Assembly: GCA_016931115.1 (NCBI GenBank)
Contig: JAFGFM010000075.1
Span: 1-47,932 of the forward strand
DNA: 47,932 nucleotides
From: Deltaproteobacteria bacterium
GTDB lineage: Bacteria > Desulfobacterota > DSM-4660 > Desulfatiglandales > HGW-15
Reading direction: 5' to 3'
Shown one piece after another: positions 1-47,932 of this stretch; the stretch's first letter is position 1; each line of letters begins with the position of its first letter. The notes under the pieces were generated by a model that saw only the letters and a program-made list of their open reading frames with translations, was not told where the DNA came from and made no database searches. A program made the translations under genes and the position numbers.

Positions 1-423
1 GTTTGCCCCGGCCTCAAGTATATCGCTAAGAATATCTTCAAATTTAGATGTATCTCTTATTTCCAGCACAATAGATTTTTTTACACGGTAGCCGATAAAT
101 TCATCTCTGCCCTTGCTACTGTAATCATATTCTGGCGAAATGCTTATAAAGTCTGTCTGGATATGTTTTTCTTCTATTTTATATTCTCTTGCGACATCAA
201 GTATCTTTTTTGTTCGTTGATCATTTTCTTTTTTGGCCAAACTTAAATCCATATTTAGAGTGTCTACTCCAAGTTTTAAAATAATTTCATCTGGAACGAC
301 TCTAACTTCTGCATCACCATAGACAGTTATTAATCGGGGATCAGTTTTGTCTTCTGCAAAAACCAATAGGGGAATTGAAAGGAAAATGGATAGAGAGATT
401 ATTAGTTTTTTGATAAATTTCAT
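1..423 (-). CDS. SIMPL-domain (DUF541) exported protein, 3' end outside window
   Basis: The 141 codons visible run from an ATG at 423 to the window edge, so the C-terminus is missing. The start has a good AGGAGG-like site (GGAGGC) six bases upstream. An N-terminal signal peptide (MKFIKKLI, hydrophobic core to about residue 22) ends near FAE. The mature part opens with ITVYGDAEVRVVPDEI and later has YRVKKSIVLEIRD, which are the beginning and a central strand typical of SIMPL/DUF541 proteins. Members are periplasmic or envelope proteins of poorly defined role, some linked to oxidative stress. The gene is AT-rich compared with the following 40 kb and lies about 32 bases after an attC-like inverted repeat, so it could be a mobile cassette gene. 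The family call is from motif recognition. Confidence 0.8.
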   Translation of the reverse strand, partial: MKFIKKLIISLSIFLSIPLLVFAEDKTDPRLITVYGDAEVRVVPDEIILKLGVDTLNMDLSLAKKENDQRTKKILDVAREYKIEEKHIQTDFISISPEYDYSSKGRDEFIGYRVKKSIVLEIRDTSKFEDILSDILEAGAN

Positions 424-454
424 ATTGCCTCCATGATTCATTCTATTTGGTTAA

Positions 455-559
455 CGCTAACAAGCTGGCGGTGCCAGCCATAAAAGATTATTAAAAGTAT
501 TACTTCTGTAAAACATAAATATTTGAATTGGCAAGACAGTAGCCAGTCTTAGTTAAGCG
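455..559 (-). repeat. attC-like imperfect inverted repeat (candidate integron recombination site)
   Basis: On the minus strand the left arm reads CGCTTAACTAAGACTGGC (559 to 542) and the right arm GCCAGCTTGTTAGCG (469 to 455). They pair along their length except for three unpaired bases in the left arm. The left core GCTTAAC fits the RYYYAAC consensus of attC R'' boxes. The right core GTTAGCG fits GTTRRRY only partly, and the inner spacing is short. The total of 105 bases, the position between a stop codon (627) and the next gene's start (423), and the AT-rich flanking genes fit a cassette junction. A compact local hairpin (464-478) overlaps the right arm and offers a simpler explanation. Confidence 0.33.
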
Positions 560-626
560 AGTTTTTCGGTGATGGTTAATTTGAATTAATTTCAAAATCA
601 CCCCATCAAGGGTTGACTCTTCTTCC

Positions 627-1184
627 CTACTCGATTGTGTTATAAAACTCATTAAAATTATCATGCATAATCTCTTTATCATATATATCGAAATCAAACA
701 TTTCTGATATTGAAAATACCTCAGTGAGTAGTAATTTATTAAAAGAAAGATTCAAAGTATCAAAGGGTGCATCACCTTTTATCAACTTATTACATAATAA
801 ATTTCCTGATAAAAATATTTTCCCTTTATTTTTGTTTATTGTAATAGATTTTTCAGTCATATAACCATAAGAGCTATGCATTTGATATTTAATAAAAAAG
901 ATTTTTGGATTTTCTAATAAAATAGAGCCGCTATTAATCGAATATTTATTTGATAGAATGTATATATTTATATCTTCATATGTGTCAGTAAGGAAGAATC
1001 TAGCAATGCTTTTTCTTTCAAATTTAAGCATTATCTTTAAAACATCGTCTTGCATCAACAACAAGCCTTTTTCGTAAACGACTTTGTATTTGACATCAGT
1101 TGACAATCCTTCATATCCGACCTTTGCTTTATTTGCACAACCAATGATAAGCATAATCATAAAAAGTAATATTATTTTTTCCAT
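627..1184 (-). CDS. Small AT-rich lipoprotein, unknown function
   Basis: The product is 185 aa from the ATG at 1184. A start at 1217 is possible, but it would put 11 extra residues before the signal sequence. Residues 1-15 are hydrophobic and end in a lipobox (LIIGC, Cys16), so the protein is predicted to be exported and lipidated. The rest is rich in Lys, Ile, Asn and Tyr and I recognise no family. Base composition and codon use are clearly more AT-rich than the genes after 1.5 kb, suggesting transfer. It is co-oriented with the SIMPL gene and separated from it by the attC-like repeat, as expected for neighbouring cassettes. Function unknown. Confidence 0.65.
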   Translation of the reverse strand: MEKIILLFMIMLIIGCANKAKVGYEGLSTDVKYKVVYEKGLLLMQDDVLKIMLKFERKSIARFFLTDTYEDINIYILSNKYSINSGSILLENPKIFFIKYQMHSSYGYMTEKSITINKNKGKIFLSGNLLCNKLIKGDAPFDTLNLSFNKLLLTEVFSISEMFDFDIYDKEIMHDNFNEFYNTIE

Positions 1185-1347
1185 TTCATTTAAACCGAAC
1201 ATATGAGTATCAAACAAATTTTATTGTATCCACTTTTAGGAAAAGGCCTGAAAATACTCGTTAATAATAAATAAAACAACAAGCTATATTTTTTAAACTT
1301 CATATTGAAATCGGCAAATCTGATGGTTTCCTAAAAAAGCTGAATCT

Positions 1348-1425
1348 CACACAAAAACGCAAAGTCGCAAAGGTAACTACTTAAAATAAAACTGTTTTAC
1401 TTTGTGTTCTTTGCGGCTTTGCGTG
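1348..1425. repeat. Inverted repeat of the dispersed 'GCAAAG' family
   Basis: Left arm 1348-1372 and right arm 1409-1425 (CTTTGCGGCTTTGCGTG) form a long hairpin. The same motif (CGCAAAGACGCAAAG) recurs singly near 13567 and 17976, and a related CTTTGTG form lies near 16060. It looks like a dispersed intergenic repeat. The rest of 1185-1537 shows no gene; upstream of the 1184 start there is only AT-rich sequence. Confidence 0.6.
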
Positions 1426-1537
1426 ATAACTTACCTTTTTACAATGTTGTCAAATCTGGCATATATTTCTCTTTAATTATGCTCAGTGCATAGCGTAAAG
1501 AGAAACAAAAATAGCCATGCCCTGTTTATAAACGTGT

Positions 1538-1963
1538 TTAGAACTTCGCCCTTGGTATGGATGCCTCTTTCATGCTGTCGGCCATTGACCAGAAGTACGC
1601 CTCACCGGTATAGAGATGAAACACCGCAAGAAGCGGGTTATCTGGCTCTGTGATGCCCATGGTCTTTAAGAATGGTCTTTCGGCTATGCATTTTTTCTTT
1701 ATCTCCATATCCTCAACGATCTTCACCTTGCCTGACACCCTCATCACCTTGCTGAAATTTGGCATGGTGAAATAGACCTCAACCTTTGGGTTTTTCTGGA
1801 TCTGCTTGTAGAGCGCCTTTACAGTCTGGGCCTGAAACCAGAAACCGGTTTCGTCTGCATACCACATGCCCACTGCCCTCACCCTGGGCTGATCACCCTC
1901 AACAGTTGCAAGATAACACATAGGATTTTCATTTGCGAATTTGGTATATTCCTCAATGCTCAT
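1538..1963 (-). CDS. Pyridoxamine 5'-phosphate oxidase-like FMN split-barrel protein
   Basis: The product is 141 aa from the ATG at 1963, which has GGGGG five bases upstream. An ATG at 1975 adds four residues but has no ribosome binding site. The sequence follows the small PNPOx-like fold: an N-terminal helix, then CYLATVEGDQPRVRAVG, then GFWFQAQTVKALYKQI with the Lys/Gln region that usually contacts flavin phosphate, and KVEVYFTM with VSGKVKIVED. Such proteins bind FMN or F420 and often act as cytoplasmic flavin reductases or detoxification enzymes; the substrate cannot be read from sequence. It stands alone, divergent from the TRAP genes. Confidence 0.8.
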   Translation of the reverse strand: MSIEEYTKFANENPMCYLATVEGDQPRVRAVGMWYADETGFWFQAQTVKALYKQIQKNPKVEVYFTMPNFSKVMRVSGKVKIVEDMEIKKKCIAERPFLKTMGITEPDNPLLAVFHLYTGEAYFWSMADSMKEASIPRAKF

Positions 1964-2112
1964 TTTAGCCCCCATAATTAAAGGTTGGATTTGATACCCC
2001 GGCGTTTGTTTAATAATAACCGGTCATTGTTAGAGCCCTTAATTTATGATCTAAACTGATTGCTTGTCAAGGCTTTCATGCTCTCTGCTCTATCTGTATC
2101 CCTAGAAAAGAG

Positions 2113-2141
2113 TTGACATTAAAAACCCTGTCAGATAGAAA
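2113..2141 (+). promoter_or_regulatory. Candidate sigma-70 promoter of the TRAP operon
   Basis: A perfect TTGACA (2113-2118) is followed after 17 bases by TAGAAA (2136-2141), a four-of-six match to the -10 box. It lies about 90 bases before the dctP start, in the gap between the divergent FMN protein gene and the TRAP genes. Confidence 0.45.
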
Positions 2142-2142
2142 A

Positions 2143-2156
2143 ACCGAACACTCGGT
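2143..2156. promoter_or_regulatory. Candidate operator, perfect inverted repeat ACCGA-N4-TCGGT
   Basis: The 14-base palindrome ACCGAACACTCGGT begins one base after the predicted -10 box, where a repressor would block transcription start. The form suits a dimeric regulator such as a TetR-family protein, but no such regulator is encoded nearby. Assignment is inference. Confidence 0.35.
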
Positions 2157-2229
2157 AAAGTACCCAAGAGGACAATAATATTAATCCTGTGTGATAATGT
2201 TTTAAACATTCTTTTCCTGGGAGTAAGTT

Positions 2230-3282
2230 ATGATCAGTAAAAACCTCCTGTCCCGCTTCTTGTTATTTATATTCATGATGATTCTTATTGATTCAGCCTT
2301 TTTCCCTGCCCCTGCGAAGGCCGGTAAGACAAAGGTAATTAGGCTCGTGGTGCCAGCAGCAGCCGGTGACCCCCTTACAGTCAAAGACGAGGAGCTGGCA
2401 AAAAGATTTAATGCGCGCGTAAATGGCCAATACAAAATACAGGTCTTTCCGGGTGAATCGCTTGCGCGTATCCCGGAATTTTTTGATGCGGTTCGCGTAG
2501 GGGCCATAGAGATGGCCGATGTGGCTTGGGGAATATATGCAGGCGCTGACCCGAGGCTGTCACTTATTGAAACGCCATTCCTGTTCAATAATATTGAGGC
2601 AGGTACTGCTGCGGCCAAAAGGCTTTTGCCCCTGCACGACAAGATACTTCAGGAGAGATTCAATGCAAAGGCACTCGGCCTGATCCACTTCAGCGGCATT
2701 GAACTTATAACCCGCAAGCCTGTAACAAATTTAAAGGAGTGGAAGGGTATGATGGTTGGAGCCATAAGCCCTGCCATGGCAAGGATGATTCAGGATCTGG
2801 GCGGGTCGCCTGTAACAGTTATGTGGACAGACCTTTATACCAGCCTTCAGAAAGGTGTCATAGACGGCACAGCAAATGGTACTCACGGCAGCATAGAAAA
2901 CGGGCTCCTTGATGTGACCTCTGATATCACATATTTTTTTGGCGCTGCTGCATGGAATGGTTATACCATAAACCTTGATTTATGGAAGGGGATGCCTCCG
3001 GATGTCCAGCAGATACTCATTGAAGAGTCAGGGATGGCGTGTGAATGGATGGAGCAGAAGCTTGTCGAGTATGAAAAAGAGGATCTAGAGGCATTTATCA
3101 AGGCTAAAAAAAGGGTGCATATCATTTCAGAAGAAGAGCGGGAACTATGGCGCAAAAGGCTTTTGCCATATCAGAAACAACAGATTGAGAGCATGGGGGA
3201 ATTCGGGCAAAAGGTAAAAGAGATAGCGGATGATGTTAACAGTAAATACCCGTACCGCACAAAAACACTAAGCGGTGAGTAG
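2230..3282 (+). CDS. dctP: TRAP transporter periplasmic solute-binding protein (DctP family)
   Basis: This is the 350-aa substrate-binding subunit of a tripartite ATP-independent periplasmic transporter. A signal peptide covers about residues 1-31. Family hallmarks are the FFDAVRVGAIEMADV region (84-98), PFLFNN (116-121), and LGGSPVTVMWTDLYTSLQKG with VIDG (190-213). At the position where most DctP-type proteins carry the Arg that clamps the ligand carboxylate (canonical KGLKIRV), this one reads KGMMVGA, with Gly177, so the ligand may not be a simple carboxylate or may be held differently. The start has GGGAG upstream. The C-terminus overlaps the dctQ start by eight bases, so the genes are translationally coupled. 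The ligand is unknown; downstream enzymes suggest a catabolic substrate. Confidence 0.9.
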   Translation: MISKNLLSRFLLFIFMMILIDSAFFPAPAKAGKTKVIRLVVPAAAGDPLTVKDEELAKRFNARVNGQYKIQVFPGESLARIPEFFDAVRVGAIEMADVAWGIYAGADPRLSLIETPFLFNNIEAGTAAAKRLLPLHDKILQERFNAKALGLIHFSGIELITRKPVTNLKEWKGMMVGAISPAMARMIQDLGGSPVTVMWTDLYTSLQKGVIDGTANGTHGSIENGLLDVTSDITYFFGAAAWNGYTINLDLWKGMPPDVQQILIEESGMACEWMEQKLVEYEKEDLEAFIKAKKRVHIISEEERELWRKRLLPYQKQQIESMGEFGQKVKEIADDVNSKYPYRTKTLSGE

Positions 3283-3799
3283 AGGGGATATGTCAGGGGT
3301 CACACTGCAAAAGATAGACCGTGTACTTGAAAGGGTAAGTAATCTCTTTGCCGTTTTGAGCGGGATAATGATCCTTCTTATGGCCTTTACCGCAACATAT
3401 GGAGTTTTAAGAAGGTATCTTTTTAAAAGCCCTGAACCCTACTCATATGAATTAAGCACCATGTTTCTTTTATGGACATTTGTGCTTGCTGTTGCCCACC
3501 TTGAGAAGCTGGATGGGCACCTGAGGGTGGATTTTTTTGTTGTTCTCCTTCCTGAAAGGCTAAGGATGTTCCTGTTAAATATCATAGGCCCCCTGGCAGG
3601 GCTTCTGTTCTGCTCTGTTCTGACATGGGAAGGTTTCAAGGTTGCCCTCTATTCCCTTGAGATAGGTGAAAGGAGCATGTCTATATGGGCTGTTCCCCTT
3701 TTCCCAATAAAGATTATCATCCCTTTAGGGTACGGGCTGCTCTGTATAGTGCTGGTTTTGAAGATCATAAGAGGGTTTATAAACCTAAGAGTTGATTAA
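3275..3799 (+). CDS. dctQ: TRAP transporter small permease (DctQ)
   Basis: The 174-aa four-helix membrane subunit joins the solute-binding protein to the large permease. Hydrophobic segments lie at about 24-44, 61-79, 96-119 and 139-162, and the ATYGVLRRYLF and LEKLDGHLRVDFF stretches are typical of the family. The GTG at 3275 overlaps the end of dctP. An ATG at 3290 is also possible, but the purine-rich GAGGGG sits only two bases before it. It belongs to the dctPQM operon. Confidence 0.88.
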   Translation: MSRGDMSGVTLQKIDRVLERVSNLFAVLSGIMILLMAFTATYGVLRRYLFKSPEPYSYELSTMFLLWTFVLAVAHLEKLDGHLRVDFFVVLLPERLRMFLLNIIGPLAGLLFCSVLTWEGFKVALYSLEIGERSMSIWAVPLFPIKIIIPLGYGLLCIVLVLKIIRGFINLRVD

Positions 3800-3826
3800 G
3801 ACCTATTAGTTCGGGTTGGAGATAGA

Positions 3827-5128
3827 TTGGATTACAATACCGCATCCATTATTTGTGCATGTCTGATGCTCTTTTTGCTCCTGATCGGGGTACCCATCGC
3901 ATATGCGCTCGGATTCAGCTCAATAGTAGTAGGGTACTTTGCATTTGGCAGCTTTGCCCTACAGAAGGCGGGCTGGACAACCTTTCAACTCCTTTATAAC
4001 CTAACATGGACACCCCTCCCGCTTTTTACACTCATGTCCTTTCTGATCGCTGAGACCAGGATGGGGGAGGATCTGTTCCGGGCAGCAAGAAACTGGCTCT
4101 CACGGCTTCCGGGCGGCCTCTTTGTCGCAGGTATTTTTGGCGAAGCAGGCATGGCAGCGGCCCTTGGTGCGAGCGGGCCAACAATTATTGCAGTAGGAAA
4201 TGTGGCTGTGCCGGAATTTAAAAGATACTCATATAACAAGGCTGTAGGCCTTGGTGCACTCACCTGCGGGGGTGTGCTCGGGCCTCTTATACCTCCAAGC
4301 GCCACTATGATCATATTTGCCATCCTGGCCAATGTGCCCCTGGGGCATCTGTTTATCGCGGGTGTAATACCAGGGATACTCCTTGCGATAATGCTTTCGA
4401 TTGTCCCTGTGATCATGTGTATCAGAAACCCTGAACTTGGAAGGGCAGCAGGGCGGGTCAGCTGGCAGGAGAGGTTTGCTTCCCTCAAGCTTATCTGGCC
4501 TATTGTGCTTGTCATGTTTGGTATTCTTGGTTCAATCTATTTTGGCATTGCCACCCCGACAGAGGCAGGGGGAGTAGGCTGTTTTATCGTACTGGTTGTT
4601 GCAGTCATCTTTTATAATCTGAGGCTGAAAGGGCTATACAGGGCGATAATGCAGACCGCAGTACTCAATGCGACCATACTGATCATACTCGTGGGCTCCT
4701 CCTTTTTTACCTATGTGTTTGGAAGCTCATCAGTTGCGCAGAAATTGTCTGAAGTTATTGCCTCCCTGAATCTTCCTCCAATTGCAGTGATTGTTGCCAT
4801 AATGGCATTTCTGCTGTTGCTGGGGTGCATAATAGACGGCATAACCATCATGATGCTGACTGTTCCAATATTTATACCTGTTATAACAGGGCTTGGGTTT
4901 GACCCTGTCTGGTTTGGGGTGTTGTTTGTAATCAATATGGAAATAGCCCTTATCACACCTCCGATGGGCATCAACTTTTTTCTGGTAAAAAAGAATTTTG
5001 AGATCTCCAGTATTGAGCTTATAAAGGGGGTATTTCCATTTTTAATAATGCTGTTACTGTTTCTGGTCGTGACAGTGGCTTTTCCACAGTTGAGCCTTTG
5101 GCTTCCGGGGCTGATGACCGGGAATTAG
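3827..5128 (+). CDS. dctM: TRAP transporter large permease (DctM)
   Basis: This 433-aa integral membrane protein is the transport-catalysing subunit, normally coupled to sodium or proton gradients. It has a dozen hydrophobic segments and family signatures such as GASGPTIIAVG, LGPLIPPSATMIIFA and ITPPMGINFFLVK near the C-terminus. The start is a TTG at 3827, preceded by GGAGATAGA. No nearby ATG gives the expected N-terminus, DYNTASIICA, leading into the first helix. It lies 27 bases after dctQ and ends the transporter part of the operon; the cupin genes follow after 153 bases. Confidence 0.9.
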   Translation: MDYNTASIICACLMLFLLLIGVPIAYALGFSSIVVGYFAFGSFALQKAGWTTFQLLYNLTWTPLPLFTLMSFLIAETRMGEDLFRAARNWLSRLPGGLFVAGIFGEAGMAAALGASGPTIIAVGNVAVPEFKRYSYNKAVGLGALTCGGVLGPLIPPSATMIIFAILANVPLGHLFIAGVIPGILLAIMLSIVPVIMCIRNPELGRAAGRVSWQERFASLKLIWPIVLVMFGILGSIYFGIATPTEAGGVGCFIVLVVAVIFYNLRLKGLYRAIMQTAVLNATILIILVGSSFFTYVFGSSSVAQKLSEVIASLNLPPIAVIVAIMAFLLLLGCIIDGITIMMLTVPIFIPVITGLGFDPVWFGVLFVINMEIALITPPMGINFFLVKKNFEISSIELIKGVFPFLIMLLLFLVVTVAFPQLSLWLPGLMTGN

Positions 5129-5194
5129 GGGGTATTTTAATGGCTCAGGGCTCAAGGCACAAGGTACATGGTGAGATATAAGATATTTCTGTAG

Positions 5195-5216
5195 GGGCAG
5201 GCCTATGTGCCTGCCC
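5195..5216. repeat. Palindromic intergenic repeat, GGGCAGGC stem
   Basis: GGGCAGGC (5195-5202), a six-base loop and GCCTGCCC (5209-5216) form a perfect eight-base-pair hairpin. A related inverted sequence in the opposite orientation lies at 37323-37350 (GTAGGGG...CCGCCC type). It is probably a dispersed REP-like element. With no clear T-run after it, termination activity for dctM is only possible. Confidence 0.55.
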
Positions 5217-5281
5217 TTATGAGTTGGCGAACGGAAGTATTCCAGATAGAAAATCAGATTTGACTGACAGGAGACAAATAC

Positions 5282-5728
5282 ATGGATAATACGAAATACA
5301 GCAAATATATTGTCCAGGGGATAACCCCTGAAATGAAGAGGATGTCATACCCTGGAAAGCCCCAGGATATCCCCCCTGAAAATGCAAAGAGGATCGCCTG
5401 GATGGATGACCATATTGTCCCTGGCGCCTTTTATACTGAGGCTGTCTGGATATGGAAGGGGGACGAGGGCTCTGTTGAAAGGCCCCATACCCATGAGTTT
5501 GATGAGGTGATCACCTTTTTCGGGAGTGACTTTAATAACCCGGATGAACTCAATGGCGAGATAGAATTCTGGTTTGATGATGAACAGCACATATTTACAA
5601 AAAGCGTCATGCTGTTTATCCCAAAAGGGCTCAAACACTGCCCGCTGATCATCAGGAGGGTGGATAGACCCATATTCCATTACACGGCAGGGACAGGGAA
5701 GAGCCATACGCAGGAGATAAAGGGGTAA
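5282..5728 (+). CDS. Single-module cupin-like protein with HxH metal motif
   Basis: The 148-aa cytoplasmic protein carries one cupin-type module. Candidate metal ligands are His69 and His71 (RPHTHEFDE), Glu75 and His119 (PKGLKHCPL), spaced like cupin motifs 1 and 2. The same framework, a (G)xDxxNP(D/E)xL(N/G)(G/A)EIEF block and a P-x-G-x-x-H block, appears in the next two genes, so this is the simplest member of a local family of five modules. The start has AGGAGA nine bases upstream. Exact chemistry is unknown: metal-dependent cupins include dioxygenases, decarboxylases, isomerases and sugar or ligand sensors. Location between a TRAP transporter and an AOR suggests a role in processing the imported compound. 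Confidence 0.72.
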   Translation: MDNTKYSKYIVQGITPEMKRMSYPGKPQDIPPENAKRIAWMDDHIVPGAFYTEAVWIWKGDEGSVERPHTHEFDEVITFFGSDFNNPDELNGEIEFWFDDEQHIFTKSVMLFIPKGLKHCPLIIRRVDRPIFHYTAGTGKSHTQEIKG

Positions 5729-5732
5729 GAGG

Positions 5733-5889
5733 GAAGAAGTCAGGAGTCAGAAGACAGAAGACAGAAGACAGTAGTCAGAATACAGAAGACAGAATACAGA
5801 AGACAGAATTCAGAAATCAGCGATCAGAGGACAGAAGTCAGAGGTCAGAAGTCAGAATACAGAAGTCAGGAGTCAGGAGACAGGAGGAA
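5733..5889 (+). repeat. Degenerate heptanucleotide tandem repeat (AGTCAGA/AGAAGAC type)
   Basis: About 155 bases between two cupin genes consist of near-tandem seven-base units such as AGTCAGA, AGAAGAC and AGAATAC. No coding potential is evident. It ends just before the GGAGG of the next gene. It is one of several seven-base-period tracts in the window, each with a different unit. Confidence 0.8.
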
Positions 5890-5895
5890 GTCAAA

Positions 5896-6795
5896 ATGCG
5901 AATAGAGGATGTGTCAGGATACCTGATAGAGAAACCTTTAAGAAACAGGCTCAAGGGTAAAAACCAGGGGGAAATACTCACCTATGCCAGTGATGCCCTT
6001 ATACCCGGTTTAAACTATTATGCACAGCTCAGGTGGATAAAGGGTATGCCTGAGCCTGATGTGTCTGACAAAGGTCTGGTGAGTGACTGTAATAAGATAG
6101 TGCTTTTCTGGGGCAGTGATTATAAAGAGCCTGAAAGCCTGGGGGCAGAGATAGAATTCATGCTTGATGGAACACCTTTAAGGTTCAGCCGTTCAAGCTC
6201 TATATTTATACCGGCTGGAGTAAGCCACGGACCTGCCACATGGAAGAGCTTTACATCACCCCATATGGAGATGACCATCCTTATCAACAAAGGAAACCGT
6301 GATGGTGAAATAGAAGCGGATAAGGCAGGAAGTTTGAGACATTTATCTGATCCTGAGAAATATCTGGTAAGAAAACCGGCATATGAGGTTGTGGCCCCAA
6401 CACCAACAAAAAACAGGATGCACCCATCCATGACCTTTATGAGCAACAACCTGGTCCCTGGCGCAAACACATACCTTGAGTTCAGCTGGATATGGGGCAT
6501 ACCTGACCCTGACCCGCATATATTTGAACATGTCCATGATGATTCAAATGAGCTGGTATTTCATATAGGAGGAGACCCTGATAACCCTGAAAGCTTAGGT
6601 GCAGAGATAGAGATATTTCTTGATAAAAGGCCCCTTTTACTGAAAAAGACATGTGCCCTTTATGCCCCTAAAAAAATAAGCCATGGTCCGCTCAAATGGA
6701 AGGGTTATACAAGGCCCCATATAGAGATGGCCATTATTTTTGATGCGGGCGTGCTTGCGCAGTCTGACCCTGGCGGGCATCAGAAAAATATGTAA
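5896..6795 (+). CDS. Two-module cupin-like protein, first module degenerate
   Basis: The 299-aa product has two copies of the cupin-like module seen in the preceding gene (about residues 8-132 and 155-283). Module 2 keeps the presumed metal site: His212, His214, Glu219 and His263. Module 1 has the same framework (GSDYKEPESLGAEIEF; AGVSHGPATW with His111) but the HxH segment reads SDCNKIV, so the metal site is probably lost. The layout resembles bicupins with one catalytic and one structural domain. The start has GGAGGAAG upstream. It lies 25 bases before the next two-module paralogue. Substrate unknown; cytoplasmic by lack of a signal peptide. Confidence 0.72.
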   Translation: MRIEDVSGYLIEKPLRNRLKGKNQGEILTYASDALIPGLNYYAQLRWIKGMPEPDVSDKGLVSDCNKIVLFWGSDYKEPESLGAEIEFMLDGTPLRFSRSSSIFIPAGVSHGPATWKSFTSPHMEMTILINKGNRDGEIEADKAGSLRHLSDPEKYLVRKPAYEVVAPTPTKNRMHPSMTFMSNNLVPGANTYLEFSWIWGIPDPDPHIFEHVHDDSNELVFHIGGDPDNPESLGAEIEIFLDKRPLLLKKTCALYAPKKISHGPLKWKGYTRPHIEMAIIFDAGVLAQSDPGGHQKNM

Positions 6796-6820
6796 TTGAC
6801 ATGCTTATGAGGTAATTGAA

Positions 6821-7741
6821 ATGACCCTGAACAACTATAAAAGATATATGGTCACAAATCCCCTGAGAGAGGCAGGTAAAGGTGTCAAATGGAGAAGCGC
6901 CCCTGTAATGACATATATGAGTAATGACCTTGTGGCAGGGTGCAACAAGTATATTGATATAAGCTGGATAAAGGGCATGCCTGACCCTAACCCCCATGTT
7001 GTGGAATTTGCCTGTAATTATGACAGGGTGATTTTTTACGTGGGGAGTGACCCATTTAATCTTGAAGAGCTGGGCGCAGAGATATGCTATTACCTTGGCG
7101 GACAGGAGATAAGGCTCAATACAACCTCTGCAATCTATATCAAAAAAGGTGTTAAGCACGGACCCGCCATATGGAATTCCTTTACACGGCCACACCTTGA
7201 GATATCCATAATCATGGGACCTGAAAAAAATGACAGGGCATGGATAGGCCCTGGCCAGAAAAAGAACTCTCAGGAAATAACTCCTCAAAAAAACGATGAT
7301 GCGGATTATGAAAGATATGTAGTGAAAAAGCCCTTCATCCTTCAGGGCACTGAAGTTACAGATGCGATGGAGAGCCCGGCCCAGATTTATATGAGCAGCG
7401 CCCTTATCCCTGAAAGTAAACTCTATGTGGACTTTGGCTGGATACCGGGCATGCCGGGGCTGAATCCACCAATACCTGACCACTCACACGATTATGAAGA
7501 GGTGGTATTATTAGTGGGGAATGACCCGAATAACCCTGAGGTTTTGGGTGCTGAGTTGGAGTTCTGTATAAATGATGAGCCCCTTACTTTTGATACAACA
7601 ACAGCCATTTATGCCCCAAAGTCGCTAAAACACGGGCCGCTTACATGGAAGAGGTTTGAAAGGCCGCATCTGCTTATGCCAATAGTGTTTGGTACAGGGT
7701 CGATCGCTGAGGCGGCACCGGCGGGGTATAGGGAAGAATAA
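6821..7741 (+). CDS. Two-module cupin-like protein, paralogue of the preceding gene
   Basis: The 306-aa product has two modules (about 5-133 and 163-292). Module 2 has the intact motif DHSHDYEE (His221, His223, Glu227) and His271 in KSLKHGPLTW. In module 1 the equivalent reads EFACNYDRV, without the HxH pair, while His113 remains. The order, degenerate first then intact, is the same as in the preceding gene, so the two genes probably arose by duplication of an already two-module ancestor. Conserved module borders include a SWIKGMP or GWIPGMP turn and RPHLE/RPHLL near the end. GAGG lies nine bases before the ATG. Function is unassigned. Confidence 0.72.
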   Translation: MTLNNYKRYMVTNPLREAGKGVKWRSAPVMTYMSNDLVAGCNKYIDISWIKGMPDPNPHVVEFACNYDRVIFYVGSDPFNLEELGAEICYYLGGQEIRLNTTSAIYIKKGVKHGPAIWNSFTRPHLEISIIMGPEKNDRAWIGPGQKKNSQEITPQKNDDADYERYVVKKPFILQGTEVTDAMESPAQIYMSSALIPESKLYVDFGWIPGMPGLNPPIPDHSHDYEEVVLLVGNDPNNPEVLGAELEFCINDEPLTFDTTTAIYAPKSLKHGPLTWKRFERPHLLMPIVFGTGSIAEAAPAGYREE

Positions 7742-7823
7742 GAGGGGCTCAAGGCTCAGGGTGCAGGGCGCAGGGCTCAGGGTGCAAGGTAAAGGCGCAG
7801 GGCGAAAGGCTCAAGGTAGGTAT
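7742..7823 (+). repeat. Degenerate heptanucleotide-type repeat (GGCTCAG/GGTGCAG/GGCGCAG)
   Basis: The gap between the last cupin gene and the EthD-like gene is filled with imperfect seven-base units of the GGCTCAGGGTGCAG type. A similar tract is at about 41981-42020. A coding frame through it, extending the next gene upstream, has low-complexity composition and is not credible. Confidence 0.7.
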
Positions 7824-7859
7824 GAGGTTTGCGGTAAAAAAACACAAAGGAGAAAAATT

Positions 7860-8171
7860 ATGATCAGGGCTACAGTATTTTATCCATCTGGTGAGGGCAG
7901 GTTTGATATGGAATATTATCTTAATTCACATATCCCCCTTGCGGAAAGGCTTTTGAAACCCTATGGGCTTATACGTGCGGAGGTAGATAAAGGCATTGCA
8001 GGTGGAGGGCCTGGTGAGGCTGCCCCATTTGCCACTATTGCCTACATGATATTTGAAAATATGGAGGGGCTGACAAAGGGAATGGCTGCCCACGATGCTG
8101 AAATGGCAGCGGACGTAAAGAATTTTACTGATCTGAAGCCATTTTTCCAGATAAGCGAAATATTAAGATAA
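7860..8171 (+). CDS. EthD-like dimeric alpha/beta-barrel protein
   Basis: The product is 103 aa from the ATG at 7860, which has AAGGAG nine bases upstream. Features of the EthD/ferredoxin-like fold are the opening strand IRATVFYPSGEGRFDMEYYLNSHIPLAERLL, in which the Tyr/His pair (YYLNSHIPLA) is the usual active-site or contact signature, and a later strand FATIAYMIFENMEGL followed by an MAADVKNFTD helix. EthD-type proteins are small cytoplasmic dimers found in catabolic clusters; some are polyketide cyclase-like or decarboxylase-like, many have no known reaction. The placement between cupins and the Lrp/AOR pair supports a role in the same pathway. Confidence 0.75.
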   Translation: MIRATVFYPSGEGRFDMEYYLNSHIPLAERLLKPYGLIRAEVDKGIAGGGPGEAAPFATIAYMIFENMEGLTKGMAAHDAEMAADVKNFTDLKPFFQISEILR

Positions 8172-8235
8172 AAATCTTAATCCTTGCTAAATTGTTTTTC
8201 TTTGTATTATTATTTCAATGGTATTCGAATCGGGA

Positions 8236-8256
8236 TGAATCAAATAAACAGATTCA
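8236..8256. promoter_or_regulatory. Candidate autoregulatory site of the Lrp/AsnC gene
   Basis: The inverted repeat TGAATC-N9-GATTCA lies 27 bases before the start of the Lrp/AsnC-family gene, preceded by a further GAATC. Lrp-family proteins commonly bind such AT-rich repeats near their own gene. Assignment is inference from position. Confidence 0.35.
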
Positions 8257-8282
8257 AATCAGCATGAAATGGAGGTGGGGGT

Positions 8283-8729
8283 ATGTTACTGGATGAGATA
8301 GACCTGGCATTGATCAAGGAATTGGAAAAGGATGCAAGGATTAGCAGTGACGCTTTGGCAAAGAGTCTTGATATCAGCTCCACAACAATAAGGAGAAGGA
8401 CAAGGAGGTTAATTCAGGAGGATGTAATAAAGATCGTTGCAATACCTGACCTGAAAAAACTCGGCTACTCCTTTATTGTAGGCATTCAGATGGAGCTGGA
8501 TCAGAAAAAGATCGAGAATGTTACCAAGGAGCTTATTAAGCATCCTAATGTGAGGAGTGTATGGACAGTTACAGGCCGATACAACCTCACATCTATGGCG
8601 GTTTTTAAATCCACAGAGGAGTTTTCAGAGTTTATGCGCTCGGTAGTAGGCGAACTCGACGGCCTGAAATCCGTTGAAACCAATATCTACCTGGAGCTTA
8701 TAGGTTCACAGTCACAGGTGAAATCCTAG
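8283..8729 (+). CDS. Lrp/AsnC-family transcriptional regulator
   Basis: The 148-aa protein has an N-terminal winged helix-turn-helix (about 4-60; LLDEIDLALIKELEKDARIS, then LAKSLDISSTTIRRRTRRL) and a C-terminal ligand-binding RAM domain (about 70-142; YSFIVGIQMELD, VRSVWTVTGRYNL, GLKSVETNIYLELI). Members sense amino acids or other small metabolites and activate or repress adjacent catabolic genes. The start follows GGAGGTGGGGGT. Its place between the cupin/EthD genes and the AOR suggests it controls this locus. Confidence 0.88.
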   Translation: MLLDEIDLALIKELEKDARISSDALAKSLDISSTTIRRRTRRLIQEDVIKIVAIPDLKKLGYSFIVGIQMELDQKKIENVTKELIKHPNVRSVWTVTGRYNLTSMAVFKSTEEFSEFMRSVVGELDGLKSVETNIYLELIGSQSQVKS

Positions 8730-8737
8730 GCCGCCTG

Positions 8738-8755
8738 GTGAGGGGAGGCCCTCAC
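8738..8755. repeat. GC-rich hairpin after the Lrp/AsnC gene
   Basis: GTGAGGG (8738-8744) pairs with CCCTCAC (8749-8755) around a four-base loop, nine bases after the regulator's stop codon. No T-run follows, so it may be a pause or processing site rather than a full terminator. It separates the regulator from the AOR gene. Confidence 0.4.
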
Positions 8756-8837
8756 TAAACGGTCATTTTGTTCTGCAAACGCTTCAAGACGCCCGACCCT
8801 TGAGATATTCATTTTTATCATCAAAATGGAGGATAAA

Positions 8838-10682
8838 ATGTACAGAGGGGGATATACCGGCAGGATACTCAGGATAAATCTTACAGATCAATCCATAAAA
8901 ACAGAACCCTTACCAGAAAATCTTGCAAGAAGCTATATAGGAGGCGCAGGTTTTGGCATTAAACTCCTGTTTGATGAGGTCAAAAAAGGTATTGATCCAC
9001 TCGGCCCTGAAAACAAGCTTATTTTTGCGCCAGGTCCCCTTACCGGTACATCTGTTCCATGCGCAAGCCGCATGGCCATTACCAGCAAATCACCCCTTAC
9101 CGGCGCAGTCGGCATGTCACTTACTGGCGGATATTTTCCTGTAGAGCTCAAGTTTGCAGGCTTCGATGTAATGATTATAGAAGGCAGGTCTGAAAAGCCG
9201 GTCTATATCTCCATTAAGGATGACAGCGTAAAGATCAGGAGCGCTGAAAAGGTCTGGGGCATGAAGACAACAGATACCCAGCAGATTATAAAAAACGAGT
9301 TGAATGATCAGAACACAAGGATAGCCTGCATAGGGCCAGCCGGTGAAAACCTGAGCAGGCTTGCATGCATTATTAATGAGCTGCGCGCAGCCGGTAGAAA
9401 GGGGCTGGGCGCAGTAATGGGCTCAAAAAATCTCAAGGCAATAGCTGTAAGGGGCTCTGGCTCTGTAAATATTGCATCAAATGAAAAGCTCAAAACAGCG
9501 CGTGACTTTATGGCAAAGGAGATGAAGAATAGCCCAGTTCTATACCCGCAGTTTGCAAAACTCGGGACACCTATGGTGGTGGATGCCTTAAGCGAACTTG
9601 GCATATTCCCCGGAAAAAATTATGGGGAGACAGGTGTTTTTGTCCCGGTTGAAGAGATAGGGGTAAAGACACAGCTTACAAGAAACATGGGTAAAGAGCA
9701 CTGTTATGGATGCCCTGTGGGGTGCAGCCAGTTAAAGCTCGCAAAGACAGGAGAATATGCCGGTATTATGTCAGAGGGGCCTGAGTTTGAGACCATGTAC
9801 TCCTTTGGCGGGACAACCGGTGTGGATAATATAGATGCCATTATTGCCGCTGACAGGATATCGGATGAGCTGGGCATAGATACCATCTCAGCCGGTGTAA
9901 CCATAGCCTTTGCAATGGAGCTCTATGAAAAGGGGATAATAGATAAGAAAGATACAGGCGGGATAGAGCTTAAATTCGGAAACTACAGGGTAATGGTGGA
10001 TATGTTAAGATTAATGGCCTACAGGGAGGGGTTTGGGGATGTGCTCTCTGACGGCTCAAAAAAGGCGGCAGAGCGCATAGGCAAGGATTCATATAAATAT
10101 GCCATGCATGTTAAGGGGCTTGAACTTCCCGGTTATGATGTAAGGGGGGCAAAGGCACACGGGCTTAACTATGCCACCTCCTACACAGGCGCAGACCATA
10201 ACAGGGGCTATGCATTTCAGGAGATATTCGGCATACCGATCCCTGAACCTGTAGACCGGTTTTCCATTAAGGGGAAAGGGGCGCTCACAAAATGGAATCA
10301 GGATGTGCGCTCTGCCACCTGTGATGCCCCTACCATGTGCGCATTCCTTTTGGATATGGCCGTGCCAGCGGTAGCAACCCAAAATACCTCAAACCTGCTT
10401 GAGGCTGTTACAGGGTTAACCTTTACACCAGATGAGATAGAAAAGGTTGGAGAGAGGATGAACAACCTTGCAAGGCTCTTTAATGCAAGGGAGGGTTTTG
10501 GCCGCAAGGATGATAACCTCCCTGATAGAATACTTACAGAACCCATAAAGAATGGTAATTCAAAGGGTAGTTTTATCAGCCGTAAAGAGCTTGATACAAT
10601 GCTGGACGAGTATTATTCAGCAAGGGGATGGGATAGGGAAGGCACCCCCACAAAGGCGAAGCTGGAAGAGCTGGGGTTATGA
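8838..10682 (+). CDS. aor: Aldehyde:ferredoxin oxidoreductase family (tungsten/molybdenum bis-pterin enzyme)
   Basis: The product is 614 aa from the ATG at 8838, which has GGAGG seven bases upstream; the ATG at 8826 would place this ribosome binding site inside the gene. It shows the N-terminal AOR fold (YRGGYTGRILRINL, YIGGAGFG, FAPGPLTGTSVPCASR) and the four-Cys [4Fe-4S] site CYGCPVGC (289, 292, 296) with Cys501 in CDAPTMC. The family reversibly oxidises aldehydes to acids, or reduces acids, with ferredoxin; some relatives act on aromatic acyl-CoA. It is cytoplasmic. FdhD at 46.7 kb is a sulfurtransferase for related cofactors. The co-located cupins and transporter suggest a dedicated substrate rather than a housekeeping role. 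Confidence 0.92.
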   Translation: MYRGGYTGRILRINLTDQSIKTEPLPENLARSYIGGAGFGIKLLFDEVKKGIDPLGPENKLIFAPGPLTGTSVPCASRMAITSKSPLTGAVGMSLTGGYFPVELKFAGFDVMIIEGRSEKPVYISIKDDSVKIRSAEKVWGMKTTDTQQIIKNELNDQNTRIACIGPAGENLSRLACIINELRAAGRKGLGAVMGSKNLKAIAVRGSGSVNIASNEKLKTARDFMAKEMKNSPVLYPQFAKLGTPMVVDALSELGIFPGKNYGETGVFVPVEEIGVKTQLTRNMGKEHCYGCPVGCSQLKLAKTGEYAGIMSEGPEFETMYSFGGTTGVDNIDAIIAADRISDELGIDTISAGVTIAFAMELYEKGIIDKKDTGGIELKFGNYRVMVDMLRLMAYREGFGDVLSDGSKKAAERIGKDSYKYAMHVKGLELPGYDVRGAKAHGLNYATSYTGADHNRGYAFQEIFGIPIPEPVDRFSIKGKGALTKWNQDVRSATCDAPTMCAFLLDMAVPAVATQNTSNLLEAVTGLTFTPDEIEKVGERMNNLARLFNAREGFGRKDDNLPDRILTEPIKNGNSKGSFISRKELDTMLDEYYSARGWDREGTPTKAKLEELGL

Positions 10683-10830
10683 ATGGTGAAGGGTGAATGG
10701 TGAATGATAAATGGTGAATGGTGAATGGTGAAGGGTGAAGGGTGAATTTTAAATTTGAGATTTCAAATATTGAATTTTTAGCTTTTAGCTTTTAGCTTTT
10801 AGCTTTTAGCTTTTAGCTTTTAGCTTTGAG
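10683..10830 (+). repeat. Two heptanucleotide tandem arrays, GGTGAAT and AGCTTTT
   Basis: Immediately after the AOR stop codon there are about nine degenerate GGTGAAT units (10683-10747). After a short AT-rich spacer come about seven nearly perfect AGCTTTT units (10776-10830), which end at the convergent LUD gene. The region holds no gene. Confidence 0.85.
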
Positions 10831-10832
10831 CT

Positions 10833-11489
10833 TTATATCCCCATCTCCTGATTTATCAACACCACCTTTATCCTCCCTTTTGGGAAGGACTTTTCCGTGA
10901 TCGTCCATGAGTTGCATATCCTTGCAGGGCTTTTACAGTCTGCGCATCTACCTGATTTTACGCACGGGGTCTTCATATCAAGCCTCATGGCGTTTATTGG
11001 TGCTGCATAGTTTTTTATCCTGTACATGGCATCCTCCAGGTCTGCCACTATCTTGTTTTTCCCGGCAAGGATTATTACATTCTTTGGACCATAGGTTATT
11101 GCCCCAACCCTGTTACCGATCATGTCAAGGTTCACAAGGTGCCCTGCCTCGGTAATTGCATTGGTGCCTGTAATAAAAAGGTCAGTGAGAAGGGCCTGCC
11201 TGCGTCTTTCAGCCACCTCCTCCTGGGTAAATCTTTTTCTGTCATAGGTATCAAGGATCTCATACTCCTTACTGTTTTTAAGGGCATCATAAATGCCTGA
11301 TGCCAAAAATGTCATGGAGCCGCCCCATGATATGCTTTTTGGTTTTATCTCAGGAATGATCTCCTGCTCCACCATCTCCTTTGCATTTGCCGCATCTTTA
11401 GCAATAAAGGCATCAAAGTTATTTTTGATTAATGCGCTCTTTACCTCTTCAAGCCTGGTTGCCCAGTAAAATTCTGTCGGTTTTTCCAT
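10833..11489 (-). CDS. LUD-domain protein (LutC/YkgG-like, DUF162)
   Basis: The product is 218 aa from the ATG at 11489, which has GGAGG upstream; an upstream ATG at 11543 adds 18 residues and is less likely. The LUD fold is indicated by ALIKNNFDAFIAKDAANAKEMV near the start, SISWGGSMTFLASGIYDAL, LFITGTNAITEAGHLVNLDMIGNR with AITYGPKNVIILAGKNKIV, and a C-terminal Cys cluster (CVKSGRCADCKSPARIC). LUD proteins occur with lactate-utilisation LutABC and with Fe-S oxidoreductases; stand-alone forms have unknown reactions. It converges on the AOR gene from the other strand. Confidence 0.85.
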   Translation of the reverse strand: MEKPTEFYWATRLEEVKSALIKNNFDAFIAKDAANAKEMVEQEIIPEIKPKSISWGGSMTFLASGIYDALKNSKEYEILDTYDRKRFTQEEVAERRRQALLTDLFITGTNAITEAGHLVNLDMIGNRVGAITYGPKNVIILAGKNKIVADLEDAMYRIKNYAAPINAMRLDMKTPCVKSGRCADCKSPARICNSWTITEKSFPKGRIKVVLINQEMGI

Positions 11490-11733
11490 AGGTTGCCTCC
11501 TTGTTATATAAGCTAATATCCTTTTAAACAGGATTATGGACATTTATATAATATTTTTTATACAATGTTGAACAAATTTCAGTGAATGGTTGTCTATTCA
11601 TCTATACTTTTTGGCCTTTTTAACGACTTATGGGATATTATACCCGGTATCTGTTATATTACACTGTCTTACAATGTGGAGGAGACAGGGAAATTCAATA
11701 AAGGAAAAACCACCAATTAAAGGAGATGGTATC

Positions 11734-12345
11734 ATGAAGAATATTTTTATTCGTTTTGTAATGGGTGTCTCATGTTTGGCCTTAATCTTTATCATGGGTT
11801 GTGCCGCCCACACCACCAACATTAACCCGAAGGATGAGGTGCATTATAATGCAAGCTATGATTTTTCAGATAAAAACCGGATCGTAGAGGGGCTTGTTGC
11901 ACCGCTTCTTGCTGCCCCGGCCTTTCCAGTTGAAAAAAAGCCGATACTGATTGTATATCCTGTGGTCAATGAGACATCAGAACATATCAGCACAGGCGGT
12001 ATCACTGATGCAATCAGGATGAGGCTTATAAAGTCAGGCAGGTTCAGGTTTATTGATGAACGCCAGAGAGAGAATATACAGGAAGAGACCATATATCAGG
12101 ATCAGGGGTTTGTTGACCCTGCCATGCGTGTTCAAAAGGGGAGGCAGCTTGGTGCAGAATATATTTTAAGCGGTACACTCAGGTCCATTAAAAACAAGCA
12201 GCCCGAACAGTGGCGGCTTAATAAAAAAGAGCGCATATACTATAGCCTTGATCTTACCATGACTGATTTAAAGTCTGGTGAAATTGTGTATGTTGATCAG
12301 GTAGAACTTGCGCGTGAGGCCTCAAAACCCATTATCGGCTGGTAA
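11734..12345 (+). CDS. LpoB-like outer-membrane lipoprotein (PBP activator family)
   Basis: The product is 203 aa from the ATG at 11734, which has AAGGAGA eight bases upstream. Earlier in-frame ATGs from 11590 would put about 48 residues ahead of an obvious lipoprotein signal. The signal ends in IMGC (Cys23). The core has ILIVYPVVNETSEHISTGG, an AIRMRLIKSGRFRFID helix/strand and GAEYILSGTLRSI, which matches the LpoB/PF13036 pattern. LpoB in enterobacteria activates penicillin-binding protein 1B from the outer membrane; in other phyla the role is unproven. It is followed after nine bases by a COG3014-like gene, a pairing known from several proteobacteria. Confidence 0.75.
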   Translation: MKNIFIRFVMGVSCLALIFIMGCAAHTTNINPKDEVHYNASYDFSDKNRIVEGLVAPLLAAPAFPVEKKPILIVYPVVNETSEHISTGGITDAIRMRLIKSGRFRFIDERQRENIQEETIYQDQGFVDPAMRVQKGRQLGAEYILSGTLRSIKNKQPEQWRLNKKERIYYSLDLTMTDLKSGEIVYVDQVELAREASKPIIGW

Positions 12346-12354
12346 ACAGTTAAT

Positions 12355-13461
12355 ATGCTCCTAAGATATCTCATTTTCGCAGTTGTCTTTGTGATGTCGG
12401 GATGCGCTACCATTCCGCTCCAGAAGGCAAGGATGGATTTTTTTTCCGGGAATCCCGCAGAAGCAGATAAGACCCTTGGAGAGTGCAGTGAAATGCCCGA
12501 AAGGGATCGTCTCCTGTGCTACATGGAAAAGGGTCTTATACTTCACTATATGGGTAAGTATAAAGAGAGTACCAATACACTTTTAAAGGCATCCAAGTTT
12601 ATCAGTGAGCAGGATTTCGTCAGCGTCAAGGATCAGTCAACAGCCGTAATGATCAATGACCGCACAACCACGTACAAAGGCGAATACAGCGAAAGGTTAT
12701 GGATTCATACATATCTGATGATAAATTTCCTCTTGCAGGGGCGGCCTGACAGTGCCCTTGTGGAGGCCAAACAGGCATTAGAGGTGTTTGATGAATATCC
12801 TGATCCCCTTGAAGAAGATCTTTTTACCAGGGCGTTAATTGCGCTCTGCTTTGAGAATATGAACCAGCCTGACAGCGCCCGCATAGAATATGAAAAGCTC
12901 GAAAAGGCTGCTGGAAGCAAAACAAAGCGGCCTGAACCTATTACCACCGGAAAGGGAGAGGTGGTGCTCTTTATAGCACGGGGGCGTATACCCGCAAAGG
13001 TTGCTTCTGATGTTGTGTTGCCCCCATCTATCAGGATATCTGTGCCCAGGTATGAAGAGTCCTCCTCATATTCAACTGTGGATATAAAGGTTAATGACAC
13101 TGTTCTATACCCCTATATTGTTGAAACAGATATGGGTAAGGTTGCAAGTAAATCCCTTAATGACAGGGCAGCCCATTACCTTACAAGGCAGGCGCTTAGG
13201 GCCGGGTCAAAGGAAATCATTGCAAGGGAGATAGGTGAAGAAAACGTATATGTCGAGATACTGGCCAGGGTTGTGCTTTTTTTATTAGAGGAGGCAGATA
13301 CCCGCTCATGGGAGACCCTGCCAGGGAATCTTACCCTTGCCAGAGTTACGCTGGATGCCGGTGCCCATGATATTACCATATCTTCAGGGTATTCTAATCC
13401 TGTCAGGCTTGAGGTTGATATTCAGGCAGGGAAAAGGATCTACAGATCCGTAAGGTTTTAA
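12355..13461 (+). CDS. COG3014-like TPR lipoprotein
   Basis: The 368-aa lipoprotein has a signal sequence ending MSGC (Cys17). Residues about 25-170 form TPR-like helical repeats (LLCYMEKGLILHYMGKYKEST; FLLQGRPDSALVEAKQALEVF; ALCFENMNQPDSARIEYEKL). The C-terminal half is beta-rich and unassigned. The order LpoB-like gene then this gene matches the COG3417-COG3014 pair found in gammaproteobacteria, where the function is undetermined but envelope-related. It is in an operon with the preceding gene (nine-base gap). There is no sign of a terminator after it; dispersed repeats follow instead. Confidence 0.72.
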   Translation: MLLRYLIFAVVFVMSGCATIPLQKARMDFFSGNPAEADKTLGECSEMPERDRLLCYMEKGLILHYMGKYKESTNTLLKASKFISEQDFVSVKDQSTAVMINDRTTTYKGEYSERLWIHTYLMINFLLQGRPDSALVEAKQALEVFDEYPDPLEEDLFTRALIALCFENMNQPDSARIEYEKLEKAAGSKTKRPEPITTGKGEVVLFIARGRIPAKVASDVVLPPSIRISVPRYEESSSYSTVDIKVNDTVLYPYIVETDMGKVASKSLNDRAAHYLTRQALRAGSKEIIAREIGEENVYVEILARVVLFLLEEADTRSWETLPGNLTLARVTLDAGAHDITISSGYSNPVRLEVDIQAGKRIYRSVRF

Positions 13462-13520
13462 TAGTTCACCACAGAGACACAGAGTTCACAGAGGGTTTTT
13501 ATTGCAATGCTTATTTCACC

Positions 13521-13645
13521 GTGCTCTCCGTGTTCTTGTATGGTTGAAGTGACAGGCTGAAATTGAACCGCAAAGACGCAAAGGGCGCTAAGAAAAACAA
13601 AAATTATTTATTGATATATAATAAAAAACTTTTCACCGTGCTCTC
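13521..13645 (+). repeat. Long dispersed repeat, copy 1
   Basis: About 110-125 bases closely match 17930-18058 in the same orientation, including the central segment TTGAACCGCAAAGACGCAAAG and the following GGGCGCTAAG, with only a few differences. The surrounding gap (13462-13752) otherwise holds only related CACAGAG and CTCCGTG fragments. A reading frame starting at 13563 lies inside the repeat and is not a credible gene. Confidence 0.8.
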
Positions 13646-13647
13646 CG

Positions 13648-13679
13648 CCTGTCCCGCCATAGCTTTAGCGAAGGCGGAT
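13648..13679 (+). repeat. Nested palindromic repeat inserted in repeat copy 1
   Basis: The segment has the stem CCGCC...GGCGG with ATAGCTTTAGCGAA between. It interrupts the CTCTCCG-CTCCGTGG continuity that copy 2 (near 18050) retains, so it appears to be a later insertion into the first repeat. Confidence 0.55.
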
Positions 13680-13752
13680 GAACTCCGTGGTGAAAAGATT
13701 TTCTGTTATACCTTGTCAATGCATTTAAGACAGACTGTAGAATGGAGTAAAA

Positions 13753-14451
13753 ATGGAAGATCAAAAGAATTTATCTGAAACAGGCAGCAATAAAAAGCAA
13801 TCAAATCCTCTTCTAATTGCCCTTATTATTGTTGGTGTTGTCATTGTAACATCAATTGTTACTGTATGGCTAACCATGATGTTCCTCTTCCCAAAGGAAT
13901 TCAGGCCTGTCAATCTGAGTGAGCGAGAAGAAAAGGTGCTTGAGGAAAAGATATCCCGGTTGGATACAACAGGGATATCTGACAGAGCTGGTAGAGAAGA
14001 TTCAAAAATGAAACCTGAAAAACCGGTTAAGCCGGAGAAATACAGTGAGGAAGGTGCAAACAGGGAGATCAGGTTCACTGAGCGTGAGATCAATGGCCTT
14101 ATAGCCAATAACACCAACCTTGCCACCAGGCTTGCGATAGATTTGTCTGATGACCTTGCCAGTGCAAAGCTTCTCATTCCAATGGAGCCTGATTTCCCGA
14201 TCCTTGGAGGCAAAACCCTGAAGGTGACAGCAGGGCTTGCGCTCAAATATGCAAATGGTAAACCTGTGATTGCCTTAAGAGGAGTAAGCCTAATGGGTGT
14301 GCCGGTACCAAATGCATGGCTTGGCAATATCAAGAATGTTGACCTGGTAAAGGAGTTTGGTAATGAGGCGGGTTTCTGGAAGTCCTTTTCAGATGGAATA
14401 GAAGATATCCGCGTGGAAGATGGGAAGATTACAGTAAAGCTCAGGGAATAA
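13753..14451 (+). CDS. Single-pass membrane-anchored protein of unknown function
   Basis: The 232-aa product has a short charged N-terminus, one transmembrane helix (about 19-45, PLLIALIIVGVVIVTSIVTVW), a Lys/Glu/Pro-rich linker (about 55-100) and a C-terminal domain opening with REIRFTEREINGLIANN. The motif resembles the beginning of LMBR/YpmS-type (DUF2140-like) lipid-binding-like domains, but the match is weak. It is predicted to be anchored in the inner membrane with the C-terminal domain outside. No clear AGGAGG precedes the ATG. A strong terminator follows at 14476. The gene stands alone. Function not recognised. Confidence 0.65.
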   Translation: MEDQKNLSETGSNKKQSNPLLIALIIVGVVIVTSIVTVWLTMMFLFPKEFRPVNLSEREEKVLEEKISRLDTTGISDRAGREDSKMKPEKPVKPEKYSEEGANREIRFTEREINGLIANNTNLATRLAIDLSDDLASAKLLIPMEPDFPILGGKTLKVTAGLALKYANGKPVIALRGVSLMGVPVPNAWLGNIKNVDLVKEFGNEAGFWKSFSDGIEDIRVEDGKITVKLRE

Positions 14452-14475
14452 AAGTTTGAGTCCTTTAGAAAAAGG

Positions 14476-14510
14476 AAATGGGGAAGAGGTTATTCACCTC
14501 TTCCCCATTT
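14476..14510. terminator. Bidirectional intrinsic terminator
   Basis: A perfect 15-base-pair stem (14476-14490 with 14496-14510; AAATGGGGAAGAGGT against its complement) surrounds the loop TATTC. A-rich and T-rich flanks on either side let it serve both the plus-strand gene ending at 14451 and the minus-strand PEP-CTERM gene ending at 14536. Confidence 0.88.
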
Positions 14511-14535
14511 TTCATGAATGGGTTATCCATTAACC

Positions 14536-15219
14536 CTATTTGAGGAGTTTTTTACGTCCAAACCCTGCAAGACCAACTAAGCCGGATCCAAGAAGAAGCA
14601 TGGTAGCCGGTTCGGGAACTGGGGCAGGCATTCTTACAAGGTAATTTTGTCCATATTTGCCTTCATCAGAACTGGTGAAAGTATTTTCATTTAATAAGGC
14701 TGGGCTTACAGCTAGCCACCAGTTGTTTGTGTTTTCGTATGTTCCACCTAGTATGTTTGTTACAGTATTATCAGGATTATAATTTGACTCGAAATTCCCA
14801 GCTCCTAAATCAGCAGTGCCAAAGTCAAATATTGTCTCCCAAATTGCTACCTGGGCAGCAGCTTTATTAGACTCAGAACCATTATAGTATAACTCTGCTA
14901 TGTTGGCAGCAGCTTGGTATTTTGATCTGATACTAACATCAATTACATCAAATGAAATCAGCGTATAATCACTAATACCTTTAATTCCATCTGCATTTTC
15001 GACACAGAATACTTCATCACTCAGAAGATAATCTGTGATTGTCTCGGTTAGTTCATAATCAAGATAATAATTACCTGCAGTTCTTCCTGGGAAGGTTACA
15101 TTCCCTGTTGGATCAGAATATCCTAATTTCAGAGATACAGACGGAATTATATCTGCATAAGTTGAAATAGGAAGAAGTAAAAACATTAACATTACTAAAA
15201 ACAGTTTAACCTTTTTCAT
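14536..15219 (-). CDS. PEP-CTERM sorting-domain protein
   Basis: The 227-aa secreted protein has an N-terminal signal peptide (MKKVKLFLVMLMFLLLPIS, cleavage near TYA). Its C-terminal tripartite sorting signal begins VPEPATMLLLGSG, continues as a hydrophobic helix, and ends in GRKKLLK (about 201-227). The middle region is Asn/Tyr/Thr-rich with no recognised domain. In PEP-CTERM systems such proteins are processed by an exosortase and become part of exopolysaccharide-associated surface material; no exosortase gene is in this window. A well-formed sigma-54 promoter lies 75 bases upstream of the start, consistent with PrsK/PrsR-type control of such genes. Confidence 0.93.
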   Translation of the reverse strand: MKKVKLFLVMLMFLLLPISTYADIIPSVSLKLGYSDPTGNVTFPGRTAGNYYLDYELTETITDYLLSDEVFCVENADGIKGISDYTLISFDVIDVSIRSKYQAAANIAELYYNGSESNKAAAQVAIWETIFDFGTADLGAGNFESNYNPDNTVTNILGGTYENTNNWWLAVSPALLNENTFTSSDEGKYGQNYLVRMPAPVPEPATMLLLGSGLVGLAGFGRKKLLK

Positions 15220-15293
15220 AATTTTTCTCCCTCACTTACTTAAAAATTTATATTCAAAATAAAATATTTTTTATTTTCTTGGTTACAGATATA

Positions 15294-15308
15294 GCAACTG
15301 TTATGCCA
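15294..15308 (-). promoter_or_regulatory. Sigma-54 (-24/-12) promoter of the PEP-CTERM gene
   Basis: Read on the minus strand the site is TGGCATAACAGTTGC. It has the invariant GG and GC dinucleotides at the required ten-base spacing and differs from the TGGCAC-N5-TTGC consensus at a single defined base. It lies about 75 bases before the PEP-CTERM start codon in an AT-rich leader. Sigma-54 control of PEP-CTERM genes through PrsK/PrsR is established in other bacteria. Confidence 0.7.
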
Positions 15309-15490
15309 ATAAGGAAAATAGTTTATAATAAAAAACCATGTAAAAAATAGCTGTAAAATTAACAGGTTAAGGAGTGCTGTTTTTAGGGTGAAAAATAAAT
15401 TTACTGAAAAACTTTAAAGTGTGTAAAAGAATACCAAAAAGTAGTGTAAAAGAATTCCTAACGCTGGAAATGGATTACACAGAAATAGGG

Positions 15491-15630
15491 GAAGCTGAAA
15501 GTTCAAAGCTCAAAGCTGAGAGGGGGAAAAAGAAAGCTCGAAGCTGAAGGCTCAAAGCTGAAAGGGGGAAAAAGAAAGCTCGAAGTTGAAAGCTCAAAGC
15601 TCAAAGATCAAAGCTGAAGGCTCGAAGTTC
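15491..15630 (+). repeat. Heptamer-based array with a 42-base higher-order period
   Basis: Seven-base units AAGCTGA, AAGCTCA and AAGCTCG are arranged so that a 42-base block (from 15509, containing AGGGGGAAAAAGAAAGCTCG) repeats with few changes from 15551. Forty-two is six times seven, so duplication has kept the heptamer phase. Confidence 0.8.
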
Positions 15631-15906
15631 TTTTGTATTTTCTCTCAAAGGGGGTCTTATATCCGGACTTGTGGCAATTGATTATATGTTGCCCCTTCGG
15701 GGCTTTGTTTTATTTGTTATTGCGTTTTTCTATTAATATGCCACCCCTTTGGGGTTTAAAAACAATTTCCTACTTGAATTTTGTACCGGGTTTCGTAGTG
15801 AGGCGACGAAAGCCTTGTGTTTAAAGGGGAGTTGGAATGATTTTATTCCGCAAGTATATCAGCTAATATGGAGAGGATTAAAATTATGAAACGACCTTTA
15901 TTGTTG

Positions 15907-16231
15907 CAGAGACGGGTTCTATCCGCCGCCGCAGTATGGCTATGGCGCATTGTCGTCAAGCTAAGGCGAAAAGCAAAAGCCTAAAGATATCTCATGTAGA
16001 GGCGCAAAAAACACTGAGAAAATCAAATGCTTTTTAACATAATATTTTTTGTTTCTTAACTTTGTGAGCTTTGTGACTTTGTGTGAGAAATGATTTTTTG
16101 TCTTGAATTATGAATAGATGTTTTTCTCAGGGATCTTTATCATATATCCCCTACCAAGTAATATGTTTTCGGTACGATATTTTTGTTAACTTGACGCCAA
16201 TGGGCTATGGCGGGACAAGAACCCGTCTCTA
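15907..16231. repeat. Inverted-arm miniature element
   Basis: The left arm starts CAGAGACGGGTTCT (15907-15920) and the right arm ends AGAACCCGTCTCTAC (16218-16232). Homology continues inward for about 45 bases (GGCTATGGCG; TTGGCGTCAAG against CTTGACGCCAA) with indels. The 300-base segment carries no transposase. It may be a non-autonomous element or two inverted copies of a dispersed repeat. Confidence 0.55.
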
Positions 16232-16468
16232 CATAATAGATACCTGGTGTGAAACCCAGGCTTTAATCTCTATGGGCAAACAATAAAAGCGCCATAGGTG
16301 CGGTATATTAATAGCACTATGTGCGCCATTATTATCAGCCCCATCGGGGCGAAATATTAATCCCATTTATTCTGCACTTCTATGATGCTGTGAATATCTC
16401 AATGGCGTTTAACCCTTATCTTTGCCCTAAAATTTTTATGGGAGCCACAAAAGAAGTATTTTTGCATC

Positions 16469-16505
16469 TCAAAACCTCAAAAATCCTTCCTTTTTGAGGT
16501 TTTGA
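16469..16505. terminator. Perfect 15-bp hairpin, orphan terminator-like
   Basis: Arms 16469-16483 and 16491-16505 (TCAAAACCTCAAAAA and its complement) surround the loop TCCTTCC. There is no gene immediately before it on either strand; it sits about 130 bases before the secreted-protein start at 16639. It could be a relic or part of the repeat cluster. Confidence 0.45.
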
Positions 16506-16638
16506 AGTGTTTGAGTTGATTTTTGCATATTGTTGTCATATCTTCACCATGATTTAATAAAATTACAACGTTTCCGGTCACACAGGCATTAAAAAGCCTT
16601 GATGATATATTATCAACTTTTAACAAAGAGGGGGGATT

Positions 16639-17553
16639 ATGAAACGTCTTGTTACTGGTGTTTTTTTCATGCTTATTGTTGCGGCCATTGTTATGGCTGG
16701 TAGCGCTACCGCGCAGGATTCAAAGGTAGAGGTAAAGGCATGCTGCACTCGCGCAATGCTGCAGAAGGCAGTTGACAGCTATCTGGCTGCCCAGACATCT
16801 GGCGACATCACAAAAATGGAAATGGCCTCTTATGTAAAATATATGGAAAACATGGAGCCCATTGCAAAGGAAAAGGGGCTGTGGAATACAGCACTTCCCA
16901 TTGCATTCAGCCGCAGCTACCTTGACCCTGATATCTGCAAGACCTTTACAGAGATAATCGTTACTGAAGGCGGCCACCCATATGTAATTGGCACCAGGCT
17001 TACAGTAGAATTTGGAAAGATCTCAGAGATCGATTCACTTGTTACAGACAAGGATGACTGGCTTTTTAATGCGGAGAAATATCTAAAATACTCCCAGATA
17101 GAAGACTGGGGAGTATTACCCCCGGAAAAACGCAGCAGCAGGAGTCACCTCATTCAGGCTGGCAACTCATATCTTGATATCTTCCTTGATAAAAAGGTTG
17201 TTGTGCCCTGGGGCAAACCATGCGCAAGGCTTGAGGGCGGGGCATACACACTTGAACCATTTCCGGGGATGCCCGCACCAAAAGAGGAGCCGGGCTGCGA
17301 TATCGGCATACCGGATAATGTACCTATTGTAGGCCGCAGCTATCTGGTAGATGAAGAGCTTGGTGTAGTTAACATCTTCTGCCGCTTTGGGGATGCTGTT
17401 AAGGGCATGCCTGATTCACATATGTTCCGCCTTGTGGATGGAAAGCTCAGGTATGTCCACACCCTGAGCGTTTCGCCTCCCGGAGGCATGCAGATGCCCA
17501 TGCCTAAGAGCATACCGCTTAATAATGATAAGCCAAAGGTAGAGGGGAAATAA
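16639..17553 (+). CDS. Secreted protein, SnoaL/NTF2-like (possible DUF8021)
   Basis: The 304-aa product has a signal peptide (MKRLVTGVFFMLIVAAIV..., cleavage near ATA-QD, residue 25). The mature protein begins with a helix (AMLQKAVDSYLAAQTSGDITKM) typical of cone-shaped NTF2/SnoaL folds. A later block reads VDEELGVVNIFCRFGD followed by MPDSHMFRLVDGKLRYVHTLSV, which resembles DUF8021-type proteins, though I cannot verify the family. Cysteine pairs (CCTR at 35-36, and single Cys later) could form disulfides. AGAGGGGGG precedes the ATG. The gene is monocistronic, with a clear terminator following. Confidence 0.7.
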   Translation: MKRLVTGVFFMLIVAAIVMAGSATAQDSKVEVKACCTRAMLQKAVDSYLAAQTSGDITKMEMASYVKYMENMEPIAKEKGLWNTALPIAFSRSYLDPDICKTFTEIIVTEGGHPYVIGTRLTVEFGKISEIDSLVTDKDDWLFNAEKYLKYSQIEDWGVLPPEKRSSRSHLIQAGNSYLDIFLDKKVVVPWGKPCARLEGGAYTLEPFPGMPAPKEEPGCDIGIPDNVPIVGRSYLVDEELGVVNIFCRFGDAVKGMPDSHMFRLVDGKLRYVHTLSVSPPGGMQMPMPKSIPLNNDKPKVEGK

Positions 17554-17560
17554 AAAGATA

Positions 17561-17604
17561 AAGAGGTAATCAATGCGGAAAAACATCCGCACAGATTACC
17601 TCTT
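17561..17604. terminator. Intrinsic terminator / long hairpin
   Basis: AAGAGGTAATC (17561-17571) pairs with GATTACCTCTT (17594-17604), and inside it TGCGGA pairs with TCCGCA. It lies just after the secreted-protein stop codon and overlaps the 3' end of the small minus-strand gene 17570-17698. Confidence 0.75.
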
Positions 17605-17698
17605 CATTGATAAATGCAGTTATAGACTTGCCTGATTTTTTGGCTTCCCGTCGTATCAGTTTTTCTTTGTCAGATGAAATTCTTAATCTTAATGGCAT
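17570..17698 (-). CDS. Tiny ribbon-helix-helix/DUF1778-like protein (orphan antitoxin-like)
   Basis: The 42-codon frame starts at the ATG at 17698, with GAGG nine bases upstream. It begins MPLRLRISSDKEKLIRREAK and continues KSGKSITAFINEEV, a basic beta-strand followed by two helices, as in CopG/DUF1778 antitoxins. It is about half the length of usual DUF1778 proteins, and its last residues overlap the terminator hairpin of the opposite gene. No toxin gene adjoins it. It could be a genuine mini-RHH regulator or the remnant of a toxin-antitoxin module cut off by the rearrangement that placed it here. Confidence 0.55.
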   Translation of the reverse strand: MPLRLRISSDKEKLIRREAKKSGKSITAFINEEVICADVFPH

Positions 17699-17929
17699 AT
17701 ATTAACCTCTATTTGTATTTCAATTATGCTGATTTTATCACTGGATAACTAAAACATCAAAGAATGTAATCATATGATATGAGAGGTGTAAAAAAATTTT
17801 CCTTTATTTGATGATTTATTGTATCTTACCATTTTTTGGCATAAATTCGATGAAGAGTGAAATATATCTTTCATGGCTAACCACTGAGACGGCGGAGGTA
17901 TTGGAGAATTTTCTTTTAAGTTTTAATCG

Positions 17930-18058
17930 GTGTTCTCTGTGCTCTTGTATGGTTGAAGTGACAGACTAAAATTGAACCGCAAAGACGCAAAGGGCGCTAA
18001 GAAAAACAAAAATTATTTATTGATAATAAAATAAAAAGATTTTCTCCGTGCTCTCCGT
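17930..18058 (+). repeat. Long dispersed repeat, copy 2
   Basis: This copy matches 13521-13645 in the same orientation over about 110 bases or more. Unlike copy 1, its 3' end CTCTCCGTGTCCTCCGTGGT is uninterrupted. The rest of the gap 17699-18146 is AT-rich with no gene; the SDR ribosome binding site GTGGGGG is at its end. Confidence 0.8.
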
Positions 18059-18146
18059 GTCCTCCGTGGTAAAACATGTTACTGTATTTATGCCAATGTT
18101 TATATAACTGAACACTTTTTGTATAGAAAATAGAAGTGGGGGTAAT

Positions 18147-18890
18147 ATGAAAGGTAAGATTGCTCTTGTGACAGGGGCCGGGTCAGGCATAGGAAGAAGC
18201 ATTGCTATCGCCTTTAGTGAACATGGGGCTTATGTTATAGTTGCGGATATTGCACAGGAAGGGGCTGATGAGACTGTTTCCATAATTAAAGATCGCGGGG
18301 GCAGGGCAGAGTTCAGACCCTGCGATGTCTCGAAGGCAGACGACGTTAAGACACTCATAGATAGTATTGTTAAAGATCATGGGAGGCTTGATTATGCATG
18401 TAACAATGCAGGTATCCATAACCCCTGTAATGAGTTTCTGCCTGATGCAGATGAAAGTATATGGGACAGTATCATTGCTGTAAATTTAAAAGGCGTGTTT
18501 CTCTGCATGAAATATGAAACGAAAGTCATGCTGGAGCGGGGATGTGGGGTTATTGTTAATATTGCCTCCATGTCAGGGCTATTAGGTGAACCTGGGTCAT
18601 ACGCCTATGTGGCATCAAAGCATGGGATTATGGGGCTGACAAAGACCGCTGCATATGAATTTGCAGACAAGGGTATTCGCATTAATGCAGTCTGCCCTGC
18701 TGCGGTTGATACACCGGGTATGGCAAAGGCGCCGCCGGAATTCAGGAAGAAGTATACAGATTCAAACCCTATGAAAAGAATGGCAAGGCCGGAGGAGATA
18801 GCAGGGGCAGTTATGTGGCTCTGCTCTGATATAGCAGGGTTTGTAACCGGCACAGGATTAGTGATTGACGGCGGGGTGAGTACGATATAG
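18147..18890 (+). CDS. Short-chain dehydrogenase/reductase (classical SDR)
   Basis: The 247-aa cytoplasmic oxidoreductase has the cofactor motif TGAGSGIGRSIA (9-20), Asp at VVADIA, NNAGI (about 90), the catalytic Ser in NIASMSG, and the YVASK pair (Tyr and Lys of YxxxK). It ends with VTGTGLVIDGGVSTI. Length and layout are typical of FabG-like NAD(P)H-dependent SDRs. Asp at the end of the second strand (VADIAQEG) suggests NAD(H) preference. It stands alone, so the substrate cannot be inferred. Confidence 0.9.
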   Translation: MKGKIALVTGAGSGIGRSIAIAFSEHGAYVIVADIAQEGADETVSIIKDRGGRAEFRPCDVSKADDVKTLIDSIVKDHGRLDYACNNAGIHNPCNEFLPDADESIWDSIIAVNLKGVFLCMKYETKVMLERGCGVIVNIASMSGLLGEPGSYAYVASKHGIMGLTKTAAYEFADKGIRINAVCPAAVDTPGMAKAPPEFRKKYTDSNPMKRMARPEEIAGAVMWLCSDIAGFVTGTGLVIDGGVSTI

Positions 18891-18980
18891 TTTTAATATC
18901 CAAGGCTAAAATAAAGAAGAGTCCAAATCAAGGTGGATTCATATTTTACTTATTTAAGGAAATAAGGTTAATATACCATC

Positions 18981-19056
18981 ATGCCCGTGCAGACGGGCAT
19001 CCATTTGCTTTGGATTTAAATAATTCAAGTGGATTCCCGCCTTCGCGGGAATGACG
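18981..19056. repeat. Two palindromic dispersed repeats (ATGCCCGT... and GATTCCCGC...)
   Basis: ATGCCCGT-GCAG-ACGGGCAT (18981-19000) forms an eight-base-pair hairpin. ATTCCCGCCTTCGCGGGAAT (about 19032-19051) forms a second. A variant of the second element in the opposite orientation is at 32769-32795. They occupy the gap before the FAD/Fe-S gene. Confidence 0.7.
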
Positions 19057-19105
19057 ATGATATAATATTTTAAAAGGTAGCTAGGATTAGGATATAGGAC
19101 AGACA

Positions 19106-21715
19106 ATGAATTACATAGATGAAATTAAGAAAATAGTCGGTGATAAAAATATTTTCACTGACCGTGTAGAGTGCCTTTGTTATTCACGTGATATGTCTGT
19201 GCATCAGGGGATTCCTGATGCCATAGTGTTTCCCTCTACAACAGAGCAGGTCTCTGCCATCATGAAACTGGCAACCGCGCATAAGATACCTGTTGTTCCA
19301 AGGGGTACTGGTACAAGTGTCACAGGGGCAGTGCTCGCCATAAAGGGTGGCATAATACTAGATCTCCATCTCATGAATAATATCATCGAAATTAACAGGA
19401 AGGATTTTTATGCCCGCGTTGAAACAGGGGTAATATGTGATAACCTGAACAAGGTGCTTGCAAAAGATAACCTCATGTTCCCTCCAAACCCCGGGAGCGA
19501 GATTATTGCCACCATAGGCGGAATGGTATCTACAAATGCGAGTGGTCACAGGGCAATAAAATATGGCACTACCCGCGATTATATAAAGGGTTTAAAGGTG
19601 GTACTCTCTGATGGCAGAATTATCGATACAGGCACCATCGCACCCAAGTCATCTCTGGGCTATGACCTTACTCACCTCTTTTCTGCGGCTGAAGGCACCC
19701 TTGGAATCATCACTGAGATAATAGTTAAGATAATGCCAAAGCCTGAATACAGCGCCCTGGCCATGGCCATATTCGGCAATATCAATGCTGCGGTTGAGGC
19801 GGTTACAGAGATCTCCACATCAGGGATTCGTCTTGCCGCATGCGAGATCATGGATAACTTTGCCCTCAAGGCAGTAGAAAAGGCGCTTGGCAGGGATACA
19901 AGCAAGATAGAGGCAATGTTGCTTATAGAGGCAGATGGCGCTGAGCCTGTGGTTAAAAGGGATATGACCCGCATGGAAGAGATATGCGTTAGTCATGGCG
20001 GCATGGAATATACATGGAGTGATGACCCCATCAAGAGGGAAGAGATGATGAAGGCAAGGGGCGGGCTTGTGCCTACTCTTTCGCGCATAAAGCCGGGTAA
20101 CCGCATGATCTCCATTTCAGAGGATCTTGGCGTACCGTCTACACGTATCCCTGAAACCATAAAAAGGGCACAGGAGATATCTAAAAAACACGGTATACTT
20201 ATAACCTCTTTCGGTCATGTGGGTGATGGTAATATCCACACCACCTTTGTGGCGAATGTAAGGAGCAGGGAGGACTGGGACAGGGTAAAGGCAGCATCGG
20301 AGGAGCTGTTTGATGCTGTAATGAAGGCAGGAGGAACAATCACTGCGGAGCATGGTACAGGCCTTGCCAGGGCGCCCCATATTGAAAGGCAGCTTGGCGA
20401 GGGGCTCAATGTGATGAGGAGTATAAAAAAGGCGCTTGATCCCCTTAACATACTGAACCCGGGCAAGATGAATCTTGATAATGATGTCACAACGCCCGGT
20501 ATACTTGATCACTTTGCATTTAAACAGTTCTTTGATAACCCTGATAAAGTGAGCTCCTATGGTCCTGATACGGATAACGAGGTGCTATCCTGCATCCAGT
20601 GCGGATATTGTCGACGTGGTTGTCCCACATTTGGCGTAACTCACAGGGAGTCAAGAAATGCAAGGGGCCGCAACACCCTTGCCTATTATCTTATGACAGG
20701 AGAGGAAAAGCCCTCAAAGGAGCTGGCAGAGGCATTCTACTCCTGCGCAGCATGCCAGAGCTGCACCTATTTTTGCCCGGCCCTCATAAAGGTAGATGAT
20801 ATTGTTCAGGGCGCAAGGGAGAAGCTCTTCAGAGAGGGGTTTGGCTCAGAGCCTGTAGTTGCATTGCGAAAGAATATCTTTTCAACCGAGAATGTGTATG
20901 GCAGCCCGAGGGAGGAGAGGATAGAGATCTATCCCCCGGCGCTTCTTAAAAAGGCAGAAGAGGGTGAATTAAAGGAGAGAGCAGAGACTCTGCTATTTAT
21001 GGGGTGCGTTCCAAGCTATTCTGATACAGAGATGGTGCCCAGCCTTTTAAAACCACTTGATGCGGCAAAGGTTGATTATACTGTGCTTGGTGAGAATGAG
21101 GGGTGCTGCGGCCTTCCCCTTTACCTGATGGGGGCCGCTGATGATTTTAATGACCATATGCAGAAGATGATCGAAAGGATAAAAAAGACAGGGGCAAAGG
21201 AGCTTATAACCCCATGCGCAGGCTGTTACAAGGCATTTAAAAAGCTCTATGCAAAGCCCGGTAACTTTGATCTGGAGGTTTATCACTCTGTCCATTACCT
21301 TGAGAAACTCATCAGAGAGGGCAGGATAAAACTCAAAGAAGGTTTTTCCAAAAGGATCACCTACCATGATCCATGCGACCTGGGCAGGTCATTCAAGATA
21401 TTTGACGAACCGAGAAATATTTTAAACAGCATCCCGGGTGTTGATTTTGTTGAGATGGAGAGAAACAGGCTGCTCGCAAGGTGTTGCGGGGGTGGCGGCC
21501 TTATAATGGCAAATGACCATAACCTTGCAAAGGATGTTGCAACAGTAAGGGTAAGGGATGCCCTTGATGTGGGCGCGGAGCTTATTATCACAGGATGCGC
21601 TGCCTGCAAGGATAACCTTACAAAGGGGGCAAGGGCTATTCCAAAAGAAGAACGCAGGAATATCAAGGTTATTGATATTACCGAGCTTGTTGCTCAAATG
21701 ATGGAGGAGGCATAG
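19106..21715 (+). CDS. FAD-linked oxidase fused to Fe-S/CCG protein (GlcD-GlcF / D-lactate dehydrogenase-like)
   Basis: The 869-aa two-part enzyme has an N-terminal FAD-binding PCMH domain (about 35-215; PVVPRGTGTSVTGAV at 62-76, NPGSEIIATIGGMVSTNASG) and an FAD-oxidase C-terminal domain (to about 460; TAEHGTG, LDPLNILNPGKM). A two-cluster ferredoxin segment follows (CIQCGYCRRGCP from 496; CAACQSCTYFCP from 547), then two CCG domains (CCG at 667; CDLGR from 757, CCGGGG from 793). Relatives oxidise 2-hydroxy acids such as glycolate or D-lactate and pass electrons through the Fe-S part to quinone or electron-transfer proteins. Fusion of the flavin and Fe-S subunits is known in this superfamily. 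Substrate not determinable. Confidence 0.9.
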   Translation: MNYIDEIKKIVGDKNIFTDRVECLCYSRDMSVHQGIPDAIVFPSTTEQVSAIMKLATAHKIPVVPRGTGTSVTGAVLAIKGGIILDLHLMNNIIEINRKDFYARVETGVICDNLNKVLAKDNLMFPPNPGSEIIATIGGMVSTNASGHRAIKYGTTRDYIKGLKVVLSDGRIIDTGTIAPKSSLGYDLTHLFSAAEGTLGIITEIIVKIMPKPEYSALAMAIFGNINAAVEAVTEISTSGIRLAACEIMDNFALKAVEKALGRDTSKIEAMLLIEADGAEPVVKRDMTRMEEICVSHGGMEYTWSDDPIKREEMMKARGGLVPTLSRIKPGNRMISISEDLGVPSTRIPETIKRAQEISKKHGILITSFGHVGDGNIHTTFVANVRSREDWDRVKAASEELFDAVMKAGGTITAEHGTGLARAPHIERQLGEGLNVMRSIKKALDPLNILNPGKMNLDNDVTTPGILDHFAFKQFFDNPDKVSSYGPDTDNEVLSCIQCGYCRRGCPTFGVTHRESRNARGRNTLAYYLMTGEEKPSKELAEAFYSCAACQSCTYFCPALIKVDDIVQGAREKLFREGFGSEPVVALRKNIFSTENVYGSPREERIEIYPPALLKKAEEGELKERAETLLFMGCVPSYSDTEMVPSLLKPLDAAKVDYTVLGENEGCCGLPLYLMGAADDFNDHMQKMIERIKKTGAKELITPCAGCYKAFKKLYAKPGNFDLEVYHSVHYLEKLIREGRIKLKEGFSKRITYHDPCDLGRSFKIFDEPRNILNSIPGVDFVEMERNRLLARCCGGGGLIMANDHNLAKDVATVRVRDALDVGAELIITGCAACKDNLTKGARAIPKEERRNIKVIDITELVAQMMEEA

Positions 21716-21723
21716 TCTCGCGC

Positions 21724-22503
21724 TTATTTTCGAAGATCCCGGATATCAATAGCCTTTTTCCCAGAGAGACCGATATCGCGGGGTCTGGTAACCGGAGCTA
21801 TGCTGCCAGATGGTTTGATATATGTGACCTTTGCCTTACGCAAGGCAAGGGCATAGGGATAATTTATATTCGTGTTTTCAGCGACTTTGGGTGCAACTCC
21901 CTGTAGCCCATTTGCAAAATTAAAATACCAGGCCCTTGCAGGGTTGGTTTCTGCTTTATATGTTGTCCCTGACCAATATTCATATGGCGCGATATGTTCA
22001 AATGGTCCCCTGTTTATCAGCCCGAAAGAGGTCTCATTTTTTGCATCAATAGTGTATGCTCCTCTGTTTCCAAGCTCTTTGTAAAATAAGTGGCCAAGTT
22101 CCGAGGAGCTGATATTGTATCCGCCCGTGGTGGTACCGTTGTAACCCATATTGAATACACCATCAACCGTGTCCGGCAGATGCCACAGGTTATTCCCCCA
22201 GTCCACAGTGTAGCCCGGATTGAGTGTGATTTTAGTTATTACTGAAGTGAAACCATTTCCATTAAGCAGGTCCAGCCACTGCTGCTGATTGTCCCAGGAT
22301 CTTTTATAATTAGTGTAATCGAGCCACACTACAGATTCCCCATTATTATCAGAATCATCCCATATGAGCAGGTATGTCTGTGTGTTTGAAGGGGAGGTCT
22401 GATAATCTACATAACCAATGACAGTCAATTTTGCACTTGCAAAACCAGTAATTCCAAATGCCATTAATAGAATTATCAAAAATGATAAAATTATTTTTTT
22501 CAA
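21724..22503 (-). CDS. Exported DUF1566-like protein
   Basis: The 259-aa product has a signal peptide (to about residue 24, FASA-K). The remainder resembles DUF1566/Lcl C-terminal domains: a WDNQQQWLDLLN helix, NNLWHLPDTVDGVFNMGYN (the usual W-RLP-EL region), ELGHLFYKELGNRG, and YWSGTTYKAETNPARAWYFNFANGLQG. These domains are frequent in secreted proteins of anaerobic proteobacteria, often with PEP-CTERM tails; here the C-terminus is GLSGKKAIDIRDLRK, without such a tail. It is convergent with the FAD/Fe-S gene (eight-base gap). Function unknown; periplasmic or extracellular. Confidence 0.75.
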   Translation of the reverse strand: MKKIILSFLIILLMAFGITGFASAKLTVIGYVDYQTSPSNTQTYLLIWDDSDNNGESVVWLDYTNYKRSWDNQQQWLDLLNGNGFTSVITKITLNPGYTVDWGNNLWHLPDTVDGVFNMGYNGTTTGGYNISSSELGHLFYKELGNRGAYTIDAKNETSFGLINRGPFEHIAPYEYWSGTTYKAETNPARAWYFNFANGLQGVAPKVAENTNINYPYALALRKAKVTYIKPSGSIAPVTRPRDIGLSGKKAIDIRDLRK

Positions 22504-22551
22504 TTTTTTCTCCTGTTTATCGGGTTTAATTTTATGCAGTACCAGAAGCCA

Positions 22552-23421
22552 TTATGACCCCATAAGGGATTTGATGGCCTTGAGATCCATCTTTTTTATA
22601 AATTCCTGAGCCCTGTTTTTTTCTCCAGTTATCCGTATCACAACCGTCTGGACTTTTGTGTGCAGGATACCGGGGATAGGTTTAGCCTCCATGTAGGGGT
22701 TGCTATCCTGTTTAACATAATTGAAATAGCCTATAAAAATATATGTGCTTCCTTCGCGCCACCCCTGTTCTGTCTGTCCCAGTTCATCAATGCGAAATAT
22801 TTTGCACCCCTCAAAAACATCCTGTTTGGCTGGGATATCCATAAATTGCTGATAAAAGAGGTTGGCGCTAAAATCTACTCTTAATTCTATATCATGGGGG
22901 GTCAGCTCCGCGATCTTCTGGTCAATAACCTTTTTATCCGCTGCCCCCTGCTCATTTATCTTTTTACTGATTTCATTGATCTGCTTTTGAATTGCTTCTA
23001 TCTTTGCATTATCCTTGGTCTCAAATGCCTTGCCGAATTCCTTTGCAAGTCTATCCATTTCAGCAGTGCTCTCTTTCATCCTTTCAACTGCATTCTGCTT
23101 TTTTGTTATAGAAATCAGTTGCTGGTTTATCTCGGCTTTTGCAGCATTGATTTTGGCGCTGTCCTGCCACTTAATAAAATAATCCACCCTCATGGGGAAT
23201 TCTTCCTGCCCTGACACAACATAATCAGGGGGCATAATATCTGTTTTGCCAACCATTTCCCAGCCATCATGGGGTTCTGGTAATGCATTTTCAAAGGTGG
23301 AAAACACCTTGAGAGTAAAGGCCTTTTCATCCGGGGTTGATTTGCGGCTGTCACCATCAGCAAATGATGTTGAAATCCATAAAAGGGTAATCAAACCAGC
23401 ACATAGAAAATATTTTATCAT
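22552..23421 (-). CDS. Periplasmic coiled-coil protein of unknown function
   Basis: The 289-aa product has a signal peptide (ISTSFA-DG, about residue 21). A central Lys/Glu/Gln-rich stretch (about 90-175) with heptad spacing (INAAKAEINQQLISITKKQN; KAFETKDNAKIEAIQKQI) predicts a coiled coil. The flanks are globular: an N-terminal domain ending at FIKWQDS and a C-terminal half with ELRVDFSANLFYQQF and TYIFIGYFNYV. I recognise no family. It lies 39 bases downstream of the OmpA-family gene on the same strand, so the two are probably co-transcribed envelope proteins. Confidence 0.68.
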   Translation of the reverse strand: MIKYFLCAGLITLLWISTSFADGDSRKSTPDEKAFTLKVFSTFENALPEPHDGWEMVGKTDIMPPDYVVSGQEEFPMRVDYFIKWQDSAKINAAKAEINQQLISITKKQNAVERMKESTAEMDRLAKEFGKAFETKDNAKIEAIQKQINEISKKINEQGAADKKVIDQKIAELTPHDIELRVDFSANLFYQQFMDIPAKQDVFEGCKIFRIDELGQTEQGWREGSTYIFIGYFNYVKQDSNPYMEAKPIPGILHTKVQTVVIRITGEKNRAQEFIKKMDLKAIKSLMGS

Positions 23422-23460
23422 CTGTTCACCATGTGAAATAATTGATCTGCGATCCCTAGG

Positions 23461-24297
23461 CTACTGCTTAACCAGTTCCACTCTGCGGTTCTTCTGTTTC
23501 CCCTCCTCTGTGTCATTGGATGCAACAGGTGCAAGGGATGATACACCATGTGATTTCAGACGGTCAGATGCAATCCCATGTTTACTTATAAGCGTCCTGG
23601 TAACCGCTTCTGCTCTATCCCTGGAGAGCTTCATGTTTAAATCAAATGAGCCGTCGCTGTCTGTATGTCCAACCACATATACCTTGAGCGAGGGGTTATT
23701 CTGAAGCAGCTTTGCGATTTCAGCGATGGCAGCATCTGATTCAGGCTTTATATCAGCCTTTCCTGTGTCAAAATAGATGCCATATATGGAGACATGGCCG
23801 GTGCTGTTGATGTCATTTCCCATAACCTCGGCTGTTGCCACAACCTCCTGCTCCATGACCTTCTTTGTGATTGTAGTCAGGCGGTACATGGGATTGTAAC
23901 TCCTTACATCAATCCAGGTCTCACTCCCGTCTTTCTCAACCACGATGGTAGAGCATTTGTTAAAGTTATCATCAAAAATGACCTTCCCGCCGATCTTTTT
24001 CAGGGCATCCTGGATGTTCCTGCGGATCTTTAATTCCCCGGGCTCTGTTGCCCCCTTGTTAAGCTTGTATTCGATGTAATACTTGCTGCCTTCAACAACA
24101 ACTTGCTTTTTATCCTGATCAATGAATTTGTGACTGTCATAATCATTGTATTTATATCCTGAGATATAAAAATCCGGCATCCTTGTAAGCAGGGGATGCT
24201 CCTTGCTTCCTTTTACATCCGGTTCACCGACTGCTGTTAATGAAAAACAGGATAATAAAGCCAAAATCATAAAAAACAGTGTTATTATTCTTTTCAT
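23461..24297 (-). CDS. OmpA-family outer-membrane/peptidoglycan-associated protein
   Basis: The 278-aa product has a signal peptide (to about VGE, residue 25). An N-terminal domain (about 35-160) follows with YKYNDYDSHKFIDQDKKQVV and an IRRNIQDALKKIGGKVIFDD segment. The C-terminal OmpA-like peptidoglycan-binding domain (about 170-278) includes IYFDTGKADIKPES, VYVVGHTDSDGSFDLNMKLS, RAEAVTRTL and KQKNRRVEL. The Asp and Arg residues that bind diaminopimelate are present in the expected positions. AGGAGA lies six bases before the ATG. It is the first gene of a likely operon with the coiled-coil protein. Confidence 0.88.
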   Translation of the reverse strand: MKRIITLFFMILALLSCFSLTAVGEPDVKGSKEHPLLTRMPDFYISGYKYNDYDSHKFIDQDKKQVVVEGSKYYIEYKLNKGATEPGELKIRRNIQDALKKIGGKVIFDDNFNKCSTIVVEKDGSETWIDVRSYNPMYRLTTITKKVMEQEVVATAEVMGNDINSTGHVSIYGIYFDTGKADIKPESDAAIAEIAKLLQNNPSLKVYVVGHTDSDGSFDLNMKLSRDRAEAVTRTLISKHGIASDRLKSHGVSSLAPVASNDTEEGKQKNRRVELVKQ

Positions 24298-24749
24298 GTT
24301 ATTTCTCCTGATAGTTATTTTTCATGCTGTAAAAAATATAACAACTTTAAACCATAGTTACTATGAAAGCAAACACCATGTTTTGTGGCTGTGTTGAACT
24401 ACCCGGTTTAAGAAGTTATTGGATCATAATAGCTCTTCCCTTTTGCTCCTGTACAGGAGGCCCAGCCTGTCATGAATCCGGCAGGCTGTCAAAAACAGGG
24501 TGCTGTCACTATCTGTTTTTGGACTAAAGATGCTGTAAATATCTGATATTATATAGTAAAAGATCCTCATATCTGCTGGCATATTATATGCGGATTTAAG
24601 TTCAAGCCCTGCTCAGACCTGTATCTAAGGAGAGCATCAATCGGAGTGAGTGTCATAAAGAGCAGGTAATCCTTTTTCCAAAAGCAGTGGCGTAAGGCCT
24701 TTTTTTCAGGATTTAATAAACTGTGTATTAATCCTTAAAGGGGGTATGT
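24298..24749. other. 452-base divergent intergenic region with several hairpins
   Basis: No gene is seen. Successive foldable elements are CTCCTGTACAGGAG (24446-24459), CAGCCTG...CAGGCTG (24463-24488) and AAAAACAG...CTGTTTTT (24491-24520). A longer CCTGCTC...GAGCAGG pairing lies around 24610-24667, and a T7 tract near 24700. Both flanking genes start away from this region, so promoters and possibly a structured leader of the porin mRNA lie here. I do not recognise a known riboswitch. Confidence 0.45.
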
Positions 24750-25961
24750 ATGTTTTTTAAATCGATCCTGATCATAGTTATATTTTCCCTATCCTCACAT
24801 CTCTTTGCCGCAGAAGATCTTAAAAGCGCCCTGAAAGAGGGAAAGTTCAGCGGTCAATTCAGGTCATACTTTTTTCAAAGAGATTATGACGTAAGAAATA
24901 CAAGAGAGGATTTTGCCACTGGTGGTATGCTCTATTATACCTCCGGTGACCTTTATGGCATAAGCTTCGGGTTTGCCTTTTATACAGGGCAGGGTATGGG
25001 GCTTAATGATGATGACAGGGATGTTTATGGCCTCCTGGACAGGGACGCAAATGGCGATCATAAAAACTTTACTGTTCCGGGAGAGGCTTATATCAAGGCA
25101 GTATTTCATGATACCACCCTTAAATTGGGAAGACAGGAGCATGAACTGCCCTGGGTAAACACTGATGATAACAGGCTTACCCCCCAGTCCACAAATGCCT
25201 ATACGATTATCAACAGCAGCATTAATGACCTTGAACTCCTATTCTCCTATATCACAAAAATGAGGGGCAAGGCATCCGACTCCTTTGTGAGCATGACCGA
25301 ATATGCAGATATACCTGCGGATAAACATGTGTCAGCGTTTGGCCTGACCTACAAAGGTATAAGCGATCTTGAACTCTATGTATGGGATTTTTATGCGAAG
25401 GATTTTATCAATAACATTTACATGAAGGCGATATATTCAGACGAAACTGCTAAGGGCCTTGCTTGGCATGTAACAGGGCAGTATCTGAAGCAGGATGATA
25501 CAGGAGACAGACTGGGTGGCAGTGTGGATACCCATATGTATGGTCTTGAGGCAGGTATAGAAAAGCACGGGTTATCCATCAGCCTGGCTGTTTCAGACAT
25601 AGGAGATGATGATGTTATCTACCCCTGGGGCCATGATTTTTTTGTATCAGCGATAGTAAATGACCTTTATCAGGCAGATGGCAAGGGATGGATGGCAACC
25701 CTGGCTTATGACTTTGCTGAGGTGGGCATACCTGGGCTTACCTCAAAGATTGTTTATGCTGACATGGACACCCCGGACAGCGGCAGAAATGCGAGCACGG
25801 ATGTAACAGAGAAAGACATAACCCTTACATACAAATTCAAGGGTCTTCTTGAAGGGTTAGGGATAAGGACAAGATATGGGATCATAGGGCAGGATGAATC
25901 ACTTGGGGGTGAAGATTATAATGACCTGAGGATACAGCTTACCTATGATTTTGAGATATAA
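24750..25961 (+). CDS. OprD-like outer-membrane porin
   Basis: The 403-aa product has a signal peptide (to SSHLFA-AE, residue 21). The mature protein opens with LKSALKEGKFSGQFRSYFFQRDY, as OprD-family porins do, followed by alternating aromatic-rich strands (GISFGFAFYTG, AYIKAVFHDTTLKLGRQE, RLTPQSTNAYTIINSS, ITLTYKFKG). It ends in YDFEI, an outer-membrane beta-barrel C-terminus. OprD-like porins admit amino acids, peptides and organic acids. AAAGGGGG lies before the ATG. A chemoreceptor gene starts 28 bases after it, suggesting that uptake and chemotaxis toward the same nutrient are linked. Confidence 0.85.
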   Translation: MFFKSILIIVIFSLSSHLFAAEDLKSALKEGKFSGQFRSYFFQRDYDVRNTREDFATGGMLYYTSGDLYGISFGFAFYTGQGMGLNDDDRDVYGLLDRDANGDHKNFTVPGEAYIKAVFHDTTLKLGRQEHELPWVNTDDNRLTPQSTNAYTIINSSINDLELLFSYITKMRGKASDSFVSMTEYADIPADKHVSAFGLTYKGISDLELYVWDFYAKDFINNIYMKAIYSDETAKGLAWHVTGQYLKQDDTGDRLGGSVDTHMYGLEAGIEKHGLSISLAVSDIGDDDVIYPWGHDFFVSAIVNDLYQADGKGWMATLAYDFAEVGIPGLTSKIVYADMDTPDSGRNASTDVTEKDITLTYKFKGLLEGLGIRTRYGIIGQDESLGGEDYNDLRIQLTYDFEI

Positions 25962-25989
25962 CCTCATCTAATTAGAGGAGTGATAAGAT

Positions 25990-27678
25990 ATGAGATGGTT
26001 AAGTGATCAGAAGATTGGCGTGAAACTTGGTATCGGCTTTGCGATAATGATTATGTTTATGATCTTTATCGGGGTAAGAGGTTACCTCAATGTGAAAAGC
26101 ATAAATGAAAATCTTGATGAGATATTTTCAGTAAGGCTGCCTGCCCTGGATAAACTTATAGAGGCAGACAGGGATCTTCAGCAGCTCCTTGTAGCCGAGC
26201 GGACAATGATGTTTGCAGATGCGACATCAGAGACATTTAAAAATCTTGTTGCTGATTATGATGAAAATATGCAGCAGTCTGATGAACGCTGGAATATTTA
26301 CAAAGGGCTTGCATCTGCAGATGAGGAAAAAAGGCTTATACCCAAATATGAAACCGCCAGAAAAGAGTGGCTTACGCTTACAAAAAAGGTTGTGGAAAGC
26401 CGCAGGTCTGATACAAGCGAAGGCAGGACAGAGGCCATTGAGTGCACCCTGGGGCCTGCAATGGAAAAGTTTGAAAACATGAGGGAATACATCAATCAAC
26501 TGACAGAGATAAATCTGAAGATAGCCGAGGAGGCCAATATTGAGGCCGCAGCTACATACAGAGAGACCATTGTTTCCTTCTTTATCATAATCGCTATAGG
26601 TGTATTGATAGGTGTCTTGATGGCCTTTATTATCGGCAGGGGTATTACAAGACCTGTAAATGCTGCAATAGCAGGCCTACGTGACATAGCAGAGGGAGAG
26701 GGTGACCTTACAAGGCGTCTTAATATTTCCAGTAAAGATGAGGTGGGGGAGCTTGCAAAATGGTTTGATACATTCATAGGGAAACTACAGGGCATTATAA
26801 GCGATGTGGCCCAGAGTACAAACACCCTTGGCCTATCCTCAAAAGACCTGACCGGTTTATCCTCCGAGATGTCAGAGGGCACAGGCAACATCTCTTCAAA
26901 GTCTAGGACTGTTGCCTCCGCCTCTGAGCAGATGAGTTCAAGCATGGTCTCCATAGCCGCCTCCATGGAACAGGCATCCACCAACCTTGATATGGTGGCA
27001 TCATCCGCCGAGGAGATGAGCGCAACTGTAAACGAGATCGCAAAGAATGCTGAGAACGCAAGGGGCATAACAGGCAAGGCGGTAACCCAGGCAGGGAGCG
27101 CCACTGCAAAGGTGGATGAGCTTGGAAAATCTGCAAAAAAGATAGGCAAGGTTACAGAGGCCATAACAGAGATATCAGACCAGACCAATCTGCTTGCCCT
27201 TAACGCCACTATTGAAGCTGCACGTGCAGGGGAGGCAGGGAAGGGTTTTGCGGTTGTCGCAAACGAGATAAAGGAGCTGGCAAAGCAGACAGCAGAGGCC
27301 ACAGAAGAGATAAAGACACTGGTAAAAAATATACAGGATGAAACATCAGGGACTGTTGTTGAGATCAGCGAGATAACAAAGATAATAAACGATGTGAATG
27401 AGATCGTTACCATGATTGCAACCGCTGTTGAGGAGCAGTCAACCGCCACAAGGGAGATAGCCGGTAATGTGTCTCAGGCATCATCAGGAATAAACAGTGT
27501 TAATGAGAATGTTGCACAGAGTTCAACTGTATCAAATGAGATCGCCAAAGATATTGGTGATGTGAACAGCCTTGTTGAGGATTTGAACAGCGTGGGTGTT
27601 AATGTGACTAAAAGGGCAGTGGAACTGAATGGACTGGTAGAAAGGTTATTAAGTATCGTTGGCAGGTTTAAGACATAA
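25990..27678 (+). CDS. Methyl-accepting chemotaxis protein
   Basis: The 562-aa transmembrane chemoreceptor has TM1 at about 11-30. The periplasmic four-helix-bundle (4HB_MCP-type) sensor domain (about 31-190) includes [22 protein letters not shown]2 lies at about 192-213, and HAMP follows (214-266; [25 protein letters not shown]). The signalling domain has the conserved hairpin [20 protein letters not shown] from about 394. Methylatable Glu/Gln helices flank it. No C-terminal CheB/CheR-binding pentapeptide is evident. GGAG precedes the start. It is in a probable operon with the porin; no other chemotaxis genes are nearby. Confidence 0.95.
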
Positions 27679-27850
27679 TAAAAGAAAGTTCCGCAACATA
27701 CTGTCAATTGTTATAAAATGGGATTCAATGATTGCCCCTTTCCCTTACCTAAATTCAACTTGACGCAATCGATTCTTTTACCTAAGCTATAAAATAAACT
27801 GGCCTAATTTCAGGCCGCTTTCTATTAGACAGGAAGACAGGATAATAACC

Positions 27851-28054
27851 ATGCCGTTACATAAAAAAACTGCAACCGATTCAAGCATATTTCGCGAGCT
27901 GACTGAAAAGGAGCTGAATGAAATAATGAAGTCAGTCGGTGACCAGGCCAGGGCGCAAACCATTGAACAAAAGGAAAGGATGAAATCCAGCTTGCGTAAG
28001 GAAATTGAATTGGCCCGAACCAGGCTTATTTCTGATGAAAACAAAAATTATTAA
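27851..28054 (+). CDS. Small antitoxin-like protein partnered with zeta-toxin-like kinase
   Basis: The 67-aa product is highly charged and mostly helical (ELTEKELNEIMKSVGDQARA; KSSLRKEIELARTRL). It overlaps the start of the downstream P-loop gene by 20 bases, the usual arrangement of small antitoxins encoded just before zeta/PezT-like kinases. Sequence similarity to a named antitoxin family is not evident, so the role is inferred from position and size. The GGCCT-N6-AGGCC palindrome at 27801-27816, just before the gene, could be an autoregulatory operator. Confidence 0.6.
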   Translation: MPLHKKTATDSSIFRELTEKELNEIMKSVGDQARAQTIEQKERMKSSLRKEIELARTRLISDENKNY

Positions 28055-28664
28055 ACCCAGGTTGATTGTCATAGCCGGTCCAAATGGCTCAGGAAAGACT
28101 ACCTTTACCAACCAGGTGCTTCGGCACGACTGGTCTAAAGACTGTCTTTTCATCAATCCTGACGAGATCGCCAAGAATAAATTCGGTGATTGGAACTCGC
28201 CTGATGCTGTGAATAAGGCGGTATTGTATGCTCAGGAACTTCGCGAGAATTGTCTGAAAGAAAGAAAAAGTATGCTGATAGAGACAGTCTTCTCTGCTCC
28301 TGAAAAACTCCAGTTTGTTCAACGGGTAAAGGAGGCTGATTTTTTTATCCGTTTCTTTTTTATCGGTACTGATGGCCCGCACATCAATGCAGCCCGTGTT
28401 ACCAGACGCGTAATGGATGGTGGACATGATGTCCCTATTGCCAAGATTATTTCACGCTATTCCCGCTCAATAGCCAATAGTACCATGGCTATGTCGTTTG
28501 TGGATCGGGCTTATGGGTATGATAACTCGGTGGATAACCGGAATCCGAAAAAGCTGTTCCGGACCAGGGGTGGGCAACTGTTCAAGACCTATTCCGATCT
28601 AAAGCTGCATGACTGGGGCCAAATGATGATTAAGGAATTGAAAGTTACAATGAGCCAGATTTAA
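28035..28664 (+). CDS. Zeta-toxin-family P-loop kinase
   Basis: The product is 209 aa from the ATG at 28035; a TTG at 28005 would add ten residues and increase overlap with the upstream gene. Walker A is GPNGSGKTT (15-23), followed by LFINPDEIA, FIRFFFIGTD and VTRRVMDGGHDVPIAKI with RYSRSI, the layout of short zeta-like proteins. Zeta toxins phosphorylate UDP-N-acetylglucosamine and block cell-wall synthesis unless held by antitoxin; short chromosomal versions are less studied. Together with the preceding gene it forms a candidate toxin-antitoxin pair. Confidence 0.78.
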   Translation: MKTKIIKPRLIVIAGPNGSGKTTFTNQVLRHDWSKDCLFINPDEIAKNKFGDWNSPDAVNKAVLYAQELRENCLKERKSMLIETVFSAPEKLQFVQRVKEADFFIRFFFIGTDGPHINAARVTRRVMDGGHDVPIAKIISRYSRSIANSTMAMSFVDRAYGYDNSVDNRNPKKLFRTRGGQLFKTYSDLKLHDWGQMMIKELKVTMSQI

Positions 28665-28720
28665 TACCTGAATAATTGATAGCCCTAGAACCTGAACCTT
28701 TACGCCTTTAACCTGCACAT

Positions 28721-30412
28721 TTAATAATTGCTGACAAAACTCATGACCTGATCAACCTGTATAGTCCCCTTTCCAGATCCATCCCGTGACTTCCATTCGA
28801 CCGTTCTGGAGTCAAGGTTTTTACCACTGAAGATTAATCTCATGGGTGCTCCGATCAGGTCTGCGTCGGCAAATTTTACCCCTGCACGCTCTTCCCTGTC
28901 ATCGTAAACTGTTTCTATTCCCTTGGCACATAGCTCATTGTAGATTGGTGTTGAAAAAATCTCCTTTTCAGCCTCTTTGAGGTCAATTGTGATAATGTGT
29001 ACTGAAAATGGTGCAATGAAGTGAGGCCAGATAGGGCCAAATTTGTCGTGACGTGCCTCAATAACAGATGCCATCAGACGGCCGAGCCCGATACAATAAC
29101 ACCCCATTATCGGCGTGCATTCATTACCACCTTCATCCAGATAGCGCATTTTCATCCTGTCGGTATATTGTGTTCCTAACTGAAAGATGTTTCCAACCTC
29201 AATTCCTCTTTTTAGTGAAAGAGTCCCTCCGCATAATGGACACAAGTCCCCATCTTTTACTGTAGCAATATCATTAATTTCGTACTTGCCTGCATCCCTG
29301 TTCAAATCAAAATTGATATAGTGATAATCCGTTTCATTGGCGCCTGCGACGAAATTGCTCCCAGCGACCAGCGATTCATCAACAATCACCCGGCAATCGT
29401 GGATGCCGATGGGTGATGCAAACCCTGCGACTGCACCTGTTTTAAATATTGTGTTTTCAGAGGCGGGGGCAGGTTTAACGCCAATGATTTTGGTTAGTTT
29501 ATTCTCATTAACCTCACTATCCCCACGAATAAGCACCATTAACGGTTGGCAAACGCTGTCTGATTCATAAAAGACAACCTTTGCTATTTGTGATTCCAAT
29601 ACATTGAGAAACGCTGCAACATCACGGATTGAGTGCTTCCCTGGCGTGTGAACTTTTTTGAGTACTGATGGCTGCTGCTTAACCGGTGCCCATTTACAGC
29701 GTGCTACCTCAAGGTTAGCCATATAGTCGCATTCGTTACAGGTAACAGTGGTATCCTCACCGGAATTAGATAAAAGCATATACTCATGAGCGACCCCTCC
29801 GCCCATCATGCCAGTATCGGATTGTACTTTCTTAACCTCAGGGATACCGCATTTTGAAAAAATGCGGTTATAGGTATAAGCGCATCTTTCATAAAACTCA
29901 TCAAGACTTGCCTGGTCCCTGTGAAACGAATAAGCATCTTTCATGGTAAATTCACGGGTGCGTATCAAACCACCTCTCGAATGGGGTTCATCCCTGAACT
30001 TTGTCTGAATCTGATAAAGCATGAATGGATATGAGCGATAACTATTAGCCTCATTGCGTGCCAGATGCACAGCGGCCTCTTCATGGGTCATTGCGAGAAC
30101 CATGTCATGGCCTGCCCTGTCTTTTAAAGACATGAGCTCAGACCCAACACGTTCGTATCGCCCAGATTCATCCAGGAGTTCTTTCGGCAGCACTACAGGC
30201 ATCAATACCTCCTGTCCATCAATTGCATTCATCTCTTCACGGACAATATTCTCGATTTTTCGGATTACCCGGAGCCCAAGTGGTAACAGTGAATATATAC
30301 CATTTGCAACCTGCCTGATATACCCTCCCCGAAGGAGGTATGCATGACTGACAAGTAACGCCTCTCTCGGTACCTCTTTGGTCCTTTGACCGATTATTTG
30401 ACTAAGTAACAT
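28721..30412 (-). CDS. proS: Prolyl-tRNA synthetase (bacterial type with editing insertion)
   Basis: The product is 563 aa from the ATG at 30412, where the family normally begins (MLLSQ). An ATG at 30484 would add 24 unrelated residues. Class II motifs are seen: motif 1 around PLGLRVIRKIENIVREEM, the THEE loop, motif 2 KFRDEPHSRGGLIRTREF, and motif 3 GLGRLMASVIE. A YbaK-like editing insertion lies at about 230-370, and the C-terminal anticodon domain includes DLIGAPMRLIFSGK. It charges tRNA-Pro. The GGLIR form of motif 2 and the setting among unknown membrane-protein genes are unusual for a housekeeping synthetase, so this may be a second or acquired copy; I cannot check that from one window. 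Confidence 0.93.
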   Translation of the reverse strand: MLLSQIIGQRTKEVPREALLVSHAYLLRGGYIRQVANGIYSLLPLGLRVIRKIENIVREEMNAIDGQEVLMPVVLPKELLDESGRYERVGSELMSLKDRAGHDMVLAMTHEEAAVHLARNEANSYRSYPFMLYQIQTKFRDEPHSRGGLIRTREFTMKDAYSFHRDQASLDEFYERCAYTYNRIFSKCGIPEVKKVQSDTGMMGGGVAHEYMLLSNSGEDTTVTCNECDYMANLEVARCKWAPVKQQPSVLKKVHTPGKHSIRDVAAFLNVLESQIAKVVFYESDSVCQPLMVLIRGDSEVNENKLTKIIGVKPAPASENTIFKTGAVAGFASPIGIHDCRVIVDESLVAGSNFVAGANETDYHYINFDLNRDAGKYEINDIATVKDGDLCPLCGGTLSLKRGIEVGNIFQLGTQYTDRMKMRYLDEGGNECTPIMGCYCIGLGRLMASVIEARHDKFGPIWPHFIAPFSVHIITIDLKEAEKEIFSTPIYNELCAKGIETVYDDREERAGVKFADADLIGAPMRLIFSGKNLDSRTVEWKSRDGSGKGTIQVDQVMSFVSNY

Positions 30413-30522
30413 GTAATTTTGACCTGTTGTCTGTATCTGTAAATCAATTAAACCTTCCATCTTGGTAGAGATCAAATTTAACACAGCATCATAATCAAAA
30501 GCCAGATGATTGCAAAGGAAAC

Positions 30523-30936
30523 CTATGAACAGTAATCAACACGTTCAAATATTCCATGAAATATTTGATCATTGCCATGCTCATCATAGCATTCGTAGCT
30601 GACATCGACAGTGTCCTCATCTTCGGAAAGAACCGCTGTTTCCTTCACACAAACGCAGCTATTCTTTTTAGCGATTCCTTCGATAGTGTGGTTATCAAGC
30701 ATTCGATATGTAACAGTATCGGCAAACATGGTACCAGTGACCGGGTTATCGCTTCCATCAAGCATTCCCTTGACAGAAATGAAAAGATGTTCATCCCTGT
30801 CATTTACAAGCTCCTCCTGTATCGAGATATCGATGCCATCGGTATCAATTGTCAGGACCTGGCTTTTTGTATTCGGAAGAAAGCCAGATTTATCAGAATT
30901 CAGCTTCCATATGCCAGAAAATCCATGTTTTTCCAT
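30523..30936 (-). CDS. Small beta-rich protein, unknown (lipocalin-like pattern)
   Basis: The 137-aa protein has no signal peptide. It opens GFSGIWKLNSDKSGFLPNT, the G-x-W-K-L-N-x-x-K-S pattern found at the start of small lipocalin-like or fatty-acid-binding-like beta-barrels. It then shows alternating strands (SQVLTIDTDGIDISIQEEL, VTYRMLDNHTIEGIA, DVSYECYDEHG). A GGGAGT sequence precedes the ATG. It is the last gene of the minus-strand envelope island before proS. Ligand and role are unknown. Confidence 0.55.
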   Translation of the reverse strand: MEKHGFSGIWKLNSDKSGFLPNTKSQVLTIDTDGIDISIQEELVNDRDEHLFISVKGMLDGSDNPVTGTMFADTVTYRMLDNHTIEGIAKKNSCVCVKETAVLSEDEDTVDVSYECYDEHGNDQIFHGIFERVDYCS

Positions 30937-30955
30937 AACGATTTACTCCCTGATA

Positions 30956-31606
30956 CTACTTATCCAAATTTATTGACCTATAGAGTTTATAATGATCAGG
31001 TGTGCCCTGGGCCACGGCGTTATTATTTAACTTTTCTATTATATTTATAATTGCATCTTCCAGTTGCTGCATGTTCATAATCTGAACCTGTTCTTCTACC
31101 TCATTAACATTGGGGTAATGCACATAACCTTTTGAATCTGCATCAGGATGTTTCGGATCATAAACCTTTCTAAATTCTGTAGGCACATCAATCATTTTTG
31201 CTATCTCAAAATCTTTATTTATTAGAACCCACTTTCTCCTGTAGGGGCGCCCGTCTGAAGTTATAGTAGTCTTTAACTTTGCCATATTCATTACGTAGAC
31301 ATTAATTGCAACCCTGATCGTTTTCAGCATCTTCGCCAGTTCTTCCAGTAGCCCTTTTTGATCCGGTATCTCATAAATTAGAGGATCATTTGAAATGATG
31401 TTAACCTTAAAGCTTTTGCTCTTCAAGTAGTCATACAGGCTCATATGCTCATACTGCTGAGCTGCTAACAAATCTTCGCCATTTTCAGAGGGGATTTGCA
31501 ACTCTACAGGTGTCACTACCAGCGCCAAACCATCAGCTTGTTTAATACTCTGACAACCTGATACAGTCATGAAAATAGTAAGCACAAAAATTATTTTTGA
31601 TTTCAT
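30956..31606 (-). CDS. Lipoprotein of unknown function
   Basis: The 216-aa lipoprotein has a signal sequence ending in VSGC (Cys18). The mature part is mixed alpha/beta, with KKINxP-like stretches absent and no family I recognise. A helix-rich end (QVQIMNMQQLEDAIINIIEKL) precedes the C-terminus. GGAGA lies seven bases before the ATG. It lies 14 bases after the anchored alpha/beta hydrolase gene on the same strand, so it is probably co-transcribed with it. Confidence 0.68.
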   Translation of the reverse strand: MKSKIIFVLTIFMTVSGCQSIKQADGLALVVTPVELQIPSENGEDLLAAQQYEHMSLYDYLKSKSFKVNIISNDPLIYEIPDQKGLLEELAKMLKTIRVAINVYVMNMAKLKTTITSDGRPYRRKWVLINKDFEIAKMIDVPTEFRKVYDPKHPDADSKGYVHYPNVNEVEEQVQIMNMQQLEDAIINIIEKLNNNAVAQGTPDHYKLYRSINLDK

Positions 31607-31620
31607 AGTTTATCTCCTAT

Positions 31621-32667
31621 TTAGTTTATCGATTCGGGAGGCATCAGTTTAGTATTGGTTCTGACAGCCCCAACCACTCTGCGGATGGAATCAATGACCG
31701 CATCAGGTTTCTCGGATGCAATTGCATGCCCGCTGTCCGGCACAATATAGTGATAGCTGTTGGCGGACTGGCGAGCTATAGCCTCATGCTCTTCATGAAA
31801 GATATTTAAATAAATTAACTGATCTTCAGCCGGAGCATCGGGATTGGGCGATCTCGATGCCGATAGAATTGCAAGCGGAATATCAGGTGGAAGCCTGCAT
31901 CCTTTCATTTGAGATGTACTGATATTTAAATTGAGCCATTCAGCGCATGATGTCTGAAAATTGGATGTTTTACAACTCTGCGCGAGGTATAAATCCTTTA
32001 TCTCTGCAGGCAAATCCCCAAGTAATCCAGGCATTATTAGATGACCCACCCCGAAAGGAGCAAAAAAATATCCAACCTCTGCCAGTTCAATGAGATTTTT
32101 ATTGGAGCGTCTTATTGATTCCGGAATATTATCATTCTGTAACAGATCAATAACTGAATCCACCAGGACCAAACCGGCAACCTGATCAGGGTATTCATCT
32201 GTAAATAACCGCACATTATATCCGCCAAATGAGGCTCCCACAAGAACATAGGGGCCAGGAATTTCGGCTTGCTTTAGCAAAGCATGTAGCTCCTTTACAA
32301 TCTGTCTGCTTGTGCGCTCTTTTGGCCCTCTGTCGCTCCACCAGAGACCTGCCCGGTCATACGAGATAACGCAGGTGAATTTTGCAACTTCAGGTTGGAT
32401 ATTGGCCCAATCAAAACCGCCTCCAGCCAAACCGCTATCCAGTACTACAACAGGTGAACCAGTTCGGCTACGCTGATAATGCATGCGGTATCCCCCTATA
32501 TCTACTAGCTGTCCGGGCGGCGGATATAAACGTTCAGTGCGAGAGTCAGTATATGCCTGAAAAGTGTAGCCGCCAAGAAGGATCAGTAATAAAAGAAGAA
32601 CGCTACCGATTACAAGGCGTTTTAACCATACTAAAATACGCCCCTTTGGGTTCTTTCTGTCATTCAT
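31621..32667 (-). CDS. Membrane-anchored alpha/beta hydrolase
   Basis: The 348-aa product has an N-terminal transmembrane anchor at about 14-33 (LVIGSVLLLLLILLGG). The hydrolase core starts at about 56 (DIGGYRMHYQ) and has the oxyanion region LDSGLAGGG, the nucleophile elbow GASFGG (Ser146), a likely acid in the PDAPAEDQL region, and the catalytic His in PDSGHAI near the C-terminus. The domain is predicted to face the periplasm. AAAGGAGA lies before the ATG. It is one of three anchored hydrolases in the island with different nucleophile motifs, so they are not recent duplicates. Substrate unknown (esters, lactones or lipids are possible). Confidence 0.85.
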   Translation of the reverse strand: MNDRKNPKGRILVWLKRLVIGSVLLLLLILLGGYTFQAYTDSRTERLYPPPGQLVDIGGYRMHYQRSRTGSPVVVLDSGLAGGGFDWANIQPEVAKFTCVISYDRAGLWWSDRGPKERTSRQIVKELHALLKQAEIPGPYVLVGASFGGYNVRLFTDEYPDQVAGLVLVDSVIDLLQNDNIPESIRRSNKNLIELAEVGYFFAPFGVGHLIMPGLLGDLPAEIKDLYLAQSCKTSNFQTSCAEWLNLNISTSQMKGCRLPPDIPLAILSASRSPNPDAPAEDQLIYLNIFHEEHEAIARQSANSYHYIVPDSGHAIASEKPDAVIDSIRRVVGAVRTNTKLMPPESIN

Positions 32668-32768
32668 TTTAGTTATCTCCTTTCACTTTTTATCAGAAAT
32701 AAATAGCTATAATTCATAATATCAATAAGAAGCAGGTTTTATTAACATGAGTTGTGAAATTGTATTTC

Positions 32769-32795
32769 GTCATTCCCGAGAAATCGGGAATCCAT
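32769..32795. repeat. Dispersed palindromic repeat (CATTCCCG...CGGGAATCC)
   Basis: The hairpin ATTCCCGA-GAAA-TCGGGAAT is followed by CCATT. It matches the element at about 19030-19056 in the opposite orientation. It is 43 bases past the abrupt end of the metallo-beta-lactamase-fold gene and is followed by seven-base units (ATCGAAC/ATTGGATGTTGAATG) that reach the gene's stop codon. Confidence 0.7.
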
Positions 32796-32837
32796 TTTAT
32801 TTAAAGTCAAATCATCGAACATTGGATGTTGAATGTT

Positions 32838-33602
32838 TCACCCTATTAAATGCAGCCCGCCTATTATGGCATATATCGGCTGGTCAAAGACCATTTTGGT
32901 CCGTTCGATTATTCTTTCAATGGTGGGATGTCCGCATCCAACTATTAAAACTATCCCCTTTCCCTTTAAATTGATTGCCAGAACCTGTTCATCTGTCCTG
33001 CCAGCCAGAAAAAGAAACCGTGGTATAGGTCCAAGGGTCGCAATACCGAAGGTTATAATCTTTGGCTCAGTTACCACTTCTACAACCGGTCCCGGATTCC
33101 ATTTTGATGGTTTTAGAGGCTCCGGAGAAAAAACCGGGACAGCACCAATTTCAACCGACCCCTGTGAAATAGAAAATTCACTTTTTTTAGCCTCTGACAT
33201 GCCACCCACATGATCGGGATGAATGTGTGAAATGAAAATCATATCAATATCAGGGATGTTGATCTTCAGGGCATTCATATTATTAAGGAGCGGTGAAGGA
33301 TGGGTTTTCCCCTGGTTGAATCCAACATCCATTAAAATAGTGGTATCATCAGCCTTGATCAGATATGAAACACCGGGTTCGGTTTCAAGCCCGTTCCGAT
33401 CTGTATAAAAATCAATAAGCGGCAGGATCATTAAGCTCTCGACTGACCCTGGGTTTTCAAGTTTAGGGAAAGTGGTTGCTTCAAGAAGGGTATCTATTTT
33501 TTCTCTTCCGGAATTAACCTGATGTGCCTTTAACAGAAAAAATACACTTAAAGTAATAAGGCTAATTATTACACATCCTGCAAATATTTTTAAAATTATC
33601 AT
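32838..33602 (-). CDS. Membrane-anchored metallo-beta-lactamase-fold protein, C-terminally truncated
   Basis: The 254-aa product has an N-terminal anchor (about 4-24). The MBL core carries the metal motif SHIHPDHVGG (His126, His128, Asp130, His131) and the later metal-ligand region IVGCGHPTIERII. It resembles the COG1237 (MptA-like/dihydropteroate-type) branch. Relatives normally continue for several dozen residues after the GG(L/F)HL motif; here the protein stops right after GGLHLIG. Repeat DNA follows the stop codon at once, so the 3' end was probably lost by repeat-associated rearrangement. Activity is therefore doubtful. Confidence 0.78.
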   Translation of the reverse strand: MIILKIFAGCVIISLITLSVFFLLKAHQVNSGREKIDTLLEATTFPKLENPGSVESLMILPLIDFYTDRNGLETEPGVSYLIKADDTTILMDVGFNQGKTHPSPLLNNMNALKINIPDIDMIFISHIHPDHVGGMSEAKKSEFSISQGSVEIGAVPVFSPEPLKPSKWNPGPVVEVVTEPKIITFGIATLGPIPRFLFLAGRTDEQVLAINLKGKGIVLIVGCGHPTIERIIERTKMVFDQPIYAIIGGLHLIG

Positions 33603-33617
33603 ATTACACCTATTACC

Positions 33618-34547
33618 TCATTGTTTCAAAAATTCAATTAACAGTGGTGTTACCTTCTCAGGTGGCAGATCATGGTTTCCGCCTTCGATTGCATGGAATT
33701 CAATAGAGGGAATAACAGCCTGTACTAGAATATGCTGATCAAATGATACTATTTGATCTTCTGTTCCCCAGAGAAGGATTCCCTTTTTTCCGCTTCTGCC
33801 AACCCGTTCATAATCCGGTTTCAATTGGTTGAAAGACATGTCCCTTAATGTGGCCAGAAATGATTGTTTGAAACCCTTATACTTCATCTGCTCCTGAAGT
33901 TTTTGCAGAAACTCCTGTTTCTTTCCAGGTTCATGTATCCATCCGGCTACTACTGAAGGTATTGTCCGGTCTCCTACAGCCTTCATAGCCCATTCACCCA
34001 CAAACGGCCAGCGAACGATCCTTATATTCAAGGGGGTATGAGACATGAATCCTGCCGGCGCCAGGAGAGCAAATCTCCGGACCCTTTCGGGATAACGATC
34101 GACGAACCGGATTGTTAAGGCTCCGCCCATTGACCTGCCTACCAAATCAACCGGCGTTTTTATATTTTGTGAATTTAGCAGTTCAAGTAATTGCCGGTCA
34201 TAGAGGTCAGCTCTATAATCAGGCCGGTCTGATAAACCGCGCCCGAAGTGATCATAACGCAGAACATGAAATCCTGAATCTGCCAAAGTCTTGAATTCAT
34301 AATCCCATATAAACAAAGGAGTTAAAGCACCGCATACCAGTACAACAGGCTGGCCATTTTCCGGACCGGCCCACTCATAATGTGTATATCCATCCGACAA
34401 TTTAACGAAGGATTCATTGGGCATTGATGCACGTGCAGCGTTGTCCAATTCGAGGGTTTCCATATCACCCGCCACAAAAGGATAAGCTACGGCAATACCC
34501 AGCAGGATAAATAAGCCTGTAAAAATCCATTTGAAATATTTACGCAT
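33618..34547 (-). CDS. Membrane-anchored or exported alpha/beta hydrolase (epoxide hydrolase/lipase-like)
   Basis: The product is 309 aa from the ATG at 34547, which has AAGGAGAAAA upstream; an ATG at 34592 adds 15 residues. There is a hydrophobic N-terminus (about 6-25). The core has YTHYEWAG, a VLVCGALTP oxyanion loop, LRYDHFGRGLSDRP, the nucleophile elbow GRSMGG (Ser139) and the catalytic His in EGGNHDLPPE. The RYDHFGRGxSxRP pattern is typical of alpha/beta hydrolase-fold 1 proteins. It lies 15 bases from the MBL-fold gene and 37 from the DUF4386-like gene. Substrate unknown. Confidence 0.85.
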   Translation of the reverse strand: MRKYFKWIFTGLFILLGIAVAYPFVAGDMETLELDNAARASMPNESFVKLSDGYTHYEWAGPENGQPVVLVCGALTPLFIWDYEFKTLADSGFHVLRYDHFGRGLSDRPDYRADLYDRQLLELLNSQNIKTPVDLVGRSMGGALTIRFVDRYPERVRRFALLAPAGFMSHTPLNIRIVRWPFVGEWAMKAVGDRTIPSVVAGWIHEPGKKQEFLQKLQEQMKYKGFKQSFLATLRDMSFNQLKPDYERVGRSGKKGILLWGTEDQIVSFDQHILVQAVIPSIEFHAIEGGNHDLPPEKVTPLLIEFLKQ

Positions 34548-34584
34548 TGTTTTTCTCCTTATTGAATTATCAGACACTGCATTT

Positions 34585-35253
34585 TCAAACACTTGTATGT
34601 GGTACTGCCGCTGTCAGGTACGAATGTTTTTGCCTAAGTAGTTCGATTCCAAGCCAGATAGTGCTTATGATAAATGGCAAAAGGGAGAATAAGCCAATCA
34701 TATCAAACCCAAACTGGCTGAGAATGAACCATGGTATCCAAAAAATTCCTACTACTACAGACAGCCAACCGGGGATCGGTGAAAACGCTTTAGTCTTAAG
34801 CACCGTACAACCTATCAAGAGATACACCCACCCCCATGTATGATCACCAAATGAGTTCATTCCGGCAACTGCTGCATCAATTGCCCGATAGGCAGATGCA
34901 TCCTTCGCTGGTGCGATCATGCTAATGGCTTTTATGTATATCATTGAACCGGCAATATAAAAGGCAGTTCCTACAAATGCGGTTTTAAGCATAATACCCG
35001 AAAGATGAGGCGCATTTTCTTTCAACCTTTCATAAAGTGCATAAAAAAAGATAATGCCTAAAATATTGGCGGCTATGTATATAAGATTGAGCACATAAAA
35101 ATCAGCCGGTGCAGCCGCAACAGCATTTATCACCTTCGCCGGTTCGTCTAACTCACCAAAGCGCGCCTGGATAAATAAATAAAGCAGACGATACAGTATG
35201 TACAGGCATGTTCCGGCAATTGCGGCGATCCCGCCAAGTCTTTGAAGTTTCAT
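34585..35253 (-). CDS. DUF4386-like integral membrane protein (copy 1)
   Basis: The product is 222 aa from the ATG at 35253, with GGAGGG seven bases upstream. The N-terminus, MKLQRLGGIAAIAGTCLYIL, is nearly the same as that of the paralogue at 37994 (MKLQKIGGISAIAS). There are about six transmembrane helices. Shared features are a YERLKENAPHLS cytoplasmic loop and DASAYRAIDAAVAGMNSFGDHTWG, matched by DVSAYRALDAIFNGLHDAAGHA in the paralogue. Function of DUF4386 is unknown. It lies 20 bases from the HSL-type hydrolase gene in the same operon-like row. Confidence 0.78.
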   Translation of the reverse strand: MKLQRLGGIAAIAGTCLYILYRLLYLFIQARFGELDEPAKVINAVAAAPADFYVLNLIYIAANILGIIFFYALYERLKENAPHLSGIMLKTAFVGTAFYIAGSMIYIKAISMIAPAKDASAYRAIDAAVAGMNSFGDHTWGWVYLLIGCTVLKTKAFSPIPGWLSVVVGIFWIPWFILSQFGFDMIGLFSLLPFIISTIWLGIELLRQKHSYLTAAVPHTSV

Positions 35254-35273
35254 AAACCCTCCTGTTATAGTTT

Positions 35274-36371
35274 TCACATTTCTTTTTCTTCACTGATACC
35301 TTTACTGAATGCTTCTTTTAGAGCTGTCACTGATTCATTGATTGCCTGGTTTGCCTTGCGTATGAACGGAACGCTGATAAAACCATGAACCACTCCGGAA
35401 TATCGTATAAGACGCACTGGAACGCCGGCATTTTTAATCTTTTCCGCATAGGCTTCTCCTTCGTCACGAACAGGGTCGAACTCGGCGGTTATAACCAAGG
35501 CAGGAGGAAGTCCACGGTGATCGGCTGCAAGTAGTGGTGATGCATATGGATGTTTTCTGTCGGATTCATTGGGTATGTATTGCTTGCGAAAAAATATCAG
35601 CCATTCGTATGTAAGGTAATATCCTTTCGCATACAGAGTGTGGGATGGAAAGTCCGAATCACTCTGATCTGTGGACGGGAAGCAAAGAACCTGATAAAGA
35701 ATAGAGGGACCTCCCCGATCTCTTGCCATCAGGGTGGTCACAGCAGCAAGACACCCGCCGGCGCTCCCGCCAGTTACAGCGATACGGCGATTGTCTCCTG
35801 AAATCAGTTCGGCATTCTTTGCCACCCAGGCAAGGGCTGTATAGGCATCTTCGGCAGCGGCAGGAAAGGTATGTTTCGGAGCCAGACGATAATCCACAGA
35901 AACAACTACTGCACCGGAAAGTTTTGACAGCTTCCGGCAGAAACTATCGGAACCATCCAGATCCCCCATGGTGAACCCTCCGCCATGATAGAAGACCAGG
36001 ATTGGAAGACTACCGGATTCAAAGGGTTGATAGACTCTGATCGGAATATCTCCCAAAGGTCCGGGGATTTTTCGATCCTCTACATGACAAATATCAATAG
36101 ACTTGTTCCGCGAGGGTCGCCCGGGATTTCGTAAAAGCTTTACAGCCTCAGCGGGTGATACGGTGTTAGGATCGGGAAGAACAGGCATTAGTTTTAATGC
36201 TACAGCCACCTCGGGATCAAGCCTTCCATGTTCTGTAAAGGTCCAACTGTATACGATAATGGCGAGAATCAGGATAAGTGCTAAAATTGAACCAGCAACG
36301 AAAAGGAAAACTCGTTTTAATATGCTTTTCTTTCCAGTTATGGGTCTCTGGTCTGGTTTCTGAAATTTCAT
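35274..36371 (-). CDS. Membrane-anchored HSL-family alpha/beta hydrolase (esterase/lipase)
   Basis: The product is 365 aa from the ATG at 36371, with AGGAGG seven bases upstream; an ATG at 36446 adds 25 residues. A membrane anchor is at about 20-42. The catalytic domain shows the HSL-family HGGGF oxyanion motif (129-133), DYRLAPKHTFPAA, the nucleophile elbow GGSAGG (Ser203), the acid in AEFDPVRDEG, and the His in GVVHGF. Such enzymes hydrolyse short- to medium-chain esters. Being tethered, it probably works at the outer face of the inner membrane. It belongs to the membrane-hydrolase island. Confidence 0.88.
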   Translation of the reverse strand: MKFQKPDQRPITGKKSILKRVFLFVAGSILALILILAIIVYSWTFTEHGRLDPEVAVALKLMPVLPDPNTVSPAEAVKLLRNPGRPSRNKSIDICHVEDRKIPGPLGDIPIRVYQPFESGSLPILVFYHGGGFTMGDLDGSDSFCRKLSKLSGAVVVSVDYRLAPKHTFPAAAEDAYTALAWVAKNAELISGDNRRIAVTGGSAGGCLAAVTTLMARDRGGPSILYQVLCFPSTDQSDSDFPSHTLYAKGYYLTYEWLIFFRKQYIPNESDRKHPYASPLLAADHRGLPPALVITAEFDPVRDEGEAYAEKIKNAGVPVRLIRYSGVVHGFISVPFIRKANQAINESVTALKEAFSKGISEEKEM

Positions 36372-36607
36372 AAATCCTCCTTTTTCTAAAAAATGATATA
36401 TTAACCAGCAGATAAATCGCTTAACAGTTACATGCCAAAAGACCATTTAATGAAAAACCAAAGTCAGGATCAGAAAATAAATCCAATACCATCTCAGGCT
36501 TTCTTAAAGCGATGCAGGTTATAGATATTGAATTTTGTAAAGATGTGAGTAGAATTCCAGCTTGAATGGCAAATTTATATGGCGTTCAATGTTTTATGTC
36601 AATAGAG

Positions 36608-37279
36608 TTATTTTTCATTTTCGGTGGTTTGATTTTTGTCCTTCAGCATTTTTATGGAAATCACCAGAATCAAGACATAGTAAGGGAAATAAACCATTCT
36701 TTGTGTAAGACCGACGAGGGTATTTGAAAAAAATGATATATTGAAGGCAACTGCTGCGGCCGCTGTGAACAATGCAACCAGGGCAGTAGAATAATGAAGC
36801 CTGTTCCCGGAAAAACGTCTGCCTATAAAAAAAGCTCTCCAGAAGAAAAATGGCGCAATTACAAGCGCCAGCATCCTTATTGCGCTTACAAGGTAATGCA
36901 TTTGCCCGGAGAATGATTCGGCTATTCTGCCGGGATCGCATGGGAATATTCCTGAACCGATATTGTCAAATATACCGTGACATATGATCAGTATTGCGCC
37001 TGTAACAGCAGGTCTGTTTTTTCTCAATATCGACATGAGCCCTAAAGCGAAAAAAACTTCAAAGATGCCTGTAACTATAAACAGGAATCTTGCAATCCTG
37101 TAATTGTATCCGCCATATTCTCCCAGTTCGCTGATAGTATGGCAAAGCAGGTTATACCCCGGCTTAAGTCCTCCAATAATAATTAAGCCGGGAATTCCGA
37201 TGATGAAAGCGGCAATACCGCTCAATGCCGCTGTAGTCTGTATGATATTTTTTTGGTGTTCATAATTATATAAAACCAT
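36608..37279 (-). CDS. DUF998-like integral membrane protein
   Basis: The 223-aa protein has about six hydrophobic segments. The PGLIIIGGLKPGYNLLCHTISELG segment with a following YNYRIARFLFIVTG matches the start of DUF998 proteins (first helix, then the loop with a conserved Ser/Glu pair), and GIFPCDPGRI in the middle is another family block. AAGGAATA precedes the ATG. DUF998 has no established function. It lies between the HSL hydrolase (237 bases) and the second DUF4386-like gene. No other gene is in the 36372-36607 gap. Confidence 0.75.
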   Translation of the reverse strand: MVLYNYEHQKNIIQTTAALSGIAAFIIGIPGLIIIGGLKPGYNLLCHTISELGEYGGYNYRIARFLFIVTGIFEVFFALGLMSILRKNRPAVTGAILIICHGIFDNIGSGIFPCDPGRIAESFSGQMHYLVSAIRMLALVIAPFFFWRAFFIGRRFSGNRLHYSTALVALFTAAAAVAFNISFFSNTLVGLTQRMVYFPYYVLILVISIKMLKDKNQTTENEK

Positions 37280-37322
37280 TATTCCTTGCGTAACTTACAA
37301 CATGGTTTAACGTATGTAAAAA

Positions 37323-37350
37323 CCGGGCGGACACGCAGGTCCTCCCCTAC
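37323..37350. repeat. REP-like repeat at a gene 3' end
   Basis: On the minus strand this reads GTAGGGGAGGACCTGCGTG followed by TCCGCCCGG, an imperfect inverted repeat of the same family as 5192-5217 but in the opposite orientation. It covers the stop codon of the second DUF4386-like gene at 37347. Confidence 0.5.
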
Positions 37351-37994
37351 AGAGCTGCTGTTTCGTTAGCTGCTGATGACACCTCTGGCTGTTTTTTCCT
37401 CAGCATCTCGATTCCCATCCAGATGATGGCTACATAAGCAATATAAAATGGATATACCAGTCCTACCTGGGGAATTATAAATCTGAGTATCGCCAGGATA
37501 CTGGCTGCAAGGCTCAGCCAGCCGAGAATAGGCTTAAACGCTCTTGATTTCAGGATTGCCCATCCGGCAAAAAGCGTAGCCCACATAGCTGCATGACCGG
37601 CCGCATCGTGTAAGCCATTGAATATGGCATCTAGAGCTCTGTAAGCCGAAACATCCCGGGCAGGGACGATCTTCTGCATGCCTGTTATCCAGATTACTAC
37701 CTCCATGATCCCCATAGCAGCGGCTGCTGAAATGGCTATCAGCATTATGCGTGTGAGGTAAGGTGCTGCGGCGTGCATGCGCTCATGAAGAGCCAGGAAA
37801 AATGCCATTAATAAAATATAACAGACCTCAATCAATAACAGGGGAATATGTGGATAAACCGGGGCTACCGAATATGCCTCCATCGCCTTAACGGGATCGC
37901 TCGGAAGACCAAAGCGGTTATAAATTAAAACTGCTACAAACCATACAAATAGAGAAGCAATCGCGGATATCCCGCCGATTTTCTGAAGTTTCAT
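37347..37994 (-). CDS. DUF4386-like integral membrane protein (copy 2)
   Basis: The 215-aa paralogue of 34585-35253 has the same N-terminal motif, the same loop (ERMHAAAPYLT) and the same DVSAYRALDA block. There are about six transmembrane helices. AAAGGAGG lies seven bases before the ATG at 37994. Having two diverged copies in one island, separated by the HSL hydrolase and DUF998 genes, suggests partial duplication of the row. The stop codon lies in the REP-like repeat 37323-37350, so the last residues may derive from it. Confidence 0.78.
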   Translation of the reverse strand: MKLQKIGGISAIASLFVWFVAVLIYNRFGLPSDPVKAMEAYSVAPVYPHIPLLLIEVCYILLMAFFLALHERMHAAAPYLTRIMLIAISAAAAMGIMEVVIWITGMQKIVPARDVSAYRALDAIFNGLHDAAGHAAMWATLFAGWAILKSRAFKPILGWLSLAASILAILRFIIPQVGLVYPFYIAYVAIIWMGIEMLRKKQPEVSSAANETAAL

Positions 37995-38190
37995 AAAGCC
38001 TCCTTTATAAAGGTTTGGTTTTGAGAGGGAAAAGTTACAAGCATATTACTTAATTCAAACATACTGGGTGTAAACCCCACCCTGAAATCTTTCCAGTATT
38101 ATATCTTGGTCTATCCCGACATAATCCTGACTTATCAGGACGACGGCTGAAACATCCATAAAGGCAGAATACATAGTTTTTTGGTTTCAT

Positions 38191-38229
38191 TGGATGTTCA
38201 AAGTTGAACGTTCGATGTTCGATGTTCAT
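38191..38229. repeat. Heptanucleotide repeat (GTTCGAT type)
   Basis: Units GTTCAAA, GTTGAAC, GTTCGAT, GTTCGAT and GTTCATA repeat with a period of seven. It is one of the short heptamer tracts spread across the window, and lies between the second DUF4386-like gene and the hydrolase remnant. No credible gene is in 37995-38261. Confidence 0.65.
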
Positions 38230-38261
38230 ATTTTTCTTAATCAATCGCATTGTTAACCATC

Positions 38262-38474
38262 CTATTGTAGAACACCATTACTTTTTGTCTTCAGGATCAC
38301 TTCAGGGTAATCCGGTGAAGGCCCATCAAAAAGCGGTGAACCGGTCCCCTTAAGATGCCAGTCAAAAAAAGCAAGTGTATAGGCATTCATGATCTTCAGC
38401 ATTTTATTACGCCTTAAAGACCAGATAATCATAGCCAGAGCCAAAATCAGAAAGAAAATTTCCAAAACCCGCAT
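38262..38474 (-). pseudogene. Internally deleted remnant of a membrane-anchored hydrolase
   Basis: The 70-codon frame has a good start (AAGGGGGG eight bases before ATG) and an N-terminal membrane anchor (MRVLEIFFLILALAMIIWSL). From about residue 27 it then reads LKIMNAYTLAFFDWHLKG followed by SPLFDGPSPDYPEV. That second part looks like the very end of a platelet-activating-factor acetylhydrolase or dienelactone-hydrolase-like protein, which usually finishes AYTLAFFDxxLKG...SPLLDGPSxxYPEV. The catalytic domain between them is absent, so this appears to be an in-frame deletion relic. It would be a fourth anchored hydrolase of the island, directly below its divergent regulator. Confidence 0.6.
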
Positions 38475-38747
38475 AGGTATCCCCCCTTTGGCATTAAATG
38501 TAAAAACGTAAAGTAGTGATAAGTTGAAAAGAATTTTGACCCGGAAGGGGAAAATATATGGAGTTCGTTTCTATATGTCAAAGTAAAATAATTCATAATA
38601 ATTAGTTATATCCTTGCGAAAAAAATCACAAAATAATAAGGGCAACAAAAATAACAAAAATCCGAGTATGAGACATAAGTTAGGTCTCCTTATTCCCCTT
38701 CAATATAAAGGTTTGATTCAACATTAAAATCAGCTTTATATTTTCTC

Positions 38748-38775
38748 TTGATTTACATGACCATAATGCGATAAT
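38748..38775 (+). promoter_or_regulatory. Candidate promoter of the divergent regulator
   Basis: TTGATT (38748-38753), a 16-base spacer and GATAAT (38770-38775) lie about 108 bases before the regulator start. The rest of 38475-38883 is AT-rich, with no gene seen; promoters for the minus-strand island may also be here. Confidence 0.35.
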
Positions 38776-38883
38776 TGCACAGCCTTTGCATGATGTTTTG
38801 ATGATGATTCGATGAAGCTTTACTGATAATAAGAAAAATCCGGATATTTACAGGGAAGCAATCAGCCTTACTGCGGGTCCTTT

Positions 38884-40632
38884 ATGGGTGAACAATACCT
38901 CATTGGTGATTTGACAGTCGATACCGGTAACAATACCGTGACCCGCGGGAATGAAGCTATCACCCTCTCTCCTCGCTCCTTCCAACTTCTGGTAGCCCTG
39001 GCAAGGCGTGCCCCGAATGTGGTAAGCCGCCAGGAACTCCTTGAGACTGTCTGGCCGGATGAATATGTAAATGATGAGACATTATCTCAGCGGGTGCGTG
39101 TTTTAAGAAAATCCCTTGGAGACCTGGAGGAGACCCCGCGGTATATCTCCGCTGTCCGGGGATGGGGCTACTGTGTTGTTTTACCGGTCGAGTGTGTTGA
39201 AATTCCGAAGGGAAAGATCCGCTCGATTGCAGTCCTCCCTTTGACCAACATCACAGGTGATCCGCAACTGGAATATTTTGCTGATGGAATGACAGATGCA
39301 CTGATTTCTGCCCTTGCAAAGATTAGAACCCTGAAGGTGATTTCCCGAACGTCTGTGATGAATTACAAGAAGACAAATAAGAAGGCACCCCAGATTGCCC
39401 GTGAGCTTGGCGTAGAGGCAATTATCGAGGGGACTGTGCTGGTCACAAAGGAGCGGGTGCGTGTCAGCGCACAACTGGTTCATGGGGCGACCGATGACCA
39501 TTTCTGGGCCGAAACCTATGATCGCGATCTTGGGGATGTCCTTGCCATGCATTCGGAAATCGCCCAGGCAATTGCTCATGAGATCCGTGCTGTTATCACA
39601 CCTGAGGATTCGGAGAGGCTTGAGCAGAAACATCGCATAGCTCCAGACCTCCTTGAAGCCTATCTTAAGGGACAGTATTTTCTTTTTAAATACACACCGG
39701 AGGACGTGCGCCGTGGTATCAGTTTTTTGGAGCAGGCTGTAGCCGGAGATCCTCTGTTTGCTGAAGCACACGCAGTACTTGCCCATGCATATCTGACCGG
39801 CGGTTTGCCGACCGGAAATAACTTAAGCGTCATGAAGCAGCGGCAGTTGCTTGCAATGGCCAGAAGGTCCGCTGAAAAGGCTTTGGATATTGACCTGAGG
39901 ATTGCCCTGGCCCATGGGGTTAAAGCAATGATATATCTCTTTCATGACTGGGACTGGGAAAGAGCAGAGCAAGCCCTTGAAAGGGCAGGTCATTTCGAGC
40001 CCAACAATGCCCTGGTTCATATTTATCGAGCTGGTGTTGCAGCAACAAAACTGGAATCCGAAAAAACACTGGAAGAACTGAGGAGCGTCATAAGCCTCGA
40101 TCCTGTCAACCTGGCATTCCTGAGCGCGGCAGAGGAAATCTGCTGGTGGATCAGAGATTATTCCCAGGCAATTGCATACGCCACCCAGGTGCTTGATCTT
40201 GATCCCGGTTACCAGCGGGCACATTTTGTTCTTGCCCGTGTGTATGAGGCACAGGGGCGGTTCAAGGAGATGATAACAGAGTATGAGAATTCCGGCTTTT
40301 TCACTGATAATGGGGCTAAGGAGGCGCGTTGTGCCCTTAAGGAAGGCGGGGCCCCCGGCTATTATCGCTGGGCCATTGAGGTGCAGTTTGGCGCCATGGG
40401 TGACAGCCCGGTTGATGGGGTAAAACGGCCGCTTTGTGAAGATAAACGGGCCATCTTCCGGGCCAGGAATTATGCAAAGTCCGGTGATGCTGATAATGCC
40501 ATAAAATGCCTAGAGCAATCCTACAAAGAGCGTGACGGCCTTATGGTTCTATTGAAGGCCTGGGAGTGGTTTGACTCCATTAGGTCAGATGCCCGCTTCC
40601 AGGACCTTGTATGGCGGGTTGGTATTCCCTAA
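38884..40632 (+). CDS. Winged-helix transcriptional regulator with TolB-like and TPR domains, no membrane segment
   Basis: The 582-aa product has an N-terminal OmpR/PhoB-type winged helix (about 1-98; LSPRSFQLLVALARRAPNVV, SRQELLETVWPDEYVND, RVRVLRKSLGD, GWGYCV). A TolB-like/adenylate-cyclase-associated domain follows (about 108-215; RSIAVLPLTNITGDPQLEYF, ADGMTDALISALAK, ARELGVEAIIEGTV), then TPR repeats to the end (about 225-580). The layout matches CadC-type regulators, but no transmembrane helix separates the DNA-binding and sensor parts, so it should be cytoplasmic. It diverges from the membrane-hydrolase island and is its likely regulator. It converges with ilvE, seven bases apart. Confidence 0.85.
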   Translation: MGEQYLIGDLTVDTGNNTVTRGNEAITLSPRSFQLLVALARRAPNVVSRQELLETVWPDEYVNDETLSQRVRVLRKSLGDLEETPRYISAVRGWGYCVVLPVECVEIPKGKIRSIAVLPLTNITGDPQLEYFADGMTDALISALAKIRTLKVISRTSVMNYKKTNKKAPQIARELGVEAIIEGTVLVTKERVRVSAQLVHGATDDHFWAETYDRDLGDVLAMHSEIAQAIAHEIRAVITPEDSERLEQKHRIAPDLLEAYLKGQYFLFKYTPEDVRRGISFLEQAVAGDPLFAEAHAVLAHAYLTGGLPTGNNLSVMKQRQLLAMARRSAEKALDIDLRIALAHGVKAMIYLFHDWDWERAEQALERAGHFEPNNALVHIYRAGVAATKLESEKTLEELRSVISLDPVNLAFLSAAEEICWWIRDYSQAIAYATQVLDLDPGYQRAHFVLARVYEAQGRFKEMITEYENSGFFTDNGAKEARCALKEGGAPGYYRWAIEVQFGAMGDSPVDGVKRPLCEDKRAIFRARNYAKSGDADNAIKCLEQSYKERDGLMVLLKAWEWFDSIRSDARFQDLVWRVGIP

Positions 40633-40639
40633 CCCTGAT

Positions 40640-41713
40640 CTAATTAACCTTCACCCTCCAGCCGAACGGGTCTGCCTTTTTACCATACTGTATGCCGACT
40701 ATCTCATCATACAGTCTTTGAGACAACTGGCCCATTTTGCCGCCGGCAACAATATGGTCTTCGTTCCTGTAGGTGATCTGACCCACAGGTGAAATAACAG
40801 CGGCTGTACCTGTGCCGAATGCCTCTGTAAGTCTTCCGCTTCTGGCTGCTGCGATTACATCGTCTATTGAGATGGCCTTTTCAGCGACCTTCATGCCCCA
40901 GCGTTTAACGAGCTGAATAGCTGAGTCCCTTGTTATGCCGTGAAGCACACTCCCGGCAAGGGGTGCGGTAATGATTTCATTATCAATAACAAAGAACATA
41001 TTCATTGTGCCGACCTCTTCAATGTACTTCCTTTGTGAGGCGTCTAGCCACAGCACCTGTGTGAACCCCTTGGCCTTTGCCTCTTCAGCGGCAAGCAGGC
41101 TTGCAGCATAATTTCCTGCTGTTTTAGCCTCGCCGATCCCGCCGACAGATGCCCTTACATATTTGTCCTCAACATATATCTTTATAGGACTTAACCCTTC
41201 CTTATAATAGGCGCCGACCGGACAGACTATGATAAAGGCTATGTATTCCTTTGCGGGCCTTACGCCAAGGTGCGGTTCTGATGCAAACATTGCGGGCCGT
41301 ATGTAAAGGGATGTGCCCTGATTTTTAGGTATCCAGTCCTGTTCAACGAGTATGAGCTTTTTAATGGCATCCATAAAAAGGGAGCTGTCCAGTTCAGGCA
41401 TGCATATCCGGGTTGCCGACCTGTTGAATCTTTTTATATTCTCCTCCGGTCTGAAAAGATATATGCTGCCATCATCTGCCTTGTATGCCTTGAGCCCCTC
41501 GAATATCTCCTGGCCGTAGTGTATTGCCATTGCAGCCGGGTCAACGCTGAAACAACCGTATGGTACTATGCGGGGATTGTACCAGCCTTTACCTGTCTTG
41601 TAGTCCACAAAAAACATATGGTCTGTAAATATATCGCCAAAAGCCAGGTTTGATTCATCCGATGGTTTCTTTTTAAGTTTATCCGGTGCCACTTTTTGTA
41701 TCGTAATTTCCAT
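40640..41713 (-). CDS. ilvE: Branched-chain amino acid aminotransferase (IlvE, long type)
   Basis: The 357-aa class IV PLP aminotransferase interconverts Leu, Ile or Val and their 2-oxo acids using 2-oxoglutarate/glutamate. It shows FVDYKTGKGWYNPRIVPYG, YGQEIFEGLKAYK, FRPEENIKRFNRSA, the PLP-lysine region GEAKTAGNYAAS, and the C-terminal LTEAFGTGTAAVISPVG that is typical of the type II (about 350-aa) group. AAGGAG lies nine bases before the ATG. It is monocistronic, convergent with the regulator. Anaerobes use this enzyme both in biosynthesis and in branched-chain amino-acid breakdown. Confidence 0.95.
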   Translation of the reverse strand: MEITIQKVAPDKLKKKPSDESNLAFGDIFTDHMFFVDYKTGKGWYNPRIVPYGCFSVDPAAMAIHYGQEIFEGLKAYKADDGSIYLFRPEENIKRFNRSATRICMPELDSSLFMDAIKKLILVEQDWIPKNQGTSLYIRPAMFASEPHLGVRPAKEYIAFIIVCPVGAYYKEGLSPIKIYVEDKYVRASVGGIGEAKTAGNYAASLLAAEEAKAKGFTQVLWLDASQRKYIEEVGTMNMFFVIDNEIITAPLAGSVLHGITRDSAIQLVKRWGMKVAEKAISIDDVIAAARSGRLTEAFGTGTAAVISPVGQITYRNEDHIVAGGKMGQLSQRLYDEIVGIQYGKKADPFGWRVKVN

Positions 41714-41781
41714 TTTAAAATTCTCCTTATATCAGCCTGATAACAAAGGGGGATAGCCTGTAAATCATTGAACCTTTATGT

Positions 41782-41805
41782 AGAGACAAGGCATGCCTTG
41801 TCTCT
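41782..41805. repeat. Perfect 24-base palindrome
   Basis: AGAGACAAGGCA followed by its exact reverse complement TGCCTTGTCTCT. It belongs to a dispersed palindromic class (GTAGAGAC...GTCTCT) also seen as the arms at 15907 and 16231 (AGAGACGGGTTC). It lies just upstream of ilvE and has no T-run. Confidence 0.75.
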
Positions 41806-42121
41806 GCGGATGCCCCTTTGGATTCAAAAACTACAATTTTGGATAAATGCTAAGCAATATCCCTGTTATTTAAGGATAATTAGCACACAGAATATAGAAA
41901 GGCAATATGGATGTTTCTCATTCTATCAACAGGGAATATTGCACAGATTCAGGTCTTACCATCTAAATAGATATAAGTTATTAGGCTCAAGGCACAGGGC
42001 GCAGGGCGCAGGGAAAGGCTATAAGACGGTTTGAGGTTTGTGGTCTGCGGTTCAGGGTAAAAGCGATCTGCTAAAGTTAAAGGATAAAGGAAATAGCATC
42101 TGCTTTAGGGGTAATTTTCAG

Positions 42122-42210
42122 ACTCTTGCTCTTGATCTTACTCTTAATCTTACTCTGAAAAAGAGATTATGAGCAAGAGTAAGAGCATGAGCAAGAGATA
42201 GAGCAAGAGG
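42122..42210. repeat. Long imperfect inverted repeat of CTCTTG/GAGCAA units
   Basis: Left part 42122-42155 (CTCTTGCTCTTGATCTTACT and continuing) and right part 42162-42210 (period-six GAGCAA/GAGTAA/GAGCAT units) are largely complementary around a short loop, so a hairpin of more than 30 pairs is possible. It lies just after the end of the phosphoribosyltransferase-like gene (stop at 42219 on the minus strand), where it might act in termination. The rest of 41714-42218 holds the palindrome above and a GGCGCAG tract, no gene. Confidence 0.7.
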
Positions 42211-42218
42211 GTTGGTAA

Positions 42219-42944
42219 TTATGAAACACCCTTTATCGCCTTCTGTTTCATTTCCTCAAAGGTCTCTTTCCACTTACTTATTTTTGGTGAGAGGGTAAAT
42301 CCCCTGTACATCCCCCATGTCCTGTTTGCCCTCTCTGCCTGTGTTTTAAAATCCATATCCTCATGGTTGATTATCCTTCCATCTTCTACAAGCTTCACAA
42401 AAAGGGGTATGCCATCTATCTCCTTGGTTTTGTCAGCAATCACACGCATATCTTTCTGCTCATAGACCCTTACCCTGCCAGGGATAGACTCCTTTCCGGG
42501 CGAATTGCTGAATTTTATGTTGGGGTTTTCCAGGGTCATGGACCTCTTGAATGCGGCAGAGAGGGTATCGCGGTGGAATCCCCTGTAATAATAGCCACCG
42601 GCACCAGGGAAAAGAATATTATCCGGCTCTGCCCCGGTCTCCTGTTTGAACAGGGCATATACCTCCTTTACCTTTTCAGGGGTCACCTCATCTTCAAACA
42701 CAATGAGCCTGTTTTCTATCCCCTCTTGCTTCATCCTTTTATAATATCTGACACACTGCCCGGCAATATCCCCTGAATCAACGCGTATCCCTATCCTGCC
42801 ATTTTCAGGGAATCTTTTCATGATGGTAATGGCGTTTTCCATGCCTACAGTCTCTGCCTCCACAAGGTCAGATAAAAGCGAGGCGCTGCCTGCACCCTTT
42901 ACGAATCTCTCCATTGCCTTTAATTCAGCTGCCTCAGGAGCCAT
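42219..42944 (-). CDS. Nicotinate phosphoribosyltransferase-like, C-terminal part (split gene)
   Basis: The 241 codons match the C-terminal half of PncB-type nicotinate phosphoribosyltransferases: GIRVDSGDIAGQCVRYYKRM (canonical LRxDSGD), RLIVFEDEVTPEKVKEVY, and IKFSNSPGKESIPGRVRVYE (canonical KLSxxPGKxT). PncB uses nicotinate, PRPP and ATP to make nicotinate mononucleotide. The part carrying the substrate loop and N-terminal catalytic region is missing here. The preceding gene (42920-43159), in another frame and overlapping by 25 bases, holds the adjoining middle part, so one gene has been split by a frameshift. An ATG at 42944 could still give a separate protein, but it would lack half of the enzyme. 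Confidence 0.6.
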   Translation of the reverse strand: MAPEAAELKAMERFVKGAGSASLLSDLVEAETVGMENAITIMKRFPENGRIGIRVDSGDIAGQCVRYYKRMKQEGIENRLIVFEDEVTPEKVKEVYALFKQETGAEPDNILFPGAGGYYYRGFHRDTLSAAFKRSMTLENPNIKFSNSPGKESIPGRVRVYEQKDMRVIADKTKEIDGIPLFVKLVEDGRIINHEDMDFKTQAERANRTWGMYRGFTLSPKISKWKETFEEMKQKAIKGVS

Positions 42945-43159
42945 TCATGGCCTGCCATGATCAGCTTTCCATCCGCCCCATTTTTCGGCAGCCCTTTTCT
43001 CATGGTGAGGTGGTAGGCTGCATCACATTTTCCAAGCCATTCATCAGCTGACCACATGGTACGTTTATAGGTGTCTGATGATGGAAAACCTCCCCCGATA
43101 AACCATGATGCAAGAAATTCCGCTATCATCTCTTTACGTTTTTCTTCTATATGCCCCAT
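42920..43159 (-). CDS. Nicotinate phosphoribosyltransferase-like, N-proximal part (split gene)
   Basis: The 79 codons start at an ATG at 43159 with AAAGGA upstream. The part DEWLGKCDAAYHLTMRKGLP with KLIMAGHEW corresponds to the E. coli PncB stretch around NYDLARRL...GTQAHEW, so this is the segment immediately before the 42944 frame. After GHEW the frame hits LLRQLN and stops, while the homologous continuation is in the other frame. About 150 N-terminal residues of normal PncB (with the DAYKLHM-type start) have no counterpart before 43159. A broken gene is likely; sequencing error or recoding is an alternative. Confidence 0.5.
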   Translation of the reverse strand: MGHIEEKRKEMIAEFLASWFIGGGFPSSDTYKRTMWSADEWLGKCDAAYHLTMRKGLPKNGADGKLIMAGHEWLLRQLN

Positions 43160-43307
43160 TGTATTTTTCCTTTTACAGTGCTAACTACTCTAAATCCTGA
43201 TAAATTTATTGTGTTTACATCAACCCTGACATAGTATCAGTTAATAATTTTTTACAAAATAATATTTTGCAGGTCTGGTCAAGCAACCTGTTGCAGGAGA
43301 GATACTT

Positions 43308-43982
43308 GTGAGAAAAAAAATATTGCTCCCGATATTAATATCCCTGATTTTGGTTTTGCAGCTATTTACCGGGTGTGGCACCGGTATGAAAAGCATCTCG
43401 TCAACGCCCGGTATGAAATGCGATGAAAAGGCTGATGAGGCATTAATGGATAACAGGTTTGAAAAGAGCGTTATCCTTCATGAATTTTTTATCAAGGAAC
43501 ACCCTGAAAACGGGCTTGCCATGTATCACCTTGGATACAGCCATGGTCAGCTTAACGACCGTGAAAAAGAGATGAAATATTATGAGGAGGCGATCAGGCT
43601 CGGGTATTATGGCTCTGGCATATTCTTTAACCTGGGCATGGCTTACAGCGAGATGGAAAAATATGATGATGCTGTAAGGATTTTTAAAAAGGCAATAGAG
43701 GTTGAGCCAGAAAGTGCTGATAATCATTTTGGCCTGGCATTGACATATGAGAAAATGGGGGACCTTGCCGGGGCTGAAAAGGCATTGATAACGGCGGCAA
43801 AACTCTCTCCCAGCGATATTGATGTTAATTATTTTCTTGGAAAGCTTTACCTTGAAACCGGCAAAAAGGAAGAGGCCTTTAATCAGCTTGAAAAACTCAT
43901 TAAGATAGCCCCCGATGATGAGATGACCCTTGATCTCCAGAAGGCGCTTGAGGAAGTAAGTGAAGATAATACCGGTAATTGA
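43308..43982 (+). CDS. TPR-repeat lipoprotein
   Basis: The 224-aa product starts at a GTG at 43308 with GCAGGAGAGA upstream. The lipoprotein signal ends LFTGC (Cys23). From about residue 40 it consists of TPR units: EKSVILHEFFIKEHPENGLA, YHLGYSHGQLNDREKEMKYY, FNLGMAYSEMEKYDDAVRIF, FGLALTYEKMGDLAGAEKAL and FLGKLYLETGKKEEAFNQLE. Such proteins scaffold envelope complexes; the partner is unknown. Its 3' end overlaps the HisA-like gene by 23 bases, so the two are translationally linked even though one product is exported and the other is a cytoplasmic-type barrel. Confidence 0.82.
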   Translation: MRKKILLPILISLILVLQLFTGCGTGMKSISSTPGMKCDEKADEALMDNRFEKSVILHEFFIKEHPENGLAMYHLGYSHGQLNDREKEMKYYEEAIRLGYYGSGIFFNLGMAYSEMEKYDDAVRIFKKAIEVEPESADNHFGLALTYEKMGDLAGAEKALITAAKLSPSDIDVNYFLGKLYLETGKKEEAFNQLEKLIKIAPDDEMTLDLQKALEEVSEDNTGN

Positions 43983-44691
43983 TATCCTTAATGGTGAGGT
44001 CGTCCATGCAGTCAGGGGAGAGCGTGATAATTACATGCCTGTGAAAAGTACCCTTGCTGAAGGAAGCGACCCGCTGGAAATAGCAAAGGTCCTGACCCGG
44101 GTTACTGGCAGCAACCATGTTTACATTGCTGACCTTGACGCCATCCTTAACAGGGGAAGCAACAGGGAGCTCTTTCCCCTTCTTAAGTCAATTGGCATAT
44201 CCCTTATGGTTGATGCAGGTGTTTCAGACGCAGGCTCTGCCCTGGATGTAAAAAGGGCAGGGGCAGATAAGATAATAATTGGAACTGAGACCATTTCTGA
44301 TATTGATCAACTAACTGAAATTGCAAAGCAAATTGATTCTGATGGCCTTGTTATGAGCATAGACATCAAAAAAGGTGTGGTGCTTTCAAAGGCAGATGAA
44401 CTCAATGGGGTTGCCCCTTTAGAGGCAATAAAGAAGCTGACAGGAAAGGGTATTAAGAATTTTATCATACTTACCCTTGACCTTGTCGGTTCAGGGGAGG
44501 GGCCTGATGCAGGGTTAATAAACCAGGCGCGAAGGGAGTTCCCTTCTCATACGCTTATTTCAGGTGGCGGGGTAAAATCACATGTGCATCTTAGGCAATT
44601 AAATGCGGCAGGTGCAGACGGGGTTCTTGTCGCAACCGCCCTGCACAGGGGATGGATCACCAGAAATCATATCTTCAACAATAGTATTTAA
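43960..44691 (+). CDS. HisA/HisF-related TIM-barrel protein (COG1411-like)
   Basis: The 243-aa product starts at a GTG at 43960 with GAGG six bases upstream, inside the end of the TPR gene. It begins IPVIDILNGEVVHAVRGERDNYMPV, like HisA, and has HVYIADLDAIL, LMVDAGVSDAG, DKIIIGTETI, LVMSIDIKKGV and LISGGGVKSHVHL, the beta-strand/phosphate-binding signatures of this barrel family. The length and the RGERDNYMP segment fit the HisA-related COG1411 group known from methanogens and methylotrophs, where a tie to methanopterin or methanofuran-type cofactors is suspected. No his genes lie nearby, so histidine synthesis is unlikely. Confidence 0.78.
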   Translation: MKIIPVIDILNGEVVHAVRGERDNYMPVKSTLAEGSDPLEIAKVLTRVTGSNHVYIADLDAILNRGSNRELFPLLKSIGISLMVDAGVSDAGSALDVKRAGADKIIIGTETISDIDQLTEIAKQIDSDGLVMSIDIKKGVVLSKADELNGVAPLEAIKKLTGKGIKNFIILTLDLVGSGEGPDAGLINQARREFPSHTLISGGGVKSHVHLRQLNAAGADGVLVATALHRGWITRNHIFNNSI

Positions 44692-44851
44692 TAAAAAAAC
44701 TCTTGACAGAGACCCCATTCAGGTTATCTACTCCCGGTATTTTACGATGATATAAAAAAGATGTTTTATCTCATTACATCATTATTATTAGCATCCATGA
44801 GATGATAAAAAATACCAGGCATGTGCATGGGTTAATAAGGAGGCAAAAATC

Positions 44852-45361
44852 ATGTATTCAAAGACGGTTATGGATCATTTCAAGAAGCCGAGAAATGTCG
44901 GGACAATAGAAAACGCTGATGCAATCGGCGAGGTTGGAAATCCCCTTTGCGGCGATATGATGACCATATATCTCAAGATTGAGGATGAGAGGATCACTGA
45001 TATCAAATTCCAGACCTTTGGCTGCGGTGCGGCAATAGCTGTTTCAAGCATGCTTACTGAGATGGCAAAGGGCAAGACAATAGAAGAGGCAAAAAAAATC
45101 ACAAACAAGGATGTTGCAGAGGCGCTGGAAGGGCTCCCTAAAAACAAACTCCACTGTTCAAACCTCGGGGCTGATGCCCTCCAGGTCGCAATAAAGGATT
45201 ATGAAGACCAGAAGGCTGGAAAGCCCAGGCAGGAGAGGCAACAGGCTGAGAAACATGAACATGCGGAAAAGGATGTCTGTTACTGCCCCTATTGTGATTC
45301 AGAGGTGGGTGAGGGTGAGGCATTCTGCAAGTCATGTAAAAATGCGCTGGTTCATCTCTAA
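44852..45361 (+). CDS. NifU/IscU-type Fe-S scaffold with added zinc ribbon
   Basis: The 169-aa product has a complete IscU-like domain (1-120): Cys33 with GD (PLCGDMM), Cys58 (FGCGAAIAVSSML) and His101-Cys102 (LHCSNLGADAL). These are the cluster and sulfur-acceptor ligands. A charged linker (121-141) leads to a C-terminal zinc-ribbon-like module CYCPYC...CKSC (Cys145, 148, 159, 162). The linker and ribbon are not part of ordinary IscU, which ends near 125-130 aa. AAGGAGG precedes the start. The NifS-like gene follows after 21 bases, so a dedicated cluster-assembly or sulfur-relay pair is likely. Confidence 0.85.
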   Translation: MYSKTVMDHFKKPRNVGTIENADAIGEVGNPLCGDMMTIYLKIEDERITDIKFQTFGCGAAIAVSSMLTEMAKGKTIEEAKKITNKDVAEALEGLPKNKLHCSNLGADALQVAIKDYEDQKAGKPRQERQQAEKHEHAEKDVCYCPYCDSEVGEGEAFCKSCKNALVHL

Positions 45362-45382
45362 CCGGTATCTTTAGGGGGTAAT

Positions 45383-46546
45383 ATGAATATCATTAACTTT
45401 GACCACTTATCAGCCAACCCTATCCTGCCAGAGGTGCAGGAGGCCATGATTGATGTTATAAGGAATAACTATGGCAACCCTTCGAGTCAACACAGTCTGG
45501 GTGATGCTGCTGCAACTGCGCTTGAGGCAGCAAGGGATTCTGTTTCGGCCCTGATCAACTGCCCTGTTTCAAAGGAGATAGTTTTTACATCCGGCGGGAC
45601 CGAGTCTGTGAACCATGCAATAAAGGGTGTAGCCTTTGCAAAGGCAGATAAGGGGAAGCATATAATCACCTCAAATATAGAGCACAACGCTGTGATCAGG
45701 TCACTTAAACGGCTGAAATTGTTTGATTACAATGTAACATCTGTGTCTGTTGATAAATATGGCATGGTTGACCCTGCCGAGATAGAGGCAGCTATAAAGG
45801 ATGACACGATCCTCATATCCATCATGCATTCTAACAATGAGATAGGCACCATACAGCCCATAAAAGAGATCGGTGAGATTGCAAAGGCCCGCAAGGTGCT
45901 CTTTCACAGCGATGCAGTAGACTCTGTAGGTGTTGTACCTGTTGATGTGCAGGAGCTGGGCGTTGACCTGTTAAGTTTCGCCTCAAACCCATTTTATGGC
46001 CCAGCGGGTGTGGGTGGTTTATATATAAAGAGGGGTACTGCCATTTGGCCCATGTTTGACGGGGGTGTGCAGGAGAATAATAAAAGGGCAGGCACAGAAA
46101 ACATGATAGGCATAGTCGGCATGGGAAAGGCTGCTGAATTTGCAAAAAGGGATATGGAAAAAAGGATTGCCCACTCAAAAATGCTCAAGGAGAAATTTTT
46201 AAGAGAGCTGCCTGACTATCTTGATGAGTATATCATTAACGGCCACCCGGAAAAGAGCCTTCCGAATCATATAAGCATCTCTCTCAAATATATAGAGGGC
46301 GAGAGTGTTGTACTCATGCTTGATGAAGAGGGAATAGCTGTCTCCACCAGGTCGGCATGTGCGGCAGGGGCATTAAGGGCATCACATGTACTGTTGTCCA
46401 TAGGCCATGAATTTGCTGATGCACAGGGCACCATGGTGATAACATTTGGTATGGAAAACACAGAAGAAGATGTTGAGAGATTTTTAGCAGTGCTTAAGGA
46501 GACAGTAGTTTCCTTAAGGGAGATTTCGCCTCTGTATAAAAAATAG
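45383..46546 (+). CDS. NifS/IscS-like protein lacking the PLP lysine
   Basis: The 387-aa class V aminotransferase fold follows cysteine desulfurases closely: FTSGGTESVNHAI, the His101 region SNIEHNAV, NNEIGTIQPI, Asp177 (HSDAVDS) and the active-site loop Cys326 (STRSACAAG). At the Schiff-base position, where IscS-type enzymes read SAHKFYGPKG, this one reads SNPFYGPAG, with Pro203 in place of Lys. Gln of HxDAVQ is Asp180, and the substrate-binding Arg near RFSLG is Val352. The bases at 45973-46003 are unambiguous in frame, so this is not a translation slip. It may be a persulfide carrier or scaffold. It is paired with NifU and followed by FdhD. Confidence 0.85.
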   Translation: MNIINFDHLSANPILPEVQEAMIDVIRNNYGNPSSQHSLGDAAATALEAARDSVSALINCPVSKEIVFTSGGTESVNHAIKGVAFAKADKGKHIITSNIEHNAVIRSLKRLKLFDYNVTSVSVDKYGMVDPAEIEAAIKDDTILISIMHSNNEIGTIQPIKEIGEIAKARKVLFHSDAVDSVGVVPVDVQELGVDLLSFASNPFYGPAGVGGLYIKRGTAIWPMFDGGVQENNKRAGTENMIGIVGMGKAAEFAKRDMEKRIAHSKMLKEKFLRELPDYLDEYIINGHPEKSLPNHISISLKYIEGESVVLMLDEEGIAVSTRSACAAGALRASHVLLSIGHEFADAQGTMVITFGMENTEEDVERFLAVLKETVVSLREISPLYKK

Positions 46547-46721
46547 ACCAGGGCATTCAGGCAATTCAGCGGAATTAACAGTGCCGGTGTCTTAATGTAT
46601 ATTACCTCTTGGGATTTTAAGGGATGGTTTATAAAGATAGTATCAATAGCAAAAAGCAGGAAAAAGGGGACAAGAAAAACCCCACAGGATTCTGTAGTAG
46701 TTTAAAAGGACTTCTCTAAAC

Positions 46722-47567
46722 ATGGGTCAATACCCGGGAAATATATTTAAAGAGCGAATATCAGGCACAGAGGTAAGCCGATCCTTTGAAATAACAAGGT
46801 TTGAAAAGGGTGTGCCTGTATCAGACCGGCATGAACTCATTGGCGAAGAGCCGCTCCTTATGAGGATTGAAGAAAAACCCTATTCTGTTGTCATGCGTAC
46901 TCCCGGTGATGAGATATTTCATGCGGCAGGTTTTTGCCTCGCTGAGGGTATAGTGGATGACCATACAGATTTCAATTCCATAGGCTTCTGCGCAGATATG
47001 GACCCCAATGTGGTCGAGATAACGCTTACTCCTGAAAGGGTCAAAAAGGTTGCCCCCCTGCTTGAAAGAAAGGGATTTGTAAGCCAGACCAGCTGCGGCA
47101 TATGCGGCAAGGGTTTGATTGATGAGATCTCCCAGATATTAAAGAGGGGAGATACAAAAAAGCGGGTCACCCCGGATGAAATCCGCTGGGCGGGCGAGAG
47201 GCTTGAAGAGACGCAGAAACTTTACAACCTTACACGCGGCTCCCATGCCATTGTTGTCCTTGATAATAATCTTGAGGTCATCTCAAAGGGCGAGGATGTT
47301 GGTCGCCATAATGCCCTTGACAAGGCAATCGGCAGGGCCCTTATGGATAAAAAACTCCCTGATGCCTTCATGGTTGTGCTTTCATCCAGGATAAGCTTTG
47401 AGATGATCCAGAAGACAAACCGCGCAGGTATATTTTTTATACTGAGCGCCTCAAGGCCAACTGCACTTGCGGTTGAACTTGCCAATAGTCTAAATATGAC
47501 CCTCGTATGCCTGAGTGACTGGAAAGACATGATAGTTTTCAGTGGACAGGAGAGGATTATATGGTAA
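46722..47567 (+). CDS. fdhD: FdhD sulfurtransferase for formate dehydrogenase/molybdopterin sulfuration
   Basis: The 281-aa product has FdhD signatures: LMRIEEKPYSVVMRTPGDE, LAEGIV, SQTSCGICGKGLIDEI (Cys125 and Cys128), GEDVGRHNALDKAIGRA, SSRISFEMIQK and ASRPTALAVELA. FdhD takes sulfur from a cysteine desulfurase (IscS in E. coli) and passes it to the bis-guanine-dinucleotide Mo/W cofactor of formate dehydrogenases. AAAGGA lies about 11 bases before the ATG. The adjoining NifU and NifS-like genes suggest a local sulfur-relay cluster. No formate dehydrogenase gene is in the window, and the AOR at 8.8 kb binds a different pterin form. Confidence 0.9.
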   Translation: MGQYPGNIFKERISGTEVSRSFEITRFEKGVPVSDRHELIGEEPLLMRIEEKPYSVVMRTPGDEIFHAAGFCLAEGIVDDHTDFNSIGFCADMDPNVVEITLTPERVKKVAPLLERKGFVSQTSCGICGKGLIDEISQILKRGDTKKRVTPDEIRWAGERLEETQKLYNLTRGSHAIVVLDNNLEVISKGEDVGRHNALDKAIGRALMDKKLPDAFMVVLSSRISFEMIQKTNRAGIFFILSASRPTALAVELANSLNMTLVCLSDWKDMIVFSGQERIIW

Positions 47568-47641
47568 TATCCTCACAATTTCTGCGGCAGCAGTCATGGT
47601 TCTGTAACTGGAACCAATTCCTGTTCCGAGGGGGCATCTGA

Positions 47642-47932
47642 GTGTCAGCTGAAGATATCAATACCGGTAATGGACCTACCATCATTAGCAGATTAAAAAA
47701 CTGGACGCCGGTTATCCTGTCATGCATTGTAGGTCTGGTACTGCTTGTATCAGGTCTGCAAAAGGCGTTTGGGGTAGACCTTTTTATCCGGCAGATACGG
47801 GATTATGATATAATATCAAATCCATTGCTTATTATTATGGGTGCCTGGGCACTTATTACCCTTGAATGTGCTCTTGGGGCAGCTCTTACAGTAAATTTTC
47901 AACCAAAAATTGCAGTGCCTCTGGGCGGGGCA
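47642..47932 (+). CDS. MauE/DoxX-like membrane protein, 3' end outside window
   Basis: Ninety-seven codons are visible, starting at a GTG at 47642 directly after a stop codon and with GAGGGG upstream. After a hydrophilic N-terminus, SAEDINTGNGPTIIS, come two hydrophobic helices: VILSCIVGLVLLVSGLQKAF and LIIMGAWALITLECALGAAL. The GLxxLxSGxxK pattern in the first helix and the (L/E)xxLG at the end of the second are typical of MauE/DoxX-type membrane proteins. These often act with thioredoxin-like proteins in disulfide or quinone redox tasks. It follows fdhD by 74 bases. Confidence 0.6.
   Translation, partial: MSAEDINTGNGPTIISRLKNWTPVILSCIVGLVLLVSGLQKAFGVDLFIRQIRDYDIISNPLLIIMGAWALITLECALGAALTVNFQPKIAVPLGGA

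Follow-up and report, generated by a model that had tools for sequence, protein, structure and literature searches.

Positions 2230-10682 of the window (the whole stretch of DNA that was analysed, 47,932 nucleotides) carry nine co-oriented genes on the + strand. They encode a TRAP transporter (DctP-DctQ-DctM), a cupin, two bicupins, an EthD-type protein, an Lrp/AsnC family regulator and an aldehyde:ferredoxin oxidoreductase (AOR). A divergent PNPOx gene lies on one side of the row and a convergent LUD gene on the other. We tentatively propose, at a probability of roughly 40%, that this locus is a catabolic operon of an anaerobe dedicated to one specific organic compound, which would enter the cell as a non-carboxylate and be converted by the cupins and then by the AOR. 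The substrate and the order of the reactions are what we infer from features that were observed directly: gene content, synteny, selection, the residues of the metal sites, the lack of the arginine in the TRAP protein and the type of the AOR.

Organization of the locus

An earlier note on this DNA had placed eight co-oriented genes at these coordinates. All of them are present on the + strand, the count is nine, and Pfam matches back the TRAP, EthD, Lrp and AOR assignments that it had made. The features are as follows.

1538..1975, - strand: PNPOx-type flavin-binding protein, divergent from DctP (PF01243, 4e-14)
2142..2158, no strand assigned: palindrome AACCGAACACTCGGTAA, candidate operator upstream of DctP (single exact window copy)
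2230..3282, + strand: DctP, TRAP solute-binding protein (PF03480, E 2e-39)
3275..3799, alternative start 3290, + strand: DctQ, TRAP small permease (PF04290, 4e-24)
3827..5128, + strand: DctM, TRAP large permease (PF06808, 2e-77; TIGR00786, 4e-89)
5282..5728, + strand: single-domain cupin (cupin1) of an unnamed family (ligands H69, H71, E75, H119)
5896..6795, + strand: bicupin 2 (C-half ligands H212, H214, E219, H263; N-half without ligands)
6821..7741, + strand: bicupin 3 (C-half ligands H221, H223, E227, H271; N-half without ligands)
7857..8171, + strand: EthD-type dimeric alpha-beta barrel protein (PF07110, 8e-9; TIGR02118, 6e-17)
8172..8282, + strand: candidate regulatory region, a non-coding stretch conserved ahead of Lrp (near-identity with the congener)
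8283..8729, + strand: Lrp/AsnC family regulator (PF01037, 8e-14; PF13412, 6e-13)
8826..10682, + strand: aldehyde:ferredoxin oxidoreductase, predicted tungsten-bispterin type (AFOR_N, 3e-83; AFOR_C, 8e-132)
10833..11543, - strand: LUD-domain protein, convergent neighbour (PF02589, 6e-50)

The EthD gene most likely starts at 7857, because the reading frame that begins at 7689 opens within the upstream cupin gene and the congener protein begins at the equivalent ATG. Intergenic gaps in the row reach 167 bp and some are filled with repeats; a single transcript is a candidate only. Scanning the window against Rfam and for tRNA genes gave no matches.

The row is conserved in a second species of the genus

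In a second species of the genus (G001, locus L059) the nine-gene row and both flanks are found in full synteny, and dN/dS between the two species is 0-0.14 across every gene, which indicates strong purifying selection. The row is therefore not a chance arrangement. The earlier note had called the locus coherent; the conserved, co-oriented set of importer, metal-type cupins and AOR agrees with this. Synonymous divergence was higher for the TRAP genes (dS 1.07-1.62) than for the remaining row genes (0.34-0.76), so the TRAP genes may have a separate history.

The regulator is the same at 148 of 148 residues (dN 0, dS 0.34), and the gaps on either side of its gene, EthD-Lrp and Lrp-AOR, are nearly identical in the two species. 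This includes the stretch at 8172-8282, while other gaps in the row hold repeats instead. The palindrome AACCGAACACTCGGTAA, which has one exact copy in the window where 0.04 would be expected allowing up to 3 mismatches, is identical in G001. Of the flanking genes, PNPOx occupies the same position and its product is 94% identical, and the LUD gene is retained with a dN/dS of 0.04; a role for LUD in the pathway is putative.

The importer lacks the arginine typical of carboxylate transporters

DctP, DctQ and DctM are encoded together and make up a complete DctP-type TRAP set. In alignments to solved DctPs, Gly177 of the window protein lies opposite the arginine of the KGxKIR motif, and the same Gly is found in the orthologues of G001 and G006 (3 of 3). 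The window DctP thus lacks the arginine at the SiaP Arg147 position that marks carboxylate-specific TRAP transporters. An equivalent of Arg147 occurs in 96.8% of DctPs, and those without it have been tied to non-carboxylate ligands (PMC4646407). Judged from this residue, since the importer has no carboxylate-binding arginine, the imported compound is probably not an acid and would become one only at the AOR step.

Alternatively, DctP might bind an ordinary carboxylate, for instance a sugar acid or an aromatic acid, by means other than the canonical arginine, and the locus would then be a variant form of a known route of acid degradation; we regard this as rather improbable. In its favour, the arginine is absent from about 3% of DctPs, of which few have been characterised, and SiaP mutated at this residue could still bind its acid when the concentration was high (PMC4646407). 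Against it, the Gly is invariant across the three orthologues, and uncharged import fits better with an AOR that would itself make the acid.

Close DctP orthologues (E<=1e-50) were found in 3 of 395 genomes of the phylum, G000, G001 and G006. In G006 the closest bicupin relative (41-47%) and the TRAP orthologue (67-82% identity) are about 7 kb apart. The same 16 kb also contain SDRs, an AOR other than that of the window and an aldehyde dehydrogenase-like gene, and a decayed PNPOx remnant adjoins the TRAP orthologue in the position seen in the window.

The cupins belong to an expanded, uncharacterised family

With scores of 17, 13.1 and 17.7 bits, the three cupin proteins fall below the gathering cut-off of Cupin_2 (PF07883, 27.2), and they matched none of the NCBIfam models. 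Functional cupins carry the motifs HxH(x)3-4E (motif 1) and PxG(x)2H (motif 2), which supply a 3-His-1-Glu metal site (PMC3765361). The earlier note's count of five cupin modules was right, with the refinement that the HxH...E...H metal site persists in only three of them, namely cupin1 and the C-terminal half of each bicupin; both N-terminal halves have lost it. In these three modules the spacing to the motif 1 Glu is 3, 4 and 3, and the PxG glycine is missing in places (motif 2 of the bicupin C-halves). Across the family, the profile ligands H68/H70/E74/H118 are retained in 132-150 of about 155 domains.

AlphaFold2 models of cupin1 (pLDDT 83) and bicupin 3 (pLDDT 81) both match cupin structures with a double-stranded beta-helix barrel, the former nearest to MarH and the latter to BacB/AerE. 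The nearest folds and profile matches (MarH, a non-heme iron epimerase/lyase, KdgF, DddK, BacB and AerE) are for the most part isomerases, epimerases or lyases that need no oxygen, at 16-19% identity, where fold alone does not establish the reaction. A PDB search with one bicupin sequence gave no match; the matches came with the family profile only. An oxygenase role was set aside, as the hosts appear anaerobic, yet quercetinase and salicylate dioxygenase are among the fold matches.

The family is uncharacterised and is expanded to dozens of copies in some unrelated anaerobes. Its distribution is patchy: 3 of the 85 genomes searched in the class (G000, G001 and G006) hold 37-45 domains, compared to 0-6 in the other 82, and these coincide exactly with the genomes that have the DctP orthologue, being the three cupin-rich genomes sampled in the phylum. 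Dehalococcoidales MAGs of 1-2 Mb contain up to 47 family domains, and in an Acidobacteria MAG (L106) a 68% identical PNPOx homologue lies about 5 kb from a family cupin. The dozens of copies presumably represent one set per substrate.

It could be speculated that the cupins are not enzymes and serve as binding or sensing proteins, as do auxin-binding protein and storage cupins, buffering a hydrophobic compound or presenting it to the real enzymes. The high copy number without a fixed enzymatic partner, the signal sequences by which some members appear to be Tat-exported, and the presence of auxin-binding protein among the fold matches would be in keeping with such a role. We think it unlikely, as the full 3-His-1-Glu site is present in most domains and epimerases and lyases are the nearest profile matches.

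The four components do not recur as a module

The earlier note had taken AOR co-occurrence as a test of its four-part set. An AOR was present within 3 kb of 12 of 154 cupin clusters (6.2 expected) and within 10 kb of 19 (16 expected). A general cupin-AOR module as the rule for the family was rejected on these counts, and since most cupin copies have no AOR nearby, TRAP, cupin, EthD and AOR do not form a recurring module. Outside the genus, AOR linkage is weakly above chance, no EthD gene adjoins any of the listed cupins, and TRAP linkage is moderate.

The TRAP-bicupin pair has better support than the four-part module. Among single-cupin genomes, 5 of 11 cupins lie within about 8 kb of a TRAP gene (0.9 expected), a count made by hand with a limit set post hoc, in which two of the five matches come from one genus. 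One Dehalococcoidales locus (L134) brings together TRAP, AOR, a ferredoxin-like protein, three cupin genes and an alcohol dehydrogenase. Searches of the open-access literature found nothing relevant on this gene set, in line with the earlier note, whose author knew of no named pathway that contains it, although such absence is weak evidence of novelty.

The AOR and EthD proteins

The AOR contains AFOR_N and AFOR_C domains, a CxxCxxxC motif with a distal Cys for the 4Fe-4S cluster, and the active-site Glu and His. Its best solved relative is the P. furiosus enzyme (1aor, E 1e-144), with which the cluster cysteines and active-site positions align. A tungsten-bispterin cofactor and ferredoxin-linked aldehyde oxidation are predicted. 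The EthD protein scores above both cut-offs (PF07110, 37 bits vs 22; TIGR02118, 62.1 vs 30.5).

There are 17-28 AOR genes per genome, and the window AOR falls in a clade of 10, in which the 8 members from other genera show no cupin linkage. A dedicated cupin-linked AOR subfamily was rejected: in a tree of 84 rows, built by a quick method and with some long branches, linkage needs 8 changes compared to 11.4 when shuffled, which is somewhat clustered with many origins.

The abundance of AORs, the mostly cupin-unlinked clade and the differing dS of the TRAP genes would also suit an AOR that works in reverse, reducing acids, or detoxifies aldehydes, next to cupins and a TRAP transporter that are merely co-localised and serve separately, for example in osmolyte or metabolite handling. 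This possibility is doubtful. The row, its order and both flanks are kept in the congener, where the gaps bordering Lrp are also nearly unchanged, and in G006 the orthologous TRAP genes are adjoined by a non-orthologous AOR and the aldehyde dehydrogenase-like gene.

A model for the locus

In the catabolic operon that we propose, DctPQM would import a compound lacking a free carboxylate. Metal-loaded cupin1 and the C-terminal halves of the bicupins would then catalyse, independently of oxygen, an isomerisation, epimerisation or lyase reaction beside a carbonyl. The N-terminal halves would be lobes with a structural or substrate-shaping role, and the EthD protein might assist one step. The product would be an aldehyde; its oxidation by the AOR would yield an acid, with ferredoxin taking up the electrons. 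As regulator, the Lrp protein would sense a pathway metabolite and control its own gene and the AOR gene.

TRAP-fed catabolic loci are common, and the operon alone would be a modest finding. The unusual part is the cupin family, which fits no curated model, has no description in the open-access literature searched and reaches dozens of genes in a few unrelated anaerobes. If the cupins are catabolic, they would point to a kind of anaerobic chemistry that has gone unrecognised in subsurface carbon turnover. The absent TRAP arginine together with the AOR yields a concrete prediction: non-carboxylate in, carboxylate out. A much more speculative idea, which we hold to be improbable as it stands, is that the cupins are a new oxygen-independent enzyme family, expanded to dozens of copies per genome in anaerobes of several phyla, which would use it to open diverse non-acid natural or fossil organics. 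Such a family would be for anaerobes in general what the large oxygenase families are for aerobes, and the window copy would be the one with its own importer and aldehyde oxidase.

Comparison with known systems

A typical DctP-type TRAP transporter has an arginine at the SiaP Arg147 position, whereas the window DctP has Gly. Homology to the AORs of P. furiosus and Aromatoleum (8c0z) is full-length (E 1e-144 and 2e-120); a difference is that the window row has no gene for a dedicated flavin or polyferredoxin subunit. The EthD protein matches the EthD family reductase model (TIGR02118), and the row is without an oxygenase or cytochrome P450 partner.

MarH, StnK3 and the non-heme iron epimerase/lyase 7eqk are the best profile matches (8e-7, 2e-6) and top folds (Z 10.1-10.8) of cupin1. 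StnK3 and MarH are single-domain metal cupins that act beside a 2-keto group without oxygen (PMC4742848). They belong to the streptonigrin and maremycin pathways, in actinobacterial antibiotic clusters with one copy each and no TRAP or AOR, and identity is 16-19%; a MarH-type epimerase activity of the window cupins, on a beta-branched 2-keto acid, is putative, suggested only by modelled fold and weak profile similarity.

For bicupin 3, Foldseek places the bicupin isomerases BacB and AerE at the top (E 4e-12 and 2e-11); these likewise have two barrels per chain. Identity to the window bicupins is 12-14%, and the window metal site is confined to the C-terminal half. The context of BacB and AerE is biosynthetic, while that of the window bicupins is apparently catabolic.

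Gene Content and Conservation of the Locus

The earlier note described 2230-10682 as a candidate catabolic system of eight co-oriented TRAP, cupin, EthD, Lrp and AOR genes. The genes are present and share one orientation, but there are nine of them, flanked as follows.

Upstream of the row, divergent: PNPOx gene
2230-10682, nine genes on the same strand: DctP, DctQ and DctM (the TRAP importer), single-domain cupin, two bicupins, EthD, Lrp/AsnC and AOR (aldehyde:ferredoxin oxidoreductase)
5282-5728, same strand: single-domain cupin
5896-6795 and 6821-7741, same strand: bicupins
Downstream of the row, convergent: LUD-domain gene

Pfam and NCBIfam matches back every gene except the cupins, which score below the Pfam Cupin_2 cut-off and have no NCBIfam match. 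For EthD, 7857 is the more likely start. No terminator-like site was found on the + strand in the gaps of the row, which may be a single transcript.

A second species of the genus (G001, locus L059) has the identical nine-gene order and both flanks. Purifying selection acts on every gene of the row (dN/dS 0-0.14 between the two species), and the two Lrp proteins are identical at 148/148 residues. The gaps on either side of Lrp (EthD-Lrp and Lrp-AOR) hardly differ between the species, whereas the other gaps carry diverging short repeats, which suggests that the DNA around Lrp is regulatory. Synonymous divergence is higher in the three TRAP genes than in the rest of the row (dS 1.07-1.62 versus 0.34-0.76), which may point to a partly different history for the TRAP block. 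The repeats at 5129-5281, 5729-5895 and 7742-7856 are of the AGAAGACAG and CAGGGCTCAAGG types, together with a REP-like hairpin, GGGGCAGGCCTATGTGCCTGCCC, found again in other loci of both genomes. The palindrome AACCGAACACTCGGTAA (2142-2158) upstream of DctP is also kept in G001 and is a possible operator site for a regulator encoded elsewhere.

An Expanded Cupin Family with a Metal Site

In an alignment of 39 family members, H69, H71, E75 and H119 (single-domain cupin numbering), the classical cupin metal site, are invariant or nearly so, as is E95. The ligands are retained in most of 158 domains. In the window, the single-domain cupin has the site, and each bicupin keeps it in its C-terminal half only, HxH and E being lost from the N-terminal half. 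In AlphaFold2 models, the single-domain cupin is similar to MarH and a non-heme iron epimerase/lyase, and the bicupin to BacB/AerE; the family profile also picks up the former pair by sequence. StnK3/MarH inverts the beta carbon of a 2-keto acid (PMC4742848). These likenesses, at 12-19% identity, favour oxygen-independent isomerase, epimerase or lyase chemistry as the predicted activity, although similarity of fold is no proof of reaction. Some family cupins begin with twin-arginine-type signal sequences (L049, L053, L057, L071, L093), and part of the family may thus act outside the cytoplasm.

The family is patchy and strongly expanded where present. Among 85 genomes of the window's class, domain matches number 37-45 in three (the window's own, G001 and G006) and 0-6 in all others. 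The bicupin profile matches 17/395 genomes in a phylum sample. Relatives with a name come from MAGs of Dehalococcoidales and other Chloroflexi, of Acidobacteria and of Actinomycetota, and from the Deltaproteobacteria MAG G006. Among Dehalococcoidales MAGs, genomes of 1.0-1.8 Mb reach as many as 47 matches, yet a sample of 197 genomes from the class to which one of them belongs has 191 without any.

Other genes recur near family cupins. Two loci, L081 (G006:C148) and L100 (Actinomycetota MAG), combine a glycyl radical enzyme, its activase, a B12-dependent mutase-like subunit, a MutL-like protein and an AOR, and form a second candidate catabolic locus; across the two phyla the glycyl radical enzymes are 62% and the AORs 68% identical. 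Pairs of UGSC-like proteins occur in several phyla (L067, L091, L105, L108, L145). A secreted-looking protein of the window without a Pfam match (16639-17553) has paralogues next to cupins at other places in the genome (15 proteins, 11 loci).

Linkage of AOR, EthD and TRAP Genes to the Cupins

The proposed co-occurrence of cupins with AOR and EthD genes found little backing. Around 154 cupin clusters in 14 genomes, with the named MAGs represented by their stronger cupin matches, AOR genes are in weak excess: 12 clusters have one within 3 kb (6.2 expected) and 19 have one within 10 kb (16.0 expected). Mapping cupin linkage onto an AOR tree of 84 rows takes 8 changes, against a shuffled mean of 11.4. 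The window's AOR, which aligns to 1aor across its full length, falls in a clade of 10 where only the two congeneric members are cupin-linked; relatives there often neighbour SDR, CoA-pathway or TRAP genes. Among the matches listed, no EthD gene outside the genus is near cupins. Five genomes, G000 (the window's own), G001, G006, G013 and G052, carry 17-28 AFOR-family genes each, and many of these fall in the BamB length range (650-730 aa).

TRAP linkage fared better. Orthologues of the window's DctP occur in exactly three of 395 genomes, the cupin-rich ones. The TRAP orthologue of G006 and the closest bicupin relative are 7 kb apart; next to this orthologue are an aldehyde dehydrogenase-like gene and another AOR, and where the window has its PNPOx gene, G006 has a decayed remnant of one. 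A Dehalococcoidales locus unites TRAP, AOR and three cupin genes. TRAP genes lie within ~8 kb of the cupin in 5/11 single-cupin genomes (0.9 expected), a limit picked after the data were seen.

Proposed Pathway and Comparison with Known Systems

In alignments, Gly177 of the window's DctP falls at the position of the KGxKIR-motif arginine of solved DctPs, and both orthologues (G001, G006) have Gly there. This arginine, found in 96.8% of DctPs, serves as a filter that selects carboxylates, and the few DctPs lacking it are tied to ethanolamine or presumed hydrophobic ligands (PMC4646407). Because of this replacement, the imported compound is probably not a simple carboxylate.

The most likely reading, at a tentative probability of about 0.4, is that a non-carboxylate compound would be taken up, isomerised or cleaved to an aldehyde by the metal cupins, and oxidised by the AOR to an acid with reduction of ferredoxin, under Lrp control. 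Gene set, synteny, selection, metal site, missing arginine and AOR type are read directly from the DNA. We infer the substrate, the order of steps, the roles of EthD and the degenerate cupin halves, and an anaerobic host.

Our search of an open-access literature library found no named pathway matching the TRAP/cupin/EthD/Lrp/AOR combination and no description of the cupin family, for which Pfam (at its cut-off) and NCBIfam gave no curated model. Every part of the row belongs to a known superfamily, and the expanded cupin family, whose modelled fold resembles MarH, the non-heme iron epimerase/lyase and BacB/AerE, is a more interesting lead than the row itself.
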